Assembly (NCBI GenBank): GCA_902778115.1
Contig: CACYWG010000001.1
Span: 62,001-126,000 of the forward strand
From: Oscillospiraceae bacterium
GTDB taxonomy: Bacteria; Bacillota; Clostridia; Oscillospirales; Oscillospiraceae
Direction: 5' to 3'
Length of the DNA stretch: 64,000 nucleotides
Below the pieces are notes generated by a model. It did no database searches. It had not been told where the DNA came from and saw only the letters and a program-made list of their open reading frames with translations. Within the stretch, counting starts at the first letter, position 1. Each line of letters starts with the position of its first letter. This document shows positions 1 through 64,000 of the stretch, piece after piece. Position numbers and translations under genes: made by a program.

Positions 1-29
1 AGCTCAACATCATCGAAGTGAAAGCATAA
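1..29 (+). CDS. C-terminal end of an upstream gene (possibly spoIIIAH)
   Basis: Only the last eight codons are present (LNIIEVKA, then TAA at 27-29), so no function can be read from them. The frame is chosen because a strong intrinsic terminator starts two bases after this stop; another frame stops at 19-21. In Clostridia the gene before Asp23/Gls24-nusB is often spoIIIAH, whose product ends in a hydrophobic-charged strand, so that identity is a guess from gene order only. Confidence 0.35.
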
Positions 30-30
30 C

Positions 31-61
31 AAAAATCCGGGGTTCACGCCCCGGATTTTTT
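31..61 (+). terminator. Intrinsic terminator
   Basis: The arms AATCCGGGG (34-42) and CCCCGGATT (49-57) pair perfectly around a TTCACG loop, extended by flanking A and T runs, and the 3' arm runs into a T tract. It closes the upstream operon before the Asp23 gene. Confidence 0.9.
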
Positions 62-129
62 GCATATTATTTTTTGCATATACACTTTCCTTTTTTGAAT
101 ATTCATGTTAAAATATACTGAATCTTTAT

Positions 130-147
130 GAACTGCACATGCAGTTC
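130..147 (+). promoter_or_regulatory. Short inverted repeat in the Asp23 leader
   Basis: GAACTGCA and TGCAGTTC form a perfect dyad with a two-base centre, about 45 bases before the Asp23 start. It could be an operator or an RNA stem-loop. No clean sigma-A promoter is evident beside it: a TATACT-like hexamer at 114-119 lacks a well spaced -35. Confidence 0.35.
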
Positions 148-192
148 AGGTTCTGACACTATGAAGCAGGAAGTCTTGATGGGAGGCAAAGC

Positions 193-555
193 ATGAACGA
201 CAACTACATTACCTGCCAGGAAGAAAACGGCAGCATCAATATCTCTGAAGACGTGATTTACAGCCTGGTCCGCACCGCTATTTCCGAGGTGGAGGGCGTG
301 GCCGGCCTGGCCAATACGGCCGGCGGCGAGCTGGCGGAGCTGCTCGGGCTGAAGACCGTGACCAAGGGCGTTAAGGTGCAGCTGGACGACAACAAGGTCG
401 TCGTGGATGCGATCATCACCGTGACCTACGGCTACAGCATCGTCAAGGTCGCACAGGAAGTACAGGAAAAGATCATCAACGTCATTCAGGCGACGACTGG
501 CTTTGATAAACCGCAGGTCAACGTCCATGTTTCCGGACTGGCCTTTGATAAATAA
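193..555 (+). CDS. Asp23/Gls24 family envelope stress response protein
   Basis: This 120-residue protein has the Asp23/Gls24 pattern: an N-terminal helix with a VRTAISEVEGVAGL-type segment, then alternating strands (VKVQLDDNKVVVDAIITVTYG) and a helix ending in VNVHVSGLAFDK. Family members are small cytoplasmic or membrane-associated proteins linked to cell-envelope stress in Gram-positive bacteria; the biochemical role is unknown. The ATG at 193 follows GGGAGG at 180-185. It lies 18 bases before nusB, the usual Clostridial order, and is probably the first gene of the nusB-recN operon. Confidence 0.9.
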   Translation: MNDNYITCQEENGSINISEDVIYSLVRTAISEVEGVAGLANTAGGELAELLGLKTVTKGVKVQLDDNKVVVDAIITVTYGYSIVKVAQEVQEKIINVIQATTGFDKPQVNVHVSGLAFDK

Positions 556-573
556 ATACCGGAGGTAACAGCC

Positions 574-1041
574 ATGACAAGAAGCATTGCCCGCCATCTG
601 GCGATCCAGCTCTGCTTTGCCGCCGCCGCATCCGGCCGTTCGCCCGCGGAGCTTGCGGACGATTTCTTTACCGAAGAGCATTTTTCCAGCTTGGCCGATG
701 TGGACGAACTGTATGCCGAACTTCCGAAAGGAAAGTACCTGGAATACATCCTGCGCCTGAGCGGCCTCGTCATCGAAAAGCGCGGGGAGCTGGACGCATA
801 CATCGAGCGTTATGCAAAAGGCTGGCGTCCGGAGCGCATTTCCAAAACCGCTCTTGCGGTTTTGCGCTGTGCGATCTGCGAGATCCTCTATCTGGAGGAC
901 GTGCCCGCCAGCGCCGCGATCAACGAGGCGGTGGAGCTTGCCAAGAACTATGATGAGCCCGATACCGTTGCTTTCATCAACGGCGTGCTGGGCAGCTTCG
1001 TGCGCGGCGAGCTGGACAAGCAGCCCGCCACGGAGGAATGA
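574..1041 (+). CDS. nusB: Transcription antitermination factor NusB
   Basis: The 155-residue all-helical protein matches NusB in length and pattern: an N-terminal RSIARHLAIQLCFAAA helix and the C-terminal signature in which ISKTALAVLRCAICEILYLEDVPASAAINEAVELAKNY-type helices precede FINGVLG. NusB binds boxA RNA with S10 (NusE) to promote rRNA antitermination. The start has a GGAGG RBS (561-565). The stop overlaps the xseA start as ATGA, so the two are translationally coupled. Confidence 0.93.
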   Translation: MTRSIARHLAIQLCFAAAASGRSPAELADDFFTEEHFSSLADVDELYAELPKGKYLEYILRLSGLVIEKRGELDAYIERYAKGWRPERISKTALAVLRCAICEILYLEDVPASAAINEAVELAKNYDEPDTVAFINGVLGSFVRGELDKQPATEE

Positions 1042-2255
1042 TGAGCGCCGAACGTCCGATCCTCTCCGTCACCCAGCTCAACGAGCATATCCGCTCTCTG
1101 CTGGATGCGGACGGTCTTTTGTCCGATGTGTGCGTGCGCGGCGAACTGTCCAACTACAAGATCTATCCCTCCGGGCACCACTATTTTACGCTGAAGGACA
1201 GCGAGAGCAGCCTGCGCTGCGTCATGTTCAAGAGCAGCGCCGCCCGACTGCGCTTTCGGCCGGAAAACGGCATGAGCGTTACGGTGTTCGGCCGCGTTTC
1301 CGTATATCCGCGCGACGGAGCCTATCAGCTCTACTGCACCGGCATCATGCCGGAGGGCGTCGGCGATCTGCAGATCGCTTTTGAGCAGCTGAAGGAAAAG
1401 CTTGCCGCAGAGGGCCTGTTCGATCCTTCCCATAAAAAGCCGCTGCCGCCGTTTCCGCGCACGATCGCCGTCATCACTTCGTCGGCTGGCGCCGCGGTGC
1501 ATGATATGATCCGCATCCTCGGCCATCGTTGGCCGATGACGAAGGTCGTACTGCTGCCGGTCCGCGTGCAGGGCGTGGAGGCTCCGCCGGAGATCGCCGG
1601 CGCGATCCGTTACGCCAATGAGTTTCAGATCGCGGATCTGATCATCACCGGCCGCGGCGGAGGATCGATGGAGGATCTCTGGGCTTTTAACGACGAGCGT
1701 GTGGCGCGGGCGATCTACGCCTCCCGGATCCCGGTGATCTCCGCCGTCGGGCATGAGCCGGACGTGACAATCTCCGATTATGTGGCCGACCGCAGGGCGT
1801 CCACGCCATCCAATGCGGCGGAGATCGCCGTGCCGGATCAGAATGAGATCCTGGAGCTGCTGCGCAGCTATGAGATCCGCAGCGGCCAGGCGATGCATAA
1901 ACAGCTTTCACAGTTGAAAGAACGCCTGAACAGTTTTCGTCAGAAGCGTGTGCTGACCGACCCTTCGGCCAGCATCGACAACCGCAGGATCAGTCTGGAT
2001 TACAGCCGCGATCGTCTTTGCGCGGCGCAGGAGCGGATCCTTTCCGGAAAACGCCAGCAGTATGTCAGGCTCGCGTCCGCTTTGGATGCCATGAGCCCGC
2101 TGCGCGTGCTGTCGCGCGGTTACGCCGTGGCGGAGGATGAGACAGGCGGCACTGTGAAATCGGCTGAACAGCTTCATCCGGGCGAACTGCTGCGCCTTCG
2201 TTTTGCTGACGGCGGCGCCGATTGCCGGGTGGAAGAGCTTTTATCAGGAGAATGA
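1038..2255 (+). CDS. xseA: Exodeoxyribonuclease VII large subunit
   Basis: The 405-residue protein has an N-terminal OB-fold (ILSVTQLNEHIRSLLD to about residue 110) followed by the exonuclease VII core with ITGRGGGSMEDLWAFNDE and VISAVGHEPDVTISD, and a coiled C-terminal region. With XseB it forms the nuclease that degrades single-stranded DNA in both directions. Two adjacent ATGs (1038, 1041) are possible; the first overlaps the nusB stop. Its end overlaps the xseB start region, so both subunits are coupled. Confidence 0.95.
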   Translation: MMSAERPILSVTQLNEHIRSLLDADGLLSDVCVRGELSNYKIYPSGHHYFTLKDSESSLRCVMFKSSAARLRFRPENGMSVTVFGRVSVYPRDGAYQLYCTGIMPEGVGDLQIAFEQLKEKLAAEGLFDPSHKKPLPPFPRTIAVITSSAGAAVHDMIRILGHRWPMTKVVLLPVRVQGVEAPPEIAGAIRYANEFQIADLIITGRGGGSMEDLWAFNDERVARAIYASRIPVISAVGHEPDVTISDYVADRRASTPSNAAEIAVPDQNEILELLRSYEIRSGQAMHKQLSQLKERLNSFRQKRVLTDPSASIDNRRISLDYSRDRLCAAQERILSGKRQQYVRLASALDAMSPLRVLSRGYAVAEDETGGTVKSAEQLHPGELLRLRFADGGADCRVEELLSGE

Positions 2256-2257
2256 TG

Positions 2258-2494
2258 ATGACAGAACAAGAGTTGAGTTTTGAACAGTCGCTTGCGCGGC
2301 TGGATGAAATCGTCCGCCATCTGGAAAAGGGCGACCTGCCGCTGAACGATTCTCTCAGCCTGTTTGAAGAGGGCACCGGACTGATCCGCCGCTGCGGGAC
2401 GATGCTCGACGAGGCGGAGCAGAAGGTCGTCAAGCTGAAAAAGGGGCCGGACCGGCATCCGCAGGAGCTGCCCTTTGAGGATGACAACGCATGA
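2258..2494 (+). CDS. xseB: Exodeoxyribonuclease VII small subunit
   Basis: This small helical protein (78 residues) carries the XseB signature LSFEQSLARLDEIVRHLEKG followed by LPLNDSLSLFEEG. Several copies bind each XseA large subunit. Three consecutive ATGs occur at 2252, 2255 and 2258; AGGAG at 2246-2250 is seven bases from the third, which is chosen. An in-frame upstream start at 2222 would lie wholly within xseA and is unlikely. The stop overlaps the ispA ATG (ATGA at 2491-2494). Confidence 0.92.
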   Translation: MTEQELSFEQSLARLDEIVRHLEKGDLPLNDSLSLFEEGTGLIRRCGTMLDEAEQKVVKLKKGPDRHPQELPFEDDNA

Positions 2495-3363
2495 CGGCGC
2501 AGGAGTATAAAGAGCGGATCGACCGCGCGCTTGCGGAGTATTTTGCGCCGCGCGGCGAGCAACTTCCGACCGCTGGACTCGCTGAAGCTATGCGTTACAG
2601 CCTCCTGGCCGGCGGCAAACGTATCCGGCCGATGCTGGTGCTCGAATTCTGCCGGATTGCCGGCGGCGATATCGAAGCGGCGCTGCCGGTGGCCTGTGCG
2701 ATTGAGATGCTGCACACCTACAGCCTGATCCACGACGATCTGCCCTGCATGGATAATGACGATCTGCGCCGCGGCCGTCCGACGAACCATGTGGTATACG
2801 GCGAATGCACGGCAACGCTTGCCGGCGATGCGCTGCAGGCGGAGGCCTTCGGAACGATCCTGCGCTCGTCTCTGGCTCCGGATCGCCGCGCAGCCTGCGC
2901 GGAGGATCTCGCCAATGCCGTCGGTCTGGACGGAATGTGCGGCGGGCAGTATCTGGATATGATCGGCGAGGGCAAACGCCTGAGTGAGACGGAACTGGAC
3001 GCGATCAACACCCGTAAAACCGGCGCGCTGCTGATTGCCGCCTGCCGGATGGGCGTCCACGCCGCCGGAGGATCGGAGCGTCAGCTGGAGGCCGCCGCGC
3101 GTTACGGCGCCGCCATCGGCGTTGCCTTTCAACTGCGGGACGACGTGCTTGATGTGACAAGCACAGAGGCAGAGCTCGGTAAACCCATCGGCTCAGATGC
3201 GCAGGAGGGGAAAAATACCTATGTTTCCCTCGTTGGCATGGCCGAGTGCGAACAAAGGATCCTGTGTCTGACGGAAGCAGCTAAACACGCGCTTGCGGAA
3301 GGATTTACCGATACCGCTTTTCTTGATAAGCTGGCTGATTCCATGGCGGTGCGTAAGAATTAA
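2491..3363 (+). CDS. ispA: Polyprenyl synthetase, farnesyl diphosphate synthase type
   Basis: This 290-residue trans-prenyltransferase condenses isopentenyl diphosphate with allylic diphosphates to make FPP. It shows GGKRIRP (41-47), the first aspartate-rich motif DDLPCMDNDD (82-91) of the FPP/GGPP class with the extended bacterial spacing, and the second motif in FQLRDDVLD. It overlaps xseB by four bases and precedes dxs, so early and later isoprenoid steps share one transcript. Confidence 0.93.
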   Translation: MTAQEYKERIDRALAEYFAPRGEQLPTAGLAEAMRYSLLAGGKRIRPMLVLEFCRIAGGDIEAALPVACAIEMLHTYSLIHDDLPCMDNDDLRRGRPTNHVVYGECTATLAGDALQAEAFGTILRSSLAPDRRAACAEDLANAVGLDGMCGGQYLDMIGEGKRLSETELDAINTRKTGALLIAACRMGVHAAGGSERQLEAAARYGAAIGVAFQLRDDVLDVTSTEAELGKPIGSDAQEGKNTYVSLVGMAECEQRILCLTEAAKHALAEGFTDTAFLDKLADSMAVRKN

Positions 3364-3383
3364 ACATAGAGGAGCTCAATGCT

Positions 3384-5231
3384 TTGAGTATATTGGAAAG
3401 CATCCAATCGTCGGCTGACGTAAAGAAGCTTCGGCAGGACCAGCTGGAGCCGCTTTGCGAAGAGCTGCGTGAATTCATTATACAAAACGTCTCCCAGACC
3501 GGCGGGCATCTGTCCTCCAATCTGGGTACGGTCGAGCTGACCGTGGCGCTTCACCGCGTCTATGACAGCTCGGTGGACCGCATCATATTTGACGTCGGCC
3601 ATCAGAGTTATTCTCACAAGATCCTGACCGGTCGGCGCGATCGCTTTGACAGCCTGCGCCAGTATAAAGGCATCTCAGGATTTCCCAAGCCATATGAGGC
3701 GCCGGATGACGCATTTATCGCCGGACACGCCTCCAATTCCGTCTCCGTTGCGCTCGGCATGGCACGCGCGCGGACATTGAGGCATGAAAACTATCAGGTC
3801 GTTGCTGTGATCGGCGATGGCGCCATGACCGGCGGCCTTGCTTTTGAAGGCCTAACCAACGCCGCCGCCAGCGGCGAGCCGATGGTCGTCATCCTCAATG
3901 ACAACAATATGTCCATCAGCGAGAACGTCGGCGGTACGGTCAGTATGCTGCAGACCATGCGGGCAAAACCCGGTTACATTAATTTCAAGCGCTGGTACCG
4001 CGACGTGTTTACCCGCCTGCCCGCGCTTTACCGCTTCAATCACAAAATCAAAGAGTGGCTCAAGGCCAGGTTGCTCAGTGAAAACATGTTCAGCGAGATG
4101 GGCTTCAATTACCTCGGCCCGGTCGACGGTCACGATCTGGAGAAGCTCGAGACGGCGATCCGTTATGCCAAAGAAATCAACGGCCCTGTGCTGCTGCATG
4201 TTTTGACAAAAAAAGGAAAGGGCTGCGAGTATACGGAAAAAGATCCGGAACGCTATCACGGCGTGTCCGCCTTTGATCCGCAGACCGGCGCGATGCCCGT
4301 ATCCGCACCCTGCTTTTCCTCTGTATTCGGTGAAGCGCTCTGCACTCTGGCCGAGGAGGATGAGCGTGTCGTCGCCATTACTGCGGCGATGGCCGCCGGC
4401 ACAGGTCTGGACAGCTTCGCCGCAAAATATCCCGAACGTTTCTTTGACGTAGGCATCGCCGAAGGGCATGCCGTTGCGATGGCGGGCGGCATGGCCAAAC
4501 AGGGTCTTCGCCCGGTATTCGCCGTCTATTCCAGCTTTCTGCAGCGCGGCTACGACATGCTGATCCATGACGTCGGCCTGCAGAAGCTGCATGCGGTCTT
4601 TGCGGTCGACCGCGCCGGTCTTGTCGGCAACGACGGCGAAACCCATCACGGTGTTTTAGATTTGGATTATCTGTCTGCTGTTCCGGGCATGCGAATCTGG
4701 TGCCCGGCCAGCTTTGAAGAACTGCGTCAGATGCTCCGTCACGCGGTCGAGGACGAGAACGGTCCGGTTGCGATCCGCTATCCCCGCGGCGGAGAAGGCC
4801 GCTATCAGGCAGCTTCTTTGGAGCAGGAACTCGCTGTTCGCGAAGGCGGCGATCTCACGATCGTCTGCTACGGGATCATGGTGAATACCGCCCTGGATGC
4901 AGCCGACCGCCTTGCAGAGCAAGGGGTCTCCGCTGAAATCGTCAAGCTTGGCTGTGTGACACCCAATACATTTGGGCTTTGTATGCGTTCCCTGAACAAA
5001 ACCGGGCGGCTTCTGGTCGCAGAAGACGTCTGTGCCGCCGGCTGTGTGGGCGAACGACTTTTGGCAGAGGCCGGATTGCAGGGCGTCAAGCTGCGCCAGG
5101 CGAAACTGATCAATCTTGGCGACGGGCTGGTGACGCACGGCAGCGTTCCCGAGCTGATGAAGCTCTGCGGACTGGATGCCGCCAGCCTTGCCGCCGCCGC
5201 ACAGGAACTGATCAACGGGGAACGGGTATGA
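3384..5231 (+). CDS. dxs: 1-deoxy-D-xylulose-5-phosphate synthase
   Basis: DXS condenses pyruvate and glyceraldehyde 3-phosphate, the first MEP-pathway step. The 615-residue length is normal. The thiamine diphosphate motif GDGAMTGGLAFEGLTNA with a downstream NDNNMSIS is clear, and the transketolase pyrimidine and C-terminal domains follow (VDRAGLVGNDGETHHG). The start is taken as TTG at 3384 with AGGAG at 3370-3374; the nearby ATG at 3379 is out of frame. Its stop overlaps the tlyA ATG (5228-5231). Confidence 0.95.
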   Translation: MSILESIQSSADVKKLRQDQLEPLCEELREFIIQNVSQTGGHLSSNLGTVELTVALHRVYDSSVDRIIFDVGHQSYSHKILTGRRDRFDSLRQYKGISGFPKPYEAPDDAFIAGHASNSVSVALGMARARTLRHENYQVVAVIGDGAMTGGLAFEGLTNAAASGEPMVVILNDNNMSISENVGGTVSMLQTMRAKPGYINFKRWYRDVFTRLPALYRFNHKIKEWLKARLLSENMFSEMGFNYLGPVDGHDLEKLETAIRYAKEINGPVLLHVLTKKGKGCEYTEKDPERYHGVSAFDPQTGAMPVSAPCFSSVFGEALCTLAEEDERVVAITAAMAAGTGLDSFAAKYPERFFDVGIAEGHAVAMAGGMAKQGLRPVFAVYSSFLQRGYDMLIHDVGLQKLHAVFAVDRAGLVGNDGETHHGVLDLDYLSAVPGMRIWCPASFEELRQMLRHAVEDENGPVAIRYPRGGEGRYQAASLEQELAVREGGDLTIVCYGIMVNTALDAADRLAEQGVSAEIVKLGCVTPNTFGLCMRSLNKTGRLLVAEDVCAAGCVGERLLAEAGLQGVKLRQAKLINLGDGLVTHGSVPELMKLCGLDAASLAAAAQELINGERV

Positions 5232-6022
5232 AGAAAGTCAGACTGGATCAGCTCGTTTTTGAACGCGGCTATACGGACAGCCGCGAACGGGCAAAGACCA
5301 CGATCATGAGCGGCCTCGTTTTTGTCAACGGACAGCGCGTGGACAAGCCCGGCACCGCCGTCGATCCGGAAGCGGCGCTGGAGGTACGAGGCGAAGCGAT
5401 CCCCTTTGTCAGCCGCGGCGGCTTTAAACTCGACAAGGCGCTGAAGGTCTTTCCGGTCGATCCCGCCGGCAAATGCTGTATCGACTGCGGCGCTTCGACC
5501 GGCGGATTTACCGATGTGCTGCTGCAGCACGGCGCGGCCAAGGTCTATGCGGTCGACGTCGGCTACGGGCAGCTGGCCTGGAAGCTTCGCTGCGACGAGC
5601 GCGTGGTGAACCTGGAGCGGACGAATCTGCGCTATGTGACGAAGGAGCAGATCCCGGAGCAGCTGGATCTGGCCGTGATGGACGTGTCCTTTATTTCTAT
5701 CCGGCTGGTGCTGCCTGCTGTCAAGGAATTGCTTAAGTCCGGAGCGGATATCATCTGTCTGATCAAGCCGCAGTTCGAAGCCGGAAGGGAAGAGGTCGGG
5801 AAAAAGGGCGTTGTCCGAGACGAGGCGGTTCACCGCCAGGTCGTCCGAGAAATCCTGGATTTCGCTCCCACCGCCGGTCTGAGTGTTTGCGGTCTGGATT
5901 ATTCCCCGATCAAGGGCCCTGAGGGCAACATCGAATATATTTGTCACATGAAAAACGGGTGCTTTCCGCCTGCCGACATCGACATTGACGCGGTGGTGGA
6001 GGCTTCGCATCAGGCGCTGTAG
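5228..6022 (+). CDS. TlyA-type S4-domain RNA methyltransferase
   Basis: The 264-residue protein starts with an S4 RNA-binding domain (VRLDQLVFERGYTDSRERAK) and continues into an FtsJ/RrmJ-like SAM-dependent methyltransferase domain (CIDCGASTGGFTDVLLQHGA as motif I, then MDVSFISI). Family members 2'-O-methylate rRNA; in mycobacteria TlyA modifies both 16S and 23S rRNA, while Firmicute homologues are often called hemolysin A from old work. ATG at 5228 overlaps dxs. A longer in-frame ORF reaches back inside dxs and is not the real start. Confidence 0.9.
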   Translation: MKKVRLDQLVFERGYTDSRERAKTTIMSGLVFVNGQRVDKPGTAVDPEAALEVRGEAIPFVSRGGFKLDKALKVFPVDPAGKCCIDCGASTGGFTDVLLQHGAAKVYAVDVGYGQLAWKLRCDERVVNLERTNLRYVTKEQIPEQLDLAVMDVSFISIRLVLPAVKELLKSGADIICLIKPQFEAGREEVGKKGVVRDEAVHRQVVREILDFAPTAGLSVCGLDYSPIKGPEGNIEYICHMKNGCFPPADIDIDAVVEASHQAL

Positions 6023-6034
6023 GAGGTGCTTTTG

Positions 6035-6880
6035 ATGATCGCGTTATGTCCGAATCCCTTTCGTGACCTGGAGCTGTCTTTCACGAGAAACGTCATGCGC
6101 CTGCTCCACGACGCTGGATTTGAAACCGCCGTCTGCCCGGTCTTTGCCGACGACGAACCGGAGGCGTTTCCGCAGGATATTCCGGTCAGTCGGATCCCAG
6201 ACATCGCAGACGACTGCAGCCTTGCCGTCGTGATCGGCGGCGACGGAACCATGCTTGCCGTCGCGCGTCAGCTGCACGGGCATGATCTGCCCATGCTGGG
6301 CGTCAATCTCGGCACCAAGGGCTTTATGACTTCTCTCGAGCAGGAAAACATCTTGCTGATCGTCGAGGCGGCCAAGGGGCATTATCAGATCAGTAAACGC
6401 ATGATGCTGGACGTGACGCTGATCCGCGGCGAACAGGAGATCTGCCGTGACAGCGCGCTCAACGACGCGGTCATCCACGGTTACGGCGAATGCGTCTCCA
6501 TCACAGCCTGGTGCAACGGCCAGCGTATGACCGGGTTTACCGGCGACGGTGTGATCCTTTCCACACCGACTGGCTCTACCGGCTATTCGATGTCCGCAGG
6601 CGGACCGATCGTCGAGCCGGATGCGGAAAACATGATTCTGAGCCCGATCTGCGCACACGTCATGGGGTCTCGCACCTTTGTTCTGGACCCCAATCGAGAG
6701 ATCATCATCCGCACGGGGATATCCCACGGGCGCAAAGCGTATCTCTCCGTCGACGGCAATTCGGTTTATGATCTGGAAAACGGCGATATTCTGCGTGTTC
6801 GCCGTTCGTCACACTATGCTTTGATGGTGGATATGGGCCTGAAGAGCTTTTATGAAACAGCGTTTGAAAAACTGAGATAA
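6035..6880 (+). CDS. nadK: NAD kinase
   Basis: NAD kinase phosphorylates NAD to NADP. The 281-residue protein has the diagnostic GGDGTML motif (in VVIGGDGTMLAV), the LGVNLGTKGFM segment, and the conserved TPTGSTGYSMSAGGP stretch. AGGAGG at 6021-6026 is eight bases from the ATG at 6035, so that start is preferred over the GTG at 6026 that lies within the RBS. It follows tlyA by 12 bases and precedes argR and recN, the usual Firmicute order. Confidence 0.95.
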   Translation: MIALCPNPFRDLELSFTRNVMRLLHDAGFETAVCPVFADDEPEAFPQDIPVSRIPDIADDCSLAVVIGGDGTMLAVARQLHGHDLPMLGVNLGTKGFMTSLEQENILLIVEAAKGHYQISKRMMLDVTLIRGEQEICRDSALNDAVIHGYGECVSITAWCNGQRMTGFTGDGVILSTPTGSTGYSMSAGGPIVEPDAENMILSPICAHVMGSRTFVLDPNREIIIRTGISHGRKAYLSVDGNSVYDLENGDILRVRRSSHYALMVDMGLKSFYETAFEKLR

Positions 6881-6896
6881 AACGGGAGGCAAATCC

Positions 6897-7352
6897 ATGA
6901 AACCTGGAAGACAGAACGTCATTCTGGAAATTATTGCCGAGCAGGAGATCGAAACGCAGCAGCAGTTGCTGAACGCGTTGGCTGAACGGGGCATCAAAAG
7001 CACCCAGGCCACGCTTTCCAGAGACATTAAAGATATGCGGCTCGTCAAGCAGATGGGCCCCAGCGGCAGATATTGCTATGTTGTCAGCCGCGAACATGCG
7101 GACAACGAGCTGACCATGAAGCTCCGCTCCATTTTCAGAGAAAGCGTCACCAGCTTTGATGTGGCGCAGAATCTGCTAATCCTGAAAACACTTCCCAGTC
7201 TGGCCCCGGCTGCCTGCTCGGCGATCGAGGCGATGAAAAACCAGTCCCTGGTCGGCGCACTTGCCGGACATGACACGGCCTTTATCGCCATGCGGGACAA
7301 TCAGGCCGCGGAAAACCTTCGCCGGGAGATCGAGAATATTCTGAACGACTGA
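6897..7352 (+). CDS. argR: Arginine repressor ArgR
   Basis: The 151-residue protein has the ArgR winged helix-turn-helix (RQNVILEIIAEQEIETQQQLLNALAERGIKSTQATLSRDIK class) and a C-terminal oligomerisation and arginine-binding domain with GALAGHDTAFIAM. It represses arginine biosynthesis genes when arginine is bound. GGGAGG at 6884-6889 sets the start. The position between nadK and recN is a conserved Firmicute arrangement (AhrC in Bacillus). Confidence 0.94.
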   Translation: MKPGRQNVILEIIAEQEIETQQQLLNALAERGIKSTQATLSRDIKDMRLVKQMGPSGRYCYVVSREHADNELTMKLRSIFRESVTSFDVAQNLLILKTLPSLAPAACSAIEAMKNQSLVGALAGHDTAFIAMRDNQAAENLRREIENILND

Positions 7353-7375
7353 ACGATAGCTGGTGAGATAAGCTT

Positions 7376-9058
7376 ATGCTCAACGAGCTTCACATTGAAA
7401 ATATAGCGGTCATCGAGCGCGCGGATATTCAGTTTACCGCGGGTTTCAATGTGCTGACCGGCGAGACCGGCGCAGGCAAATCCATTGTGATCGATGCGAT
7501 CGGAGCTGTCCTGGGCGACCGGGTCAACCGGGATCTCGTCCGCCGCGGCGCGGATAAAGGCCTGGTCACGGCCGTTTTTGATGCCGATGGAGTGCAAGAT
7601 TGGCTGGAGAAGAATGATATCGAAGCGGATGGGGAACTGATCCTCCAGCGGCGCATCGGCGCCGACGGGAAAAGCAGCGCCAGAGTCTGCGGCCTGCCGG
7701 TCACGGCAGCGCAAATGAAGGAGCTTGCCTCGCTGCTTGTTGATATCCATGGCCAGAACGACGGCCGTCAGCTCATGGACGAGCGTCTTCACATGACTTA
7801 TCTCGATCGCTTCGGCTCCTATACGGACGAGCTGGCCTTTTACGCCGCCGAATATGACAAGTATCGTGCCCTGAAGCAGGAAATTGCCAAGCTCAGCATG
7901 GACGAGCTGGAAAAAGAGCGCCTCAGCGACAGCCTGCAGGCGCAGATCAAGGAGCTCGAAAGCGCGGAGCTCCGTCCGGGCGAAGAGGAAGAACTGAACG
8001 CGCGCCGCGATCTGCTTCGAAATGGGGAAAAACTGACCGAGGCGATCGATGAAGCCTGCGCCGCCCTGGATGAGGGCGATGCGAGCGCGCAGAGCATGAC
8101 GCAGAACGCCGCTTATTATGCGCAGCGGGCCGCGGCTATTGCCCCGGAGCTCGAAAGCGCGGCCAAAGCCATCCGTGACGCAGCCTTCCTCCTGACCGAC
8201 GCCGGTGAGACGCTGCGGGATTTCCGGGATTCTCTGGATTTTTCGCCCGAGGAATACGACCGTATGGAGACACGCCTGGCGCTGTTTCGCAAGCTGGAAA
8301 GACGGTACGCACGCGCTGTGGACGAGCTGCCTGACTATCTGGATGAGTGCCGGCAGAAGCTCGATGAGATCCAGTATGCCGACGAACGGCTGCAGAAGCT
8401 CCAGCAGGAGCTTTCTCATCAGATCAGACGCTGCCGGGAGGCCGGTCTGCGTTTGCGTCAAGCAAGGGAAAAAGCTGCGCGTGAGCTGGAAGCGCGGATT
8501 GTCGCAGAGCTTCGCGATCTGAGCATGCCTTCGGTCCGATTCGCCGTGGAGATCAGCGACGTTTCCAACGAACAGGCCTTTGACGGCCACGGCCTCGATC
8601 AGATCCGCTTTTTGATGTCCGCCAACGCGGGAGAGGATCTGGGCCGGATCAGCAAAATTGCCTCCGGCGGCGAGCTGAGCCGCATCATGCTGGCAATGAA
8701 AAACGTCTTCGCCGCGCATGATCCGGTACAGACAATGATCTTTGACGAGATCGACACCGGCGTTTCCGGCATCGCCGCGCAGCGCGTGGGTGAGAAGCTC
8801 TATACCGTTTCCTGCGGCAAGCAGGTCATGTGCGTGACGCATCTTCCGCAGATCGCTGCCATGGCCGACAGTCACTTCCTCATTGAAAAGCACGAGAGCG
8901 ACGGCCGTACCCGCACCGAGGTGAAAGCGCTTGACCGCGAGGGACGGAGGCGGGAGCTGGCCCGTCTGCACGGCGGCGACAACGTGACTTTGACGACGCT
9001 GGCCAGCGCCGAAGAGCAGCTGGAGGCCGCGGATCGCTTCAAAGCGCTCCACGCTTGA
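7376..9058 (+). CDS. recN: DNA repair protein RecN
   Basis: RecN is an SMC-like ATPase that acts in double-strand-break repair. The 560-residue protein has the N-terminal Walker A GETGAGKS, a long central coiled coil rich in Glu, Leu and Lys (about residues 155-370), then the ABC signature region IASGGELSRIMLA and Walker B with DEIDTGVSG. It is the last gene of the nusB operon; a strong new promoter starts at its stop codon. Confidence 0.95.
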   Translation: MLNELHIENIAVIERADIQFTAGFNVLTGETGAGKSIVIDAIGAVLGDRVNRDLVRRGADKGLVTAVFDADGVQDWLEKNDIEADGELILQRRIGADGKSSARVCGLPVTAAQMKELASLLVDIHGQNDGRQLMDERLHMTYLDRFGSYTDELAFYAAEYDKYRALKQEIAKLSMDELEKERLSDSLQAQIKELESAELRPGEEEELNARRDLLRNGEKLTEAIDEACAALDEGDASAQSMTQNAAYYAQRAAAIAPELESAAKAIRDAAFLLTDAGETLRDFRDSLDFSPEEYDRMETRLALFRKLERRYARAVDELPDYLDECRQKLDEIQYADERLQKLQQELSHQIRRCREAGLRLRQAREKAARELEARIVAELRDLSMPSVRFAVEISDVSNEQAFDGHGLDQIRFLMSANAGEDLGRISKIASGGELSRIMLAMKNVFAAHDPVQTMIFDEIDTGVSGIAAQRVGEKLYTVSCGKQVMCVTHLPQIAAMADSHFLIEKHESDGRTRTEVKALDREGRRRELARLHGGDNVTLTTLASAEEQLEAADRFKALHA

Positions 9059-9083
9059 CATTGCCATTGATTTGAGATATACT
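9055..9083 (+). promoter_or_regulatory. Sigma-A promoter of the T-box/tyrS operon
   Basis: A consensus TTGACA (9055-9060) is separated by exactly 17 bases from TATACT (9078-9083). The -35 overlaps the recN stop codon, and transcription would start just before the T-box leader. Confidence 0.85.
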
Positions 9084-9089
9084 CCGCTT

Positions 9090-9340
9090 AACGCGACGAA
9101 GAACAGAAGTAGTTCCGTGTCCGCTGCACAGAGAGCCCTTGGCCGGTGAAAAGGGGAGAGCGAACGGAATGAATACGGTTTGGAGCGGCACACCGAAATT
9201 TGTGGAGAGTAGGCTGTGACGGGTGCGCCCGATAGCGCGCAGGAGTGTTTTTCACTCGCTGAGGCCGTCTTTGTGAAAAGGCGGCGTGCAGAGGTGGTAC
9301 CGCATTTTTTGCCCTCTGTCCGGAAGGACAGAGGGCTTTA
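9090..9340 (+). promoter_or_regulatory. Tyrosine-type T-box leader
   Basis: The leader carries the T-box core GAGGTGGTACCGC (9291-9303), which includes the TGG(T) bulge that pairs with an uncharged tRNA acceptor end. It is followed by a strong terminator with arms GCCCTCTGTCC (9311-9321) and GGACAGAGGGC (9326-9336) around GGAA, then a T-rich tail. Upstream, in a Stem I context, GAATACGG places the codon TAC (9174-9176) as the likely specifier. TAC is a tyrosine codon and tyrS lies downstream, so the control agrees with the regulated enzyme. The competing antiterminator pairing (GCGG 9281-9284 with CCGC 9300-9303) is visible. Confidence 0.88.
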
Positions 9341-9363
9341 TCATTGCAAGGGGGTGAAACGAT

Positions 9364-9732
9364 ATGGGGATCGGAGAAGAGGCTGTCCGGTTTCATCAGC
9401 AGGGGTGTAACTGCGCGCAGAGCGTTCTTTCCGCCTGCGGGAAGTATACCGGCCTGGATCAGAATACGGCGATGTCCATTGCGGCCGGGTTTGGCGGCGG
9501 CGTGCGCAGCGGCGAGATCTGCGGCGCGATCTCCGGGGCGGTGATGGCCATCGGTCTCATCGAACAGGACAAGCGCAGGGTCGCGGCGCTTGCCAGGCAA
9601 TGTGTGGACAGCTTCCGGGAGAAGTTCGGCTGTGTCCGCTGCATGGAACTCAAGCAAAACCGCGTCAGCTGTGACGCTTTGATCGAATACGGTGCAAAAT
9701 ATATTGAAGATCTGATGAAACAAAAAGACTGA
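9364..9732 (+). CDS. C_GCAxxG_C_C family protein
   Basis: The 122-residue protein shows the family cysteine pattern: GCNCAQSVL near the N-terminus, a glycine-rich GFGGGVRSGEICGAISGAVMAIG centre, then FGCVRCMEL and SCDALIE. The function of the family is not established; the cysteines suggest metal or redox binding. It sits between the tyrosine T-box and tyrS, 13 bases before tyrS, so it should be induced together with tyrosyl-tRNA synthetase when tyrosine is short. GGGGTGA at 9350-9356 serves as the RBS. Confidence 0.85.
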   Translation: MGIGEEAVRFHQQGCNCAQSVLSACGKYTGLDQNTAMSIAAGFGGGVRSGEICGAISGAVMAIGLIEQDKRRVAALARQCVDSFREKFGCVRCMELKQNRVSCDALIEYGAKYIEDLMKQKD

Positions 9733-9745
9733 CAGGAGAGGTAAA

Positions 9746-10966
9746 ATGGGAATTTATGAAGAACTGGTCGCCCGCGGTCTGATTGCCCAGGTGACGAACG
9801 AGGAAGAGATCCGCGAGATGGTCAACGCCGGCAAGGCGACCTTCTATATTGGCTTTGACTGCACGGCCGACAGCCTGACGGCCGGCCACTTCATGGCGCT
9901 CACGCTGATGAAGCGTCTGCAGCAGGCCGGTAACAAGCCGATCGCGCTGATCGGCGGCGGCACCACCATGATCGGCGACCCCTCCGGCCGCACCGATATG
10001 CGCAAGATGCTGACGCGCGAGGATATCAACCATAACGCCGAGTGCTTCCGCCGCCAGATGGAGCGCTTCATCGAATTCGGACCGGACAAAGCCCTGATGG
10101 TGAATAACGCCGACTGGCTGCTGAGCCTTAATTACGTCGACGTGCTGCGCGAAGTCGGCGCCTGCTTCTCGGTCAACAACATGCTGCGCGCCGAGTGCTA
10201 CAAGCAGCGCATGGAAAAGGGTCTGAGCTTCTTTGAGTTCAACTACATGATCATGCAGAGCTACGACTTCTACTACCTTTTCCAGCATTACAACTGCAAC
10301 ATGCAGTTCGGCGGCGACGACCAGTGGAGCAACATGCTCGGCGGCACGGAGCTGATCCGCAAAAAGCTCGGCAAGGACGCGCATGCCATGACCATTACGC
10401 TCCTGACCGACTCTCACGGCATGAAGATGGGCAAAACAGCAGGCAACGCGGTCTGGCTCGATCCGAACAAGACCAGCCCCTTTGATTTTTACCAGTACTG
10501 GCGCAATGTGGACGATGCGGACGTGCTCAAGTGCATCCGTATGCTGACCTTCCTGCCGCTCGAACAGATCGACGAGATGGCAAAATGGGAGGGCAGCCAG
10601 CTCAACCGCGCCAAGGAGATCCTGGCCTTCGAGCTGACAAGCATGGTGCACGGTGAGGAAGAAGCAAAGAAGGCGGAGGCCTCTGCCAAAGCGCTCTTCA
10701 CCGGTTCCGACAGCGCAAACGCCCCCACCACGGAGCTGAGCGAAGCTGACCTGACCGACGGATCTATTGATATCATGACGCTGCTGGTGAAGACCGGGCT
10801 CTGCCCCTCCAAGTCCGACGCCCGCCGCAATGTGCAGCAGGGCGGCGTGAGCGTGGATGATGTGAAGGTGACCGATATCGGTGCTTCCTTCACGGCCGAG
10901 CAGCTCAAAGCCGGCATCCTTGTCAAGCGCGGAAAGAAGAACTTCCAGAAGGTCGTTCTGAAATAA
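9746..10966 (+). CDS. tyrS: Tyrosyl-tRNA synthetase
   Basis: This class I synthetase attaches tyrosine to its tRNA. The 406-residue protein has the Rossmann domain with DCTADSLTAGHFMAL (an HIGH-like motif, here AGHF), the KMGKTAGNA signature (KMSKS equivalent) near residues 229-237, and a C-terminal S4 RNA-binding domain (SKSDARRNVQQGGVSV). The KMGKT-bearing form is the TyrZ-like type rather than KFGKT. A T-box with a Tyr specifier lies upstream, so expression responds to uncharged tRNA-Tyr. Confidence 0.95.
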   Translation: MGIYEELVARGLIAQVTNEEEIREMVNAGKATFYIGFDCTADSLTAGHFMALTLMKRLQQAGNKPIALIGGGTTMIGDPSGRTDMRKMLTREDINHNAECFRRQMERFIEFGPDKALMVNNADWLLSLNYVDVLREVGACFSVNNMLRAECYKQRMEKGLSFFEFNYMIMQSYDFYYLFQHYNCNMQFGGDDQWSNMLGGTELIRKKLGKDAHAMTITLLTDSHGMKMGKTAGNAVWLDPNKTSPFDFYQYWRNVDDADVLKCIRMLTFLPLEQIDEMAKWEGSQLNRAKEILAFELTSMVHGEEEAKKAEASAKALFTGSDSANAPTTELSEADLTDGSIDIMTLLVKTGLCPSKSDARRNVQQGGVSVDDVKVTDIGASFTAEQLKAGILVKRGKKNFQKVVLK

Positions 10967-10979
10967 GGCCGATGATTCA

Positions 10980-11015
10980 AAGAACAGCCATGCGTGATCA
11001 CGCATGGCTGTTCTT
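10980..11015. terminator. Bidirectional terminator between tyrS and larE
   Basis: A perfect 36-base palindrome centred on TGATCA, with arms AAGAACAGCCATGCG and CGCATGGCTGTTCTT, lies 13 bases after the tyrS stop. It also contains the larE stop codon (10998-11000), so it can end transcription from both strands. A short T-rich stretch follows on the plus strand. Confidence 0.8.
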
Positions 11016-11822
11016 GTTGTTCAGCGTTTTGTTCATACTGCCGCTCCGGAAGCCTTCCAGATCAAGGGAAACATAGGAAAAGCCAAATTCCTTGAATGCA
11101 GCAACGATTTTATTTCGGTTATCCGTTGTCATGATTTGCTTGAAATCCTCAGGCTGCAGCTCTATGCGGGCAAGGGAGCCGTGGATCCGCACGCGGCATT
11201 GTCTGATCCCAAGACTGTGCAGCAGCTGTTCGGCCCGCTCAACGGCGTACAGTTTTTCCTTGCTTAATTCATCCCCATAGGGGACACGGGAGGCGAGACA
11301 GGCCATCGAGGGCTTATCCCAGGTGTCCAGCCCCATTCGTTTTGACAGCGCCCGGATCTCCGCCTTGCCGAGCCCGACCTCCCTCAGCGGACTTCGGACA
11401 GACAGCTCACGGATCGCACGCATCCCCGGGCGGTAATCGCCTTCATCGTCAAGATTCGAGCCTTCGGCTATCATGCAGATCCCTTCTTCGGCTGCGGCTT
11501 CGATCATGCGCTCAAAAATCCCGCGCTTGCAATGATAACAGCGGTCGGGTGGATTGTTTTTCACACATTCCAAGCCGAGCACATCGATGGCAACGAGCTT
11601 CTGACGGATGCCGTATCGCCGGCAGAATTCCTGCGCCTCCTGAATTTCCGCTCGTGGAATAAAAACGGAATCGGCCGTGACGGCGAGAACGCTGCCTCCC
11701 AGAACTTCATGCGCGGTTTTCAGCAGAAAACAGGAGTCCACGCCGCCGGAAAAGGCGACGGCGAGACTTCCGTATTCCCGCAGGATCGCGCGCAGTTTCA
11801 GGTGTTTTTCATTGAGCGTCAT
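10998..11822 (-). CDS. larE: ATP-dependent sacrificial sulfur transferase LarE
   Basis: LarE activates the carboxylate of the nicotinic-acid-derived cofactor precursor and inserts sulfur, sacrificing its own cysteine in the Lactobacillus enzyme or using a cluster in others. The 274-residue protein has the PP-loop AVAFSGGVDSCFLL near the N-terminus and the downstream KPSMACLASRVPYGDELS segment. The region CVKNNPPDRCYHCKRGIFE contains CxxC cysteines. The chosen ATG (11822) overlaps larC by 14 bases and has GAGGAG eight bases upstream; a TTG at 11837 would lie further inside larC. Confidence 0.9.
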   Translation of the reverse strand: MTLNEKHLKLRAILREYGSLAVAFSGGVDSCFLLKTAHEVLGGSVLAVTADSVFIPRAEIQEAQEFCRRYGIRQKLVAIDVLGLECVKNNPPDRCYHCKRGIFERMIEAAAEEGICMIAEGSNLDDEGDYRPGMRAIRELSVRSPLREVGLGKAEIRALSKRMGLDTWDKPSMACLASRVPYGDELSKEKLYAVERAEQLLHSLGIRQCRVRIHGSLARIELQPEDFKQIMTTDNRNKIVAAFKEFGFSYVSLDLEGFRSGSMNKTLNNKNSHA

Positions 11823-12969
11823 GCAGCAGCTCCTCAAGCTCGCGCAGACTCAGACCCTGTTCCCGCGCGATGCGGCTCAGGTCATCGTATTCCTCTTTGC
11901 GGCGCTCAACGCCGCAGCCCTCGGAGATCTTGCGGCGCACCGGCCCGTAGGGCGTGACGAGGATCTCTTCTTTGCGTTTGAGCACGTATCGGCGACAGAG
12001 CGTTTCACGGATGCCGATGGTGCTGGTATGTTTGAACAGAAGACGCACGATCTCGTCGCGCTTTTCTTCCCGGCAAAGACAGCTGAGGAGCAAACCGGGT
12101 CTTGTTTTCTTCATCCCGATCAGCTCGTACCAGGCGTCCACAGCTCCGCCGCGCAGCAACTCTTCAATGGCAAAGCCGACTGCCTCGGGACTCATATCGT
12201 CCACATTGCAGCAGAGCTCGACAATGTTCTCTTCCGACTGTCCGAGCATCGTCCGCACACAGCTGAGCTGTCCAAAGTCCTTGTGACCGAGTCCGTAGCC
12301 CACGGCGAGCGGCGTCATGACGGGCGCCTGCCCGAATGCGTCAGCAAAATGACGGATCAGCGCGGCGCCGGTCGGCGTGCAGAGCTCGCCCTCGATCTGG
12401 CCCGCATAGCAGGGGACGCCCTCGAGCAGCCGCGCGGTGGCAGGAGCCGGAACGGGCATCACGCCGTGCGCGGCGTGCACGCTGCCGAAGCCGGTGCAGA
12501 CCGGGGACACGGTGATGCGGCTGACCTCGAGCGCGTCGACCAGAAAGCAGACGGCCGTGATATCGGCCACGGCGTCCATTGCGCCGAGCTCGTGAAAGTG
12601 AACGAGTTCGACTTCTGTCCCGTGCACTCTGGCCTCCGCTTCGGCAATGGAGCGATAGACGGCACGCACCTGCTTTTTGAGCGCGGCGGACAGCTCCAAC
12701 CCATCGATGATCCCGTCAATATCGCCGAGCGTACGGTGATGATGTCCGGAGTGAGCCCGAGCTTCTTCCTCGCCCATGTATTCCACATGCAGGTGCGATC
12801 CGGCGATGGCATAGCTCGTCGCTTTTTCCAGCCGATAGCAAACGCCGGGAATCCCGATGGCGTTCAGTTTTTCGACCATGGCGGACGGATCGGCAAACAG
12901 CTCCAGCAGGGCAGCACCGAGCATATCGCCCGCGAGTCCGCGCGATGCGTCGATAAACAGTTCTCTCAT
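11809..12969 (-). CDS. larC: Nickel-pincer cofactor biosynthesis protein LarC
   Basis: LarC is the CTP-dependent nickel-insertion enzyme (cyclometallase) of nickel-pincer nucleotide synthesis. The 386-residue protein begins with FIDASRGLAGDMLGAALLEL and carries a histidine-rich segment (HSGHHHRTLGDI) expected to bind nickel. In Lactobacillus the gene is split in two ORFs joined by a frameshift; here a single uninterrupted frame spans both halves. ATG at 12969 overlaps the larB stop by four bases; the open frame upstream of it belongs to no gene. Confidence 0.92.
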   Translation of the reverse strand: MRELFIDASRGLAGDMLGAALLELFADPSAMVEKLNAIGIPGVCYRLEKATSYAIAGSHLHVEYMGEEEARAHSGHHHRTLGDIDGIIDGLELSAALKKQVRAVYRSIAEAEARVHGTEVELVHFHELGAMDAVADITAVCFLVDALEVSRITVSPVCTGFGSVHAAHGVMPVPAPATARLLEGVPCYAGQIEGELCTPTGAALIRHFADAFGQAPVMTPLAVGYGLGHKDFGQLSCVRTMLGQSEENIVELCCNVDDMSPEAVGFAIEELLRGGAVDAWYELIGMKKTRPGLLLSCLCREEKRDEIVRLLFKHTSTIGIRETLCRRYVLKRKEEILVTPYGPVRRKISEGCGVERRKEEYDDLSRIAREQGLSLRELEELLHDAQ

Positions 12970-13724
12970 GCTTTTTTCCCCAGATGATTGATGATGTGCG
13001 CCAGATACCCACCGCCGAAGCCGTTGTCGATGTTGACGACGGAAACGCCGCTGGCGCAGGAATTGAGCATGCTCAGCAGCGCGGCCACGCCGCCGAGAGA
13101 GGCGCCGTAGCCCACGCTGGTCGGTACGGCGATGACGGGCACGTCGGCAAGACCGCCGATCACCGAGGGCAGCGCGCCTTCCATGCCGGCGACAGCGACG
13201 ATACATCTGGCGGTCATGATCGGCTCCATGTTGGCCAGCAGCCGGTGGATACCGGAAACGCCCACATCATACAGCCGCACGACTTTGTTGCCGAGCGCCT
13301 CGGCGGTGATCGCAGCTTCCTCGGCAACCGGCAGATCGCTCGTGCCGCCGCAGGCGACGACGATCGTTCCGTCTCCGTCCGGCTCCGGCATCTCGCCAAT
13401 CAGACCGACCTTCGCCTGATCATAATAGCGAAGCGGATGAACGGCCGCGATCCGGTCAGCTGCAGCCTGATCGATGCGGGTGATCAGGATCGTTTGCTGG
13501 CCGCGATCACGCATGGCGCCTGCGATCCCGATGATCTGCTCCGGCGTTTTTCCGGCACCGTAAATGACCTCCGATACGCCCTGACGCAGTTCCCGGTGAT
13601 GGTCGACCTTGGCATAGCCGAGATCCTGAAAGGGCTCGAGCTTGAGTCTGGTCATGGCCTCCTCGGGGCTGAGTTTCTGATCGCTGACAGCTTGAAGAAT
13701 GCTGCGAATATCCTGTTGACTCAT
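12966..13724 (-). CDS. larB: Nickel-pincer cofactor biosynthesis protein LarB
   Basis: LarB carboxylates and hydrolyses nicotinic acid adenine dinucleotide, the first cofactor-building step, and is related to PurE (AIR carboxylase). The 252-residue protein has the LarB N-terminus ending DHHRELRQGVSEVIYGAGKTPEQI and the PurE-like C-terminal half (VVACGGTSDLPVAEEAA and VGYGASLGGVAALLSMLNSC). GGAGG lies six bases from the ATG at 13724, better than the ATG at 13727. It heads the larB-larC-larE operon. No lactate racemase gene (larA) is in the window. Confidence 0.92.
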   Translation of the reverse strand: MSQQDIRSILQAVSDQKLSPEEAMTRLKLEPFQDLGYAKVDHHRELRQGVSEVIYGAGKTPEQIIGIAGAMRDRGQQTILITRIDQAAADRIAAVHPLRYYDQAKVGLIGEMPEPDGDGTIVVACGGTSDLPVAEEAAITAEALGNKVVRLYDVGVSGIHRLLANMEPIMTARCIVAVAGMEGALPSVIGGLADVPVIAVPTSVGYGASLGGVAALLSMLNSCASGVSVVNIDNGFGGGYLAHIINHLGKKA

Positions 13725-13773
13725 CATGATCCTCCAAAAGCACCCCGCGGCATCTTTGTTCGACTTGAATCAT

Positions 13774-13956
13774 ATGCTTGACAGGGTGTTTGAATTGAAA
13801 AAACTGATTTTAATCTGTGTGCTACTGATAATCTTTCTGCTTAAAATTCTGCTCCCGTCCAATGAAGAGCTGGTCCGTCAGACGCTGTCGTTCCTTGGCC
13901 TGGAGCAAAGCGCGGTGCAGGCGCTCGGCCGAAGCCTGGTCGAGAATTCGCCATGA
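13774..13956 (+). CDS. Small membrane protein coupled to a site-2 protease
   Basis: The predicted 60-residue protein has one hydrophobic segment (LILICVLLIIFLLKILL) after a short charged N-terminus and a roughly 30-residue tail. It was accepted as a gene because its stop overlaps the start of the protease gene as ATGA (13953-13956). Starts at 13726, 13774 (ATG) or 13786 (GTG) are all possible; 13726 would overlap larB. A role as a small partner of the protease, like SpoIVFA with SpoIVFB, is a guess from position; I recognise no family. Confidence 0.5.
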   Translation: MLDRVFELKKLILICVLLIIFLLKILLPSNEELVRQTLSFLGLEQSAVQALGRSLVENSP

Positions 13957-14522
13957 CGAAGGAGCGGCCAAGCGTCAGCATCAGCCCGTGGGCGGCGCTT
14001 GCAGCGGGGCTTTTGGTCTATTATTCAGACGGGAAGACCTTGTTCTTGCTGGTCTTGCCGATCGCAGTTCACGAAAGCGGACATTGGCTGTGTCTGCGCC
14101 TGCTCGGCTGCCGGATCCGCGCCCTGCGATGGGAACTGAGCGGCCTGTGCATCCGTTATACCGGCGATCCGGGCCGCCTGGGACAAGCTGCCGCCGCATT
14201 GGCAGGACCGATCGCCGGCCTGCTTTACGCCTGGATTGCCGCGCGGTTTGGGTCGACCGGCGAACTGTCGGCCGGGATCAGCCTGCTCTTATCGGCTTTC
14301 AATCTGATACCCGCCTTTCCGCTGGACGGAGGGCGGGCGGCGGAGGCGCTTCTCAGCCGTCCGAGCGCAAGCTACATCAGTCTGCTGAGCGCGATCATAG
14401 TCGCCGGTCTCGGGCTGGTTCTGTTTGCCCGCGGGGAGGGAGCTGCTTTGCTGATCGCGGGGGCGATCCTTCTTGCCGCGCAGTATCGTCAGGAGATCAG
14501 CTCCGCGATGTCTCCCGACTGA
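13953..14522 (+). CDS. Site-2 protease family (M50) protein, SpoIVFB-like
   Basis: The 189-residue polytopic membrane protein has the zinc-binding HESGHWLCLRLLG motif in a transmembrane helix and the second motif NLIPAFPLDGGRAAE, both hallmarks of intramembrane zinc metalloproteases. The compact fold without a PDZ domain resembles SpoIVFB, which cleaves pro-sigma-K in sporulating Bacillus; that role is inferred. It overlaps the small membrane ORF by four bases and its 3' end overlaps the convergent HAD gene by 34 bases. Confidence 0.85.
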   Translation: MTKERPSVSISPWAALAAGLLVYYSDGKTLFLLVLPIAVHESGHWLCLRLLGCRIRALRWELSGLCIRYTGDPGRLGQAAAALAGPIAGLLYAWIAARFGSTGELSAGISLLLSAFNLIPAFPLDGGRAAEALLSRPSASYISLLSAIIVAGLGLVLFARGEGAALLIAGAILLAAQYRQEISSAMSPD

Positions 14523-15253
14523 ATCACGTGGAAGCGCCCTTTGGGAAGGCCGGCGCGGATCTCCGCTTCACGGTAACGTCCGGTATTGAGAAAGATCCCG
14601 TCCACGCCGCACTTGGCCGCCACGGCCATGTCGCTGCGCCAGTCGTTGCCGACCATGACGCAGTCATCGGCCGCAAGATGCTGCTCTTCCATCAGCTTCT
14701 GCATGAAAGCGGCTTCCGGCTTCGCTATACCGCAGTCGGAGGATATGTAGATTGCGTCAAAGAAATCGACCAGTCCAAGACGCTCCAGCTCCGGCATCGT
14801 AAAGCAGCGCTGGGCGTTTGACAGCAGATAGATCGACCGCCCCTGCGCGCGGATGGCGGTCAAAACGTCTTTCACGCGCGGATACATGCGAAAACGACGC
14901 GTAGACAGGCAGCGGAAGGTGTTGGCGATCATCGCCAACCACAGCTCCTGTTCTTTTTTCCCGCGAAGAGAAAGCTGCGTCCGATGCTTTACCGGCGCCT
15001 CTTTCAGCAGACGCAGGAACACGTTTTCCAACCTGATCTCCGGGTACTGCACGCCGGTCAGGGCACCGAGTTTTTCCTGCTCTTCCACGGCCATCCGGTG
15101 ATAGGTGACCTTCAGCGCATCAGGACTGTAATCGGCTCCGCAGCAGCTGTAAAGCTCGCTCATGCGCTGCCAGAGCAGGGGATCGTTTTCATCGGTCCAG
15201 ATATCGACTAGCGTACCGTAGAGGTCGAAAATATAGTTCTGATAATGCTTCAT
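14489..15253 (-). CDS. HAD family hydrolase with a DxYGT motif
   Basis: The 254-residue protein has the HAD core: motif I FDLYGTLVD at the N-terminus, motif II LLSNAQ, motif III GIAKPE and motif IV VGNDWRSDMAVA. In phosphatases motif I is normally DxDGT; here the second aspartate, the general acid-base residue, is a tyrosine, as in haloacid dehalogenases (DxYGT). It may therefore not be an ordinary phosphatase. AAGGAGG precedes the ATG, and its own promoter is visible at 15282-15310. It converges on the protease gene. Confidence 0.85.
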   Translation of the reverse strand: MKHYQNYIFDLYGTLVDIWTDENDPLLWQRMSELYSCCGADYSPDALKVTYHRMAVEEQEKLGALTGVQYPEIRLENVFLRLLKEAPVKHRTQLSLRGKKEQELWLAMIANTFRCLSTRRFRMYPRVKDVLTAIRAQGRSIYLLSNAQRCFTMPELERLGLVDFFDAIYISSDCGIAKPEAAFMQKLMEEQHLAADDCVMVGNDWRSDMAVAAKCGVDGIFLNTGRYREAEIRAGLPKGRFHVIQSGDIAELIS

Positions 15254-15281
15254 GCCCGCGCCTCCTTAATTTATTTTAGTA

Positions 15282-15310
15282 ATTATATCTTGATTCCGTC
15301 TTCTTGTAAA
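15282..15310 (-). promoter_or_regulatory. Sigma-A promoter of the HAD gene
   Basis: Read on the minus strand, TTTACA (15305-15310) and a perfect TATAAT (15282-15287) are 17 bases apart, about 30 bases before the HAD start. Confidence 0.75.
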
Positions 15311-15354
15311 GAATCAAATCGCCGTATGTCCGTTTGCTTTCAAGGATTTTGGGA

Positions 15355-15383
15355 TTGAAAAGGAGGGCGCAATAAGGTAAAAT
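15355..15383 (+). promoter_or_regulatory. Sigma-A promoter of the radical SAM operon
   Basis: TTGAAA (15355-15360) and TAAAAT (15378-15383) are separated by 17 bases, 29 bases before the radical SAM gene. Confidence 0.7.
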
Positions 15384-15411
15384 ATACAAAATACCTGCAT
15401 TGGAGTCTGCC

Positions 15412-17247
15412 ATGGATAAACGACTGGAGCGCATTTTGCCGCGTGTACAGAAGCCCGCCCGTTATACCGGCGGCGAATACAATCAGATCATCAAGGACAA
15501 GGCGAAGGTCGAGCTGCGCGTGGCCTTCTGTTTTCCCGATACCTATGAGATCGGCATGTCCAATCTCGGCATGAGCATCTTGTATCATACAATGAACAGC
15601 CTGGACTATGTCTGGTGCGAGCGCGTGTTCGCGCCCTGGGGCGATATGTATGAGGAGATGAAAAAAGCCGATATCCCGCTCTATGCGCTGGAAAGCGGCG
15701 ACAGTACCGCCGAGTTTGACGCACTGGCCTTTTCCATTGGCTATGAGATGGCCTATACCACCGTGCTGGACATGCTGGATATGTCCGGACTGCCGCTTCG
15801 TACGGCCGACCGCCCTTCGCTGCTGCCTGTCGTGATGGCCGGAGGCACAGCCGCGGTCAATGCCGAGCCGATGGCGCCCTTTATTGACCTGTTCCTGGTC
15901 GGTGAAGGTGAGGAGCTGGATAACGAAGTCCTCGTTCTGCTGCGCATCGCCAAGCGGGAGAACTGGACAAAGCATGAATTTTTGACCCGTGCCGCTCAGA
16001 TCGGCGGAGTCTATGTGCCCTCACTGTACGATATTTCCTATCACGAGGACGGAACTGTCGCCGCCATTATGCCGAAAGAAGGCGCGCCGGCACGCGTGAC
16101 CAAGCGCATCGTTGAGAACCTGGACGCTTCGCCTTTCCCGACAAAACCGATCGTGCCCTCCACCGAGGTCGTGCATGACCGCGTGAGCCTGGAGCTGTTC
16201 CGCGGCTGTGTGCGCGGATGCCGCTTCTGCCAGGCGGGCTACGTCTATCGCCCGATCCGCTCGAAAAAGCCGGAAACGCTGGTGCGGCAGGGGATCGAGA
16301 CATTGAAAAACACCGGTTATCAGGACGTGACGCTGCTCTCGCTGAGCACCAGCGACTACCGTCCGCTGCCCGGACTTTGCGACGGACTGCTTGAATACTG
16401 TGAGCCTCGAAGCATCGGGCTTTCGCTTCCGTCTCTGCGCGCTGACAACTTTTCCATGGAGTTGATGGAAAAGCTGCAGAAGGTGCGCAAAAGCGGTCTG
16501 ACCTTCGCCGTCGAGGGAGGCAGTCAGCGGCTGCGTGACGCAATCAACAAGAACGTCACCGAGGAGGATCTGCTGAACACCTGCCGCATCGCTTTTGAGG
16601 GCGGCTGGAACAGTGTGAAGCTTTATTATATGCTCGGCCTTCCGACTGAAACAGACGACGACGTGCGCGGCATCGCCGAGATGGCAAATCAGGTACTCCA
16701 TTGCTGGCGCATGTATGCGAAGAATAAAAACCGCGGCGTCAAGATCACCATTTCCACCTCCTGCTTCATTCCCAAGCCGCACAGTCCCTTCCAATGGGAG
16801 CCGCAGGTTTCGGTTGAGGAATACCTTCGGCGCGTCAATCTGCTCAGATCGTCCATCACGGCGAAAAACGTCACCTATAACTGGCATGACGCCGAGACCA
16901 GCCTGATCGAGGCTGTCCTTTCCCGCGGCGACCGCCGGGTCGCGGATGCGATCGAACTCGTCTGGCGGCGCGGCGGACGGCTCGACGCCTGGTCGGATTA
17001 TTTCTCCGTCGAGCGCTGGATGCAGGCTTTTGCCGATGCGGGCGTCGATCCGGATTTCTATGCTCTGCGCGAGCGCAATGTGGACGAAGTCCTGCCCTGG
17101 GATATGATCGACGTGGGCGTGCGTAAAGCGCACCTGGTCAAGGAGCGCGAAAAATGCTACCGCTCCGAGCTGTCGCCGGACTGCCGCCATCAGTGTGCGG
17201 CCTGCGGCGCGGCCAGACTCTTGAAGGAGATTCGCTGCGATGAGTGA
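15412..17247 (+). CDS. B12-binding-domain radical SAM protein, TIGR03960 type
   Basis: The 611-residue protein has an N-terminal cobalamin-binding-like domain (about residues 30-160) and a radical SAM core whose cluster motif is RGCVRGCRFCQAG (CxxxCxxC). The C-terminus adds cysteines (CRHQCAACGAARL). It is the large partner of a conserved pair; the next gene encodes the TIGR03936/DUF2344 partner. The substrate is unknown. The start at 15412 has GGAG six bases upstream; a TTG at 15400 is less likely. It overlaps the next gene by eight bases. Confidence 0.88.
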   Translation: MDKRLERILPRVQKPARYTGGEYNQIIKDKAKVELRVAFCFPDTYEIGMSNLGMSILYHTMNSLDYVWCERVFAPWGDMYEEMKKADIPLYALESGDSTAEFDALAFSIGYEMAYTTVLDMLDMSGLPLRTADRPSLLPVVMAGGTAAVNAEPMAPFIDLFLVGEGEELDNEVLVLLRIAKRENWTKHEFLTRAAQIGGVYVPSLYDISYHEDGTVAAIMPKEGAPARVTKRIVENLDASPFPTKPIVPSTEVVHDRVSLELFRGCVRGCRFCQAGYVYRPIRSKKPETLVRQGIETLKNTGYQDVTLLSLSTSDYRPLPGLCDGLLEYCEPRSIGLSLPSLRADNFSMELMEKLQKVRKSGLTFAVEGGSQRLRDAINKNVTEEDLLNTCRIAFEGGWNSVKLYYMLGLPTETDDDVRGIAEMANQVLHCWRMYAKNKNRGVKITISTSCFIPKPHSPFQWEPQVSVEEYLRRVNLLRSSITAKNVTYNWHDAETSLIEAVLSRGDRRVADAIELVWRRGGRLDAWSDYFSVERWMQAFADAGVDPDFYALRERNVDEVLPWDMIDVGVRKAHLVKEREKCYRSELSPDCRHQCAACGAARLLKEIRCDE

Positions 17248-17902
17248 TAAACTGAGATTGCGCTTTTCCAAAACGGGACGTGCGGTGTACATTTCCCACC
17301 TTGATCTGATGCAGACCATGCAGCGGTCTTTCTCACGCGCCGGATACGCACTGAAGTATTCCGAGGGCTTTAATCCGCACCCGCTGATCTCGATCGCTCT
17401 GCCCCTGTCTGTCGGCGCGGCAAGCCTCTGCGAGCTGATGGACTTCCGCCTTCGAGAAGAAGTCGCTTTGTCGGAGCTTCCTGCCCGGCTGACCGCGGCA
17501 CTTCCGGAGGGGATTGAGGTGCTCGATGCCTACGAGGCCGAACGCAAATGCGCGGAGATCAAATGGCTGCAGATCAAAGGCCGCTTTGAGTATGACGAGC
17601 GGGATCCCGGACAGATGGCAGAGCAGCTGAGCGAATTCTTCGCGCGGGATAACATTGTGATTACAAAAAAGACGAAGCGAGGCATGGGGGAGAGCGACAT
17701 CCGTCCGGCGATTCGGAAGATTGAGTTTGATGCCGCAGATAAGGCTGTCACGCTCAAAGCACTGATTTCAGCGCAGGAGCCGACGCTCAATCCGGAGCTG
17801 CTGGCTGAATCGCTGCGTCAGCTCTATTCGGGCATCGCGCCGGATTTCGCCAAGTTTACGCGAATCGAAACCTACGACAAAGACATGAATCTGTTTCGGT
17901 GA
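17240..17902 (+). CDS. TIGR03936 family radical-SAM-associated protein (DUF2344)
   Basis: The 220-residue protein begins LRLRFSKTGRAVYISHLDLMQTMQRSF and has FNPHPLISIALPLSVG, the signature of the DUF2344 family. It is nearly always encoded after the TIGR03960 radical SAM protein and in some lineages is fused to it, so a joint function is likely, but the reaction is not known. In many Clostridia an RNase G-type gene follows; here a flavin-fold gene follows instead. Confidence 0.87.
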   Translation: MSDKLRLRFSKTGRAVYISHLDLMQTMQRSFSRAGYALKYSEGFNPHPLISIALPLSVGAASLCELMDFRLREEVALSELPARLTAALPEGIEVLDAYEAERKCAEIKWLQIKGRFEYDERDPGQMAEQLSEFFARDNIVITKKTKRGMGESDIRPAIRKIEFDAADKAVTLKALISAQEPTLNPELLAESLRQLYSGIAPDFAKFTRIETYDKDMNLFR

Positions 17903-17911
17903 GGGATCGTT

Positions 17912-18391
17912 ATGGAATTCAGACCTTTAGTTCGCAAAAACAAGGAGCTTCCTTTGGAAGACTGTCTGGAACTGCTGCGCACAGAAAAGCGCGGCGTTCT
18001 GTCGGTGCTCGGCGACGGAGGATACCCCTACGGCACGCCGATGAACCATTTTTATAACGACGAGGACGGAAAGCTCTATTTCCACTGCGGAAAAATCGGG
18101 CATCGGCTCGACTCCCTGCGCGCCAATGACAAAGTCTCTTTTTGCTGCATCGAACAGGGAACGCCGATCCCGGGCAGCTGGGCGCTGCAGGTGAAAAGTG
18201 TGATTGCCTTCGGACGGATCGAGATCATCGACGATCGGGAAAAAGTATATAACATTGCCGCCCGCCTCAGCCACAAGTTTACCGACGATGAGGAGTACAT
18301 TGCCGAAGAGATCCGGCGCTCCGGCCCCGGAACGCTGCTGCTGGCGATGACGATCGATCACATCTGCGGCAAAATTGTCAAGGAAAGCTGA
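17912..18391 (+). CDS. Pyridoxamine 5'-phosphate oxidase family protein
   Basis: The 159-residue protein has the split-barrel flavin fold of the PNPOx-like superfamily, near the NimA-like group: CLELLRTEKRGVLSVLGDGGYPYGTPMN, then LYFHCGKIGHRLDSLRANDKVSFC. Members bind FMN or heme and reduce various substrates; NimA-type proteins are linked to nitroimidazole reduction. The exact substrate is unknown. GAGGGA at 17901-17906 is the RBS. It follows the DUF2344 gene by nine bases and is probably co-transcribed. Confidence 0.82.
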   Translation: MEFRPLVRKNKELPLEDCLELLRTEKRGVLSVLGDGGYPYGTPMNHFYNDEDGKLYFHCGKIGHRLDSLRANDKVSFCCIEQGTPIPGSWALQVKSVIAFGRIEIIDDREKVYNIAARLSHKFTDDEEYIAEEIRRSGPGTLLLAMTIDHICGKIVKES

Positions 18392-18400
18392 GAAAAACGC

Positions 18401-18429
18401 TTGCATTTGATGAAAAACTGTGGTACTAT
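18401..18429 (+). promoter_or_regulatory. Sigma-A promoter of rplS
   Basis: TTGCAT (18401-18406) and TACTAT (18424-18429) have a 17-base spacer. It lies 108 bases before the rplS start, leaving a leader of about 100 bases. Confidence 0.75.
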
Positions 18430-18439
18430 ACCATAGCTT

Positions 18440-18536
18440 GTGCGGATCGCATATCCGCACGCTTTATCAGGCGGTCCGCTGTCGCGGTGTACGGTCACCC
18501 TCCGATATGAACGTCTTTACGAAAGAAGGATCAATT
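18440..18536 (+). promoter_or_regulatory. Structured rplS leader (candidate L19 leader)
   Basis: The leader begins with a perfect 8-bp hairpin, GTGCGGAT (18440-18447) with ATCCGCAC (18453-18460), followed by more GC-rich sequence with partial self-complementarity. Autoregulatory L19 leaders are known in Firmicutes; I cannot align this one to that family, so the assignment rests on position and structure. Confidence 0.45.
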
Positions 18537-18878
18537 ATGGATCTGGTCAAAATCCTCAGCGAACAGTACACCAAGAAGGAACTGCCTGAAATGAACGTCG
18601 GCGACACCGTGCGTGTCCTCGTCCGCGTCAAGGAAGGCAACCGTGAGCGCACCCAGGCTTTCGAAGGCACCATCATTGCCAAGAAGCATGGCGGCATCAA
18701 CGAGACCATCACCGTCCGCCGCATTTCCTACGGCGTCGGCTGCGAGAAGGTCTTTCCCGTGCATTCTCCCTCCATCGTCTCTGTCACCACCGTCCGCAAG
18801 GGCAAGGTCCGCAGAGCGAAGCTGTACTACCTGCGTGACCGCGTGGGCAAGAAGGCCAAGGTCAAGGAGAGACTGTAA
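18537..18878 (+). CDS. rplS: 50S ribosomal protein L19
   Basis: L19 lies at the 30S-50S interface. The 113-residue protein starts [11 protein letters not shown] and has the signature motifs [40 protein letters not shown] and [19 protein letters not shown]. The ATG at 18537 is set by AGAAGGA upstream; an in-frame extension to 18420 is rejected because it would run through the promoter. Codon use is strongly biased, as expected. It is probably transcribed alone because a terminator follows. Confidence 0.97.
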
Positions 18879-18890
18879 GTTCCAGTGTCA

Positions 18891-18922
18891 AAAAGAGAGA
18901 TCGGAGATCCGATCTCTTTTTT
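18891..18922 (+). terminator. rplS terminator
   Basis: AGAGATCGG (18895-18903) pairs with CCGATCTCT (18908-18916) around AGAT and is followed by a T run. Confidence 0.9.
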
Positions 18923-18923
18923 T

Positions 18924-18953
18924 GTTGCGTTTGTATCCGAGTATGGTGTATAA
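18924..18953 (+). promoter_or_regulatory. Promoter of the lepB-yraN operon
   Basis: A perfect TATAAT (18948-18953) has a weak TTGCGT (18924-18929) 18 bases upstream. It lies just after the rplS terminator and 35 bases before lepB. Confidence 0.55.
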
Positions 18954-18987
18954 TATTATGAAATCCTATGGTATGGGAGATTGTGCT

Positions 18988-19551
18988 ATGGCTAAGAAAA
19001 AACGGAGCAGAGAGGAAATCGAGCAGGCGGAACGCAAGGATACCTACGATTGGATCCAGAGCATCGTTACCGCGCTGATCATCTGCATCGTCATCTTTCT
19101 GTTCTTCGTGCGCGTGATCGACGTCAGGGGAGATTCCATGAATCCGACCTTGCATGACGGGCAGAAAATGCTCGTCTCCGGCCTGTTCTACAAGCCGAAG
19201 CAGGGCGACGTCGTGATTTTCAAGACCGATGACTACGATTCCGAGAAGGCGCTGGTCAAGCGCGTGATCGCCACCGAGGGGCAGGTCGTCAATATCGACT
19301 TCGACCGCGGCATCGTATACGTCAATGACGAGCCGTACGAAGAGGACTACATCGCAGAGCTGACGAAGGTGAAGATCGATTTCCGCGGACCCTGGACGGT
19401 GCCGGACGGCTGCGTGTTCGTCATGGGCGATAACCGAAATAAATCTACGGACAGCCGTGACAAGCGCATCGGCGACGTGGACGAGCGGGAGATCATCGGC
19501 CGCGCTTATGCCGTGATCTATCCGTTCGGCGAAATGAAATGGATCCGCTGA
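18988..19551 (+). CDS. lepB: Type I signal peptidase
   Basis: Signal peptidase I removes signal peptides from exported proteins at the membrane. The 187-residue protein has a lysine-rich N-terminus, one transmembrane segment (about residues 26-42), the catalytic serine in RGDSMNPTL (Ser50) and the catalytic lysine in ALVKRVIA (Lys91), then GDNRNKSTDSR. The chosen ATG is preceded by GGGAGA at a spacing of seven; an upstream in-frame ATG lies too near the promoter. Its stop overlaps the rbgA start. Confidence 0.93.
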   Translation: MAKKKRSREEIEQAERKDTYDWIQSIVTALIICIVIFLFFVRVIDVRGDSMNPTLHDGQKMLVSGLFYKPKQGDVVIFKTDDYDSEKALVKRVIATEGQVVNIDFDRGIVYVNDEPYEEDYIAELTKVKIDFRGPWTVPDGCVFVMGDNRNKSTDSRDKRIGDVDEREIIGRAYAVIYPFGEMKWIR

Positions 19552-20447
19552 TGGCTGACAGCAAATTGGAATCCATGAACATCCAGTGGTTCCCCGGTCA
19601 TATGACCAAGGCCCGCCGGATGATGGAGGAGAATGTCAAGCTCGTGGACGCCGTCTGCGAGATTCTGGACGCGCGGATCCCGAATGCCAGCCGCAACCCG
19701 GAGATCGACAGGCTGGCAGCCGGAAAGCCTCGCCTGGTGATCCTCAACCGCATTGACCTGGCCGATCCGGACGTGACCGGACGCTGGCGTCAGTACTTTG
19801 AAAAACAGGGCTTTGCCATTCTGGAGACGGATGCAAAAAGCGGCAAGGGCGTGAAAGACTTTGTCCCGGCTGTGCGCCGTCTGCTGGCGGATAAGCAGCG
19901 GGAATACGAGGCGAAGGGCCAGGTTGGCCGACCGCTGCGCCTGATGATTGTCGGCATCCCCAACGTCGGCAAATCGACGCTCATCAACAAAGTCGCCGGC
20001 AGGAAAGCGGCCATTGCCGGCGATATGCCTGGCGTCACGCGCGGCAAACAGTGGATCCATATTGACGCAGGCCTCGACCTGCTTGATACGCCGGGCATCC
20101 TCTGGCCGAAATTCGAGAGCCAGGAGGTCGGCGAGATGCTGGCCATCACCAACGCCATCAAGGCTGAGGTGCTCGATAAAGAGACCCTGGGCGCCAATTT
20201 TATGCTTCGTCTGGCGCGGATGTATCCGGAGGCGCTGAAAGAGCGCTATCGGATCGAGCCGGACCCGGAGCTCAACGGCTTTGAGCTGCTGGAACAGGCC
20301 GCGAAAAAACGCGGTTTTCTTGTTTCACGCGGGGAATACGATATCGAACGCATGGCGAATACCCTGCTGAATGAATATCACGACGGCAAGCTTGGCCGTC
20401 TGAGTCTGGAGCTGCCGGATGCCGGAACTGTGGAAGCTGGAGAATGA
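19551..20447 (+). CDS. rbgA: Ribosome biogenesis GTPase RbgA (YlqF)
   Basis: RbgA is a circularly permuted GTPase needed for late 50S assembly. The 298-residue protein starts near NIQWFPGHMTKARR, a family hallmark, and has the permuted motif order: G4-like NRID, then G1 GIPNVGKST and G3 DTPG (LDTPGILWPKFE). ATG at 19551 overlaps the lepB stop (TGATG); ATG codons at 19539 and 19575 are alternatives, and none has a strong RBS. rnhB follows with a 29-base overlap, as in Bacillus. Confidence 0.93.
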   Translation: MADSKLESMNIQWFPGHMTKARRMMEENVKLVDAVCEILDARIPNASRNPEIDRLAAGKPRLVILNRIDLADPDVTGRWRQYFEKQGFAILETDAKSGKGVKDFVPAVRRLLADKQREYEAKGQVGRPLRLMIVGIPNVGKSTLINKVAGRKAAIAGDMPGVTRGKQWIHIDAGLDLLDTPGILWPKFESQEVGEMLAITNAIKAEVLDKETLGANFMLRLARMYPEALKERYRIEPDPELNGFELLEQAAKKRGFLVSRGEYDIERMANTLLNEYHDGKLGRLSLELPDAGTVEAGE

Positions 20448-21018
20448 GATCTATGACAGCGGCGTGAAGCTGCTGTGCGGGGTTGATGAAGCCGGACGCG
20501 GCCCTTTGGCCGGGCCGGTCTGCGCAGCGGCTGTCATTTTGCCCCGCGGATGTGAGATCCCCGGTCTGAATGATTCCAAAAAGCTGACGGAAAAGAGAAG
20601 GGAAGAGCTGTATGACCGAATCGTCGACTGCGCCGTCAGTTATGGCATCGCATTTGGGACCGTTGAAGAGATCGAAGCGCTGAACATCCTCGGCGCGACC
20701 TTTCTCGCAATGAACCGCGCGATCGCCAAGCTCGATCCTCAGCCGGAGCTTGCCCTCATTGACGGAAACCGCAATGCCGGCATCCTTGTCAACAGCCGCT
20801 GTATCGTCAAGGGTGATGCAAGCTGCGCGGATATTGCCGCAGCCTCGATCCTTGCCAAGGTGACCCGTGACCGGTATATGTTGGAGCTTGCCTCGCAGTA
20901 TCCGCAATATCACTTTGAACAGCATAAGGGCTATGGAACGAAGCTTCATTACGAGACGCTGCGGGAATTCGGGCCGTCCCCGGTCCATCGGCCCAGCTTT
21001 TTGAGGAAGATGCACTGA
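20419..21018 (+). CDS. rnhB: Ribonuclease HII
   Basis: RNase HII cuts RNA in RNA-DNA hybrids, including single embedded ribonucleotides. The 199-residue protein shows the active-site segment GVDEAGRGPLAGP, then LNDSKKLTEKRRE and a later aspartate in GDASCADIAAASILAKVTRD. ATG at 20419 starts inside rbgA; its stop overlaps the ATG of the next gene (TGATG at 21016-21020). Confidence 0.95.
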   Translation: MPELWKLENEIYDSGVKLLCGVDEAGRGPLAGPVCAAAVILPRGCEIPGLNDSKKLTEKRREELYDRIVDCAVSYGIAFGTVEEIEALNILGATFLAMNRAIAKLDPQPELALIDGNRNAGILVNSRCIVKGDASCADIAAASILAKVTRDRYMLELASQYPQYHFEQHKGYGTKLHYETLREFGPSPVHRPSFLRKMH

Positions 21019-21380
21019 TGGGAGACAATCGTTCGGGACGCTGGGGCGAGGAGCGCGCGAAGCGCTATCTGCAATGGCACGGCTGGCATATCGAGGAGAC
21101 CAATTATTCCTGTCGTTTTGGAGAAATCGATCTGATCGCCTCGCGGCGCGGGATCCTCGCCTTTGTCGAAGTCAAGACCCGAAAAGACGACAGCCACGGC
21201 CAGGCGCGGGAATTCGTGACCGCGGCCAAGCGGCAGCGGATCCTGGCTGCAGCCTCGATGTATCTGGCTGAGCATGACAGCGAGCGGCAGCCCCGCTTTG
21301 ACGTGATCGAAGTCTATGCGCCGCAGGGCGTCGAGACACGGTTTCCGAGGATCAATCATATGGAAAACGCCTTCGACTGA
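21018..21380 (+). CDS. YraN family protein (UPF0102)
   Basis: The 120-residue protein has the endonuclease-like UPF0102 pattern: GRWGEERAKRYLQWHGWHIEETNY, then FGEIDLIASRRGILAFVEVKTRK, with the E/D-ExK arrangement of restriction-endonuclease-like folds. Its function is unproven, though it is often placed next to rnhB, as here. The gene ends the lepB-rbgA-rnhB operon and converges on a small gene on the other strand. Confidence 0.9.
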   Translation: MGDNRSGRWGEERAKRYLQWHGWHIEETNYSCRFGEIDLIASRRGILAFVEVKTRKDDSHGQAREFVTAAKRQRILAAASMYLAEHDSERQPRFDVIEVYAPQGVETRFPRINHMENAFD

Positions 21381-21386
21381 TATGTA

Positions 21387-21402
21387 CCCGGCCGCAGCCG
21401 GG
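21387..21402. terminator. Short GC hairpin between convergent genes
   Basis: CCCGGC (21387-21392) pairs with GCCGGG (21397-21402). There is no T run on either side, so it is only a weak terminator candidate. Confidence 0.3.
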
Positions 21403-21407
21403 AGCGC

Positions 21408-21584
21408 TCAGCAGGTGCCTCTGGGGCAGAAGGTCGAGCAGTAGGTCTCGACCTTGGTGTTGGCCTTTTCATTCTGGACGCTGATGCGCGCAGCACTGCA
21501 GCGGCAGTCCACGGTGTTGTACTTGCAGGCTGTGACGTCGCAGCCGACGCCGGGAAGGATTTCCCCGTGTTTCTTGTCGTTCAT
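21408..21584 (-). CDS. DUF1540 domain-containing small cysteine-rich protein
   Basis: Reading the minus strand gives a 58-residue protein (MNDKKHGEILPGVGCDVTAC at the start, CSTFCPRGTC at the end) with the DUF1540 cysteine spacing: GVGCDVTACKYNT, CRCSAARISV and TYCSTFCPRG. Such proteins are small, probably metal-binding and common in spore-forming Firmicutes; their role is unknown. The start is clear from AAGGAGG seven bases upstream. It is short and was found by translating the gap between yraN and the phosphoesterase. Confidence 0.88.
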   Translation of the reverse strand: MNDKKHGEILPGVGCDVTACKYNTVDCRCSAARISVQNEKANTKVETYCSTFCPRGTC

Positions 21585-21595
21585 GATATGCCTCC

Positions 21596-21612
21596 TTGCC
21601 GATGTTCGGCAA
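21596..21612. promoter_or_regulatory. Inverted repeat upstream of DUF1540 gene
   Basis: TTGCCGA and TCGGCAA form a perfect 7-bp dyad with a three-base loop, directly before the DUF1540 RBS and about 50 bases before the divergent phosphoesterase. It could be an operator or an mRNA stem; no known box matches it well. Confidence 0.35.
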
Positions 21613-21663
21613 ACATAGTTTTTGAGTCATTCCCGGAATTATTCTTTGAAACGGATCATTTCT

Positions 21664-22350
21664 ATGTCTTTATTTGCAATCGGAGATCTTCATCTTTCTT
21701 TCGCTGCGAACAAGCCGATGGACGTTTTTGGCGATCGGTGGGAAAACCACGCCGAAAAACTCCGGCAGGGCTTCTCCTGCGTAGAGGATGGGGATCTCAC
21801 CGTTTTATGCGGCGATCTGAGCTGGGGGATGAATCTGGAGGAAGCGCGGGAGGATTTCCTGTTCATCGACCGCCTTCCCGGCAGGAAGCTCATTCTGAAG
21901 GGAAATCACGATTACTGGTGGAGCACTACCGCCAAGGCCTATCGCTTTTTCGCGGAGAATAACATTACAAGCATCGATATTCTCCACAACAACTGCTATT
22001 GTTATGGTGACACAGCCCTCTGCGGCACGCGCGGCTGGTTTTATGAGGAAGAGACCGGTGACGCGCATGACAGAAAAATCATGCTGCGTGAAGTCGGCCG
22101 GCTGGAGACCTCTCTGAACGCGGCGGGGGACCGGGAAAAACTTGTTTTCCTGCATTATCCGCCGATCTATCAGAAGTATGAATGCCCGGAGATCCTGGAT
22201 CTGCTCAAAAAGCACAATGTCAAATTGTGCTGCTACGGGCACATCCACGGCAAGGGATGCCGCCTTGCCTTCAACGGCTGGCGCGAAGGGACGGAATACC
22301 GCCTGCTTTCAGCCGACCATGTGAATTTTACGCCGGTAAAAATCCTGTAA
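21664..22350 (+). CDS. Metallophosphoesterase
   Basis: The 228-residue protein has all the calcineurin-like metal motifs: GDLHLS near the N-terminus, GDLSWGM, GNHDYWW, LHYPPI and GHIHGKG. It should hydrolyse phosphomono- or diesters, but the substrate cannot be predicted. The ATG at 21664 starts directly with SLFAIGDLHLS; an earlier in-frame ATG at 21622 would add a 14-residue extension without a visible RBS. It is divergent from the DUF1540 gene and precedes tig. Confidence 0.88.
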   Translation: MSLFAIGDLHLSFAANKPMDVFGDRWENHAEKLRQGFSCVEDGDLTVLCGDLSWGMNLEEAREDFLFIDRLPGRKLILKGNHDYWWSTTAKAYRFFAENNITSIDILHNNCYCYGDTALCGTRGWFYEEETGDAHDRKIMLREVGRLETSLNAAGDREKLVFLHYPPIYQKYECPEILDLLKKHNVKLCCYGHIHGKGCRLAFNGWREGTEYRLLSADHVNFTPVKIL

Positions 22351-22366
22351 ATTCAAGAAAAAGTCA

Positions 22367-22395
22367 TTGATTTTACCCACAGAATCTGCTATAGT
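22367..22395 (+). promoter_or_regulatory. Sigma-A promoter of tig
   Basis: TTGATT (22367-22372) and TATAGT (22390-22395) are 17 bases apart. It serves the tig-clpP-clpX-lon-ysxC block. Confidence 0.75.
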
Positions 22396-22436
22396 AGCTA
22401 AGCTTGCTACGCATATATAGAGGAAGGAGATCTGTC

Positions 22437-23732
22437 ATGATCGTCAAGAACGTAGAGAAAAAAGAAAATAATACCGCTGTTTTTACGGTAGAGACTGACA
22501 AGGCTGAATTTGAAGCCGCCGTTCAGTCCGCTTACCTGAAGAACAAATCTCAGATAAATATCCCCGGCTTCCGCAAGGGCAAGGCTCCGCGCCAGGTCGT
22601 TGAGGGCATGTACGGCGCAGAGGTCTTTTATCAGGATGCGCTGGATGAGCTTGCTCCCAAGGCCTATGAGCAGGGCGTGACCGAAAACGAGCTGCGCGTG
22701 GTCGGCGCTCCCTCCATTACCAACGTGGAAGTGACCGATGACCGTACCGCTTCCTACACCTTCAGCGTGGATCTCTATCCCGTTGTGACTCTCGGCCAGT
22801 ACAAGGGACTCGAGGCTGTCAAGCCCGTTGTCGCCATCAGCGATGAGGATGTGGACAAGGAGCTTGAGAGCGTCCGCAAGCGCAACGCCCGCCAGGTCAG
22901 CGTGGACGACCGCGAGGCCCGGATGGGCGACACCGCCAAGATCGATTTTGACGGTTTCCTCAACGGCGAGCGCTTTGACGGCGGCAAGGCCGAGGGCTAT
23001 TCCCTTGAGCTTGGCTCCAATTCCTTCGTTCCCGGCTTTGAGGATCAGATCGTCGGCATGAAGGTCGGCGAGGAGAAGGATATCAACATCACCTTCCCCG
23101 AAGACTATGTGGAAGATCTGGCCGGCAAGGACGTCGTGTTCAAGGTGAAGCTGCACGACCTCACCAAGGCCGAGTTGCCCGAGCTGGATGACGAGTTCGC
23201 CGGTGACAACGGCTTCGATACCCTGGCCGATTACCGCGCCAACATCCGTGAAGAACTCGAGAAGAAGGCCAGCGAGAAGGCCGAGAGCGAATTCCGCTCC
23301 GAGGTCATGCGTCAGGCCGCCGAGAATCTCACCGTGACCATCCCCGAATCGATGATCGCTGACAAGACCGAGGAGATCCTCCGCAACTACGCCGCCAACT
23401 TCGGCATGAATTCCCGTGACATGTCCCTTGACCAGCTCAAGCAGATGATGGGCGTGGACGATGCAATGATCAATAACACCATCCGTCCGGCCGCCGAATT
23501 CCAGGTCCGCAACGATCTGCTGCTTGAGGCTGTCATCAAGGCGGAGAACATCGAGACCACCGAGGAAGAGAACCGCGAGTACCTCAACAAGGTCGCCGAG
23601 AGCATCGGCGCCAAGGCGGAAGAGGTCGAGAAGTATTTCGGCATGGATTACATCGCCGAAGAGCAGAAGAAGGAGAAGGCCAGCACCCTCATTATCGACA
23701 GTGCCGTCGCCAAGGCTCCCGAGCAGGAGTAA
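22437..23732 (+). CDS. tig: Trigger factor
   Basis: Trigger factor is the ribosome-bound folding chaperone and peptidyl-prolyl isomerase. The 431-residue protein has the N-terminal ribosome-binding motif GFRKGKAPR (in IPGFRKGKAPRQVVEGMYG), a central FKBP-type PPIase domain with GDTAKIDFDGFLNGERFDGG and a helical C-terminal domain. AAGGAGA at 22424-22430 sets the ATG. It starts a proteostasis operon with clpP and clpX, the common bacterial order. Confidence 0.96.
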   Translation: MIVKNVEKKENNTAVFTVETDKAEFEAAVQSAYLKNKSQINIPGFRKGKAPRQVVEGMYGAEVFYQDALDELAPKAYEQGVTENELRVVGAPSITNVEVTDDRTASYTFSVDLYPVVTLGQYKGLEAVKPVVAISDEDVDKELESVRKRNARQVSVDDREARMGDTAKIDFDGFLNGERFDGGKAEGYSLELGSNSFVPGFEDQIVGMKVGEEKDINITFPEDYVEDLAGKDVVFKVKLHDLTKAELPELDDEFAGDNGFDTLADYRANIREELEKKASEKAESEFRSEVMRQAAENLTVTIPESMIADKTEEILRNYAANFGMNSRDMSLDQLKQMMGVDDAMINNTIRPAAEFQVRNDLLLEAVIKAENIETTEEENREYLNKVAESIGAKAEEVEKYFGMDYIAEEQKKEKASTLIIDSAVAKAPEQE

Positions 23733-23805
23733 TCCGGTATATTTTCCCATTTCCGGGGATATGCTCTCTGAGTGTTACTGATAACGGAAAGGAGAGTTTC
23801 ATACA

Positions 23806-24387
23806 ATGAGTTTAGTTCCCTATGTCGTTGAACAGACCAGCCGCGGTGAGCGCTCGTACGATATTTTTTCCCGCCTGCTGAATGATCGCATCGTGATGCT
23901 CAGCGAGGAAGTCAATGATACCACTGCCAGCCTGATCGTTGCCCAGCTTCTGTATCTGGAGGCCCAGGACCCCGACAAGGATATCCAGTTTTATATCAAC
24001 AGCCCCGGCGGCAGCGTAACCAGCGGTCTCGCCATTTACGACACGATGCAGTACATCAAGCCCGATGTTTCCACCATCTGTGTTGGCATGGCTGCCTCCA
24101 TGGGCGCGTTTCTGCTGTCCTCGGGCGCCAAGGGCAAGCGCATTGCGCTGCCGAACGCCGAAATCATGATCCATCAGCCTTCCGGCGGCAGCCGCGGCCA
24201 GTGCACCGACATCCAGATTCAGGCCGAGCAGATCCTGAAGATCAAGAATCGCCTGAATCAGATCCTCGCTGCCAATACCGGCAAGAGCGTGGAAGAGGTT
24301 GAGCGCGACTGCGAGCGCGACCATTTCATGACCGCCGAGGAAGCCCAGGCCTACGGCCTGATCGACAAAGTGATTTACAAGCGCTGA
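23806..24387 (+). CDS. clpP: ATP-dependent Clp protease proteolytic subunit
   Basis: ClpP forms the 14-mer serine protease chamber fed by ClpX. The 193-residue protein has the catalytic triad in place: Ser98 in MAASMGAF, His123 in IMIHQPSGG and Asp172 in ERDHFM. The N-terminus [24 protein letters not shown] is typical. GGAAAGGAGA upstream is a good RBS, and clpX follows after a 94-base gap that holds a GC-rich hairpin. Confidence 0.97.
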
Positions 24388-24417
24388 GTCGAAAAACAAA
24401 ACATCAGTTTTACGGAG

Positions 24418-24445
24418 CGCGGGGTGGGCCATGGCCCTCCTCGCG
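24418..24445 (+). promoter_or_regulatory. GC-rich hairpin between clpP and clpX
   Basis: CGCGGGGTGGGCC (24418-24430) pairs with GGCCCTCCTCGCG (24433-24445), with one mismatch and one G-T pair, around a two-base loop. Only three T bases follow, so it is a poor terminator; it may be an mRNA-processing or stability element. Confidence 0.5.
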
Positions 24446-24481
24446 TTTACGGCATTAGTAAATCTTCTATGGGAGAACAGT

Positions 24482-25735
<1,254 letters not shown>

Positions 25736-25768
25736 ACGACATCGCACCTCTGCGAAAGGAGGTTACCC

Positions 25769-28165
25769 ATGAATCAACAAACCATGAATTTTGAACCGCG
25801 CACCATGCCTCTGCTGCCTCTGCGGGGACTGATCGTATTTCCCCAGATGCTGCTGACCTTCGATGTGGAACGCCCGGCCTCTCTGGCAGCGATCAATATG
25901 GCCAACCGCGGCGATCATCTGATCTTTCTGTCCGCGCAGAAGGATATTTCCGTGGATGTTCCGGAGGAGAAGGATATTTATTCCGTCGGCACGGTCTGCC
26001 GCATTCGCCAGCAGCTGCGCGGCGGTCACGGCGGCTGCCGGCTGATGGTGGAGGGCCTGTACCGTGCCCGTGCGCTCAGCATGGACACCGACAGCAAGGG
26101 ATATACCGCGCTGCTGGAGCCCTATGACGACAAGCCGGAGCGGATCAGCCCCCAACGCAGGGAAGCGCTGCTGCGCAACTGTCTGACGCTCTTCAACGAG
26201 TATCTGCATCTGAATCAGGACATGATGAACGAGCAGCTTCTCAATGTTCTGGCTAACCCCGACGCCGATTACGTGGCCTTCTATATCGCGCAGAATATCC
26301 GCGTGAACGTCCCTGCGCGCCAGGCCGTTCTGGAGGAGCGGAGCATGAGCCGCCGCCTGATGCAGCTTGGCCGCATGCTCAGCAACGAACTTCATATCCT
26401 CAGCATTGAGCAGGAGCTCAACGAGGCCACGCAGGAGGCCATGGAGCACAACCAGCGGGAGTATTATCTCCGTGAGGAGATGAAGATCATTCAGTCCGAA
26501 CTGGGTGAAGATCTCTCTGCTGATGATTTCGGCGAATACCGACGGAAGATCGAGGCGCTCCCTGCCAAGCAGGAGGTAAAGGATAAGCTGCTCAAGGAGC
26601 TGTCACGTTTGCAGAAGCAGCCCTTCGGCTCTTCGGAGTCGGCGGTGCTGCGCGGCTATCTTGATACGGTACTGGAGCTTCCCTGGGGCGTAAAGACCGA
26701 GGAAACGCTGGATATCGAAAAGGCCCGGAAGATCCTGGATGACGATCATTACGGCCTGGAGAAGGTCAAGGAACGCATCCTGGAGTACCTTGCCGTCCGT
26801 AAGCTCAGTCCGGAGCTCAAGGGCGGCCTTCTCTGCCTGGTCGGTCCTCCGGGCACCGGCAAGACGAGCATTGCCATGAGCATCGCCCGCGCCACGAATC
26901 GCAAGCTCGTCCGTCTGTCGCTCGGCGGCGTGCATGACGAGGCGGAGATCCGCGGCCACCGCAAGACCTATATCGGCTCCATGCCTGGCAGGATCATGAA
27001 CGGCATCAGCCAGGCCGGCTCCTGCAATCCGCTGATGGTGCTTGACGAGATCGACAAGCTCGGCGCCGACTATCGGGGCGATCCCTCGGCTGCGCTGCTG
27101 GAAGTGCTCGACGGTGAGCAGAACGGCAGCTTCCGCGATCATTTCCTGGAGATTCCGTTTGATCTTTCGGAGGTTTTCTTCATTACCACCGCCAACACGA
27201 TGGATACGATCCCGCGCCCGCTGCTGGACCGTATGGAGGTCATTGAGCTGTCCAGCTATACCGACGAGGAAAAGCTGCAGATCGCCAAACGTCACCTTGT
27301 GCCCAAACAGCGGAAAAAGCACGGCCTGAACGGCAACCAGCTGCGGATCAGCGACGACGCGATCCGTGAGGTCATCGACAGCTATACGCGCGAATCCGGC
27401 GTCCGGCGTCTGGAACGCGAGCTCGCCACACTCTGCCGCAAAGCAGCGGGCGGCATCGCGGAAGGGAAGTTCCGCAGCCTGTCGGTAAAACCGGAGCGTC
27501 TGGAAGAGCTGCTCGGTCCGGCCAGATTCAAGAAAGACGAGCGCCGTGATCGCGATGAGATCGGCCTTGTGCGGGGACTTGCCTATACCAGCGTCGGCGG
27601 TGAGGTGCTCGACGTGGAAGTCGCCGTCCTGGAGGGCAGCGGCAAGCTGGAGCTGACCGGCAATCTGGGCGATGTGATGAAGGAATCGGCGCATGCGGCG
27701 CTCAGCTATATCCGCAGCCGTGCAGCTGGACTGGGTATTGATCCCGACTTTTATAAAGCTAAAGATATCCACATCCATTTCCCGGAGGGAGCCGTACCCA
27801 AAGACGGTCCTTCGGCCGGTATCACGGTGACGATCGCGCTGATCTCTGCTCTGACAGGAACGCCCGTGCGGCATGATGTGGCGATGACCGGTGAGATCAC
27901 ACTTCGCGGCCGCGTGCTTCCGATCGGCGGACTTCGCGAGAAAACGATGGCGGCTTTTCGAAGCGGCATACATACGGTGATCATTCCGGAAGACAACGTC
28001 TCCGATCTTGCCGAAATCGACCAGACAGTTCGGCGGAATCTTCATTTTGTGAGCACCGACCAGGTCGATAAGATCCTGGATGTTGCGCTGCTGCGTCAGC
28101 CTTCGGAGTCCGCCTCCGATTATCTTCCGCTTTCTGCTGAACAGCGGCTTCCGGTCAGAATATAG
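25769..28165 (+). CDS. lon: ATP-dependent protease La (Lon)
   Basis: Lon is a hexameric AAA+ serine protease that degrades misfolded and regulatory proteins. The 798-residue protein has the N-terminal LON substrate domain starting with MPLLPLRGLIVFPQM, Walker A GPPGTGKT, and a C-terminal protease domain with the catalytic serine in PKDGPSAGITV and a downstream lysine in GGLREKTMAA. AAAGGAGG lies eight bases before the ATG. It follows clpX and precedes ysxC, as in Bacillus. Confidence 0.97.
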   Translation: MNQQTMNFEPRTMPLLPLRGLIVFPQMLLTFDVERPASLAAINMANRGDHLIFLSAQKDISVDVPEEKDIYSVGTVCRIRQQLRGGHGGCRLMVEGLYRARALSMDTDSKGYTALLEPYDDKPERISPQRREALLRNCLTLFNEYLHLNQDMMNEQLLNVLANPDADYVAFYIAQNIRVNVPARQAVLEERSMSRRLMQLGRMLSNELHILSIEQELNEATQEAMEHNQREYYLREEMKIIQSELGEDLSADDFGEYRRKIEALPAKQEVKDKLLKELSRLQKQPFGSSESAVLRGYLDTVLELPWGVKTEETLDIEKARKILDDDHYGLEKVKERILEYLAVRKLSPELKGGLLCLVGPPGTGKTSIAMSIARATNRKLVRLSLGGVHDEAEIRGHRKTYIGSMPGRIMNGISQAGSCNPLMVLDEIDKLGADYRGDPSAALLEVLDGEQNGSFRDHFLEIPFDLSEVFFITTANTMDTIPRPLLDRMEVIELSSYTDEEKLQIAKRHLVPKQRKKHGLNGNQLRISDDAIREVIDSYTRESGVRRLERELATLCRKAAGGIAEGKFRSLSVKPERLEELLGPARFKKDERRDRDEIGLVRGLAYTSVGGEVLDVEVAVLEGSGKLELTGNLGDVMKESAHAALSYIRSRAAGLGIDPDFYKAKDIHIHFPEGAVPKDGPSAGITVTIALISALTGTPVRHDVAMTGEITLRGRVLPIGGLREKTMAAFRSGIHTVIIPEDNVSDLAEIDQTVRRNLHFVSTDQVDKILDVALLRQPSESASDYLPLSAEQRLPVRI

Positions 28166-28172
28166 GTGTCGG

Positions 28173-28763
28173 ATGAAAACGCTGAATGTGAATAAGGCGG
28201 AGTTTATCCGTTCCGCCGCCTCTCCGAAGCAGTTTATCCGCACATCGGTTCCGTCCATCGTATTTGCCGGCAAATCCAATGTCGGCAAATCCTCGGTCAT
28301 CAACCGGCTGCTCAATCGGAAAAACTTTGCGCGCGTCGGCGCTTCTCCCGGAAAAACCGTTCACGTGAACTACTTTTTTATCGATGAAAAGCTCTACTTC
28401 GTCGATCTGCCCGGATACGGCTTCGCCAAGGTCTCCCAGTCCGAACGGGACCGCTGGGGCAAGCTGATGGAGGATTTCTTTTCTGAACCTTCACTGATCT
28501 CTCTCGGCGTGATGATCGTAGATGCCAGGCATAAGCCGACGGCGGACGACATTACGATGGCGGACTGGTTCAAAACTGCCGGCTGTCGCTGGCTCGTTGT
28601 GGCCAACAAGACGGACAAGCTGAAAAAGAGCGAGATCGAGCCGAGCCTTCGCTTGATCCGCGAAACGCTTTCACTTCCGGAAGAACAGCTTCTGATCCCG
28701 TTTTCAGCGGAAAAGGGAAGCGGTCGGGAAGATCTGATGACGCAGATCCTACAACTGATTTGA
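28173..28763 (+). CDS. ysxC: Ribosome biogenesis GTP-binding protein YsxC/EngB
   Basis: YihA/YsxC is a GTPase of 50S assembly. The 196-residue protein shows G1 AGKSNVGKSS, G3 DLPGYGFAKV and G4 NKTDK. The ATG at 28173 follows the lon stop by seven bases; longer frames would run inside lon. It ends the tig-lon operon with its own terminator. Confidence 0.95.
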   Translation: MKTLNVNKAEFIRSAASPKQFIRTSVPSIVFAGKSNVGKSSVINRLLNRKNFARVGASPGKTVHVNYFFIDEKLYFVDLPGYGFAKVSQSERDRWGKLMEDFFSEPSLISLGVMIVDARHKPTADDITMADWFKTAGCRWLVVANKTDKLKKSEIEPSLRLIRETLSLPEEQLLIPFSAEKGSGREDLMTQILQLI

Positions 28764-28773
28764 ATCCACAGGG

Positions 28774-28810
28774 AATAGCGGGATGATTTTTTCGTCCCGC
28801 TATTGTATTT
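28774..28810 (+). terminator. ysxC terminator
   Basis: AATAGCGGGA (28774-28783) pairs perfectly with TCCCGCTATT (28795-28804) around an 11-base T-rich loop, followed by GTATTT. Confidence 0.75.
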
Positions 28811-28855
28811 CTACAGAAATTTTGGTAAACTGTCAATATATTGGGGGTATAGTGG

Positions 28856-29548
28856 ATGAGCGCATGGCAGAATATCATCAGGGCTTTTGATTTCACACCG
28901 CTTCTGAATATTGCACTCAGCGCGATTCCCGCCTTGATCTGCATTACCCTCCATGAGATCAGCCATGGCCTGGTGGCCTATCGTCTCGGCGACCCCACCG
29001 CAAAAAATGCCGGGCGTTTGAGCCTGAACCCGATCAAGCATCTGGATGTGTTCGGCTTTCTGATGCTGATCGTCGCGCATGTCGGCTGGGCCAAACCCGT
29101 GCCGATCGATATGCGCTATTTTAAAAATCCGAAGCGCGGCATGGCAATCACCGCTCTGGCGGGACCGGTCAGCAATTTTGTCATCACGGCGATCGCACTG
29201 CTCCTTTTTGGCTTTTTGCTCCCGCTGGTCAAGTCCTCCAGCCAGGCTGCGATGATCGGCATTGAACTGTTATATGTCACCGCGCATCTCAGTCTTGGAC
29301 TTGCCTTGTTCAACCTTCTGCCGATCCCTCCGCTGGACGGCTCCAAGGTGCTGTTTTCCCTGATCCCCGATTCGGCTTACAGGAAGCTGATGCGCTATGA
29401 GCGTTACGGGATGATCCTGCTGGTCGTTCTTGCCTATACTGGCGTGACCGGCAGCTTTCTCAGCGTTATCATTGATACGGTCTTTGATTGGTTTATGCAC
29501 CTGGCAGAAATGACCTATCAATGGAGTTATTCTTTGTTTATTGCGTGA
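28856..29548 (+). CDS. Site-2 protease family (M50) membrane protein
   Basis: The 230-residue polytopic protein has the zinc motif HEISHGLVAYRLGD in a transmembrane helix and FNLLPIPPLDGSKV as the second motif. It belongs to the small M50 group without PDZ domains (YwhC-like), intramembrane metalloproteases with unknown substrates. It comes just before scpA, a common Clostridial order. A TATAGT hexamer at 28848-28853 lies too close to the start and lacks a good -35, so the promoter is uncertain. Confidence 0.87.
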   Translation: MSAWQNIIRAFDFTPLLNIALSAIPALICITLHEISHGLVAYRLGDPTAKNAGRLSLNPIKHLDVFGFLMLIVAHVGWAKPVPIDMRYFKNPKRGMAITALAGPVSNFVITAIALLLFGFLLPLVKSSSQAAMIGIELLYVTAHLSLGLALFNLLPIPPLDGSKVLFSLIPDSAYRKLMRYERYGMILLVVLAYTGVTGSFLSVIIDTVFDWFMHLAEMTYQWSYSLFIA

Positions 29549-29553
29549 ATTTG

Positions 29554-30339
29554 ATGGAAAATCCAAGCTTTTTTCTGGAAGGCGTCGTTCGTGAGAAAAA
29601 CGAGCTGCAGGATTTTGAAGGGCCTCTCAGCCTGATTCTGATGCTCCTGCAGAAAAACAAAATAGAGATCCGCGATATCAAGATCGCGGAGATCCTGGAT
29701 CAGTATCTGGCTTATCTGGAGCAGATGCAGCAGATGGATCTGGAGGTCGCCAGCGAATTTGTCCAGATGGCCTCACATCTGCTGTACATCAAAACCAAGT
29801 CGCTGCTCACCGGCGACGAGGAAGAAGTTTCCGAGCTGGAGCTGCTGAAGGCTTCCCTGGAACAGCTGAAAAGCAAAGACGTCTACGAAGCGATTAAACA
29901 GGTAACACCGGAACTCAAGCGCGCCTCAGAGCTCGGCCTGCTGTATTTTGCCAAGCTGCCGGAGCCTTTGCCCAAGCAGGCGCGGCTCTATGAGTATCGG
30001 CATGAGCCGGTCGATCTGCTGCGCGCGATGCTCGGTATGTACTCCCGCGGGATCAAAACGCCGGAAAGCGATCTGCTTAGTCCCGCCATTCCCCGGCGCA
30101 TCACATACAGCGTGCGCGACAAGAGCCGTCAGATCCTGACCGGACTGCGGCGGCGAAAAAGCTCTCTGAAATCACTTTACATGGCCTGTGCCAGTCGATC
30201 GGAAGTAGTGGCGACTTTTCTCTCTATTCTCGAACTGTGCAGCATGGGCAGTATAAAACTCATCCGCGCCGACGATGATTATACCGTGGAGTTTTCCGGC
30301 GGCGATCTGGATGAAATTCTGGAACGGATTGAAGAATAG
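29554..30339 (+). CDS. scpA: Segregation and condensation protein A
   Basis: ScpA is the kleisin that bridges SMC heads with ScpB in chromosome condensation. The 261-residue protein starts near FFLEGVVREKNELQDFEGPLSLIL and has KNKIEIRDIKIAEILDQYL, with an acidic-helical middle and a winged-helix-like C-terminus. ATG at 29554 is chosen as it begins close to the conserved domain; an ATG at 29521 is possible, and neither has a strong RBS. scpB follows two bases later. Confidence 0.93.
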   Translation: MENPSFFLEGVVREKNELQDFEGPLSLILMLLQKNKIEIRDIKIAEILDQYLAYLEQMQQMDLEVASEFVQMASHLLYIKTKSLLTGDEEEVSELELLKASLEQLKSKDVYEAIKQVTPELKRASELGLLYFAKLPEPLPKQARLYEYRHEPVDLLRAMLGMYSRGIKTPESDLLSPAIPRRITYSVRDKSRQILTGLRRRKSSLKSLYMACASRSEVVATFLSILELCSMGSIKLIRADDDYTVEFSGGDLDEILERIEE

Positions 30340-30341
30340 CA

Positions 30342-30944
30342 ATGATTGATCTGAAATCCGCCATGGAGGCGGTTCTGTTTGCGGCCGGAGAGCCGGTTCC
30401 CATAGCCCGTCTGTCTCTGGTGCTCGGGACAGGGGAGGATGACGTGCTTTTAGCCGGCCGCGAGCTTGCCGACCAATATGAGCGCGAGCAACGCGGCCTC
30501 CGGGTGCTGCTGCTTGGAGACAAGCTGCAGATGTGTTCTGCGCCCGAGTATGCGGCAGTCATCATCAAGGCGCTTGAGCAGCGCAAACCGCCGATGCTCT
30601 CCCAGCCGGCGCTGGAGACTTTGGCGATCGTAGCCTATTTTCAGCCTGTTACCCGCGCCTATATCGACCAGGTGCGCGGCGTGGACAGCTCGTATACCGT
30701 CAGCATGCTCAACGAACGCGGATTGATTGAGATCTGCGGTCGGCTGGATGTGCCCGGGCGGCCCTCTCTTTTCCGGACGACGGACCAGTTTCTGCGCACC
30801 TTTGGCCTGCAGAAGCTGGAGGATCTGCCGCATCTGCCGGATATGACGCAGAGCGACGGCGTCGATAAGCTGCAGAAAGCGATCAACGATCTGCAGAACG
30901 CGGCGGACGGACAGCTGATGCTGGAGGGCATGGAAGAAAGCTAA
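30342..30944 (+). CDS. scpB: Segregation and condensation protein B
   Basis: ScpB binds ScpA in the SMC condensin complex. The 200-residue protein has two winged-helix segments with LKSAMEAVLFAAGEPVPIARL at the start, QPALETLAIVAYFQPVTRAYIDQVRGVDS in the middle and GLIEICGRLDVPGRPSLFRTTDQFLRTFGL, the family signature. The start lies two bases after the scpA stop, so the two are probably coupled. Confidence 0.95.
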   Translation: MIDLKSAMEAVLFAAGEPVPIARLSLVLGTGEDDVLLAGRELADQYEREQRGLRVLLLGDKLQMCSAPEYAAVIIKALEQRKPPMLSQPALETLAIVAYFQPVTRAYIDQVRGVDSSYTVSMLNERGLIEICGRLDVPGRPSLFRTTDQFLRTFGLQKLEDLPHLPDMTQSDGVDKLQKAINDLQNAADGQLMLEGMEES

Positions 30945-30963
30945 TACATGCGGGGGTGATGTC

Positions 30964-31725
30964 TTGGTAGGCTGGATCATACTTGGCGTCATCGTCCTGA
31001 TTCTCGTGGGCATCAACCTGATCAGAATCGGTGTGGACGTGTCCTATGAGGGCGGCGAGTTCAGCCTTTCGGCCAAGGTGGCCGGCGTGCTGCTGCAGCT
31101 GCTGCCGAAGCAGGACAAGGACGAGGAAAAGCCAAAAAAGGAAAAGAAACCGAAAAAAAAGAAGAAAAAGAAAGAAAAGAAAGAGGAAAAAAGCGGAGAA
31201 ACGTCCGACAAGCCCAAGAAAAAGGGCCTGCCGCTCGGCATGACCAAGGAAGAACTCTTTGATCTGGTCAAGGCGATCCTGCATCATTTCGCCCGCTTCC
31301 CGCGCAGATTCCGCATCGACCGCTTCAAGCTCCACGCGCTGATTGCCGGCCAGGATCCTTACAATACGGCCATGGCCTACGGCTATCTCAATGAAGCGCT
31401 TTCGATCCTTCTGCCGCTTGCCAGGCAGGGGTTTACTGTCAAAAAATCTGACGTCCACACGGACGTGGATTTCACGACGGATCAGTTTGCCCTGGATTTT
31501 GGGATGGGCCTCAGTATCCGCATCGGTCAGATTGTTGGTTTTCTTCTTCAGGTCATGTTTATCGGTGCCAGGCATGTGCTCAAAAGCAAGCTGCGGCAGA
31601 AGAAGGAAGCAAAAGCTGCCGCAAAATCGGCGTCTGCCGTGCAGAAACAGGATTCTGAACATATAGAGAATACAGAAAACGATAAAGATATTACGCCAGA
31701 GGAAAGGATGGACTCACATGGATAA
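30964..31725 (+). CDS. DUF2953-type membrane protein with a lysine-rich segment
   Basis: The 253-residue protein begins with a transmembrane helix (WIILGVIVLILVGINLI), continues in a short conserved strand, and then has a long lysine and glutamate linker (about residues 50-85, mostly AAA, AAG and GAA codons). The C-terminal part (FTVKKSDVHTDVDFTTDQF, then a second hydrophobic segment) fits DUF2953, whose function is unknown. It uses a TTG start (30964) after GGGGGTGA. The neighbour ytfJ usually accompanies it in spore formers, so a sporulation role is likely but unproven. Confidence 0.75.
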   Translation: MVGWIILGVIVLILVGINLIRIGVDVSYEGGEFSLSAKVAGVLLQLLPKQDKDEEKPKKEKKPKKKKKKKEKKEEKSGETSDKPKKKGLPLGMTKEELFDLVKAILHHFARFPRRFRIDRFKLHALIAGQDPYNTAMAYGYLNEALSILLPLARQGFTVKKSDVHTDVDFTTDQFALDFGMGLSIRIGQIVGFLLQVMFIGARHVLKSKLRQKKEAKAAAKSASAVQKQDSEHIENTENDKDITPEERMDSHG

Positions 31726-32104
31726 CAAGAACCCGATCGGAGAACTGATGGAAAGCACAATGGAGAATGTCAGAAACATTCTCAAAGTGGACACAGTTGT
31801 CGGCGATCCCATTTTTACGCCCGACGGCATTACCCTGGTTCCCGTTTCCCGCATCAGCGTCGGCTTCGGCGGCGGCGGTCTGGAATTCAGCAACAAAAAG
31901 GGCGGGGAAAACCGTCCTTACGGCGGCGGCAACGCGACCGGCGTCAAGATCGACCCGATCGGCTTCCTCGTGATCAAGGAAGGCAATGTCCGAATGATCA
32001 ACATCCTGCCTGCGGCCAATACCACCATCGACCGGATCATTGATCTGGTGCCCCAGGTCATTGATCGCGTGGAAGGCTTTATCAACAAGCAGAACGAAGA
32101 ATAA
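31718..32104 (+). CDS. ytfJ: GerW/YtfJ family sporulation protein
   Basis: The 128-residue protein has the YtfJ/GerW pattern: IGELMESTMENVRNILKVDTVVGDPI, then ITLVPVSRISVGFGGGG, and GFLVIKEGNVRMIN near the end. In Bacillus GerW affects spore germination. The start overlaps the end of the DUF2953 gene by eight bases. It is one of several signs that this organism makes endospores. Confidence 0.92.
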   Translation: MDNKNPIGELMESTMENVRNILKVDTVVGDPIFTPDGITLVPVSRISVGFGGGGLEFSNKKGGENRPYGGGNATGVKIDPIGFLVIKEGNVRMINILPAANTTIDRIIDLVPQVIDRVEGFINKQNEE

Positions 32105-32127
32105 TAATAGCCGTCGATCCGGCTCAT

Positions 32128-32166
32128 AATAAGCACTGCCCAAGATAGAAAAGGGTGGTGCTTATT
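32128..32166 (+). promoter_or_regulatory. Hairpin that buries the dacB-like RBS
   Basis: AATAAGCACTGCCC (32128-32141) pairs along its whole length with GGGTGGTGCTTATT (32153-32166), with two wobble pairs, around an A-rich 11-base loop. The 3' arm contains the likely RBS (GGGTGG) and abuts the TTG start at 32167. It may act both as a weak terminator after ytfJ and as a brake on translation. Confidence 0.65.
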
Positions 32167-33213
32167 TTGAGAAAACTGATTTGTCTGCTGCTGGCCTCGC
32201 TTCTTCCGCTTCCGGGCAATGCAGCCGTTCCTGCCGAACAGCTGCCGGAGATCCATGCGCTGAGTGCGGCTGTGATGTCCGAAGACGGAAAACTTCTTTA
32301 TGAACGGGAAGCGGACCGCATGCTGCCGATCGCCAGCACGACGAAGCTGATGACGGCGCTGGTCGTGATCGAAAACTGCAACCTGGAGGATGTTGTCGAT
32401 ATCCTTCCGGAATACTGCGGGGCTGAGGGTTCGTCTTTGTATCTCAAGCCGGGAGAGCAGTATACGGTGCGCGAGCTGTTGCTGGGCTTACTGCTTGCCT
32501 CAGGGAACGACGCTGCGGTTGCGCTGGCCTGTCACTGCGCGGGGGATATTGAATCATTCTCTGAGCGAATGAATCGCCGTGCCGATGAACTTGGCATGCG
32601 AAACACACATTTTCTCAATCCGCACGGCCTGAATGAAGCCGGGCACTGCTCCACGTCGCGCGATCTGGCGATCCTGATGCACGCCGCAATGAAAAATGAT
32701 TGCTTTGCCGGGCTCATTTCCCAGGAAAAAGCTGAGGTTGGCGGGCAGATGATTTATAACCACAATAAGCTGCTGCAGCGCTGCCCGGACTGTATCGGAG
32801 GCAAGACCGGCTATACGAAAGCGGCCGGGCGCTGCCTCGTCAGCTGCTGTGAACGGAACGGATTCCGCCTTGTCTGCGTCACGCTCAACGATCCCGATGA
32901 CTGGAATGATCATGGTAAGCTTTACGACTGGGCATATGATCATTATACGATGCATGTGATCAACAGGGACAGCACACGATTTGAAATCCCTCTTCTTGGA
33001 GGCCGGGAAGCGAAAGCCGTCGTTGTCCCCGCTTCGGAGCAGCGGATCATTCTGCCGGTCGACAGCGAATTGACCGTACAAACAACGCTGCCGTTTTACG
33101 CTTTCGCGCCCGTATCCGGCGGCGCAGAAGCCGGTACGCTGCGACTGCTTGACGATGGGCAGCTCCTGTGTGAGATTTCCTTGATTTATTTGGAGAATTA
33201 TCCGGTAGAATAG
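32167..33213 (+). CDS. D-alanyl-D-alanine carboxypeptidase, S11 family
   Basis: The 348-residue exported penicillin-binding protein trims pentapeptides of peptidoglycan. It has a signal peptide (RKLICLLLASLLPLPGNAA), the SxxK motif STTKLMTAL, the SxN motif SGNDAAVAL and KTGYTKAAG. The TTG start at 32167 gives the best signal peptide; GTG codons at 32155 and 32158 lie inside the RBS hairpin. A dacF-like sporulation role is possible from its place after ytfJ but not shown. Confidence 0.9.
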   Translation: MRKLICLLLASLLPLPGNAAVPAEQLPEIHALSAAVMSEDGKLLYEREADRMLPIASTTKLMTALVVIENCNLEDVVDILPEYCGAEGSSLYLKPGEQYTVRELLLGLLLASGNDAAVALACHCAGDIESFSERMNRRADELGMRNTHFLNPHGLNEAGHCSTSRDLAILMHAAMKNDCFAGLISQEKAEVGGQMIYNHNKLLQRCPDCIGGKTGYTKAAGRCLVSCCERNGFRLVCVTLNDPDDWNDHGKLYDWAYDHYTMHVINRDSTRFEIPLLGGREAKAVVVPASEQRIILPVDSELTVQTTLPFYAFAPVSGGAEAGTLRLLDDGQLLCEISLIYLENYPVE

Positions 33214-33221
33214 GTGACTAT

Positions 33222-33932
33222 ATGGCAGAACGACTGCAAAAAATCATAGCGTCGGCGGGGCTGATGTCCCGCCGCGCCGCTGAGGAGGCCATCCGATCAG
33301 GCCGCGTGAGCTGCAACGGCCGGATCGCTTCGCTCGGCGAAACGGCGGAACCGGGGCAGGATCAGATCTGCCTCGACGGGCTTCCTGTTGTTCCTCAGGA
33401 GCGGAAGATTTATCTGATGCTGCATAAGCCCCGCGGCGTGGTGACTTCCATGAACGACGAGCAGGGGAGACGAAGCGTCGCGGATCTGGTAAAGGACGTC
33501 GGCGCGCGTGTTTATCCGGTCGGCCGTCTGGATCTTGATTCCGAGGGGCTGCTGTTGATGACCAATGACGGCGACTTTGCCAACCGTGTGATGCATCCGT
33601 CTCATGAGGTCAGCAAATGCTATGAAACCTGGGTAAAGGGCAGCAATGTGGACGCTGCGGTCAAATCCCTTGGCCAGCCGATGCGGATCGACGGATATGA
33701 GATCCGTCCGGCGACCGTCCGCCTGCTTCGCCGCATCAGCGAACAGGAAGCGCTGCTTTCCATCACGATCCATGAGGGCAGGAACCGCCAGGTGCGTAAA
33801 ATGTGCGAGTCTGTCGGGCTGCGCGTGACAAGGCTCCTGCGCGTCAGCGAAGGCTCGCTTCACCTCGGGGATCTTCCTTCCGGCAGGTGGCGCAGTCTGA
33901 CTATAGAAGAAATCAAATCCTTTGAACGCTAA
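33222..33932 (+). CDS. rluB: Pseudouridine synthase RluB/RsuA family
   Basis: The 236-residue protein has an N-terminal S4 domain (RLQKIIASAGLMSRRAAEEAI) and the catalytic region with GRLDLDSEGLLLMTNDG, where the aspartate in GRLD is the nucleophile. It should make pseudouridine in large-subunit rRNA (RluB type, typical next to scpB and dacF genes in Firmicutes), though exact site needs testing. The gene lies nine bases after the carboxypeptidase. Confidence 0.92.
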   Translation: MAERLQKIIASAGLMSRRAAEEAIRSGRVSCNGRIASLGETAEPGQDQICLDGLPVVPQERKIYLMLHKPRGVVTSMNDEQGRRSVADLVKDVGARVYPVGRLDLDSEGLLLMTNDGDFANRVMHPSHEVSKCYETWVKGSNVDAAVKSLGQPMRIDGYEIRPATVRLLRRISEQEALLSITIHEGRNRQVRKMCESVGLRVTRLLRVSEGSLHLGDLPSGRWRSLTIEEIKSFER

Positions 33933-33944
33933 GGATATACATAC

Positions 33945-35198
33945 ATGAACGAATCTAAAAATATAAGCTGCGACCTTGTCGTGATCGGCGGCGGGGCATC
34001 CGGGCTGATGCTTGCCGCGACGGCCGCCGAGCGCGGCCTCACTGTGACGGTGCTTGATCCCAATCAGAAGCTGGGCCGGAAGCTGCGAATCACCGGCAAG
34101 GGTCGCTGCAATCTGACCAATCACTGCGATGTCAAAACCGTACTGGCCAACATGCCGGGGGACGGGCGCTTCCTGTACAGCGCGATGAGCCGTTTTTCGC
34201 CCGCTGATGTGATGACCTGGTTTGAAGATCGCGGTCTGCCGCTCAAAATCGAGCGCGGCAACCGCGTTTTTCCGGTCAGCGACAATGCAAACGACGTGGC
34301 CGAGCTGCTGCTGAAGGAATGCCGCCGCTTCGGTGTACGTTTCCTTCGCACGAAGGCAAAGGCCATCTGCAGCGAAGACGGACGAGTCAGCGGCGTCGTG
34401 ACGGAGGAAGGAACGATCAGCTGCCGCGCGGCTGCTGTCTGCACAGGCGGCTTGTCCTATCCGCTGACGGGATCTACGGGTGACGGTTATCGTTTTGCCA
34501 AAAGCTTCGGCCATACGGTTACCGCGCCGCAGGCTTCGCTTGTGCCGCTGGAAAGTGAGGATGAATACTGCTCGCAAATGCAGGGCTTTGCCCTGAAAAA
34601 CGTCTGCCTCTCCGCCTATGAGGATGATCGTCTGATCTATCGTGAGCTCGGCGAAATGCTGTTTACGCACTTCGGCGTGTCCGGGCCGCTGGTTTTATCC
34701 GCCAGCGCTCATATGCGGCACATGGACAGCTGCAAATATCGCCTGGAGATTGATCTGAAACCGGGTCTTGACGAAAAGAAGCTCGACGCCCGCCTGCTTC
34801 GTGATTTTGAAAAATACGCCAACCGCGAGTTTAAAAACGCGCTGATCGATCTTGCTGGCCAGAGTATGATCCCGGTATTGATTGAATTATCCGGTATCCC
34901 GGAGGAGACCAAGGTGCATGATATCACGCGGGAGCAGAGGATGCGTCTGCTGCGGCTTTTCAAAGCGTTTCCCGTTTCTGTTTCCGGCAAGCGTCCGATC
35001 GACGAGGCCATTGTCACGGCCGGCGGGGTCAACCCGAAGGAAGTCAATCCCCGCACCATGGAGTCGAAGCTCATGCCCGGCCTTTATTTCGCCGGCGAAG
35101 TATTGGATCTGGACGCTTATACCGGGGGCTTTAATCTGCAGATTGCATGGTCAACGGCTCGTACCGCCGGATTGGCTGTGCTGAAGGAGGAATCATGA
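33945..35198 (+). CDS. NAD(P)/FAD-dependent oxidoreductase, HI0933/BaiN family
   Basis: The 417-residue flavoprotein has the FAD-binding dinucleotide motif VVIGGGASGLMLAATAAERG, then LGRKLRITGKGRCNLTN, a second conserved cluster, and a C-terminal FAD signature VTAGGVNPKEVNP followed by LYFAGEVLDLDAYTGGFNLQ. The family includes BaiN of bile-acid metabolism, but most members have no known substrate, and nothing here points to bile acids. It overlaps cmk by one base. Confidence 0.9.
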   Translation: MNESKNISCDLVVIGGGASGLMLAATAAERGLTVTVLDPNQKLGRKLRITGKGRCNLTNHCDVKTVLANMPGDGRFLYSAMSRFSPADVMTWFEDRGLPLKIERGNRVFPVSDNANDVAELLLKECRRFGVRFLRTKAKAICSEDGRVSGVVTEEGTISCRAAAVCTGGLSYPLTGSTGDGYRFAKSFGHTVTAPQASLVPLESEDEYCSQMQGFALKNVCLSAYEDDRLIYRELGEMLFTHFGVSGPLVLSASAHMRHMDSCKYRLEIDLKPGLDEKKLDARLLRDFEKYANREFKNALIDLAGQSMIPVLIELSGIPEETKVHDITREQRMRLLRLFKAFPVSVSGKRPIDEAIVTAGGVNPKEVNPRTMESKLMPGLYFAGEVLDLDAYTGGFNLQIAWSTARTAGLAVLKEES

Positions 35199-35884
35199 TG
35201 AACAAACATGTTGCCATTGCCATTGACGGGCCTTCCGGCGCCGGAAAAAGCAGCCTCGCGCGCCGCGCTGCGGCTCATTTTGGCCTGATTTATGTGGACA
35301 CAGGGGCAATTTATCGCTGCGTCGGGCTGGCGGCCCATAGAATGGACGTCAATACGCGTGATGCGGAAGCCGTGCAGAGAATCCTTCCGACGCTGGATAT
35401 CCGGATGGATTATAATGATGCGGGTGAGCAGCGCATGTTTCTCAGTGATGAGGACGTCTCCTCCGATATCCGGCTTCCCGAAATCTCCATCTGCGCATCC
35501 AATGTGTCTGCGCATCCCGCGGTTCGTGCATTTTTGCTGGAAATGCAGCGCAAAATGGCGCGGGAAAACAGCGTCATCATGGACGGACGGGACATCGGCA
35601 CGGTCGTTTTGCCCGACGCTGATCTGAAGATTTATCTGACGGCAAGCGCCGGGGCCCGCGCTCATCGCCGCATGCTGGAACTTCAGAATAAAGGGATCAA
35701 TGCATCTTTTGAAGACGTTCTCAAGGATATCGAGCTGCGCGACTACCAGGATACGCACCGCGCGGAAGCTCCGCTGCGGCGGGCGGAAGACGCCGTCCTG
35801 CTGGATACGACGGAAATCGGCTTTGATGAGAGCTTTGAACTTCTTTGCCGAACTATAGAGGAAAGGCTGGGACTGAAGGCATGA
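35198..35884 (+). CDS. cmk: Cytidylate kinase
   Basis: Cmk phosphorylates CMP and dCMP. The 228-residue protein has Walker A GPSGAGKSS, VDTGAIYRC, then the GRDIGTVVLPDADLKIYLTASAGARAHRR lid and base region. AAGGAGG at 35184-35190 favours the ATG at 35198 (seven bases) over that at 35195. The stop overlaps the IspH-S1 start (ATGA), the standard cmk-ispH-rpsA order in Clostridia. Confidence 0.95.
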   Translation: MNKHVAIAIDGPSGAGKSSLARRAAAHFGLIYVDTGAIYRCVGLAAHRMDVNTRDAEAVQRILPTLDIRMDYNDAGEQRMFLSDEDVSSDIRLPEISICASNVSAHPAVRAFLLEMQRKMARENSVIMDGRDIGTVVLPDADLKIYLTASAGARAHRRMLELQNKGINASFEDVLKDIELRDYQDTHRAEAPLRRAEDAVLLDTTEIGFDESFELLCRTIEERLGLKA

Positions 35885-37938
35885 AGGTGATTCAGGCTGA
35901 GAGCGCCGGCTTCTGCTTCGGCGTTAAGCGTTCCGTTGAGATCGCGGACAAGCTGCTGCGGGAAAACCAGACTGTGGCAAGTCTCGGCGATCTGATTCAT
36001 AACGAGCAGGTCGTCCGTAAGATGACGGAACGCGGTCTACGGGTGATCCAGGATCCCGCAGAGGCCAAACCCGGCGAAACCGTGATCCTTCGTGCGCACG
36101 GCGTATCTGAGCAGGTTTTGCGCAGGCTGGAGGCGCAGGGAAGTCCCGTTGTCGATGCGACCTGCCCCAAGGTCAAGGCGATCCATGCGATCGTCAGGCG
36201 TGCATCTGAGGAAGGCCGCTTTGTGATCATTATCGGAATGCGTCATCATCCGGAAGTTGAGGGGATCCGCGGCTGGTGTCAAAGCTGTGAAGTCTTTGAA
36301 AATGCACAGGAATTGGAAAAGTGGCTGGAAAACACGCCCAACATTTGGAATAAAGCGGTAACAATGGTTGTTCAGACTACGCAAACGCAAAATAATTTCG
36401 ATGAATGCGCCAAAATAATAAAAAAAAGATGTACAAATTCAAAAATATCTGATACAATATGCTCTGCTACGTCTACGCGGCAGACGGAAGCTGCCGAGTT
36501 GGCCAGTCAGTGCGAGGCCATGGTTGTCATAGGCGGTAAGCACAGCGCCAACAGTATCCATCTGGCAAAGATCTGCGCGGAGCATTGTGATCGCGTGGAG
36601 TTTATCGAATCGGCGGATGAACTGGATATTTCTATGCTGAAGGATTGTGAAACCATTGGACTCACGGCCGGCGCTTCCACCCCTGCGTGGATAATTAAGG
36701 AGGTAAGAAACAAAATGGACGAACTGAATGAAATCAAAGTTGAAGAAGCTCCCGAGCAGAAGGAACTTTCCTTCGACGAAATGCTGGAGGAGACTCTCAA
36801 AACCATATATAACGGCGACAAGGTCAAGGGCGTTGTCGTAGCCATCACCGGCACTGAAATCAGTGTCGACCTTGGCACCAAGTATTCCGGATTCATTCCC
36901 ACTTCCGAGTTCACCGATGACGGCATCAAGGTCGAAGACGCTGTCAAGGTCGGTGACGAGATCGAAGCCGTTGTTGTCCGCGTCAATGACGTGGAAGGCA
37001 CCGCGCAGCTGAGCAAGAAGCGCCTGGATGCCGCCAAGAGCTGGAACGATGTGGAAGCCGCCGCAGAAGACGGCACTGTCCTCGAAGGTGTTGTCACGGA
37101 AGAGAACAAAGGCGGCATCGTCGTCAATGTCAAGGGTGTGCGTGTGTTTGTTCCCGCCTCCCAGACCGATCTGCCCCGCGAAGCCAATCTGTCCGAGCTG
37201 CTGAAGAAGACGGTCCGCCTCAAGATCACCGAGGTCAACAAGGCCCGCAAGCGTGTGGTCGGATCCATCCGCCGTGTTGCACAGGCTGAGCGCCGCGCCC
37301 GCACCGAGGCCATCTGGAACGAGATCGAGGTCGGCAAGAAGTATCACGGCACCGTCAAGTCCCTGACCAGCTACGGCGCTTTTGTCGATATCGGCGGCAT
37401 CGACGGCATGGTCCATGTCTCCGAGCTGAGCTGGGGCCGCATCCATCAGCCCTCTGAGGTCGTTTCCGTCGGCGACGAGATCGACGTCTACGTCATCAAC
37501 TTCGACCGCGAGAAGCGCAAGATCTCCCTCGGCTACAAGGATCCCGACGGCAATCCCTGGACTGTCTTCACCAACAAGTATTCTGTCGGTGACGTGGCTC
37601 AGGTCAAGATCGTCAAGCTCATGGAGTTCGGCGCCTTTGCCGAGGTCGTCCCCGGTGTCGACGGCCTGATCCACATTTCCCAGATCGCCAACCGCCGCAT
37701 CGGCAAGCCCGGCGACGTTCTGACCGTTGGTGACGTGGTCGATGCGAAGATCACCGCGATCGACGAAGAGAAGCATAAGGTTTCCCTGTCCATCCGCGCG
37801 CTGTCCGAGCCGGCCCCCGCGCCTGTGGCTGAAGAGCCGGTTGAGGAAGAAGCCGCTCCCGCCGAGGACGCTCTGGTTTATGAAGTCTCCGCCACCGGCG
37901 AAGCCACCGGCGTCGCTCCCGAGGCTGACGAAGAGTAA
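35881..37938 (+). CDS. ispH: Bifunctional IspH (HMBPP reductase) / 30S ribosomal protein S1
   Basis: The 685-residue fusion joins the last MEP-pathway enzyme to a ribosomal protein, an arrangement known in Clostridia. Residues 1 to about 277 are IspH with its 4Fe-4S cysteines Cys12, Cys95 and Cys194 and the HHPEVEG and TQTQNNF motifs. Residues from Met279 hold four S1 RNA-binding repeats (the third and fourth start TVKSLTSYGAFVDIGG and KIVKLMEFGAFAEVVPG) and an acidic tail. Both activities look intact. An internal AAGGAGGT (36697-36704) precedes ATG at 36715, so S1 may also be made alone. It overlaps cmk. Confidence 0.95.
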   Translation: MKVIQAESAGFCFGVKRSVEIADKLLRENQTVASLGDLIHNEQVVRKMTERGLRVIQDPAEAKPGETVILRAHGVSEQVLRRLEAQGSPVVDATCPKVKAIHAIVRRASEEGRFVIIIGMRHHPEVEGIRGWCQSCEVFENAQELEKWLENTPNIWNKAVTMVVQTTQTQNNFDECAKIIKKRCTNSKISDTICSATSTRQTEAAELASQCEAMVVIGGKHSANSIHLAKICAEHCDRVEFIESADELDISMLKDCETIGLTAGASTPAWIIKEVRNKMDELNEIKVEEAPEQKELSFDEMLEETLKTIYNGDKVKGVVVAITGTEISVDLGTKYSGFIPTSEFTDDGIKVEDAVKVGDEIEAVVVRVNDVEGTAQLSKKRLDAAKSWNDVEAAAEDGTVLEGVVTEENKGGIVVNVKGVRVFVPASQTDLPREANLSELLKKTVRLKITEVNKARKRVVGSIRRVAQAERRARTEAIWNEIEVGKKYHGTVKSLTSYGAFVDIGGIDGMVHVSELSWGRIHQPSEVVSVGDEIDVYVINFDREKRKISLGYKDPDGNPWTVFTNKYSVGDVAQVKIVKLMEFGAFAEVVPGVDGLIHISQIANRRIGKPGDVLTVGDVVDAKITAIDEEKHKVSLSIRALSEPAPAPVAEEPVEEEAAPAEDALVYEVSATGEATGVAPEADEE
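36430..36458 (+). promoter_or_regulatory. Candidate internal promoter within the ispH part
   Basis: TGTACA (36430-36435), 17 bases, then TACAAT (36453-36458) lie inside coding sequence in an AT-rich island (36370-36475) that stands out from its GC-rich surroundings. It could drive a transcript for the S1 half, whose internal start is about 250 bases downstream. Confidence 0.45.
36697..36717 (+). promoter_or_regulatory. Internal ribosome binding site and S1 start
   Basis: A perfect eight-base AAGGAGGT (36697-36704) precedes in-frame ATG at 36715 by ten bases, at the junction of IspH and S1. The residue after it opens the S1 part (MDELNEIKVEEAPEQ). Confidence 0.6.
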
Positions 37939-37948
37939 TTTTCCAAGC

Positions 37949-37988
37949 AACAAAAAACACCTCTGATTCGATCAGAGGTGTTTTTTTG
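37949..37988. terminator. Bidirectional terminator after IspH-S1
   Basis: AAAACACCTCTGAT and ATCAGAGGTGTTTT pair around TCG, flanked by A and T runs, so it can act on both strands, including the convergent hydrolase gene. Confidence 0.9.
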
Positions 37989-37999
37989 TTGTTTTGTTT

Positions 38000-38932
38000 T
38001 CAGGCAAGCTTTTCGCTGATCCAGTTCAGTACGTCGCGGAAGACCTCCTCGCGGTTGGTTTCCAGCAGGATCTCGTGCCGCGCACCGGGATAGAGCTTGA
38101 TGCTCACATCCTTGATGCCGGCATCCTTGAAGGCCTGGAAGGCCCGCTTGACGCCTTCGCCGTGCTCGCCGACCGGATCATCGCCGCCGGCAATAAAGAG
38201 AACCGGTGTATTCTTGTTCATCTTCGCAATGTTCTGCGGATCGGTGATAAATTTCACGCCGCCCATCATGTCGCGGAACATGCTGACTGTCGGTACAAAG
38301 CCGCAGAGCGGATCGTTGATGTATTTGTCGACTTCCTTGGGATCGCGGTTGAGCCAATCGCTGGGAGTGCGCAGGTTTTCGATGCCCTTGGTATAGGCAC
38401 CGAAGGCCACGTTGTTGAGCATTTTGCCGATTTTGCGCGGCCCGAAGATACCGACGGCAAGCTTTGCCATGGCGTTTCCGCCGGCGACCATCGCGGGAGC
38501 CTGGTGTCCGGTGCCGCAGATGATGACGAGATCCGGCTGATCGGGATGGAGGATCACATAATGACGAGTCAGAAAGCTGCCCATGCTGTGACCGAAGAAG
38601 ATATAGGGAAGGCCAGGATATTTTTCCGCAGTCATTTTGTGCAGCTTGGCCATATCGTCCAGAACATATTTCCATCCGTCCTTTTCGGCGAAAATGCCCT
38701 TTTCTTCGGGAACGGAGATCGACTTGCCGTGGCCGAGATGGTCGTTGCCGACGGCTACATAGCCGTTTCGGGCGAGAAACTGCATGAACGGGTCGTAGCG
38801 GTCGATATATTCGGCGATGCCGTGCGCGATCTGAACGACGCCGCGCACTTCGCCGTCCGGTACTACCATATGGGCGTGGAGATTGTTGCATCCGGTGGTG
38901 GAGGCAAAAGTAAAATCAGATGTAGTCGGCAT
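38000..38932 (-). CDS. Alpha/beta hydrolase, serine aminopeptidase S33/monoacylglycerol lipase type
   Basis: The 310-residue cytoplasmic protein has the alpha/beta-hydrolase fold: RGVVQIAHGIAEYIDRYDPFMQFLARNG with the oxyanion-side histidine, the nucleophile elbow GHSMGSFLTR, and the catalytic acid and histidine in GGDDPVGEHG and GARHEIL. This subgroup includes lysophospholipases and monoacylglycerol lipases; the substrate is not known. AAAGGAGG precedes the ATG. It follows ackA on the same strand, behind the ackA terminator. Confidence 0.87.
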   Translation of the reverse strand: MPTTSDFTFASTTGCNNLHAHMVVPDGEVRGVVQIAHGIAEYIDRYDPFMQFLARNGYVAVGNDHLGHGKSISVPEEKGIFAEKDGWKYVLDDMAKLHKMTAEKYPGLPYIFFGHSMGSFLTRHYVILHPDQPDLVIICGTGHQAPAMVAGGNAMAKLAVGIFGPRKIGKMLNNVAFGAYTKGIENLRTPSDWLNRDPKEVDKYINDPLCGFVPTVSMFRDMMGGVKFITDPQNIAKMNKNTPVLFIAGGDDPVGEHGEGVKRAFQAFKDAGIKDVSIKLYPGARHEILLETNREEVFRDVLNWISEKLA

Positions 38933-38981
38933 AAGATGAACCTCCTTTTTGATTTTGGCATATGAGAGGAAATGGAATAAA

Positions 38982-39009
38982 ATCTGCCGCTCTGATCAGA
39001 GCGGCAGAT
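38982..39009 (-). terminator. ackA terminator
   Basis: A perfect 28-base palindrome (arms ATCTGCCGCTC and GAGCGGCAGAT around TGATCA) lies 14 bases after the ackA stop on the minus strand and is followed there by a T-rich stretch. Confidence 0.82.
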
Positions 39010-39022
39010 GGATCAGACAGAA

Positions 39023-40219
39023 TCAGCCGACGATATCGCGGGTATCGCGGGCGATGACAAGCTCCTCGTTCGTGGGGATGACGAAGACCTTGACGGGAGA
39101 GTCCTCGGTGGAGATCATGATATCCTGGCCGCGGGTGGCGTTGGCCTCGGGATTGACCTTCACGCCGAGATAGCCGAAGTACTTGCAGATCTCCGCGCGA
39201 GCGGTCTGGTCGTTTTCACCGACGCCGGCTGTGAAGATAATGGCGTCCACACCGTTCATCGCAGCGGCATAGGAACCGGCAACCTTGGCGACCCAGTAGT
39301 AGAACATATCCAGAGCCAGACGCGCGCGCTCGTTGCCTTCTTCGGCAGCCTTGCCCAGATCGCGGAAGTCGGAGGAAACGCCGGAAATACCCAGCACGCC
39401 GGACTTCTTGTTGAGGATGTTCAGCATTTCGTCAATGCTGTAGCCATACTTGTTCATCAGAAACTGGATGACGCCGGCGTCAAGATCCCCGCAGCGGGTG
39501 CCCATCGGCAGACCGACCAGCGGCGTAAAGCCCATGGAGGTGTCGATGACCTTGCCGTTCTTCACAGCGGCCAGAGAGGAACCGTTGCCCATGTGGCAGG
39601 AGATGATCTTCAGCTCTTCAATGGGCTTGCCCATCATTTCAGCGCAGCGGGCGGAGACATAGCGGTGAGAGGTGCCGTGGAAGCCATAGCGGCGGATCCC
39701 GTCGTTTTCATAGTATTCATAAGGAACAGCATACATGAAAGCCTTGCTGGGCATGGTCTGATGGAAGGCGGTATCGAACACGGCGACCATCGGCACGTCG
39801 CCCATCACATCGCGGCAGGCATTGATGCCGGTGATGTTGGCGGGGTTGTGCAGGGGAGCGAAGGGGATGCACTCTTTGATCGCGTCGAGGACTTCGTCGT
39901 TGATCAGAACGGAGCTGGCAAACTTTTCGCCGCCATGGACCACACGGTGACCGACAGCGTCGATCTCTTTCATGGAGGAAACCACACCATATTCGGCGCT
40001 GGTCAGCTTGTCAATGACAGCGGCAATGGCCTCGGAATGGGTGGGCATCGGAACGTCTTCATTGAACACGGGCTTGTCGCCGACCAGCGGCGTGTGCTTC
40101 AGATGACCGTCGATACCGATGCGTTCGCACAGGCCCTTGGCCATCAGCTGCTCGTTTTCCATATCGATCAGCTGATACTTGAGGGAGGAGCTGCCAGCGT
40201 TGATAACAAGAATTTTCAT
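39023..40219 (-). CDS. ackA: Acetate kinase
   Basis: AckA interconverts acetyl phosphate and acetate with ATP, the terminal energy-yielding step of acetogenic fermentation. The 398-residue protein has [17 protein letters not shown] at the N-terminus, [13 protein letters not shown]-like [12 protein letters not shown], and [15 protein letters not shown]. No pta gene is adjacent. The RBS GAAAGGAAAG precedes the ATG, and a promoter is visible at 40237-40265 that overlaps that of the divergent tmcAL. Confidence 0.96.
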
Positions 40220-40236
40220 GGATTTCTTTCCTTTCT

Positions 40237-40266
40237 ATTGTAAAAATCACTGGTTTTCTGTACAAT
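40237..40266. promoter_or_regulatory. Two overlapping face-to-face promoters, ackA and tmcAL
   Basis: On the plus strand TTGTAA (40238-40243) and TACAAT (40261-40266) have a 17-base spacer and point to tmcAL. On the minus strand TTGTAC (40260-40265) and TACAAT (40237-40242), also 17 bases apart, point to ackA. They share DNA through the 8-bp inverted repeat CTATTGTA (40235-40242) and TACAATAG (40261-40268), so polymerase can use only one at a time. Confidence 0.65.
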
Positions 40267-40329
40267 AGCAATAACCTTATTTATTCTAATACAAATACGG
40301 AAAAAAGCAAGAGTTTTTTGGAGTAATGC

Positions 40330-41523
40330 ATGAGCGTGATCGGCATCGTCGCGGAATACAATCCCTTTCATTTGGGACATCAATATCATATACGCCGCTC
40401 CCGCGAGCTCGTTGGCGACAACAGCCCGGTCGTCTGCGTCATGTCCGGCGACTTTGTCCAGCGCGGGGAAGCCGCCTGCTTTTCCAAGTTCGCCCGTGCG
40501 GAGGCGGCCTGCCGCTGCGGCGCCGACCTTGTGGTTGAGCTGCCGCTGCCATGGTCTCTTTCCTCTGCGGAAGGCTTTGCTCGCGGCGCGGTTTATCTTT
40601 TGGATGCGCTTGGCTGCGATGCCATCAGCTTCGGCAGCGAAGCGGGCGATCTGGGAGATTTGCATAAACTTGCGGATCTTCTCTCACTGTCAGAGATTAC
40701 AGATCAGATCAAATCCGCTTTGAATGCTCAGCCCAATTTGAGCTACGCGACCGCCCGGCAGCAGGTCCTCCGGGCTCATTGTGGAGATAAAGCGAATCTG
40801 TTGGAATCGCCGAACAATATTTTGGCGCTGGAGTATTTGAAAGCGATCCGTCGGCTGGATTCGAAACTGCGCCCCTTGACGGTTCCGCGTATCGGCTGCG
40901 CGCATGACGCAACGGGCGGTGACTGGAAGTCCGCCTCAGAGCTTCGCGGCCTGCTGAGAGAAGGGAAGCTCATCCATGATATGATCCCGGCCGATGCCGC
41001 CGCAGTTTTTGAGCGAGAAACGTTGCTTGGACGGGAGATTTCCCGCTTTGATCTGCTGGAATCCGCTATCATATCGCGCCTTCGTATGCTCCGCGATGAG
41101 TATTTCGATCAACTGCCGGACGCAGGCGACGGTCTCGGACGCAGGCTATGTCAGGCAGCGCATGAGGAAGCGGATCTGGATTCGGTGATGACCGCCGTTA
41201 AGTCCAAACGCTACGCCATGTCCCGCGTTCGCCGCATGATCTGCTGCGCAGCCCTCGGAATCGATGCAGACATGACGGCCGGGATGCCGCCTTATGCGCG
41301 CGTCCTCGCTGCCAATGAGCGCGGCCGCGAGCAGCTTCACCGTCTGCGCGGCAGGACGATCCCGGTCATCACGAAGCCCGCTGCGGCGCGGGAACTGGAT
41401 GAAAACGCCCGCAGGATCTTTTCTCTCGGTTCTGAAGCGCACGATTTGCTTGTGATGGGCTGTCCGTCCGTCTCTGCGCGCCGCGGCGGCCTTGACTGGA
41501 CGACAAGCCCGAAGATCCTGTAA
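40330..41523 (+). CDS. tmcAL: tRNA(Met) cytidine acetate ligase
   Basis: TmcAL (YlbM) uses acetate and ATP to make N4-acetylcytidine at the wobble position of elongator tRNA-Met. The 397-residue protein has the nucleotidyltransferase start IGIVAEYNPFHLGH (HxGH motif), SGDFVQRGEAACFSKFARAEAA and FGSEAGD. GGAG at 40320-40323 precedes the ATG. It is divergent from acetate kinase, which makes or uses the same acetate pool. Confidence 0.92.
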   Translation: MSVIGIVAEYNPFHLGHQYHIRRSRELVGDNSPVVCVMSGDFVQRGEAACFSKFARAEAACRCGADLVVELPLPWSLSSAEGFARGAVYLLDALGCDAISFGSEAGDLGDLHKLADLLSLSEITDQIKSALNAQPNLSYATARQQVLRAHCGDKANLLESPNNILALEYLKAIRRLDSKLRPLTVPRIGCAHDATGGDWKSASELRGLLREGKLIHDMIPADAAAVFERETLLGREISRFDLLESAIISRLRMLRDEYFDQLPDAGDGLGRRLCQAAHEEADLDSVMTAVKSKRYAMSRVRRMICCAALGIDADMTAGMPPYARVLAANERGREQLHRLRGRTIPVITKPAAARELDENARRIFSLGSEAHDLLVMGCPSVSARRGGLDWTTSPKIL

Positions 41524-41552
41524 TTTACTTTTGTTTTTCCGCGTGCTATAAT
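41524..41552 (+). promoter_or_regulatory. Sigma-A promoter of prfA operon
   Basis: TTTACT (41524-41529), a 17-base spacer and a perfect TATAAT (41547-41552) lie 20 bases before prfA. Confidence 0.8.
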
Positions 41553-41571
41553 CTCTGACCGAGGGATCACG

Positions 41572-42642
41572 ATGTTTGATAAGCTGAAACTGATTACAAA
41601 TCAATACGAGGAGCGCCTGCGGCGGCTCGAGGAGCCGGAAACCTATTCCGATCCGCAGCTGTATGCCAAAATCGACAGGGAAGCCCGGGAGCTTGCGCCG
41701 CTGGTGGAGACCTATCGCGCGTATGAATCGGCCTGTGCCGACCTGGAAACCGCGATGGAGCTGATGAATGATCCTGAGATGCGGGACTTTGCGCAGGAGG
41801 AATATGCACAGGCGAAATCCGCCCGCGATGAACTGGAGCAGAAGCTGAAGATCCTGCTCCTGCCGAAGGATCCGAACGACAGCAAAAATGTCATCATGGA
41901 GATCCGCGGCGGCGTCGGCGGGGAAGAGAGCTCGCTCTTTGCGGCCGATCTCTATCGGATGTACAGCATGTATGTCGAACGCAGAGGCTGGAAGCTGGAC
42001 GTAGTCAATGTCAGCGAGACCGAACTCGGCGGCTTTAAAGAGATCAGCATGATCATTGAGGGCGAAGGCGCCTGGTCGCGCCTGAAATTTGAAGCCGGCG
42101 GCCATCGGGTGCAGCGCGTACCGGTGACGGAATCCGGCGGACGGATCCACACATCCGCGGCTACAGTCGCCGTTCTCCCGGAAGCCGGTGAGCTGGATTT
42201 CAAGCTGGATATGAACGATCTGAAGATCGACACCTACCGCTCATCCGGCGCCGGCGGTCAGCACGTCAACAAGACCGAGAGCGCCATCCGCATAACGCAT
42301 TTGCCGACCGGAACGGTCGTGGAATGCCAGGATGAGCGCAGCCAGTATAAAAACAAAGATCGAGCCATGCAGATCCTGCGATCCAAACTCTATGAGGCTG
42401 AGCAGGAGAAGCAGCGCGCCGCCGTTGCGGCGGAACGCAAGAGCCAGATCGGTTCCGGCGACCGCAGCGACCGTATCCGTACCTACAATTTCCCGCAAAA
42501 CCGCGTGACCGATCACCGGCTGACGGGTGATAACAAAAATTTCAACCTCTCTGCTGTCATTGACGGCGATCTCGACGAACTGATCGACGCGCTGGTGACG
42601 GCTGACCAGGCAGAAAAACTGAAAGCGCAAAGCGATATATGA
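41572..42642 (+). CDS. prfA: Peptide chain release factor 1
   Basis: RF1 reads UAA and UAG stop codons and triggers peptide release. The 356-residue protein has the GGQ motif in SSGAGGQHVNKTESAIR and the downstream class I release-factor segment ERSQYKNKDRAMQILRSKL, with RTYNFPQNRVTDHR at the C-terminal side. Its stop overlaps the next gene (ATGA), so the two are coupled. The prmC methyltransferase gene that often follows is absent here. Confidence 0.95.
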   Translation: MFDKLKLITNQYEERLRRLEEPETYSDPQLYAKIDREARELAPLVETYRAYESACADLETAMELMNDPEMRDFAQEEYAQAKSARDELEQKLKILLLPKDPNDSKNVIMEIRGGVGGEESSLFAADLYRMYSMYVERRGWKLDVVNVSETELGGFKEISMIIEGEGAWSRLKFEAGGHRVQRVPVTESGGRIHTSAATVAVLPEAGELDFKLDMNDLKIDTYRSSGAGGQHVNKTESAIRITHLPTGTVVECQDERSQYKNKDRAMQILRSKLYEAEQEKQRAAVAAERKSQIGSGDRSDRIRTYNFPQNRVTDHRLTGDNKNFNLSAVIDGDLDELIDALVTADQAEKLKAQSDI

Positions 42643-43847
42643 AAACTACTGTTTTTACCGATCAGGTCTCCGCCTGCGCGGAGGTGCTTCAAAGAGGAGG
42701 TCTGCTTGCTGTCCCTACTGAGACAGTATACGGACTTGCCGCCAACGGCCTTGACGCTGCGGCGGTCGAGGAGATCTATGAAGTCAAAGGCCGCCCGTCC
42801 GTCAAACCGCTGTCTCTGATGGTGCCCGGCCCGGAGGCGATGGAGCTTTATTGTCTGGATGTACCGAAACAGGCTCGGGTTCTGGCAGAAAAATTCTGGC
42901 CGGGTCCGCTGACGATTGTCCTCAAGGCGAAGGACAATATTCCGTCAATCGTCCGTGCCGGCGGCGATACGATCGGGCTTCGCTGTCCGGATCATCCACT
43001 GACGCTCTCCGTGCTGAGACAGTCAGCGCTGCCCCTGGCTGCGCCTTCAGCCAATCCCTCCGGTCAACCGAGCCCGAAAACGGCACAGGAGGTGCTTGCC
43101 TATTTCGACGGCAGGATCGACGCTGTCCTGGATGGGGGAGCCTGTGGGATCGGCACGGAATCCACGATCATTTCCCTCGCTGACGCGCCATTCCGGATTC
43201 TTCGGCGAGGCGCCTTGTCAGAAGAAACTGTCGCCGACGCTCTGGTGGATGGCATGACGATCTTTGGCATCACCGGCGGCAGCGGCAGCGGCAAGACGAC
43301 CGCCCTGCATGTGTTGCGGGATCTTGGTGCGCTTGTTGTTGACGCTGACGCAGTGTACCATGAACTTCTGAAGAGCGACCGTTCACTTCTGGAAGCGATC
43401 GAAGAGCGTTTTCCCGGTACCGTAAAGAATGGTGTGCTTGATCGAAAAAACCTCTCGGAGGCCGTTTTCGGTGATTCTGAAGCCCTGGCGGATCTCAACC
43501 GTCTGACGCATCCCGCCGTGATCAAAGAGACAAAATTCCGTCTTCGTGAACACGCGATGAACGGCGGCAGCCTGGCAGCGATCGATGCGATCGGTCTCAT
43601 CGGGAGCGGACTGGACAGGCTTTGTGACCGGACTTTCGCCGTCGTGGCTGACCGCGAGGCCAGACTTCGGCGCATCATGACACGGGATGGTTTGACACGC
43701 GAGCGCGCCGAGGCGAGGATCGCTGCGCAAAAGCCCGATGAATTCTTTGTCTCTCATTGCAGCGACGTGCTGCATAACGATAGTTCCGAAGCGACTTTTT
43801 ATGAACTCTGCAAAAAACAATTTATGGAGGGTATTCACCATGGATGA
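42639..43847 (+). CDS. Fusion of threonylcarbamoyl-AMP synthase (YrdC/TsaC) and dephospho-CoA kinase
   Basis: This 402-residue ORF joins two enzymes. Residues 1 to about 204 are a YrdC-type L-threonylcarbamoyladenylate synthase (AVPTETVYGLAANG, KGRPSVKPLSLMV, APSANPSG), making the t6A precursor for ANN-decoding tRNAs; no separate Sua5 domain is present. Residues from 206 are CoaE, the last step of CoA synthesis (GITGGSGSGKTTALHVL Walker A, VVDADAVYHELL, LTHPAVIKE). A possible ATG at 43254 starts the kinase half but has only a weak RBS. The frame is open and both halves look complete. Confidence 0.88.
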   Translation: MKTTVFTDQVSACAEVLQRGGLLAVPTETVYGLAANGLDAAAVEEIYEVKGRPSVKPLSLMVPGPEAMELYCLDVPKQARVLAEKFWPGPLTIVLKAKDNIPSIVRAGGDTIGLRCPDHPLTLSVLRQSALPLAAPSANPSGQPSPKTAQEVLAYFDGRIDAVLDGGACGIGTESTIISLADAPFRILRRGALSEETVADALVDGMTIFGITGGSGSGKTTALHVLRDLGALVVDADAVYHELLKSDRSLLEAIEERFPGTVKNGVLDRKNLSEAVFGDSEALADLNRLTHPAVIKETKFRLREHAMNGGSLAAIDAIGLIGSGLDRLCDRTFAVVADREARLRRIMTRDGLTRERAEARIAAQKPDEFFVSHCSDVLHNDSSEATFYELCKKQFMEGIHHG

Positions 43848-45219
43848 GCTGAGAAACAATCTATTTTACGAGCAGAAGAACGGCTATGATCTGATCGGCA
43901 CCGAAGAACGCCTTGCAGTCGAGGATTACTGCAAAGGCTATATGGACTATTTGAATCGTTCCCGCATGGAACGGGAAGCGGTTGTGAACGCAATAGAGCT
44001 TGCCGAAAAGAACGGCTTTGTCGAATATCACTTCGGCATGGAGCTCAAGCCCGGGATGAAGATCTATCACAACAACCGCGGCAAGGCTCTGCTGCTGGCT
44101 GTGATCGGCAGGAAGAGCCTGGCTGAGGGCGCGGTCATTGCCGGCGCGCATGTGGATTCTCCGCGCCTCGATCTCAAGCAGGTCACCCTGTATGAGCAGG
44201 ATGAGATGTGCTATTTCAAGACGCACTACTACGGCGGCATCAAGAAATACCAGTGGGTCACCATTCCTCTGGAGCTGCACGGCGCCGTCGCACTGAAAAA
44301 CGGCGAGGTCGTCGACGTGGTGATCGGCCGCGAGCCGAACGAACCCAAGTTCATCATCACCGACCTGCTGCCGCATCTGGCGAAGGATCAGATGACCAAG
44401 ACCATGGCCGAGGGCATCACCGGCGAGGGCCTGAATATTCTGATCGGCTCCACCCCCTATGCCGACGAGGGCAAGGACCGCGTCAAGCTTGCCGTGATGA
44501 GCATCCTTAACGACATGTATGGCATCACGGAGGAGGATTTCCTCTCTGCCGAGCTCTCTGCCGTTCCCGCGTATGACGTCAGCGAGATCGGTCTTGACCG
44601 CTCCATGATCGGCGGATACGGTCAGGACGACCGCGTTTGTGCTTACGCCGAGCTGAAAGCTCTGTTTGACGTGAAGGATCCCGAGCGCACCTGTGTCTGC
44701 ATCCTGGCCGACAAAGAAGAGACCGGCTCCGACGGCGTGAGCGGTATGCAGAGCGCTGCCTTCGACTGCTTTATGGAAGATCTCTGCGTGACTCAGGGCG
44801 TTGCACTGCGCCACTGCTATGCCAACAGCTTCTGTGTTTCCGCTGACGTGAGCAATGCCTTCGATCCGCTTTATCCCGAGGTTTCCGAGAAGCGCAGCGA
44901 ATCCAAGATCAACTACGGCGTCAGCATCTGCAAGTTCACCGGTTCCCGCGGCAAAGGCGGCACGAGTGACGCCAGTGCGGAGCTTGTCGCGGTTCTGCGC
45001 CGTCTCTTTGCCGACAACGGCGTTGTCTGGCAGATGGCAGAACTCGGCAAGGTCGACCAGGGCGGCGGCGGCACGATCGCCAAGTACATGGCCAACCGCA
45101 ACATCGACACCATCGACGCCGGAACGCCGGTCCTGAGCATGCATGCTCCCTTTGAGGTCACCAGCAAGTTCGACTGCTACATGACTTACAAGGCCGTTCT
45201 GACGGCATACAAGGGCTGA
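43840..45219 (+). CDS. M18 family aminopeptidase
   Basis: The 459-residue metallopeptidase removes N-terminal residues, often acidic or bulky ones. It has the M18 motifs GAHVDSPRLDLKQ (metal histidine), DKEETGSDGVSGM with its catalytic glutamates, and HAPFEVTSKFDCYM near the end. The ATG at 43840 overlaps the fusion gene and is set by TGGAGG at 43825-43830; the longer frame would run inside that gene. Confidence 0.9.
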   Translation: MDELRNNLFYEQKNGYDLIGTEERLAVEDYCKGYMDYLNRSRMEREAVVNAIELAEKNGFVEYHFGMELKPGMKIYHNNRGKALLLAVIGRKSLAEGAVIAGAHVDSPRLDLKQVTLYEQDEMCYFKTHYYGGIKKYQWVTIPLELHGAVALKNGEVVDVVIGREPNEPKFIITDLLPHLAKDQMTKTMAEGITGEGLNILIGSTPYADEGKDRVKLAVMSILNDMYGITEEDFLSAELSAVPAYDVSEIGLDRSMIGGYGQDDRVCAYAELKALFDVKDPERTCVCILADKEETGSDGVSGMQSAAFDCFMEDLCVTQGVALRHCYANSFCVSADVSNAFDPLYPEVSEKRSESKINYGVSICKFTGSRGKGGTSDASAELVAVLRRLFADNGVVWQMAELGKVDQGGGGTIAKYMANRNIDTIDAGTPVLSMHAPFEVTSKFDCYMTYKAVLTAYKG

Positions 45220-45239
45220 GCTTCGTCCTTATGAAAAGC

Positions 45240-45275
45240 ACACCTCCCGGTTAAACTAACCGGGAGGTGTATTTT
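45240..45275 (+). promoter_or_regulatory. Hairpin that buries the tepA-like RBS
   Basis: ACACCTCCCGGTTA (45240-45253) pairs perfectly with TAACCGGGAGGTGT (45257-45270) around AAC, and ATTTT follows. The 3' arm contains GGGAGGTG, the only RBS for the ATG at 45276, so the same stem may end the aminopeptidase transcript and limit translation of the next gene. Confidence 0.75.
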
Positions 45276-45911
45276 ATGGATGAAATCAAAGAACTGGGCG
45301 CAAGCCGCCAGGGGAATATTCACTGTTTGACCATTGTGGGTCAGATCGAAGGGCATCAGGTGCTGCCCGAGGATACAAAATCGACAAAATACGAGCATGT
45401 CCTGCCGCTGATTGCGGCGATCGAGGAATCGTCGGAGGTGCAGGGCCTTCTGATCCTGCTCAATACGATGGGCGGCGATGTAGAGGCCGGTCTCGCGATT
45501 GCTGAACTGATCGCCGGTATGAAAAAGCCAAACGTCTCGCTGGTGCTTGGCGGCGGCCACTCCATCGGCGTGCCGCTTGCTGTTGCGGCACAGAAAAGCA
45601 TGATCGCTCCTTCGGCCGCCATGACGATCCATCCGGTGCGCCTGAACGGAGTCGTGATCGGTGTCCCTCAGACCTATAACTATTTCGCTCGCATCCAGGA
45701 GCGGATCGTGCGCTTTGTGACAGATCATTCATCCATTTCACGCGAGGAATATCTGCGCCTGATGACGAACACGGATGAGCTGGCCAACGACGTCGGCAGC
45801 GTGATCTACGGTGACGAGGCGGTAGGGAAGGGCTTGATCGATCAGATCGGCACACTGGCCGATGCACTGGCCTATCTTCACGATCGGATCGGAGCGGAAG
45901 CGGATGCTTGA
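45276..45911 (+). CDS. ClpP-fold protease, TepA-like translocation-enhancing protein
   Basis: The 211-residue cytoplasmic protein has the ClpP/crotonase-type serine protease fold with the predicted nucleophile Ser96 in GGGHSIGVPLAV and His119 in MTIHPVRLNGV. It is close to the YlzF/TepA group, described in Bacillus as helping protein export and signal-peptide degradation. It differs from true ClpP elsewhere in this window. GGGAGGTG precedes the ATG but sits inside a strong hairpin. Confidence 0.82.
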   Translation: MDEIKELGASRQGNIHCLTIVGQIEGHQVLPEDTKSTKYEHVLPLIAAIEESSEVQGLLILLNTMGGDVEAGLAIAELIAGMKKPNVSLVLGGGHSIGVPLAVAAQKSMIAPSAAMTIHPVRLNGVVIGVPQTYNYFARIQERIVRFVTDHSSISREEYLRLMTNTDELANDVGSVIYGDEAVGKGLIDQIGTLADALAYLHDRIGAEADA

Positions 45912-45936
45912 TTTATGATGGGCATTGCGGTATACT
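45908..45936 (+). promoter_or_regulatory. Sigma-A promoter of the CYTH-lipoprotein pair
   Basis: TTGATT (45908-45913) and TATACT (45931-45936) have a 17-base spacer. The -35 overlaps the tepA-like stop codon. Confidence 0.75.
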
Positions 45937-45972
45937 ATCACGGCAAACTTGCAGAAAGCTGGGGGGACAGGC

Positions 45973-46491
45973 ATGGATGATATACCCTATGAAATCGAAC
46001 GGAAGTTTCTGATCCGCATGCCGGATCTGCTGTGGCTCGCTTCTGTCGCAGAGCGCTCCCATATCCGGCAGACATATCTTTTGAATGAGCGGAAAGGAAC
46101 GAGCGAACGGGTACGCAGCCGTGCGGCGCAGGGACGGACCGTCTATACGCATACTCAAAAAACGCATGTTTCCGATATGCGGCGGATAGAAGTCGAACGG
46201 GAGATCGGGCAGAGCGAATACGAACGCCTGCTTCTGAAGGCCGATCCGGAACGCAAGCTCATTGAAAAAGACCGCTATTGCCTGCGGTCAGGGGATTATC
46301 TCTATGAAATTGACATCTATCCCTTCTGGAATGAACAGGCGATACTGGAAATAGAGCTGACCGATGAAAGCCAGAGCTTTCCCTGGCCGGAAGGCATCGT
46401 TTGTATCCGAGAAGTGACGGAGGACCGGCGCTATACCAATTCCGCCCTTGCCCGCCGGATCCCGGAAGAAGAACTGCAGAAAGAGGAATAA
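45973..46491 (+). CDS. CYTH domain protein
   Basis: The 172-residue protein has the CYTH fold: IPYEIERKFLI (the ExExK-type motif with EIERK), a central YTHTQKTH and EVEREIGQSEYERLL, LIEKDRYCL, and a final EIELTD strand. CYTH proteins bind polyphosphorylated ligands through a tunnel and include adenylate cyclases, thiamine triphosphatases and tripolyphosphatases; the activity here is unclear. It shares a transcript with the lipoprotein gene after it. Confidence 0.85.
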   Translation: MDDIPYEIERKFLIRMPDLLWLASVAERSHIRQTYLLNERKGTSERVRSRAAQGRTVYTHTQKTHVSDMRRIEVEREIGQSEYERLLLKADPERKLIEKDRYCLRSGDYLYEIDIYPFWNEQAILEIELTDESQSFPWPEGIVCIREVTEDRRYTNSALARRIPEEELQKEE

Positions 46492-46493
46492 CT

Positions 46494-47783
46494 ATGAAAA
46501 AAATCATCGCCGTGATCCTTGCTCTCTGCCTGACAGCCGCGCTGTCAGCCTGCGGAAGCGAGGAGTCGCTGGTTCAGGATACGGATGATACTCCGAGGCC
46601 CGTTGCTGAGACCGAACCTGCGCCCACTCCGTTTGTACCTGACCCGCAGATTCTGGAAGAACTGGGCGCACCCGTCATCCTCAATATAAGCAATATTACG
46701 GAGACATATCCTGCGCCGGACGATCCCGACCGCGTGATACTGACCTACGGTTATGACGACGTAGAGCTTTATCTGGAGTCCAATACTGCTGCCGCAGAAG
46801 CGATCAATCAGTTCCTTGCCACACAGGATGAGATCTACTATTCCGGCACCGGCAACGGCGACGGTATCAACGCCGTGCTTGAGCTCGCCATGGATAACTA
46901 TGCGCTGATCCAGGATCACGACGCCGGACTCAATATGGAGTTTTCCTGCATGCGCTCTGCCTATATCGACCGCGCAGACAGCCGCGTGATCGCACTGCGA
47001 TACCGGGTCAACAGCTATACCGGCGGCGCGCACGGGATCTATGCGGACCGCGCTTATGTTTTTGACACGGCAAGCGGTCGTGCCTTGAGCTTTGACGATC
47101 TTGCCAGCGACCGCAGCGCACTGGAAAAGCTTCTGCTGGAAAAAATGTATGACACGCTTCATAACGACGTACGCTACAAGCCGATTTTTGACTACATGGT
47201 TGCCTTCAAATCCGACGAGAACCTCGACGAGGAGCTGACAGCCCTGTTCCGTGACGGATCCTGGACACTGACAAATGAGGGCTTGACCGTTTTTTCCGAT
47301 ATCTATGAGATCGGCAGCTACGCGGACGGGATCGTCCGTTTTACCGTGTCCTATGAAGATCTGGCTGGACTTCTGAAAGAGGAATGGCTTCCTGTGAAGC
47401 GGACGCATGACGGCCAGCTCAATATCATGGGGATTGATGACCGCGGCGGAAAAGAGGTCCATCTGCTGGATAAGGTCAGCATTTCAGAGGATGGTCAGGA
47501 GTTTCGCGTGTATGCCGAAGGTACGGTTTATGACGTTTCGATCACTTCCGTGACCTACATCAGCGATGATATCGGCTTTTATCAGACGCAGAATCACTGG
47601 TACTGCAGTTATCTTTCCAATCTTGGCGTACAGGTCCAGACCGCGATCCCCGACGGGATGCCGGATCTGATGATCCGCTGCCGCGATGAAAGCGGAACAG
47701 AGCACAGCTTCCTTCTCACCGAAAGCGGAGAGGACGGGTCCGTGCTTCTTTTAGAGGAAGATAACGTTGCCGCCGTCGGCTGA
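46494..47783 (+). CDS. DUF3298/DUF4163-type lipoprotein
   Basis: The 429-residue exported protein has a lipoprotein signal peptide with lipobox LSAC (MKKIIAVILALCLTAALSACG), a short Thr-Glu-Pro linker, and a domain with YTGGAHGIYADRAYVFDTASGRALSFDDL, the hallmark of DUF3298 (RsiV-like), preceded by a likely DUF4163 segment. Such domains often bind cell-wall components. It starts three bases after the CYTH gene, in the same operon, and ends at a strong terminator shared with the LRR gene. Confidence 0.8.
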   Translation: MKKIIAVILALCLTAALSACGSEESLVQDTDDTPRPVAETEPAPTPFVPDPQILEELGAPVILNISNITETYPAPDDPDRVILTYGYDDVELYLESNTAAAEAINQFLATQDEIYYSGTGNGDGINAVLELAMDNYALIQDHDAGLNMEFSCMRSAYIDRADSRVIALRYRVNSYTGGAHGIYADRAYVFDTASGRALSFDDLASDRSALEKLLLEKMYDTLHNDVRYKPIFDYMVAFKSDENLDEELTALFRDGSWTLTNEGLTVFSDIYEIGSYADGIVRFTVSYEDLAGLLKEEWLPVKRTHDGQLNIMGIDDRGGKEVHLLDKVSISEDGQEFRVYAEGTVYDVSITSVTYISDDIGFYQTQNHWYCSYLSNLGVQVQTAIPDGMPDLMIRCRDESGTEHSFLLTESGEDGSVLLLEEDNVAAVG

Positions 47784-47796
47784 GATAATCTGATAG

Positions 47797-47830
47797 AAAA
47801 AAAGCTTGCGCTGCTGCGCAAGCTTTTTTG
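47797..47830. terminator. Bidirectional terminator
   Basis: AAAGCTTGCGC and GCGCAAGCTTT pair around TGCT, with A and T runs on both sides, so it can end both the lipoprotein and the convergent LRR gene. Confidence 0.88.
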
Positions 47831-47839
47831 TTATTCCGT

Positions 47840-49414
47840 TTAGCCGTACAATGACCAGGTTTTGCCCGACTGCTGGAGCGTGGCGTAGCCGAACTGCTCA
47901 TACAAAAGCGCATACCGTTCGACACGGTTTTCGGGAACATTGTTGTTCAATCCGTCTTTGAAGCGCCAATGTCCTTCGGCCGGATCGACCCAGCGGAATT
48001 CAAATTCGCAATCCGGGTGGCGATCCATCATTTCTTTCTGCTGGCTTTCCGGCACATAACTCATCGTGCAGTAGAAGCGCTTGAGCTCCGGCAGATCATA
48101 CAGGCTGCTGATGTCGGTCGGTCCGATGGGGACGTTGTCGCTGTTGCGCTGGCAGCTGATATTGAGGTGCTGCAGATGCGTACACTGGGCCAGCGGCGAG
48201 AGATCGCTGACACGGGCGGAAAACAGCTCGAGATATTCAAGATCCGGGCAGTTGGCTATGGGACTGATATCGTTCAGCCAGGTGATTGCCAGGATCGCCA
48301 CTTCAAGCTTCGGCATATAATTGAGGAAATCAGCGTGTGTGATCAGCGTGTGTCCGAGATCCAGATATTTCACGTCGGTGCAGTATTTCAGCGGCTCGCT
48401 GGTGTTGTCGTTGACCGATCCGCCGGTGGCCCAGATCATCTCTGTATCTGTCAGGCAATGGTAGTTTCCGAAAAAGACGCGCCACACGACCTTGATATCA
48501 GGATAATCGTCCCTCAGCTGAGCCATATGCTCGTTATCCACGCCGCAGCTGTCCAGCTTCAGGTATTTCAGATTGTGAAAATAGGGGAGAACAGCTCTCA
48601 GCTCTTCCAGCCCCTCATTACCGATCTCCACGTTTTCAAATTCGATCGTTTCGGCATCAAGAGAGATCGGCTCGCCGAAGAGCTCGGTCTGATAGTCCAA
48701 CTGAATGACGGAACTTTCAGAGCTGAGCTTCAGAGCGTCCTCCAGGCTCAGATCATTTTCATCGCGCGGGATACTGACAGAACTGAGGTGCGTGAAGCGC
48801 TGCAGGTCGGGGATCAGCTGCTGCAGGCTGTCTGCGTTCAACCCGGTCAAAGTCAGCGACACGATATCATATGGATAGAGCTCGCCGAGCAGATGCATCG
48901 AATACTTGACTTCACAGTCGGGACAGGCTTCCCGCAGTGCATCCACTGCAGCGGCCTCGGCAATGTCCGGATCGATGGTAATGCTGTGCAGCTTTTTCAG
49001 CCATTTCGCGTTCTCAGTCAACGAGGCGAGATAGGACGCATCATCGATCGACAGCGTTTCCGTCTGCGGATCCAATGACAGCGGTTCACCGTTCCCGTCA
49101 ATCAGCACCGCGTAACTCACATCCACACCGGGATGATCTTTGATAAAGTCTTCGATCGCTTCGTAGCAGCGGCTGCCGGTGAGATCAAGACGAATAAGCG
49201 ACGAAGTGTCCAAAGAATTCAGCTCTGATTCGTCGAGAACGGCAGTGAGCTCAACAGGCGGCGTTTCCAGAATGAGCGCCGTTTTTTCAGGGACGTTTGA
49301 TATAGGTCCTCCTGGCTGGTTATTATCTGTATGCCCGCCGCTCAGACGCAGGTACAGCAGGGTACCGAGCAGTGCGGCCAAAGCGATCATTGCAATTCTT
49401 TTACCGAGTTTCAT
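47840..49414 (-). CDS. Leucine-rich repeat protein, membrane-anchored
   Basis: The 524-residue protein has an N-terminal signal-anchor (LGKRIAMIALAALLGTLLYLRL) without a lipobox and a series of leucine-rich repeats, clearest in the C-terminal half (LKYLKLDSCGV, VKYLDLGHTL, LEYLELFSARVSDLSPLAQC, LQHLNISCQ). It is probably displayed outside the cell and may bind proteins or cell-wall polymers. Its own promoter lies at 49457-49485. It ends on the shared terminator at 47797-47830. Confidence 0.82.
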   Translation of the reverse strand: MKLGKRIAMIALAALLGTLLYLRLSGGHTDNNQPGGPISNVPEKTALILETPPVELTAVLDESELNSLDTSSLIRLDLTGSRCYEAIEDFIKDHPGVDVSYAVLIDGNGEPLSLDPQTETLSIDDASYLASLTENAKWLKKLHSITIDPDIAEAAAVDALREACPDCEVKYSMHLLGELYPYDIVSLTLTGLNADSLQQLIPDLQRFTHLSSVSIPRDENDLSLEDALKLSSESSVIQLDYQTELFGEPISLDAETIEFENVEIGNEGLEELRAVLPYFHNLKYLKLDSCGVDNEHMAQLRDDYPDIKVVWRVFFGNYHCLTDTEMIWATGGSVNDNTSEPLKYCTDVKYLDLGHTLITHADFLNYMPKLEVAILAITWLNDISPIANCPDLEYLELFSARVSDLSPLAQCTHLQHLNISCQRNSDNVPIGPTDISSLYDLPELKRFYCTMSYVPESQQKEMMDRHPDCEFEFRWVDPAEGHWRFKDGLNNNVPENRVERYALLYEQFGYATLQQSGKTWSLYG

Positions 49415-49456
49415 TTTTTCCTCCGATCACGGAATGTCTACGTGAAAGCGTTTCGT

Positions 49457-49485
49457 ATTGTACCACAAAGCCGCCGGGAGGTCAA
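49457..49485 (-). promoter_or_regulatory. Sigma-A promoter of the LRR gene
   Basis: On the minus strand TTGACC (49480-49485) and TACAAT (49457-49462) are 17 bases apart, about 40 bases before the LRR start. Confidence 0.78.
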
Positions 49486-49552
49486 TCTTTGGCATTTGTG
49501 CATTCGGATCTCAATCTTGGTGAAAATAAGCAAAAAAACAGCTAAAAAAATG

Positions 49553-49581
49553 TTGACAACGCCGGTTTGCCGTGGTATTCT
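49553..49581 (+). promoter_or_regulatory. Sigma-A promoter of rplU
   Basis: A consensus TTGACA (49553-49558) and TATTCT (49576-49581) have a 17-base spacer, about 85 bases before rplU. Confidence 0.82.
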
Positions 49582-49587
49582 TTTAAA

Positions 49588-49650
49588 GCCGCATTGAAGG
49601 GGTCCCAAAGTTGAGGCTAACCTCCACCCCCAGAGCGAGTCCTGTAAAGA
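49588..49650 (+). promoter_or_regulatory. Ribosomal L21 leader
   Basis: The leader contains a GGGGTCCC start, GTTGAGGCTAACCTCCACCCC and the conserved AGAGCGAGTCCTGTAAAGAG followed by GGGAGG, the pattern of the L21-type autoregulatory leader found before rplU in Firmicutes. It probably lets L21 repress its own mRNA. I matched it by memory of the motif and not by search. Confidence 0.75.
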
Positions 49651-49665
49651 GGGAGGATATCTACT

Positions 49666-49980
49666 ATGAAGCATGCTATCATTGTGACCGGCGGCAAGCA
49701 GTACCGCGTTGCCGAGGGTGATGTGATCTTCGTCGAAAAGCTCGATGTCGCCGCTGGCGAGACCGTGAAGTTCGACCAGGTCCTGGCTGTTGTCGACGGT
49801 GAGACCGCGACCTTCGGCGCACCCGTCATCGAGGGCGCTTCCGTTTCCGCCAATGTCGTCAAGAACGGCAAGAGCGCGAAGGTCCGCGTCTACAAGATGA
49901 AGCCCAAAAAGGGTTACCGTCGCACGCAGGGCCATCGTCAGCCCTACACCAAGGTCCAGATTGAGACCATCAACGCCTGA
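49666..49980 (+). CDS. rplU: 50S ribosomal protein L21
   Basis: L21 binds 23S rRNA. The 104-residue protein has the family start [27 protein letters not shown] and the end [34 protein letters not shown] at 49650-49655 is the RBS. rpmA follows after a 40-base gap, with no prp gene between them, unlike in most Firmicutes. Confidence 0.97.
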
Positions 49981-50020
49981 TTTTCCGCAACTGATTTTGA
50001 CTAATGGAGGTGTAACCTAA

Positions 50021-50284
50021 ATGGCACATAAAAAAGGTATGGGTTCTACCAAGAACGGCCGCGACAGCGAGTCCAAGCGTCTTGGCGCCAAGAGAGCCGA
50101 TGGGCAGTTTGTCCTCGCCGGCAACATCCTTGTCAGACAGCGCGGAACGAAGATCCACCCGGGTACCAATGTCGGTAAGGGTAAGGACGACACTCTGTTC
50201 TCCCTCGTGGACGGCACTGTGAAGTTCGAGCGCATGGGCAAGGACCGCAAACAGGTCTCTGTTTACGAAGAGATCGCTCAGTAA
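50021..50284 (+). CDS. rpmA: 50S ribosomal protein L27
   Basis: L27 reaches toward the peptidyl-transferase centre with its N-terminus. The 87-residue protein starts [24 protein letters not shown], exactly at the mature-form start. Most Firmicutes carry a roughly nine-residue N-terminal extension that Prp protease cleaves; neither the extension nor a prp gene is here. GGAGGTG at 50006-50012 precedes the ATG. Confidence 0.96.
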
Positions 50285-50295
50285 GCATTGCGATA

Positions 50296-50322
50296 GGGCC
50301 GGACGAAAGTCCGGCCTTTTTC
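50296..50322 (+). terminator. Terminator after rpmA
   Basis: GGCCGGAC and GTCCGGCC pair around GAAA, followed by TTTTT. It lies 11 bases after rpmA and before obgE, so some read-through or a separate start is needed for obgE. Confidence 0.88.
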
Positions 50323-50355
50323 CTTAGGATTGATTTGAAAGCAAGGAGGGCTGTT

Positions 50356-51639
50356 ATGGCAGCTTCTTTTGTCGATAAAGCCAGGATCACCGTCAGAGCC
50401 GGTAACGGCGGCGCCGGTGCGGTCGCTTTCCACCGAGAAAAATATGTGGCGGCCGGCGGCCCGGACGGCGGTGACGGCGGCCGCGGCGGCAACATCATTT
50501 TTACCGTTGACGACAATATGTCCACGCTGATGGACTTTCGCTATAAGCGGAAATATGTGGCCGGCAACGGCATGCCCGGTCAGGGGAAACGCTGCTACGG
50601 CAAGGACGGCGAGAGTCTCTATATCAAGGTCCCGCGCGGCACAATCATCCGCGATACGGAGACCGGCGCCATCATGCACGACATGTCCACCGGCGAGGAT
50701 TGGATCGCCGCAAAAGGCGGCCGCGGCGGCTGGGGCAATATGCATTTTGCCACGCCGACCCGTCAGGTCCCGCATTTTGCCAAGCCCGGTCTGCCCGGTG
50801 AGAGCCACGATATCACCCTGGAGCTGAAGCTGCTGGCCGACGTCGGCCTGGTCGGCTTTCCCAACGTCGGTAAATCGACGCTTCTGTCCGTGGTCAGCAA
50901 GGCCCATCCGAAGATCGCCAATTATCATTTTACGACGCTGTTTCCCAATCTTGGCGTCGTGTATGTTGACGAGGGCGTTTCTTTTGTGATGGCCGATATC
51001 CCGGGCATCATCGAGGGCGCATCGGAAGGGGCCGGCCTCGGCCATGATTTTCTGCGGCATATCGACCGCTGCCGTCTGCTGGTGCATCTGGTGGACGTTT
51101 CCGGCAGCGAGGGCCGCGATCCGGTCGACGACTTCGAGGCGATCTGCAATGAACTGCGCGAATACAGTCCGGAGCTTGCCGAACGCCCGCAGATCGTAGC
51201 AGCCAATAAGTGTGATCTGCTCGGCGAGGACCGGGAAAACATCGATCGTCTGAAACGTATGGTGGAGGCGAGCGGCTATGAGTTCTTTGAAATGAGCGCC
51301 GTGACCCATGAAGGGACGCGGGAGCTTGTCAAAGAATGTGCCCGCCGTCTGGCTGAGCTTCCGCCGATCGCTGCCTATGAAGCGAATTATGTTCCTCCCG
51401 AGCCCGTGATCGACACCTCGGAGGATTTGGAGATTCGCCAGTTCGACGATATGTGGATCGTCGAGGGCCCCTGGCTGCAGCGGTTGGTCGCAACAGTCAA
51501 CTTCTCGGACTATGAAAGCCGGATGTTTTTCGACCGCGTGCTGCGTGAAGCCGGCGTCTTTGAACGCATGGAGCAGATGGGAGTCAAAGACGGCGACACC
51601 GTCAGTATGTACGACCTGATGTTTGAATACAAGGACTAA
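50356..51639 (+). CDS. obgE: GTPase ObgE/CgtA
   Basis: Obg is an essential GTPase in ribosome maturation and stress response. The 427-residue protein has the glycine-rich Obg domain (AGNGGAGAVAFHREKYVAAGGPDGGDGG), then the G domain with G1 GFPNVGKST, G3 DIPGIIEGAS and G4 ANKCD, and a C-terminal OCT domain. AAGGAGG precedes the ATG; the upstream frame start at 50335 is not needed. rplU-rpmA-obgE is a standard order. Confidence 0.95.
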   Translation: MAASFVDKARITVRAGNGGAGAVAFHREKYVAAGGPDGGDGGRGGNIIFTVDDNMSTLMDFRYKRKYVAGNGMPGQGKRCYGKDGESLYIKVPRGTIIRDTETGAIMHDMSTGEDWIAAKGGRGGWGNMHFATPTRQVPHFAKPGLPGESHDITLELKLLADVGLVGFPNVGKSTLLSVVSKAHPKIANYHFTTLFPNLGVVYVDEGVSFVMADIPGIIEGASEGAGLGHDFLRHIDRCRLLVHLVDVSGSEGRDPVDDFEAICNELREYSPELAERPQIVAANKCDLLGEDRENIDRLKRMVEASGYEFFEMSAVTHEGTRELVKECARRLAELPPIAAYEANYVPPEPVIDTSEDLEIRQFDDMWIVEGPWLQRLVATVNFSDYESRMFFDRVLREAGVFERMEQMGVKDGDTVSMYDLMFEYKD

Positions 51640-51643
51640 AAAA

Positions 51644-51680
51644 TTGCAGGAAAGCATCATTGCTTTCCTGCAACTTTTTT
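51644..51680. terminator. Bidirectional terminator between obgE and SASP
   Basis: TTGCAGGAAAGCA (51644-51656) and TGCTTTCCTGCAA (51661-51673) pair around TCAT, followed by a T run. Confidence 0.88.
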
Positions 51681-51690
51681 GCCCAAAGGC

Positions 51691-51891
51691 TTACTTCATG
51701 CCGTTTTCGTAGGACTCGATCATCTTTTTGACCATCTGGCCGCCAACGGAACCGGCCTGACGGCTGGTGAGCTCGCCGTTGTAGCCGTTCTTCAGATTGA
51801 CGCCGACTTCGGAAGCGGCTTCCATCTTGAACTTGTCCATAGCCTCGCGAGCGGAGGGATTGACCAGATGATTGCTGTTACGAGTAGACAT
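51691..51891 (-). CDS. Alpha/beta-type small acid-soluble spore protein
   Basis: SASPs coat and protect spore DNA and are broken down at germination by Gpr protease. The 66-residue protein has the family pattern: a NPSAREAMDKFK start, a Gpr site region ASEVGVNLKNGYNGELTSRQAGSVGG, and MVKKMIESYE. The ATG at 51891 is nine bases from the RBS (AAGGAG); a preceding ATG at 51900 overlaps it. A weak sigma-G-like element may lie upstream. Confidence 0.93.
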   Translation of the reverse strand: MSTRNSNHLVNPSAREAMDKFKMEAASEVGVNLKNGYNGELTSRQAGSVGGQMVKKMIESYENGMK

Positions 51892-52042
51892 TGTTTGCAT
51901 CTCCTTTTCTCAATTCGGGTTGTTTGCCCACAGCTATTTTTTGCGATGCAGGATCACATATACCCGTTTACCGCAGGTAATTTTTCCCGTTCCTGCATTT
52001 GTGATAACATTTGTTTTTGATTTACATTTTTTCGAAATCATA

Positions 52043-52072
52043 TTGACATAAAGGGGTAAGATGCCGTATCAT
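52043..52072 (+). promoter_or_regulatory. Promoter with a dyad before the degenerate ATPase gene
   Basis: TTGACA (52043-52048) and TATCAT (52067-52072) are 18 bases apart. TATCAT and ATGATA (52080-52085) form a dyad that covers the -10 and likely start, which could be an operator. Confidence 0.65.
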
Positions 52073-52126
52073 TTAGTTTATGATAACAGAGATTCTGATA
52101 AAAATCAGACCTGGGAGGGATATCAA

Positions 52127-54484
52127 ATGGGTAAGCATGAAGCACCTGCACCCATAAAGAAGAGATCGTCCGGTTCGCCCAAGCATGCGGCTTCTGTGCC
52201 GTCCAAGGGCGGATTTCGTCTGAATGCGGAGGATTGGAAGCTGCCGAAGCTTCCCAAGCTTTCTCTGCCGAAGTTTGATAAAAAATCATATGAGGACGAG
52301 GATGATTTTGAAGAAGAATCCGGCCTTCCCGCGGAAGATGAAGATGTGAAGATCTTCCCGGATCCTTCGGCAAAAGCAAAGCATGCAGAATCCTCACATC
52401 CTTTTGAGACAGAAGCGGAGGAGCCAAAGCCGGAATTCGCTGCCGCCGAAGCCCCGGTATCTGACGACGACGCGGACGACGATGACACCGAGGAGGAATA
52501 TGACGACGAGGAAGAGGAAGACGAAACTCCGGAACCCCGGAAGATCTTTCAGCTTCCCAAGCCCGACTGGACAGCCTTGCGCGGCTTTTTCGAGCAGCTG
52601 GCCGCCTACGGCGTTTCCGATGCGGCCGGTGCGCCGAAACACAGACGCAGCTATTCCTTCAGCCGCTATCATGTTCTGATCACCGCCGGCTCGGCGCTGC
52701 TGTTCTTCCTGCTATGGATGCTGCCGACCCGTGGAGCCCTTCGTTTTGCCCTGTATCTGGTTCCGTTTTTGTTTCTCGGCGCCTATACAGTGCTTGATGC
52801 GGTGGGAGAGATTCTGGACCGCGTGATACCCGGACGCAGTCTGCTGATTTCCGTTGCCGGAATTGGCATGCTTTGCCTCGGACAGCCGAGAGTGGCCGTG
52901 TTCATTATGCTGATGCACCGCGTTTTCCTGCTTGTCGAGGCCTATTTATTTGAAAAGAAATCGGCTGAGCTGGATCGTCTGAACGAAATGATCCCTTCTT
53001 CGGCCGTTGCAGAAACGGAAGACGGCCTGGAGAAAAAGGATCCGCGAGATATGGTCCCGGGCGATATCCTCTTTGTTCCCGCCGGTGAACTGGTCGCGCT
53101 GGACGGCGTTGTTGTGGAGGGCATCAGCTCGCTGGACAGCTCCGCACTCTGCGGCGACGGGGCGAGCCTCGACGTCGGTGTAAACAGCCGCGTCTTTGCC
53201 GGCTGCCGCAATCTGACCAATCCGCTGCGCGTCCGCGTGACGAACGCTTATACGGATTCGACGGTCTATCGCCTTGTTTCCCGTGCGCGCGATGCGGCGA
53301 ACAGCCGCCCGTCCCGCGCGGGTCTGCTGGAAACGATCCTGTCTTGGCTGCCGCTGGGGCTTGCCGTGCTTGGCGTACTGGTCGGTGTGATCGCGTCCTT
53401 GGCTACCGGCGCCTGGCGCACCTGGCTGTATCGCGGACTGCTGCTGATCGCGCTCGGCGGCTGCGGCGATGTTCTGCTGTCTGCGCGTATGGCATATTTT
53501 ACCGGCGTGGTGGATACGCTGAAAGACGGCATCTCTTTCTTGAATGCAGATGCGATTGACCGTTTTGCCGGTTCTGATATGATGATCTTCTCCAAAACCG
53601 GGACGATCACTGAAGGAAAGTACTCGGTCGTTGCCGTGTATCCGGTCGATTATGAGGAAAAAGACCTTCTGACCATCGCCGCCCTTGCCGAGTGCCAGTC
53701 CAAGCATCCGATCGCTGTCGCTCTGCGCGAGGCCTGCGGCATCGATATTCATCACCGCAGCGACATCACTCTTCTGGAAGAGACCCCCGGCAGAGGCATC
53801 CACACGCTCTTCGGCGGGCGAAACGTTTATGTCGGGAACTCCTCCCTGCTTCTGGATCACAATATCGTGTTTGACGTCCCCTCTCATAAGGGAACGGTGA
53901 TCCATGTCGCTGTGGACAACAAGTACGCCGGCTGCATCGTCCTGAACGACCGCGTCAGGGACGCCGCTTTTGATGCGATCGAGGAGCTGCGCCTGCGCGG
54001 TATTCGTGCTGCGGTCATGCTGACCGGCGACGTTCGTTCCATGGCGCGCCCGATCGCTTCCTCGCTGAGCTTTGACATGGTCAAATGTGAGCTTTCCAAT
54101 GAATCCAAGCTCGAGGCACTGAATTATCTGCGCGAAAGCAAGGGCAACAGCGCCGCCATCAGCTATGTGAGCAGCAAGGACGAGGATCTTGAGCTTTTGC
54201 AGGCTGCTGATATCGGCGTCGGGTTCAATGCGCTGACGGAGTACAAGCTCATCGGCGCGGCCTCTGTGCTGCTGATGGGGAACAAGATCTTCCAGATCCC
54301 GCAGGCACTGTTCCGCGCCAAGAGGATTACCGTTGCGGCGCTCCTGTCTGCGATCATTATGCTGGGACTTGAACTCTTGCTTCTGGTTCTCGGCCTGCTC
54401 GGCGGTGTCAGCGTATGGGTCGCTATGCTGCTGATCCTGCTGGGGCGGATCGGAACGCTGGCATACAGTATTTATTTCAAGTAA
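52127..54484 (+). CDS. Degenerate P-type ATPase with acidic N-terminal region
   Basis: The 785-residue membrane protein has the outline of a heavy-metal P-type ATPase: about eight transmembrane segments (six near 183-275 and 405-450, two at about 733-775), an actuator-like domain (VPGDILFVPAGELVALDGVVVEG) and a phosphorylation-nucleotide domain with SKHP (525-528) and TGD (633-635). But key residues are lost. The phosphorylated aspartate of DKTGT is Ser489 (SKTGT), TGES is CGDG (342-345), GDGxND is SSKDED (682-687), and the membrane CPC-like site reads GCGD (445-448). An acidic, probably disordered region of about 175 residues precedes the membrane part. It cannot cycle as a normal pump, so it may be a pseudoenzyme. 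GGGAGG precedes the ATG, and a HAD phosphatase gene follows directly. Confidence 0.8.
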   Translation: MGKHEAPAPIKKRSSGSPKHAASVPSKGGFRLNAEDWKLPKLPKLSLPKFDKKSYEDEDDFEEESGLPAEDEDVKIFPDPSAKAKHAESSHPFETEAEEPKPEFAAAEAPVSDDDADDDDTEEEYDDEEEEDETPEPRKIFQLPKPDWTALRGFFEQLAAYGVSDAAGAPKHRRSYSFSRYHVLITAGSALLFFLLWMLPTRGALRFALYLVPFLFLGAYTVLDAVGEILDRVIPGRSLLISVAGIGMLCLGQPRVAVFIMLMHRVFLLVEAYLFEKKSAELDRLNEMIPSSAVAETEDGLEKKDPRDMVPGDILFVPAGELVALDGVVVEGISSLDSSALCGDGASLDVGVNSRVFAGCRNLTNPLRVRVTNAYTDSTVYRLVSRARDAANSRPSRAGLLETILSWLPLGLAVLGVLVGVIASLATGAWRTWLYRGLLLIALGGCGDVLLSARMAYFTGVVDTLKDGISFLNADAIDRFAGSDMMIFSKTGTITEGKYSVVAVYPVDYEEKDLLTIAALAECQSKHPIAVALREACGIDIHHRSDITLLEETPGRGIHTLFGGRNVYVGNSSLLLDHNIVFDVPSHKGTVIHVAVDNKYAGCIVLNDRVRDAAFDAIEELRLRGIRAAVMLTGDVRSMARPIASSLSFDMVKCELSNESKLEALNYLRESKGNSAAISYVSSKDEDLELLQAADIGVGFNALTEYKLIGAASVLLMGNKIFQIPQALFRAKRITVAALLSAIIMLGLELLLLVLGLLGGVSVWVAMLLILLGRIGTLAYSIYFK

Positions 54485-55045
54485 ATGAACGTATACGATT
54501 TCGATCAAACCGTCTATTATCCCGACAGCTCCTATCATTTTTTCCTTTGGTGTCTGAAAAGATACCCCGCTGCAGTGCTTCCGGTCATCCCCAAAAGCCT
54601 GCTGCTTGCGCTTCAATATAAGCGCGGCAAAATTGGCGCCAAGGTCTTAAAGCAGCAATTGTTCTCCTTTTTGAAGCGCCTGAAAGATGTTGACCGTGAA
54701 GTGAAGGATTATTGGAATTCGCACCGTCAAAACATGCAGGATTGGTACATGGAGCAGAAGCGGGACGACGATCTAATCATTTCCGCTTCGCCGGAGTTTC
54801 TGCTCGCTCCGATTGCGGAGGAACTCGGAGTTCGCCTCATCGCGACGAAGATGGATCCGCATACCGGTAAAATACTCGGGGAAAACTGCCATGACAGCGA
54901 AAAGGTCCTTCGCTTTCGGGCCGAATATCCCGGCGAAACGATCGATGAATTCTATTCCGATTCTCTTTCCGATACACCGCTGGCCGAATTGGCCGATCGG
55001 TCGTTTCTGGTAAAAAAAGAGTCCCTGACACCCTGGCCGAAATAA
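54485..55045 (+). CDS. HAD-IB type phosphatase
   Basis: The 186-residue protein has an intact HAD motif I YDFDQTVYY (DxDxT) and a SerB-like layout, with IISASPEF as the motif II region and a later SDSLSDTPLAE containing the motif IV aspartates. It should act as a phosphatase of the phosphoserine-phosphatase class, but no substrate is evident. Its ATG begins at the base after the stop of the degenerate ATPase gene, so translation is probably coupled. A strong terminator follows. Confidence 0.82.
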   Translation: MNVYDFDQTVYYPDSSYHFFLWCLKRYPAAVLPVIPKSLLLALQYKRGKIGAKVLKQQLFSFLKRLKDVDREVKDYWNSHRQNMQDWYMEQKRDDDLIISASPEFLLAPIAEELGVRLIATKMDPHTGKILGENCHDSEKVLRFRAEYPGETIDEFYSDSLSDTPLAELADRSFLVKKESLTPWPK

Positions 55046-55053
55046 ACAAAGCG

Positions 55054-55087
55054 ACAGCCGCTGCTCTGCGAGCAGCGGCTGTTTTTA
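55054..55087 (+). terminator. Terminator after the HAD phosphatase
   Basis: ACAGCCGCTGCTC (55054-55066) pairs with GAGCAGCGGCTGT (55070-55082) around TGC, followed by TTTTA. Confidence 0.88.
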
Positions 55088-55108
55088 TAAAAAAACAGAG
55101 AAAAAGTA

Positions 55109-55137
55109 TTGAAAGAAACCCGGGGATAGGTTAAAAT
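55109..55137 (+). promoter_or_regulatory. Sigma-A promoter of ybaK-uvrA
   Basis: TTGAAA (55109-55114), a 17-base spacer and TAAAAT (55132-55137) lie 29 bases before ybaK. Confidence 0.75.
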
Positions 55138-55166
55138 AAATTGTTATCACAAATTTGGAGAAAGAC

Positions 55167-55643
55167 ATGCAGAAAACGAACGTCATGCGGATCCTGGAGC
55201 AGCGCAGGATCCCATATACAGCACATACTTATCCCCATACGGACAGCCCCGTTGACGGAAGCTCGGTCGCGGCGCTGATCGGACGGGATCCGTCCCAGGT
55301 GTTTAAAACGCTGGTTGCCCGCGGAGCAAGCCGCAGCTGTTATGTGTTCGTCATCCCTGTGATGAAGGAATTGGACCTAAAAAAAGCGGCTGCCGCCGCA
55401 GGGGAGAAGTCCGTTGCCATGCTCCATCTCAACGAACTGACTCCGACTACGGGCTATGTGCGCGGCGGATGTTCCCCGATCGGTATGAAGAAGCAGTTTC
55501 CGACCTATATTGACTGCAGCGCGCAGTCGCTTGACTGCTTGCTCGTCAGCGCCGGCAGGATCGGCTTTCAGATCGAGCTTGCGCCCGATGCTCTGCGGGA
55601 TCTCGTACAGGCTGAGTTTTTTGATCTTTGTGTTGAGGAATAA
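55167..55643 (+). CDS. ybaK: Cys-tRNA(Pro)/Cys-tRNA(Cys) deacylase YbaK family
   Basis: YbaK hydrolyses cysteine misacylated onto tRNA-Pro. The 158-residue protein has the YbaK/EbsC pattern: [20 protein letters not shown] with the conserved lysine, and [25 protein letters not shown]. It lies just before uvrA. GGAGAAAG precedes the ATG; an upstream in-frame start at 55155 is disfavoured. Confidence 0.92.
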
Positions 55644-55646
55644 AAC

Positions 55647-58472
<2,826 letters not shown>

Positions 58473-58483
58473 CAGGAGCATTT

Positions 58484-60709
58484 ATGGATCAGAACGAGGA
58501 ACTGCTTGAGCTGTCAGGCTCCGTCAGTTCGGTCATATATAAAAACGAAGAAAACGGCTATACCGTCCTGCGCCTTTTGGACGGCAGCGGGGAAACGGTC
58601 ACCGTTGTCGGCTGCTTTCCCTATGCCTCCGTCGGCGAATCCATGATCATCAGCGGCCGCTGGACGACGCACAATGTGCACGGCCGACAGTTTAAGGCGG
58701 AGTTTGCCCAGCGTCTGATGCCGGATACGGAGCAGGATATTTATTCCTATCTCGCCGGCGGAGCGATCAAGGGCATAGGACCCGCCATGGCTTCGCTGAT
58801 CGTCAATGAATTCGGAGAACAGTCCCTGGCGATCATTGAAAATGAGCCGGAGAAGCTGACGCGCATCCGCGGCATCAGTCAGAACCGCGCCAGGCAGATT
58901 TCCAAGGACTTTCGGCGTCAGGCCGGTATGCGCCGTCTGATGGAATTTGTATGTTCCTTCGGTCTGCGTCCGATCCTCGCAATGCGCGTATACCGGTATT
59001 ACGGTGACGGAGGACTGGATCTGCTGCGTGAAAATCCCTATCTGCTTGCCACCGAGCATATCGGAGGCAGCTTTGCCGAAGCGGATATCATGGCTCAGGA
59101 GATCGGCATTGACGCCTACAGTCCCAAGCGTGTCAGCGCGGCGGTCCTGTTCGAGCTCGTTCATAACGCCGACAACGGGCACTGCTTTATTCCCCGGGAA
59201 AAGCTTGCCGCCATTACCGCGCAGCTGATCGGCGTAGAGCCTGAGAGTGCTGACGAGAGCATCGCATCCTTGGCTGAGAGCGGACAGCTCATCTGCGAGG
59301 ATATTGCGGGCTGCCATGCCTGTTATCTTCCCGTTCTGTATGAGGCCGAAGTCGGAGCTGCCGAACGTCTGGCCGCAATGGCTCAGCGTCGTTTTCCCGA
59401 TCAATTGGATCTTGACGCATTGATTCGTTCACTGGAAAGGGAACTGAACATTCAGTATGCGCCCATGCAGCGTCAGATCCTTGGTCTTGCTCTTCATCAT
59501 CAGCTCGTCGTTCTGACCGGCGGCCCCGGCACCGGCAAAACGACATCTGTCCGGGCGATCCTTGCCATGTTTGACCGTCTCGGCATGAAAACACTTCTGA
59601 CCGCGCCGACCGGACGCGCCGCCAAACGCATGACGGAACTGACCGGACGCGAGGCGTCTACGGTACATCGGCTCCTGGAGGCAGAATTTGCCGATGACGA
59701 CGAGACGCTGGTCTTTTCCAAAAATGCCGGGGATCCGCTGGACTGCGATGCTGTGATTCTGGATGAATGCAGCATGGTGGATATCCAGCTGCTGCACGCT
59801 CTCCTTGAGGCCCTTCCTCCGGATGCGCGCCTTGTCATGGTCGGCGATGCCGATCAGCTGCCTTCCGTCGGGCCGGGCAATGTTTTCTCGGCGATCATCC
59901 GCAGTCAGGTGGTGGCAACGGTGCGTTTGACGGAGATCTTCCGTCAAAAGGAGGACAGCCGTATCATCCGCAATGCCCATATGATCAACCGCGGAGAACA
60001 CCCCGATTTTTCGGAGAATACAGGGGATTTCTTCCGCCTGCGCCGGATGCAGGCGGGCAGCAGCGTCGACACGATCGTTGAGCTTGTTTCGAAACGTCTT
60101 CCGGAGAAGATGCATATACCGACGGATGAGATCCAGGTCCTTTCTCCCACGAGGAAAGGGGAGCTGGGGACTGTCAATCTCAATAAGTGCCTGCAGGAGG
60201 CGCTGAATCCGCATGACGGAAAGAAGCGGGAAAAGGTCTTCGGCGAGATTGTCTTCCGGGAAAATGACCGCGTCATGCAGATCAAAAACAACTATGATAT
60301 TCTTTGGCAGAGTACCGATCACAAGTCGGCAGGCTCCGGGATCTTCAACGGCGATATCGGCCGGGTCGTTCAGATCGATCCGGACGCCGAACAGCTGACC
60401 GTGGATTTCGACGGGCGAATGGCAAGCTACGACTTTGACTCGCTCCTTGAACTGGAGCATGCCTGGGCCATGACGGTCCACAAATCGCAGGGCAGCGAGT
60501 ATCAGGCGGTGATTCTGGCCCTGTCCGCCGGGTCTCAGATGCTCTTGACGCGGGATGTGCTGTATACGGCCGTGACGCGCGCCCGCAGGCTGCTGATCAT
60601 GGTGGGAGACGATCAGACCGCCTATCAGATGATCGACAATTACAGGCAGACCAAGCGGTATTCTGCGCTTCGGGTCCGTCTGCGCAGACTGTGCGGAGCA
60701 GAAGGATGA
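58484..60709 (+). CDS. recD2: RecD2-type ATP-dependent DNA helicase
   Basis: RecD2 is a superfamily 1B 5'-3' helicase of Gram-positive bacteria and deinococci. The 741-residue protein has an N-terminal OB-like and HhH region (SLIVNEFGEQSLAIIENEPEKLTRIRGIS), Walker A GGPGTGKTTS, Walker B LDECSMVD, and the C-terminal helicase motifs TVHKSQGSEYQ and YTAVTRARRLL. It has no associated RecB or RecC genes here. Its stop overlaps the comF start. Confidence 0.94.
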   Translation: MDQNEELLELSGSVSSVIYKNEENGYTVLRLLDGSGETVTVVGCFPYASVGESMIISGRWTTHNVHGRQFKAEFAQRLMPDTEQDIYSYLAGGAIKGIGPAMASLIVNEFGEQSLAIIENEPEKLTRIRGISQNRARQISKDFRRQAGMRRLMEFVCSFGLRPILAMRVYRYYGDGGLDLLRENPYLLATEHIGGSFAEADIMAQEIGIDAYSPKRVSAAVLFELVHNADNGHCFIPREKLAAITAQLIGVEPESADESIASLAESGQLICEDIAGCHACYLPVLYEAEVGAAERLAAMAQRRFPDQLDLDALIRSLERELNIQYAPMQRQILGLALHHQLVVLTGGPGTGKTTSVRAILAMFDRLGMKTLLTAPTGRAAKRMTELTGREASTVHRLLEAEFADDDETLVFSKNAGDPLDCDAVILDECSMVDIQLLHALLEALPPDARLVMVGDADQLPSVGPGNVFSAIIRSQVVATVRLTEIFRQKEDSRIIRNAHMINRGEHPDFSENTGDFFRLRRMQAGSSVDTIVELVSKRLPEKMHIPTDEIQVLSPTRKGELGTVNLNKCLQEALNPHDGKKREKVFGEIVFRENDRVMQIKNNYDILWQSTDHKSAGSGIFNGDIGRVVQIDPDAEQLTVDFDGRMASYDFDSLLELEHAWAMTVHKSQGSEYQAVILALSAGSQMLLTRDVLYTAVTRARRLLIMVGDDQTAYQMIDNYRQTKRYSALRVRLRRLCGAEG

Positions 60710-61356
60710 AGCTTTTTGACAATCTCCTGGATCTTTTGTATCCTCCGCGCTGCGCATTCTGCCACCGTCTTCTCCGAAACAGCGGGGAAGGCGTCTGTAA
60801 AGACTGCCTCACAAAACTTCCGTATACCGGCGACTGTTCAGCGCAGACCGGACTGAAACATATTAAAAGCTGCGTTTCTCCGCTCTATTATGAAAATAAT
60901 GTCAGAGAGTCTCTTCATCGCTTCAAATTCGGACAAAGAACAGGCTATGCTGGTATTTATGCAGGATTTATGGTAAAATCTATTGACGAAAACGAAATTT
61001 CCTGCGATATTATAACTTGGGCTCCGGTGAGCAGACAAAGACTGCGCAGCCGCGGCTATGATCAGTCTGAGCTGCTGGGGCGTGAACTCTCTGCTCGTTT
61101 AGGGATTGCGTGCATGAGGCTTTTGGTCAAGCAGAGGCATACGCCGCCGCAGTCCCGCACAAAGAATGCGGCGCAGAGACGTGAAAACGTCAAGGGGGCT
61201 TATCGCTGCTGTGATCCCGAGGCGACACGCGGCAAAAAGATCCTCCTGGTCGACGATATAGTTACCTCCGGCTCAACCTTGTCGGAATGCGCCAGAATGC
61301 TGAAAGAAGCGGGAGCTGCCGAGGTTTCGGCGGTCACCGTAGCGCGCAAACGATAG
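60706..61356 (+). CDS. comF: ComF family protein (phosphoribosyltransferase-like)
   Basis: ComF acts in DNA uptake during competence in Bacillus; members have a phosphoribosyltransferase fold. The 216-residue protein has an N-terminal zinc motif (CAFCHRLL and CKDCLTK) and the PRPP-binding motif ILLVDDIVTSGSTLSE. The N-terminal half is more AT-rich than its neighbours. Whether this organism is naturally competent cannot be told here. ATG at 60706 overlaps recD2 by four bases. Confidence 0.9.
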   Translation: MKLFDNLLDLLYPPRCAFCHRLLRNSGEGVCKDCLTKLPYTGDCSAQTGLKHIKSCVSPLYYENNVRESLHRFKFGQRTGYAGIYAGFMVKSIDENEISCDIITWAPVSRQRLRSRGYDQSELLGRELSARLGIACMRLLVKQRHTPPQSRTKNAAQRRENVKGAYRCCDPEATRGKKILLVDDIVTSGSTLSECARMLKEAGAAEVSAVTVARKR

Positions 61357-61380
61357 AAAAATAAACAAGAGGTGCAAGCC

Positions 61381-62409
61381 ATGAATTTATTTGAAAAAGA
61401 TATAGCCATTGATATGGGTACTACGTCCACCCTGGTTTTTGAACAGGGAAAGGGCGTCGTGATGCGTGAGCCTACAGTCGTTGCGATTGATAAATACAAC
61501 GGCAAGATCCTGAAAGTCGGCCAGGAGGCGCAGAAGGTGCTCGGCCGTACCCCGGCGGACATCGTTGCGATCCACCCGGTCGAGGGCGGCGTCATTTCCG
61601 ACTACGATATGACGGCACAGATGCTGCGCGAGCTGATCAGCCGTATTACCTCCTTCAGCTTCTTCAAGCCCTGCGTGCTGGCCTGTGTGCCGAGCAGCAT
61701 TTCCGGCGTGGAAGAGCGAGCGATGATCGACGCGGCCATCGAAGCAGGCGCGAGAAAGGTTTATCTGCTGGAAACCGCCGTTGCAACGGCCATGGGCGCC
61801 GGCATTGATATTTCCAAGGCCGACGGCCATATGATCATCGACATCGGCGGCGGCACCACCGAAGCCGCAGTCGTATCTGCCGGCGGCGTTGTCGAATGTG
61901 AATCCATCAAGGTGGCCGGCACCAGCTTTGACGAAGCTATCGTGCGTTATGTGCGCCGCAAGCATAATCTTCTGATCGGCCTCGGCGCAGCCGAAGAGGT
62001 CAAGCGCAGCATCGGCTGCGTGATCCAGCGTCCGGACGTCGGCGTGGAAGAGGTCAAGGGCCGCAGTCTGACCAATGGCCTGCCCAAGACGGTGACGATC
62101 ACCTCGAACGAACTGATCGAGGCCTTTGTCGAGCCGATGAACCAGATCCTTGATGCCATCCATGTTGTTCTGGAACGTACGCTGCCCCAGTTGGTCGGTG
62201 ATCTTGATACAAACGGTATCGTTATGTCCGGCGGCGGCAGCCTGATCTACGGTATCGACCGTCTGATCGAGCGCAGCACCGGTATTCGCACCATCGTCGT
62301 TGACGATCCGGTCTCCTGCGCCGCCTACGGCGCCGGTAAGATGCTCAAACGCCTGGATCTGATGCAGGACGGCATGATGAACTTTGCCAGAAAGAGACAG
62401 CTGAAATAA
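61381..62409 (+). CDS. mreB: Rod shape-determining protein MreB/Mbl family
   Basis: MreB is a bacterial actin that guides peptidoglycan synthesis. The 342-residue protein has the ATPase motifs IAIDMGTTSTLVFEQGKG (phosphate 1), MIIDIGGGTTEAAVVSAGG (phosphate 2), and GIVMSGGGSLIYGIDRLIE (adenosine). It could be MreB, Mbl or MreBH; no mreC or mreD is nearby. AAGAGGTG precedes the ATG; an upstream in-frame ATG at 61372 overlaps this RBS. Confidence 0.93.
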   Translation: MNLFEKDIAIDMGTTSTLVFEQGKGVVMREPTVVAIDKYNGKILKVGQEAQKVLGRTPADIVAIHPVEGGVISDYDMTAQMLRELISRITSFSFFKPCVLACVPSSISGVEERAMIDAAIEAGARKVYLLETAVATAMGAGIDISKADGHMIIDIGGGTTEAAVVSAGGVVECESIKVAGTSFDEAIVRYVRRKHNLLIGLGAAEEVKRSIGCVIQRPDVGVEEVKGRSLTNGLPKTVTITSNELIEAFVEPMNQILDAIHVVLERTLPQLVGDLDTNGIVMSGGGSLIYGIDRLIERSTGIRTIVVDDPVSCAAYGAGKMLKRLDLMQDGMMNFARKRQLK

Positions 62410-62421
62410 TCGGTTAGGAGC

Positions 62422-63162
62422 GTGGCGGTTTTGAAACTCCTGAATTTGTTCAAGAAAAGCGAGACGAAGGAGCCTCATTGCTCTGCAGTCATTGTCGCGG
62501 CGGGTTCCTCCCAGCGCATGGGCAGCGACAAGCTGATGATGAAGCTCGGGGAGATTCCTGTGCTTGCCCGAACGCTGAAAGCCTTTCAGTCTTCGCCGCT
62601 CGTTGATGAGATCGTCGTCGTGACAAGGCTCGATAAACTACAGGAGATTGCCGATCTCTGCAAGGAATACGGGATCGATAAGGTCAGCCGCGTGATCGCG
62701 GGCGGAAAAACAAGAACGGAGTCCGCGCTGGCCGGTGTTTCGGAGGTCAGTTCTTCCGCGAAGCTGATCGCCATCCATGACGGCGCACGGCCTCTCGTCA
62801 CAGCAGATGTGATCCTGCGCACGGTATATGCAGCCGCCGAGCATATGGCTGCTGCGCCTGCCGTGCCCAGTGTCGATACATTGAAGGCTGTGGATGCCGA
62901 GGGCTGCATCATCGGGACTGTCGATCGGGAAACCACACTGCGTATTCAGACACCGCAGATTTTCCGCGCGGAGCTGATCAAGGGCGCGCTGACAAAAGCG
63001 GTAGAAAAAGGCATGACGCTGACTGACGACTGCGCAGCGGCGGAGATGATGGGCGTTCGCGCCAAAACTGTTCTTGGCGATGAAGACAACATCAAAATCA
63101 CGACGCCGCGGGATATGCTGTTTGCAGCTGAGATCTTAAAGGAGCGGGGAGAGTACCTGTGA
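62422..63162 (+). CDS. ispD: 2-C-methyl-D-erythritol 4-phosphate cytidylyltransferase
   Basis: IspD makes CDP-methylerythritol, the third MEP-pathway step. The 246-residue protein has the nucleotide-binding [12 protein letters not shown] with its conserved Arg and Lys, and [14 protein letters not shown]. It starts with GTG (62422) after TAGGAG and carries a short N-terminal extension of about 20 residues before the domain. The stop overlaps ispF by four bases, so the pair is coupled as in many bacteria. Confidence 0.95.
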
Positions 63163-63632
63163 GAATCGGACACGGCTATGACGTTCACCGCCTGGTTGAG
63201 GGAAGAAAACTGATTCTCGGCGGTGTGGAGATCCCTTATGAAAAAGGTCTGCTCGGCCATTCCGACGCCGACGTGCTGCTGCATGCGCTGATGGATGCGA
63301 TGCTCGGCGCAGCTGCGCTCGGCGATATCGGGAAGCTATTCCCCGACAGCGATCCCGCTTACGCCGGAGCAGACAGTACTGTTCTGCTCTCGCGCGTGAA
63401 TGAACTTATCAAGCAAAAGCGTTATTCTGTCGCCAATCTGGACTGCACGATCCTGGCGCAGCGTCCCAAGCTGATGCCGTTTATTCCCCGCATGATCGAA
63501 ACGATCGCCGCTGTTCTCGATATTCCGGCCGACTGCGTCAGCGTCAAGGCGACCACGGAAGAAGGACTCGGTTTTACCGGTGAAGGTCTTGGAATTGCGG
63601 CGCATGCGGTCGTATTGCTTGAGAAAAACTGA
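63159..63632 (+). CDS. ispF: 2-C-methyl-D-erythritol 2,4-cyclodiphosphate synthase
   Basis: IspF closes the cyclic diphosphate after IspE. The 157-residue protein has zinc ligands Asp8 and His10 in GYDVHRL and His42 in LLHALMDA, plus GHSDADVL and [12 protein letters not shown]. It starts with GTG overlapping ispD (GTGA at 63159-63162). IspE is not in this window. Confidence 0.96.
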
Positions 63633-63753
63633 ATCGTACAAACCGCCGCCTGAGTGCATACAATGGGTTGAGCTCAGCGATGGGTATTTCATGAAACAGC
63701 CGCAGAGCATTTGCTCTGCGGTTGTTTCTGTCTATAAAGGGGGAATGTTCCGA
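63633..63753 (+). promoter_or_regulatory. Leader and terminator-like hairpin before the DUF3343 gene
   Basis: The 121-base gap holds a strong hairpin, CCGCAGAGCA (63700-63709) with TGCTCTGCGG (63712-63721), flanked by AAACA and TTGTTT and ending in a T-rich stretch. It looks like the ispDF terminator but lies about 65 bases after ispF and just before the DUF3343 RBS (AAAGGGGG). An upstream CTGAG...CTCAG pair adds structure. It might be a terminator, an attenuator or a small leader RNA. Confidence 0.5.
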
Positions 63754-64000
63754 ATGGAAAAGTATCTGATCATGTGCCGCTCCATGACTCATGCGCAGCG
63801 AAGTCAGCGTCTTCTTGAGAGAAATGGGATCATGTCCTCACTCATCAAGGCGCCCGTGGCACTGACGCGATCCGGCTGCGGATATGCGTTGATCCTTCGG
63901 CGGCACGGGAGGGAAGGGATCCGGATTTTAAAAGATGCGGAGCTGCTGCTGGGAAAAGTATATGAAAAAGTCGATGACGAATGGAGGGAAGCGGCCTATG
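63754..64000 (+). CDS. DUF3343 domain-containing protein (partial, cut by window end)
   Basis: The visible 82 residues start MEKYLIMCRSMTHAQRSQRLL and contain KAPVALTRSGCGYALILRR, the pattern of DUF3343, small proteins proposed as sulfur or selenium carriers in Clostridia. The frame is open to the last base, and an overlapping ATG (63998-64000) may start the next gene, which in relatives is often a cysteine desulfurase-like aminotransferase. The ATG at 63754 is preferred, with an alternative at 63745. Confidence 0.72.
   Translation, partial: MEKYLIMCRSMTHAQRSQRLLERNGIMSSLIKAPVALTRSGCGYALILRRHGREGIRILKDAELLLGKVYEKVDDEWREAAY

Follow-up and report, generated by a model that had tools for sequence, protein, structure and literature searches.

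A P1B-type ATPase that has lost catalytic and metal-site residues is conserved across a genus of gut bacteria

The window (the whole 64,000-nucleotide stretch analysed here, from an Oscillospiraceae contig) encodes a protein with the predicted fold of a metal-exporting P-type ATPase in which the residues of the pumping cycle have been replaced, and across its genus of gut bacteria this protein is very probably conserved for something other than pumping. A sequence-only reading had proposed as much for this single copy; the proposal is strongly supported here by genus-wide retention, purifying selection, losses scattered among species and an intact sister gene elsewhere. We lean towards a more specific reading, in which a metal pump was reworked within the genus into a membrane regulator or scaffold that responds to nucleotide and does not pump. 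The gene and the parts of it discussed below are as follows.

52127–54484 (+): degenerate P1B-type P-ATPase (pseudo-pump), 785 aa, from Pfam and the predicted model
52127–52642 (+): N-terminal region, residues 1–172, MGKHEAP and then an acidic disordered stretch, from pLDDT, composition and motif
53150–53161 (+): CGDG (residue 342) replacing the actuator-domain TGE(S) loop, by alignment
53459–53470 (+): GCGD (residue 445) replacing the CPC metal site in M4, by alignment
53591–53605 (+): SKTGT replacing DKTGT, with the Ser489 codon TCC at 53591–53593, by alignment
53627–53962 (+): nucleotide-binding (N) domain, residues 501–612 with approximate bounds, the best-conserved part, from conservation
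53705–53710 (+): HP motif (H527, P528), kept, with SKHP at 525, by alignment
54023–54031 (+): TGD (T633, D635), kept, with LTGD at 632, by alignment
54107–54109 (+): Lys661, lysine of HAD motif III, present in 31/31, by alignment
54170–54187 (+): SSKDED (residue 682) replacing GDGxND, by alignment

The reading frame is uninterrupted over its 785 codons, as the sequence-only reading had it. An alternative in-frame ATG lies at 52061; position 52127 was preferred as the start because a GGGAGGG Shine-Dalgarno-like stretch lies just 5′ of it and because the resulting N-terminus, MGKHEAP, fits the M-x-K-H-x-A-P pattern common to most of the genus. Two Pfam domains scored above cut-off (PF00122 E1-E2_ATPase, 5.8e-23; PF00702 HAD Hydrolase, 3.7e-10), the general P-type ATPase profile TIGR01494 gave 109.6 bits against a cut-off of 62.3, and the A, P, N and membrane domains are all present as judged by Pfam and the predicted fold. 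The profile for P1B heavy-metal ATPases, TIGR01525, gave 268.7 bits, below its cut-off of 346.25 (for comparison, 545.7 bits for the sister pump described below from genus g125 and 543.1 for the ZntA of the same genome), and TIGR01512 gave 229.9 bits against a cut-off of 313.5. By sequence, the nearest solved structures are P1B copper and zinc pumps. An AlphaFold model built from a 26-sequence genus alignment (mean pLDDT 77) superposed on CopA (PDB 7r0g) with a TM score of 0.84 by target length, in agreement with the earlier view that the fold survives. Sequence and predicted fold together place the protein among the P1B (Zn/Cd-type) ATPases, and on the same grounds it belongs to the P-type superfamily while lacking the catalytic residues and falling below the P1B cut-off.

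In the established P-type mechanism, the aspartate of DKTGT accepts the phosphate, the first aspartate of GDGxND is a Mg ligand, TGE is needed for normal dephosphorylation, and CPC together with the Lys/Asp pair forms the metal path. In the window copy the motif FSKTGT begins at residue 488, which places Ser489 at the acceptor position, a serine common to this copy, G019, G023 and RGIG7997. The TGE glutamate is gone with the change to CGDG, CPC in M4 has become GCGD, and the first aspartate of GDGxND is Ser683, with the last aspartate kept. All four replacements, including the TCC codon, lie where the sequence-only reading had put them; to that list the alignment adds the P1B-2 metal pair, with the M5 lysine changed to glutamate and the M6 aspartate to a hydrophobic residue (Ile or Leu by alignment). 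Because Ser489 replaces the acceptor, formation of an aspartyl-phosphate should be impossible in this copy, as had been claimed, and because acceptor, Mg ligand, TGE and CPC/Lys/Asp are all lost, the protein should be unable to pump through the known cycle. The HP and GxG of the N domain (H527-P528, G555-R-G), the KT of KTGT, TGD and Lys661 are kept, the survival of TGD and KHP having been noted before, so that these residues could plausibly bind ATP or some other phosphorylated ligand. At the other end of the protein, residues 1–147 and 163–172 have pLDDT below 50 in the model and were read as disordered, and residues 51–145 are 42% Asp plus Glu. This bears out the acidic N-terminal region described earlier, and the long extension was seen solely in the window's four-species subclade.

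Homologues were sought in 60 relatives, the presence count referring to the 37 same-genus genomes searched first. A homologue was extracted from 34 of these 37, and the three without one (G007, G009, G028) are each 57–68% complete. The homologues are ~25–86% identical to the window protein and have open frames without internal stops in all 34 genomes. A single-protein contig scan further showed homologues in three named metagenome-assembled genomes (a Clostridia bin, Ruminococcaceae RUG14654 and Oscillospiraceae RGIG7997) at about 85%, 78% and 61% identity. None of the 35 tabulated homologues retains the full catalytic and metal residue set, and 16 intact relatives retain every tested site wherever covered. 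At the phosphorylated-aspartate position the 35 members carry Asp (10), Gly (10), Ser (6), Asn (4), Glu (4) or Thr (1); the TGE glutamate persists in two and a full CPC in one (G008), which also keeps the acceptor Asp, the M5 lysine and, in its GDAEND, the Asn and the two Asp. Some members, such as G008 or the ten with a retained Asp, may therefore be capable of partial catalysis. Other positions hardly vary, with the Lys of KTGT kept in 34/35 and its Thr in 35/35, the HP histidine in 34/35 and the TGD aspartate in 34/35. The motif III lysine, invariant in 31/31, shows no changes on the tree, against at least five at the phosphorylated Asp. As aligned, then, the family is marked by a mix of losses with no one fixed residue at the Asp position. 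The relatives are degenerate, and serine is shared by the window copy and at least three of them; an expectation that serine would be the common state did not hold, the residue differing by species.

Two trivial accounts were considered and set aside. A lone decayed copy is ruled out by the degenerate homologues in relatives: the tabulated congeners are all degenerate, and the intact orthologue lies in another genus. Sequencing error at the Ser codon, or chance, is ruled out by the same Ser and closely similar replacements in three further genomes, at about 86%, 79% and 61% identity and with dN/dS of about 0.08–0.26. The assemblies are drafts, and those of the named close relatives are metagenome-assembled, yet the same residues recur in independent assemblies, the three named ones included, and we give next to no credence to an artefact of sequencing or assembly at the catalytic codons.

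Profile-search score failed to separate pseudo-pumps from ordinary ZntA. Outside the genus, the top profile matches inspected were intact ATPases, among them L104 (G179, from another genus of the same family), which is otherwise ZntA-like and intact with the A loop TGYD in place of TGES; degenerate members with lower profile scores may occur in other genera. Within the family, L041 (G015) and L042 (G010) have in addition shed the A domain and are 564 and 562 aa long.

Purifying selection was evident from pairwise dN/dS of 0.07–0.26 in close pairs, a rough range with synonymous sites near saturation (pS about 0.5–0.7). The values resemble those of the neighbouring HAD, CYTH and LRR genes and exceed those of obgE and uvrA. 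To see where constraint falls, mean identity by domain, with resampled ranges, was compared between 32 pseudo-pumps and 36 intact ZntA-type pumps. N-domain identity is about the same in both sets (0.49 in pseudo-pumps, 0.50 in intact ZntAs), whereas identity in the pseudo-pumps falls to 0.31 against 0.70 in M3–M4 and to 0.35 against 0.63 in the A domain. The ratio of N to M3–M4 identity is accordingly 1.59 in pseudo-pumps and 0.71 in intact pumps, with non-overlapping resampled ranges (1.51–1.68 and 0.69–0.75). In intact ZntAs conservation is lowest in the N domain and joint highest in M3–M4; in pseudo-pumps it is highest in the N domain, and the membrane part diverges most among members (0.26–0.31 identity). 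Among members of the window's subclade, N-domain identity is 94%, with a dN of 0.008 between the window's genome and G019. Constraint thus runs opposite to that in working pumps, with the N domain held and the membrane metal region not. Retention across species, purifying selection and loss of catalytic residues, as expected of a conserved pseudoenzyme family, were all found.

The tree groups the pseudo-pumps as a single clade (support 100/100) whose sister is an intact P1B ATPase of genus g125, in the same family (100/99); both stand apart from the ordinary intact ZntA-like paralogue that the genus also carries, and the window's own genome has such an intact pump besides the pseudo-pump. This resolution was obtained after the longest rows were removed and the g125 sister added, an earlier tree with long rows having grouped weakly. 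The g125 pump (G228, G161), like the window gene, lies directly upstream of an orthologous HAD-IB gene. It differs in being intact at all catalytic and metal sites in G228 (the G161 fragment stops short of the A loop), in its His-rich N-terminus, in its score to TIGR01525 and in the ArsR-family gene directly upstream; an ArsR gene still adjoins the degenerate gene in G003, G016, G029 and G026. We infer that the family descends from an efflux ATPase of the P1B (Zn/Cd) type whose gene formed an operon with arsR and the HAD gene, in the order arsR-ATPase-HAD, and that pump function would have been abandoned in the common ancestor of the genus, after which species lost differing catalytic and metal-binding residues. 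Conversion of the pump of such an operon in the genus ancestor would be the simplest history.

The surroundings of the gene in the window contain the following elements.

51644–51673 (+): terminator-like hairpin 3′ of obgE, separating obgE from the pseudo-pump operon, by consensus match
52043–52072 (+): promoter-like TTGACA-18-TATCAT, 11/12 matches, by consensus match only
54485–55045 (+): HAD-IB phosphatase-like gene with intact DxDxT, its first base immediately following the stop codon of the pseudo-pump
55060–55079 (+): terminator-like hairpin 3′ of the HAD gene, closing the two-gene unit, by consensus match

The HAD-IB gene is the usual neighbour of the pseudo-pump across the genus, with a nitroreductase-family gene between the two in several species, and to judge from its DxDxT its product is probably an active phosphatase. 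The HAD gene was found in 36/201 family genomes, and at the 30 loci inspected an ATPase stands beside it only in this genus and in g125. In G063, of the same genus, it follows obgE and the ATPase is elsewhere. An obligate partnership is ruled out by this split and by the HAD genes of other genera that have no adjoining ATPase. Between obgE and the pseudo-pump, at 51691–51891 (−), lies a gene for an alpha/beta-type small acid-soluble spore protein (Pfam SASP, 4.3e-29), absent from the list of larger reading frames, which suggests a spore-forming host.

The genus carries a second degenerate P1B-ATPase, encoded on the window's contig ~47 kb downstream of the pseudo-pump (G000:C1:163622-165256; L055:7623-9257). 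Alike in P1B origin and in degraded catalytic motifs, it differs from the pseudo-pump in its 545-aa length (close to that of L041 and L042), its lack of an A domain, its motifs (DKNGIF, TED and YAN replacing the usual ones, with TED for TGD), its invariant M5 Lys and M6 Asp, and its place on the tree, where it forms a separate clade. It is present in 27/37 same-genus genomes, with no close match outside the genus among the genomes searched, and the gene is flanked by class II aldolase-like and tyrosine-recombinase-like genes. A contig-edge P-type ATPase fragment in the window's own genome (L003; G000:C34:1-2304), with DFSCAL for CPC and HS for HP, is possibly another unusual pump.

Selection preserves the N domain, along with the P-domain residues that hold nucleotide and phosphate, in a membrane-anchored protein. 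On the reading we favour, the protein would bind a nucleotide, ATP or one like it, with no hydrolysis by way of a phosphoenzyme, and would use the occupied or empty state to regulate a partner or keep it at the membrane; the adjoining HAD-IB phosphatase would be the first candidate for that partner. The presence in one genus of two separate degenerate P1B families, neither with a close match outside it in the genomes searched, raises a different idea, namely that the window protein works only in a complex, regulating or completing the second degenerate protein or the ordinary ZntA. The second family retains the M5 Lys and M6 Asp that the window copy has lost, and an intact ZntA-like pump is at hand in the same genome; however, the two degenerate genes sit in separate operons, and G023 (95% complete), G026 (94%) and G029 (90%) carry the first family with no match to the second, so that we consider such a dependence unlikely. 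A joint complex of both pseudo-pumps that senses ATP and signals through the adjoining HAD phosphatase is a long shot.

Transport by an altered membrane path, passive or driven by an unusual ATP cycle, would fit the retained membrane helices and overall fold of the model and the low dN/dS of the membrane segments. It is hard to square with a membrane part that is the most divergent of all, where almost nothing in M3–M4 besides W430 and G468 is invariant, or with the loss of CPC, M5 Lys and M6 Asp in many combinations, unlike one new substrate site, and it seems to us decidedly improbable. Piecemeal catalytic losses, each site having changed several times on the tree, could also mark a functionless gene in slow decay; against this stand the open frames in 34 genomes, the low dN/dS and N-domain dN given above, and the promoter-like and ribosome sites, and we regard decay as highly improbable. 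A nucleotide-responsive regulator or scaffold derived from a pump is the account we prefer.

Among known systems, the P1B-2 Zn/Cd/Pb ATPases (ZntA/CadA; PDB 4umv, 7qbz) share sequence family, domain order, fold and tree ancestry with the window protein, which differs from them in lacking the phosphorylation, dephosphorylation and metal-site residues and in scoring below both P1B-related cut-offs. The closest published parallel found, from an unrelated lineage, is human TMEM94/ERMA, a P-type-like protein without TGES for which no ATPase activity was found and which binds AMPPCP with micromolar affinity; it is a ten-helix eukaryotic protein that keeps its proposed phosphorylation site, Asp417 (PMC12134183). 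Its status is disputed, PMC13322241 calling it an ER Mg2+ ATPase, and it serves as an earlier example of a P-type fold possibly without pump activity. In the open-access papers searched, we found no bacterial P-type ATPase family that has turned pseudoenzyme as a lineage. Annotation pipelines may label such proteins cation pumps, which calls for caution. Because the intact sister, intermediates in partial decay and the fully degenerate copy all exist today, the family allows one to ask what remains of a P-type ATPase without pumping, and whether the N domain alone can serve as an ATP sensor.
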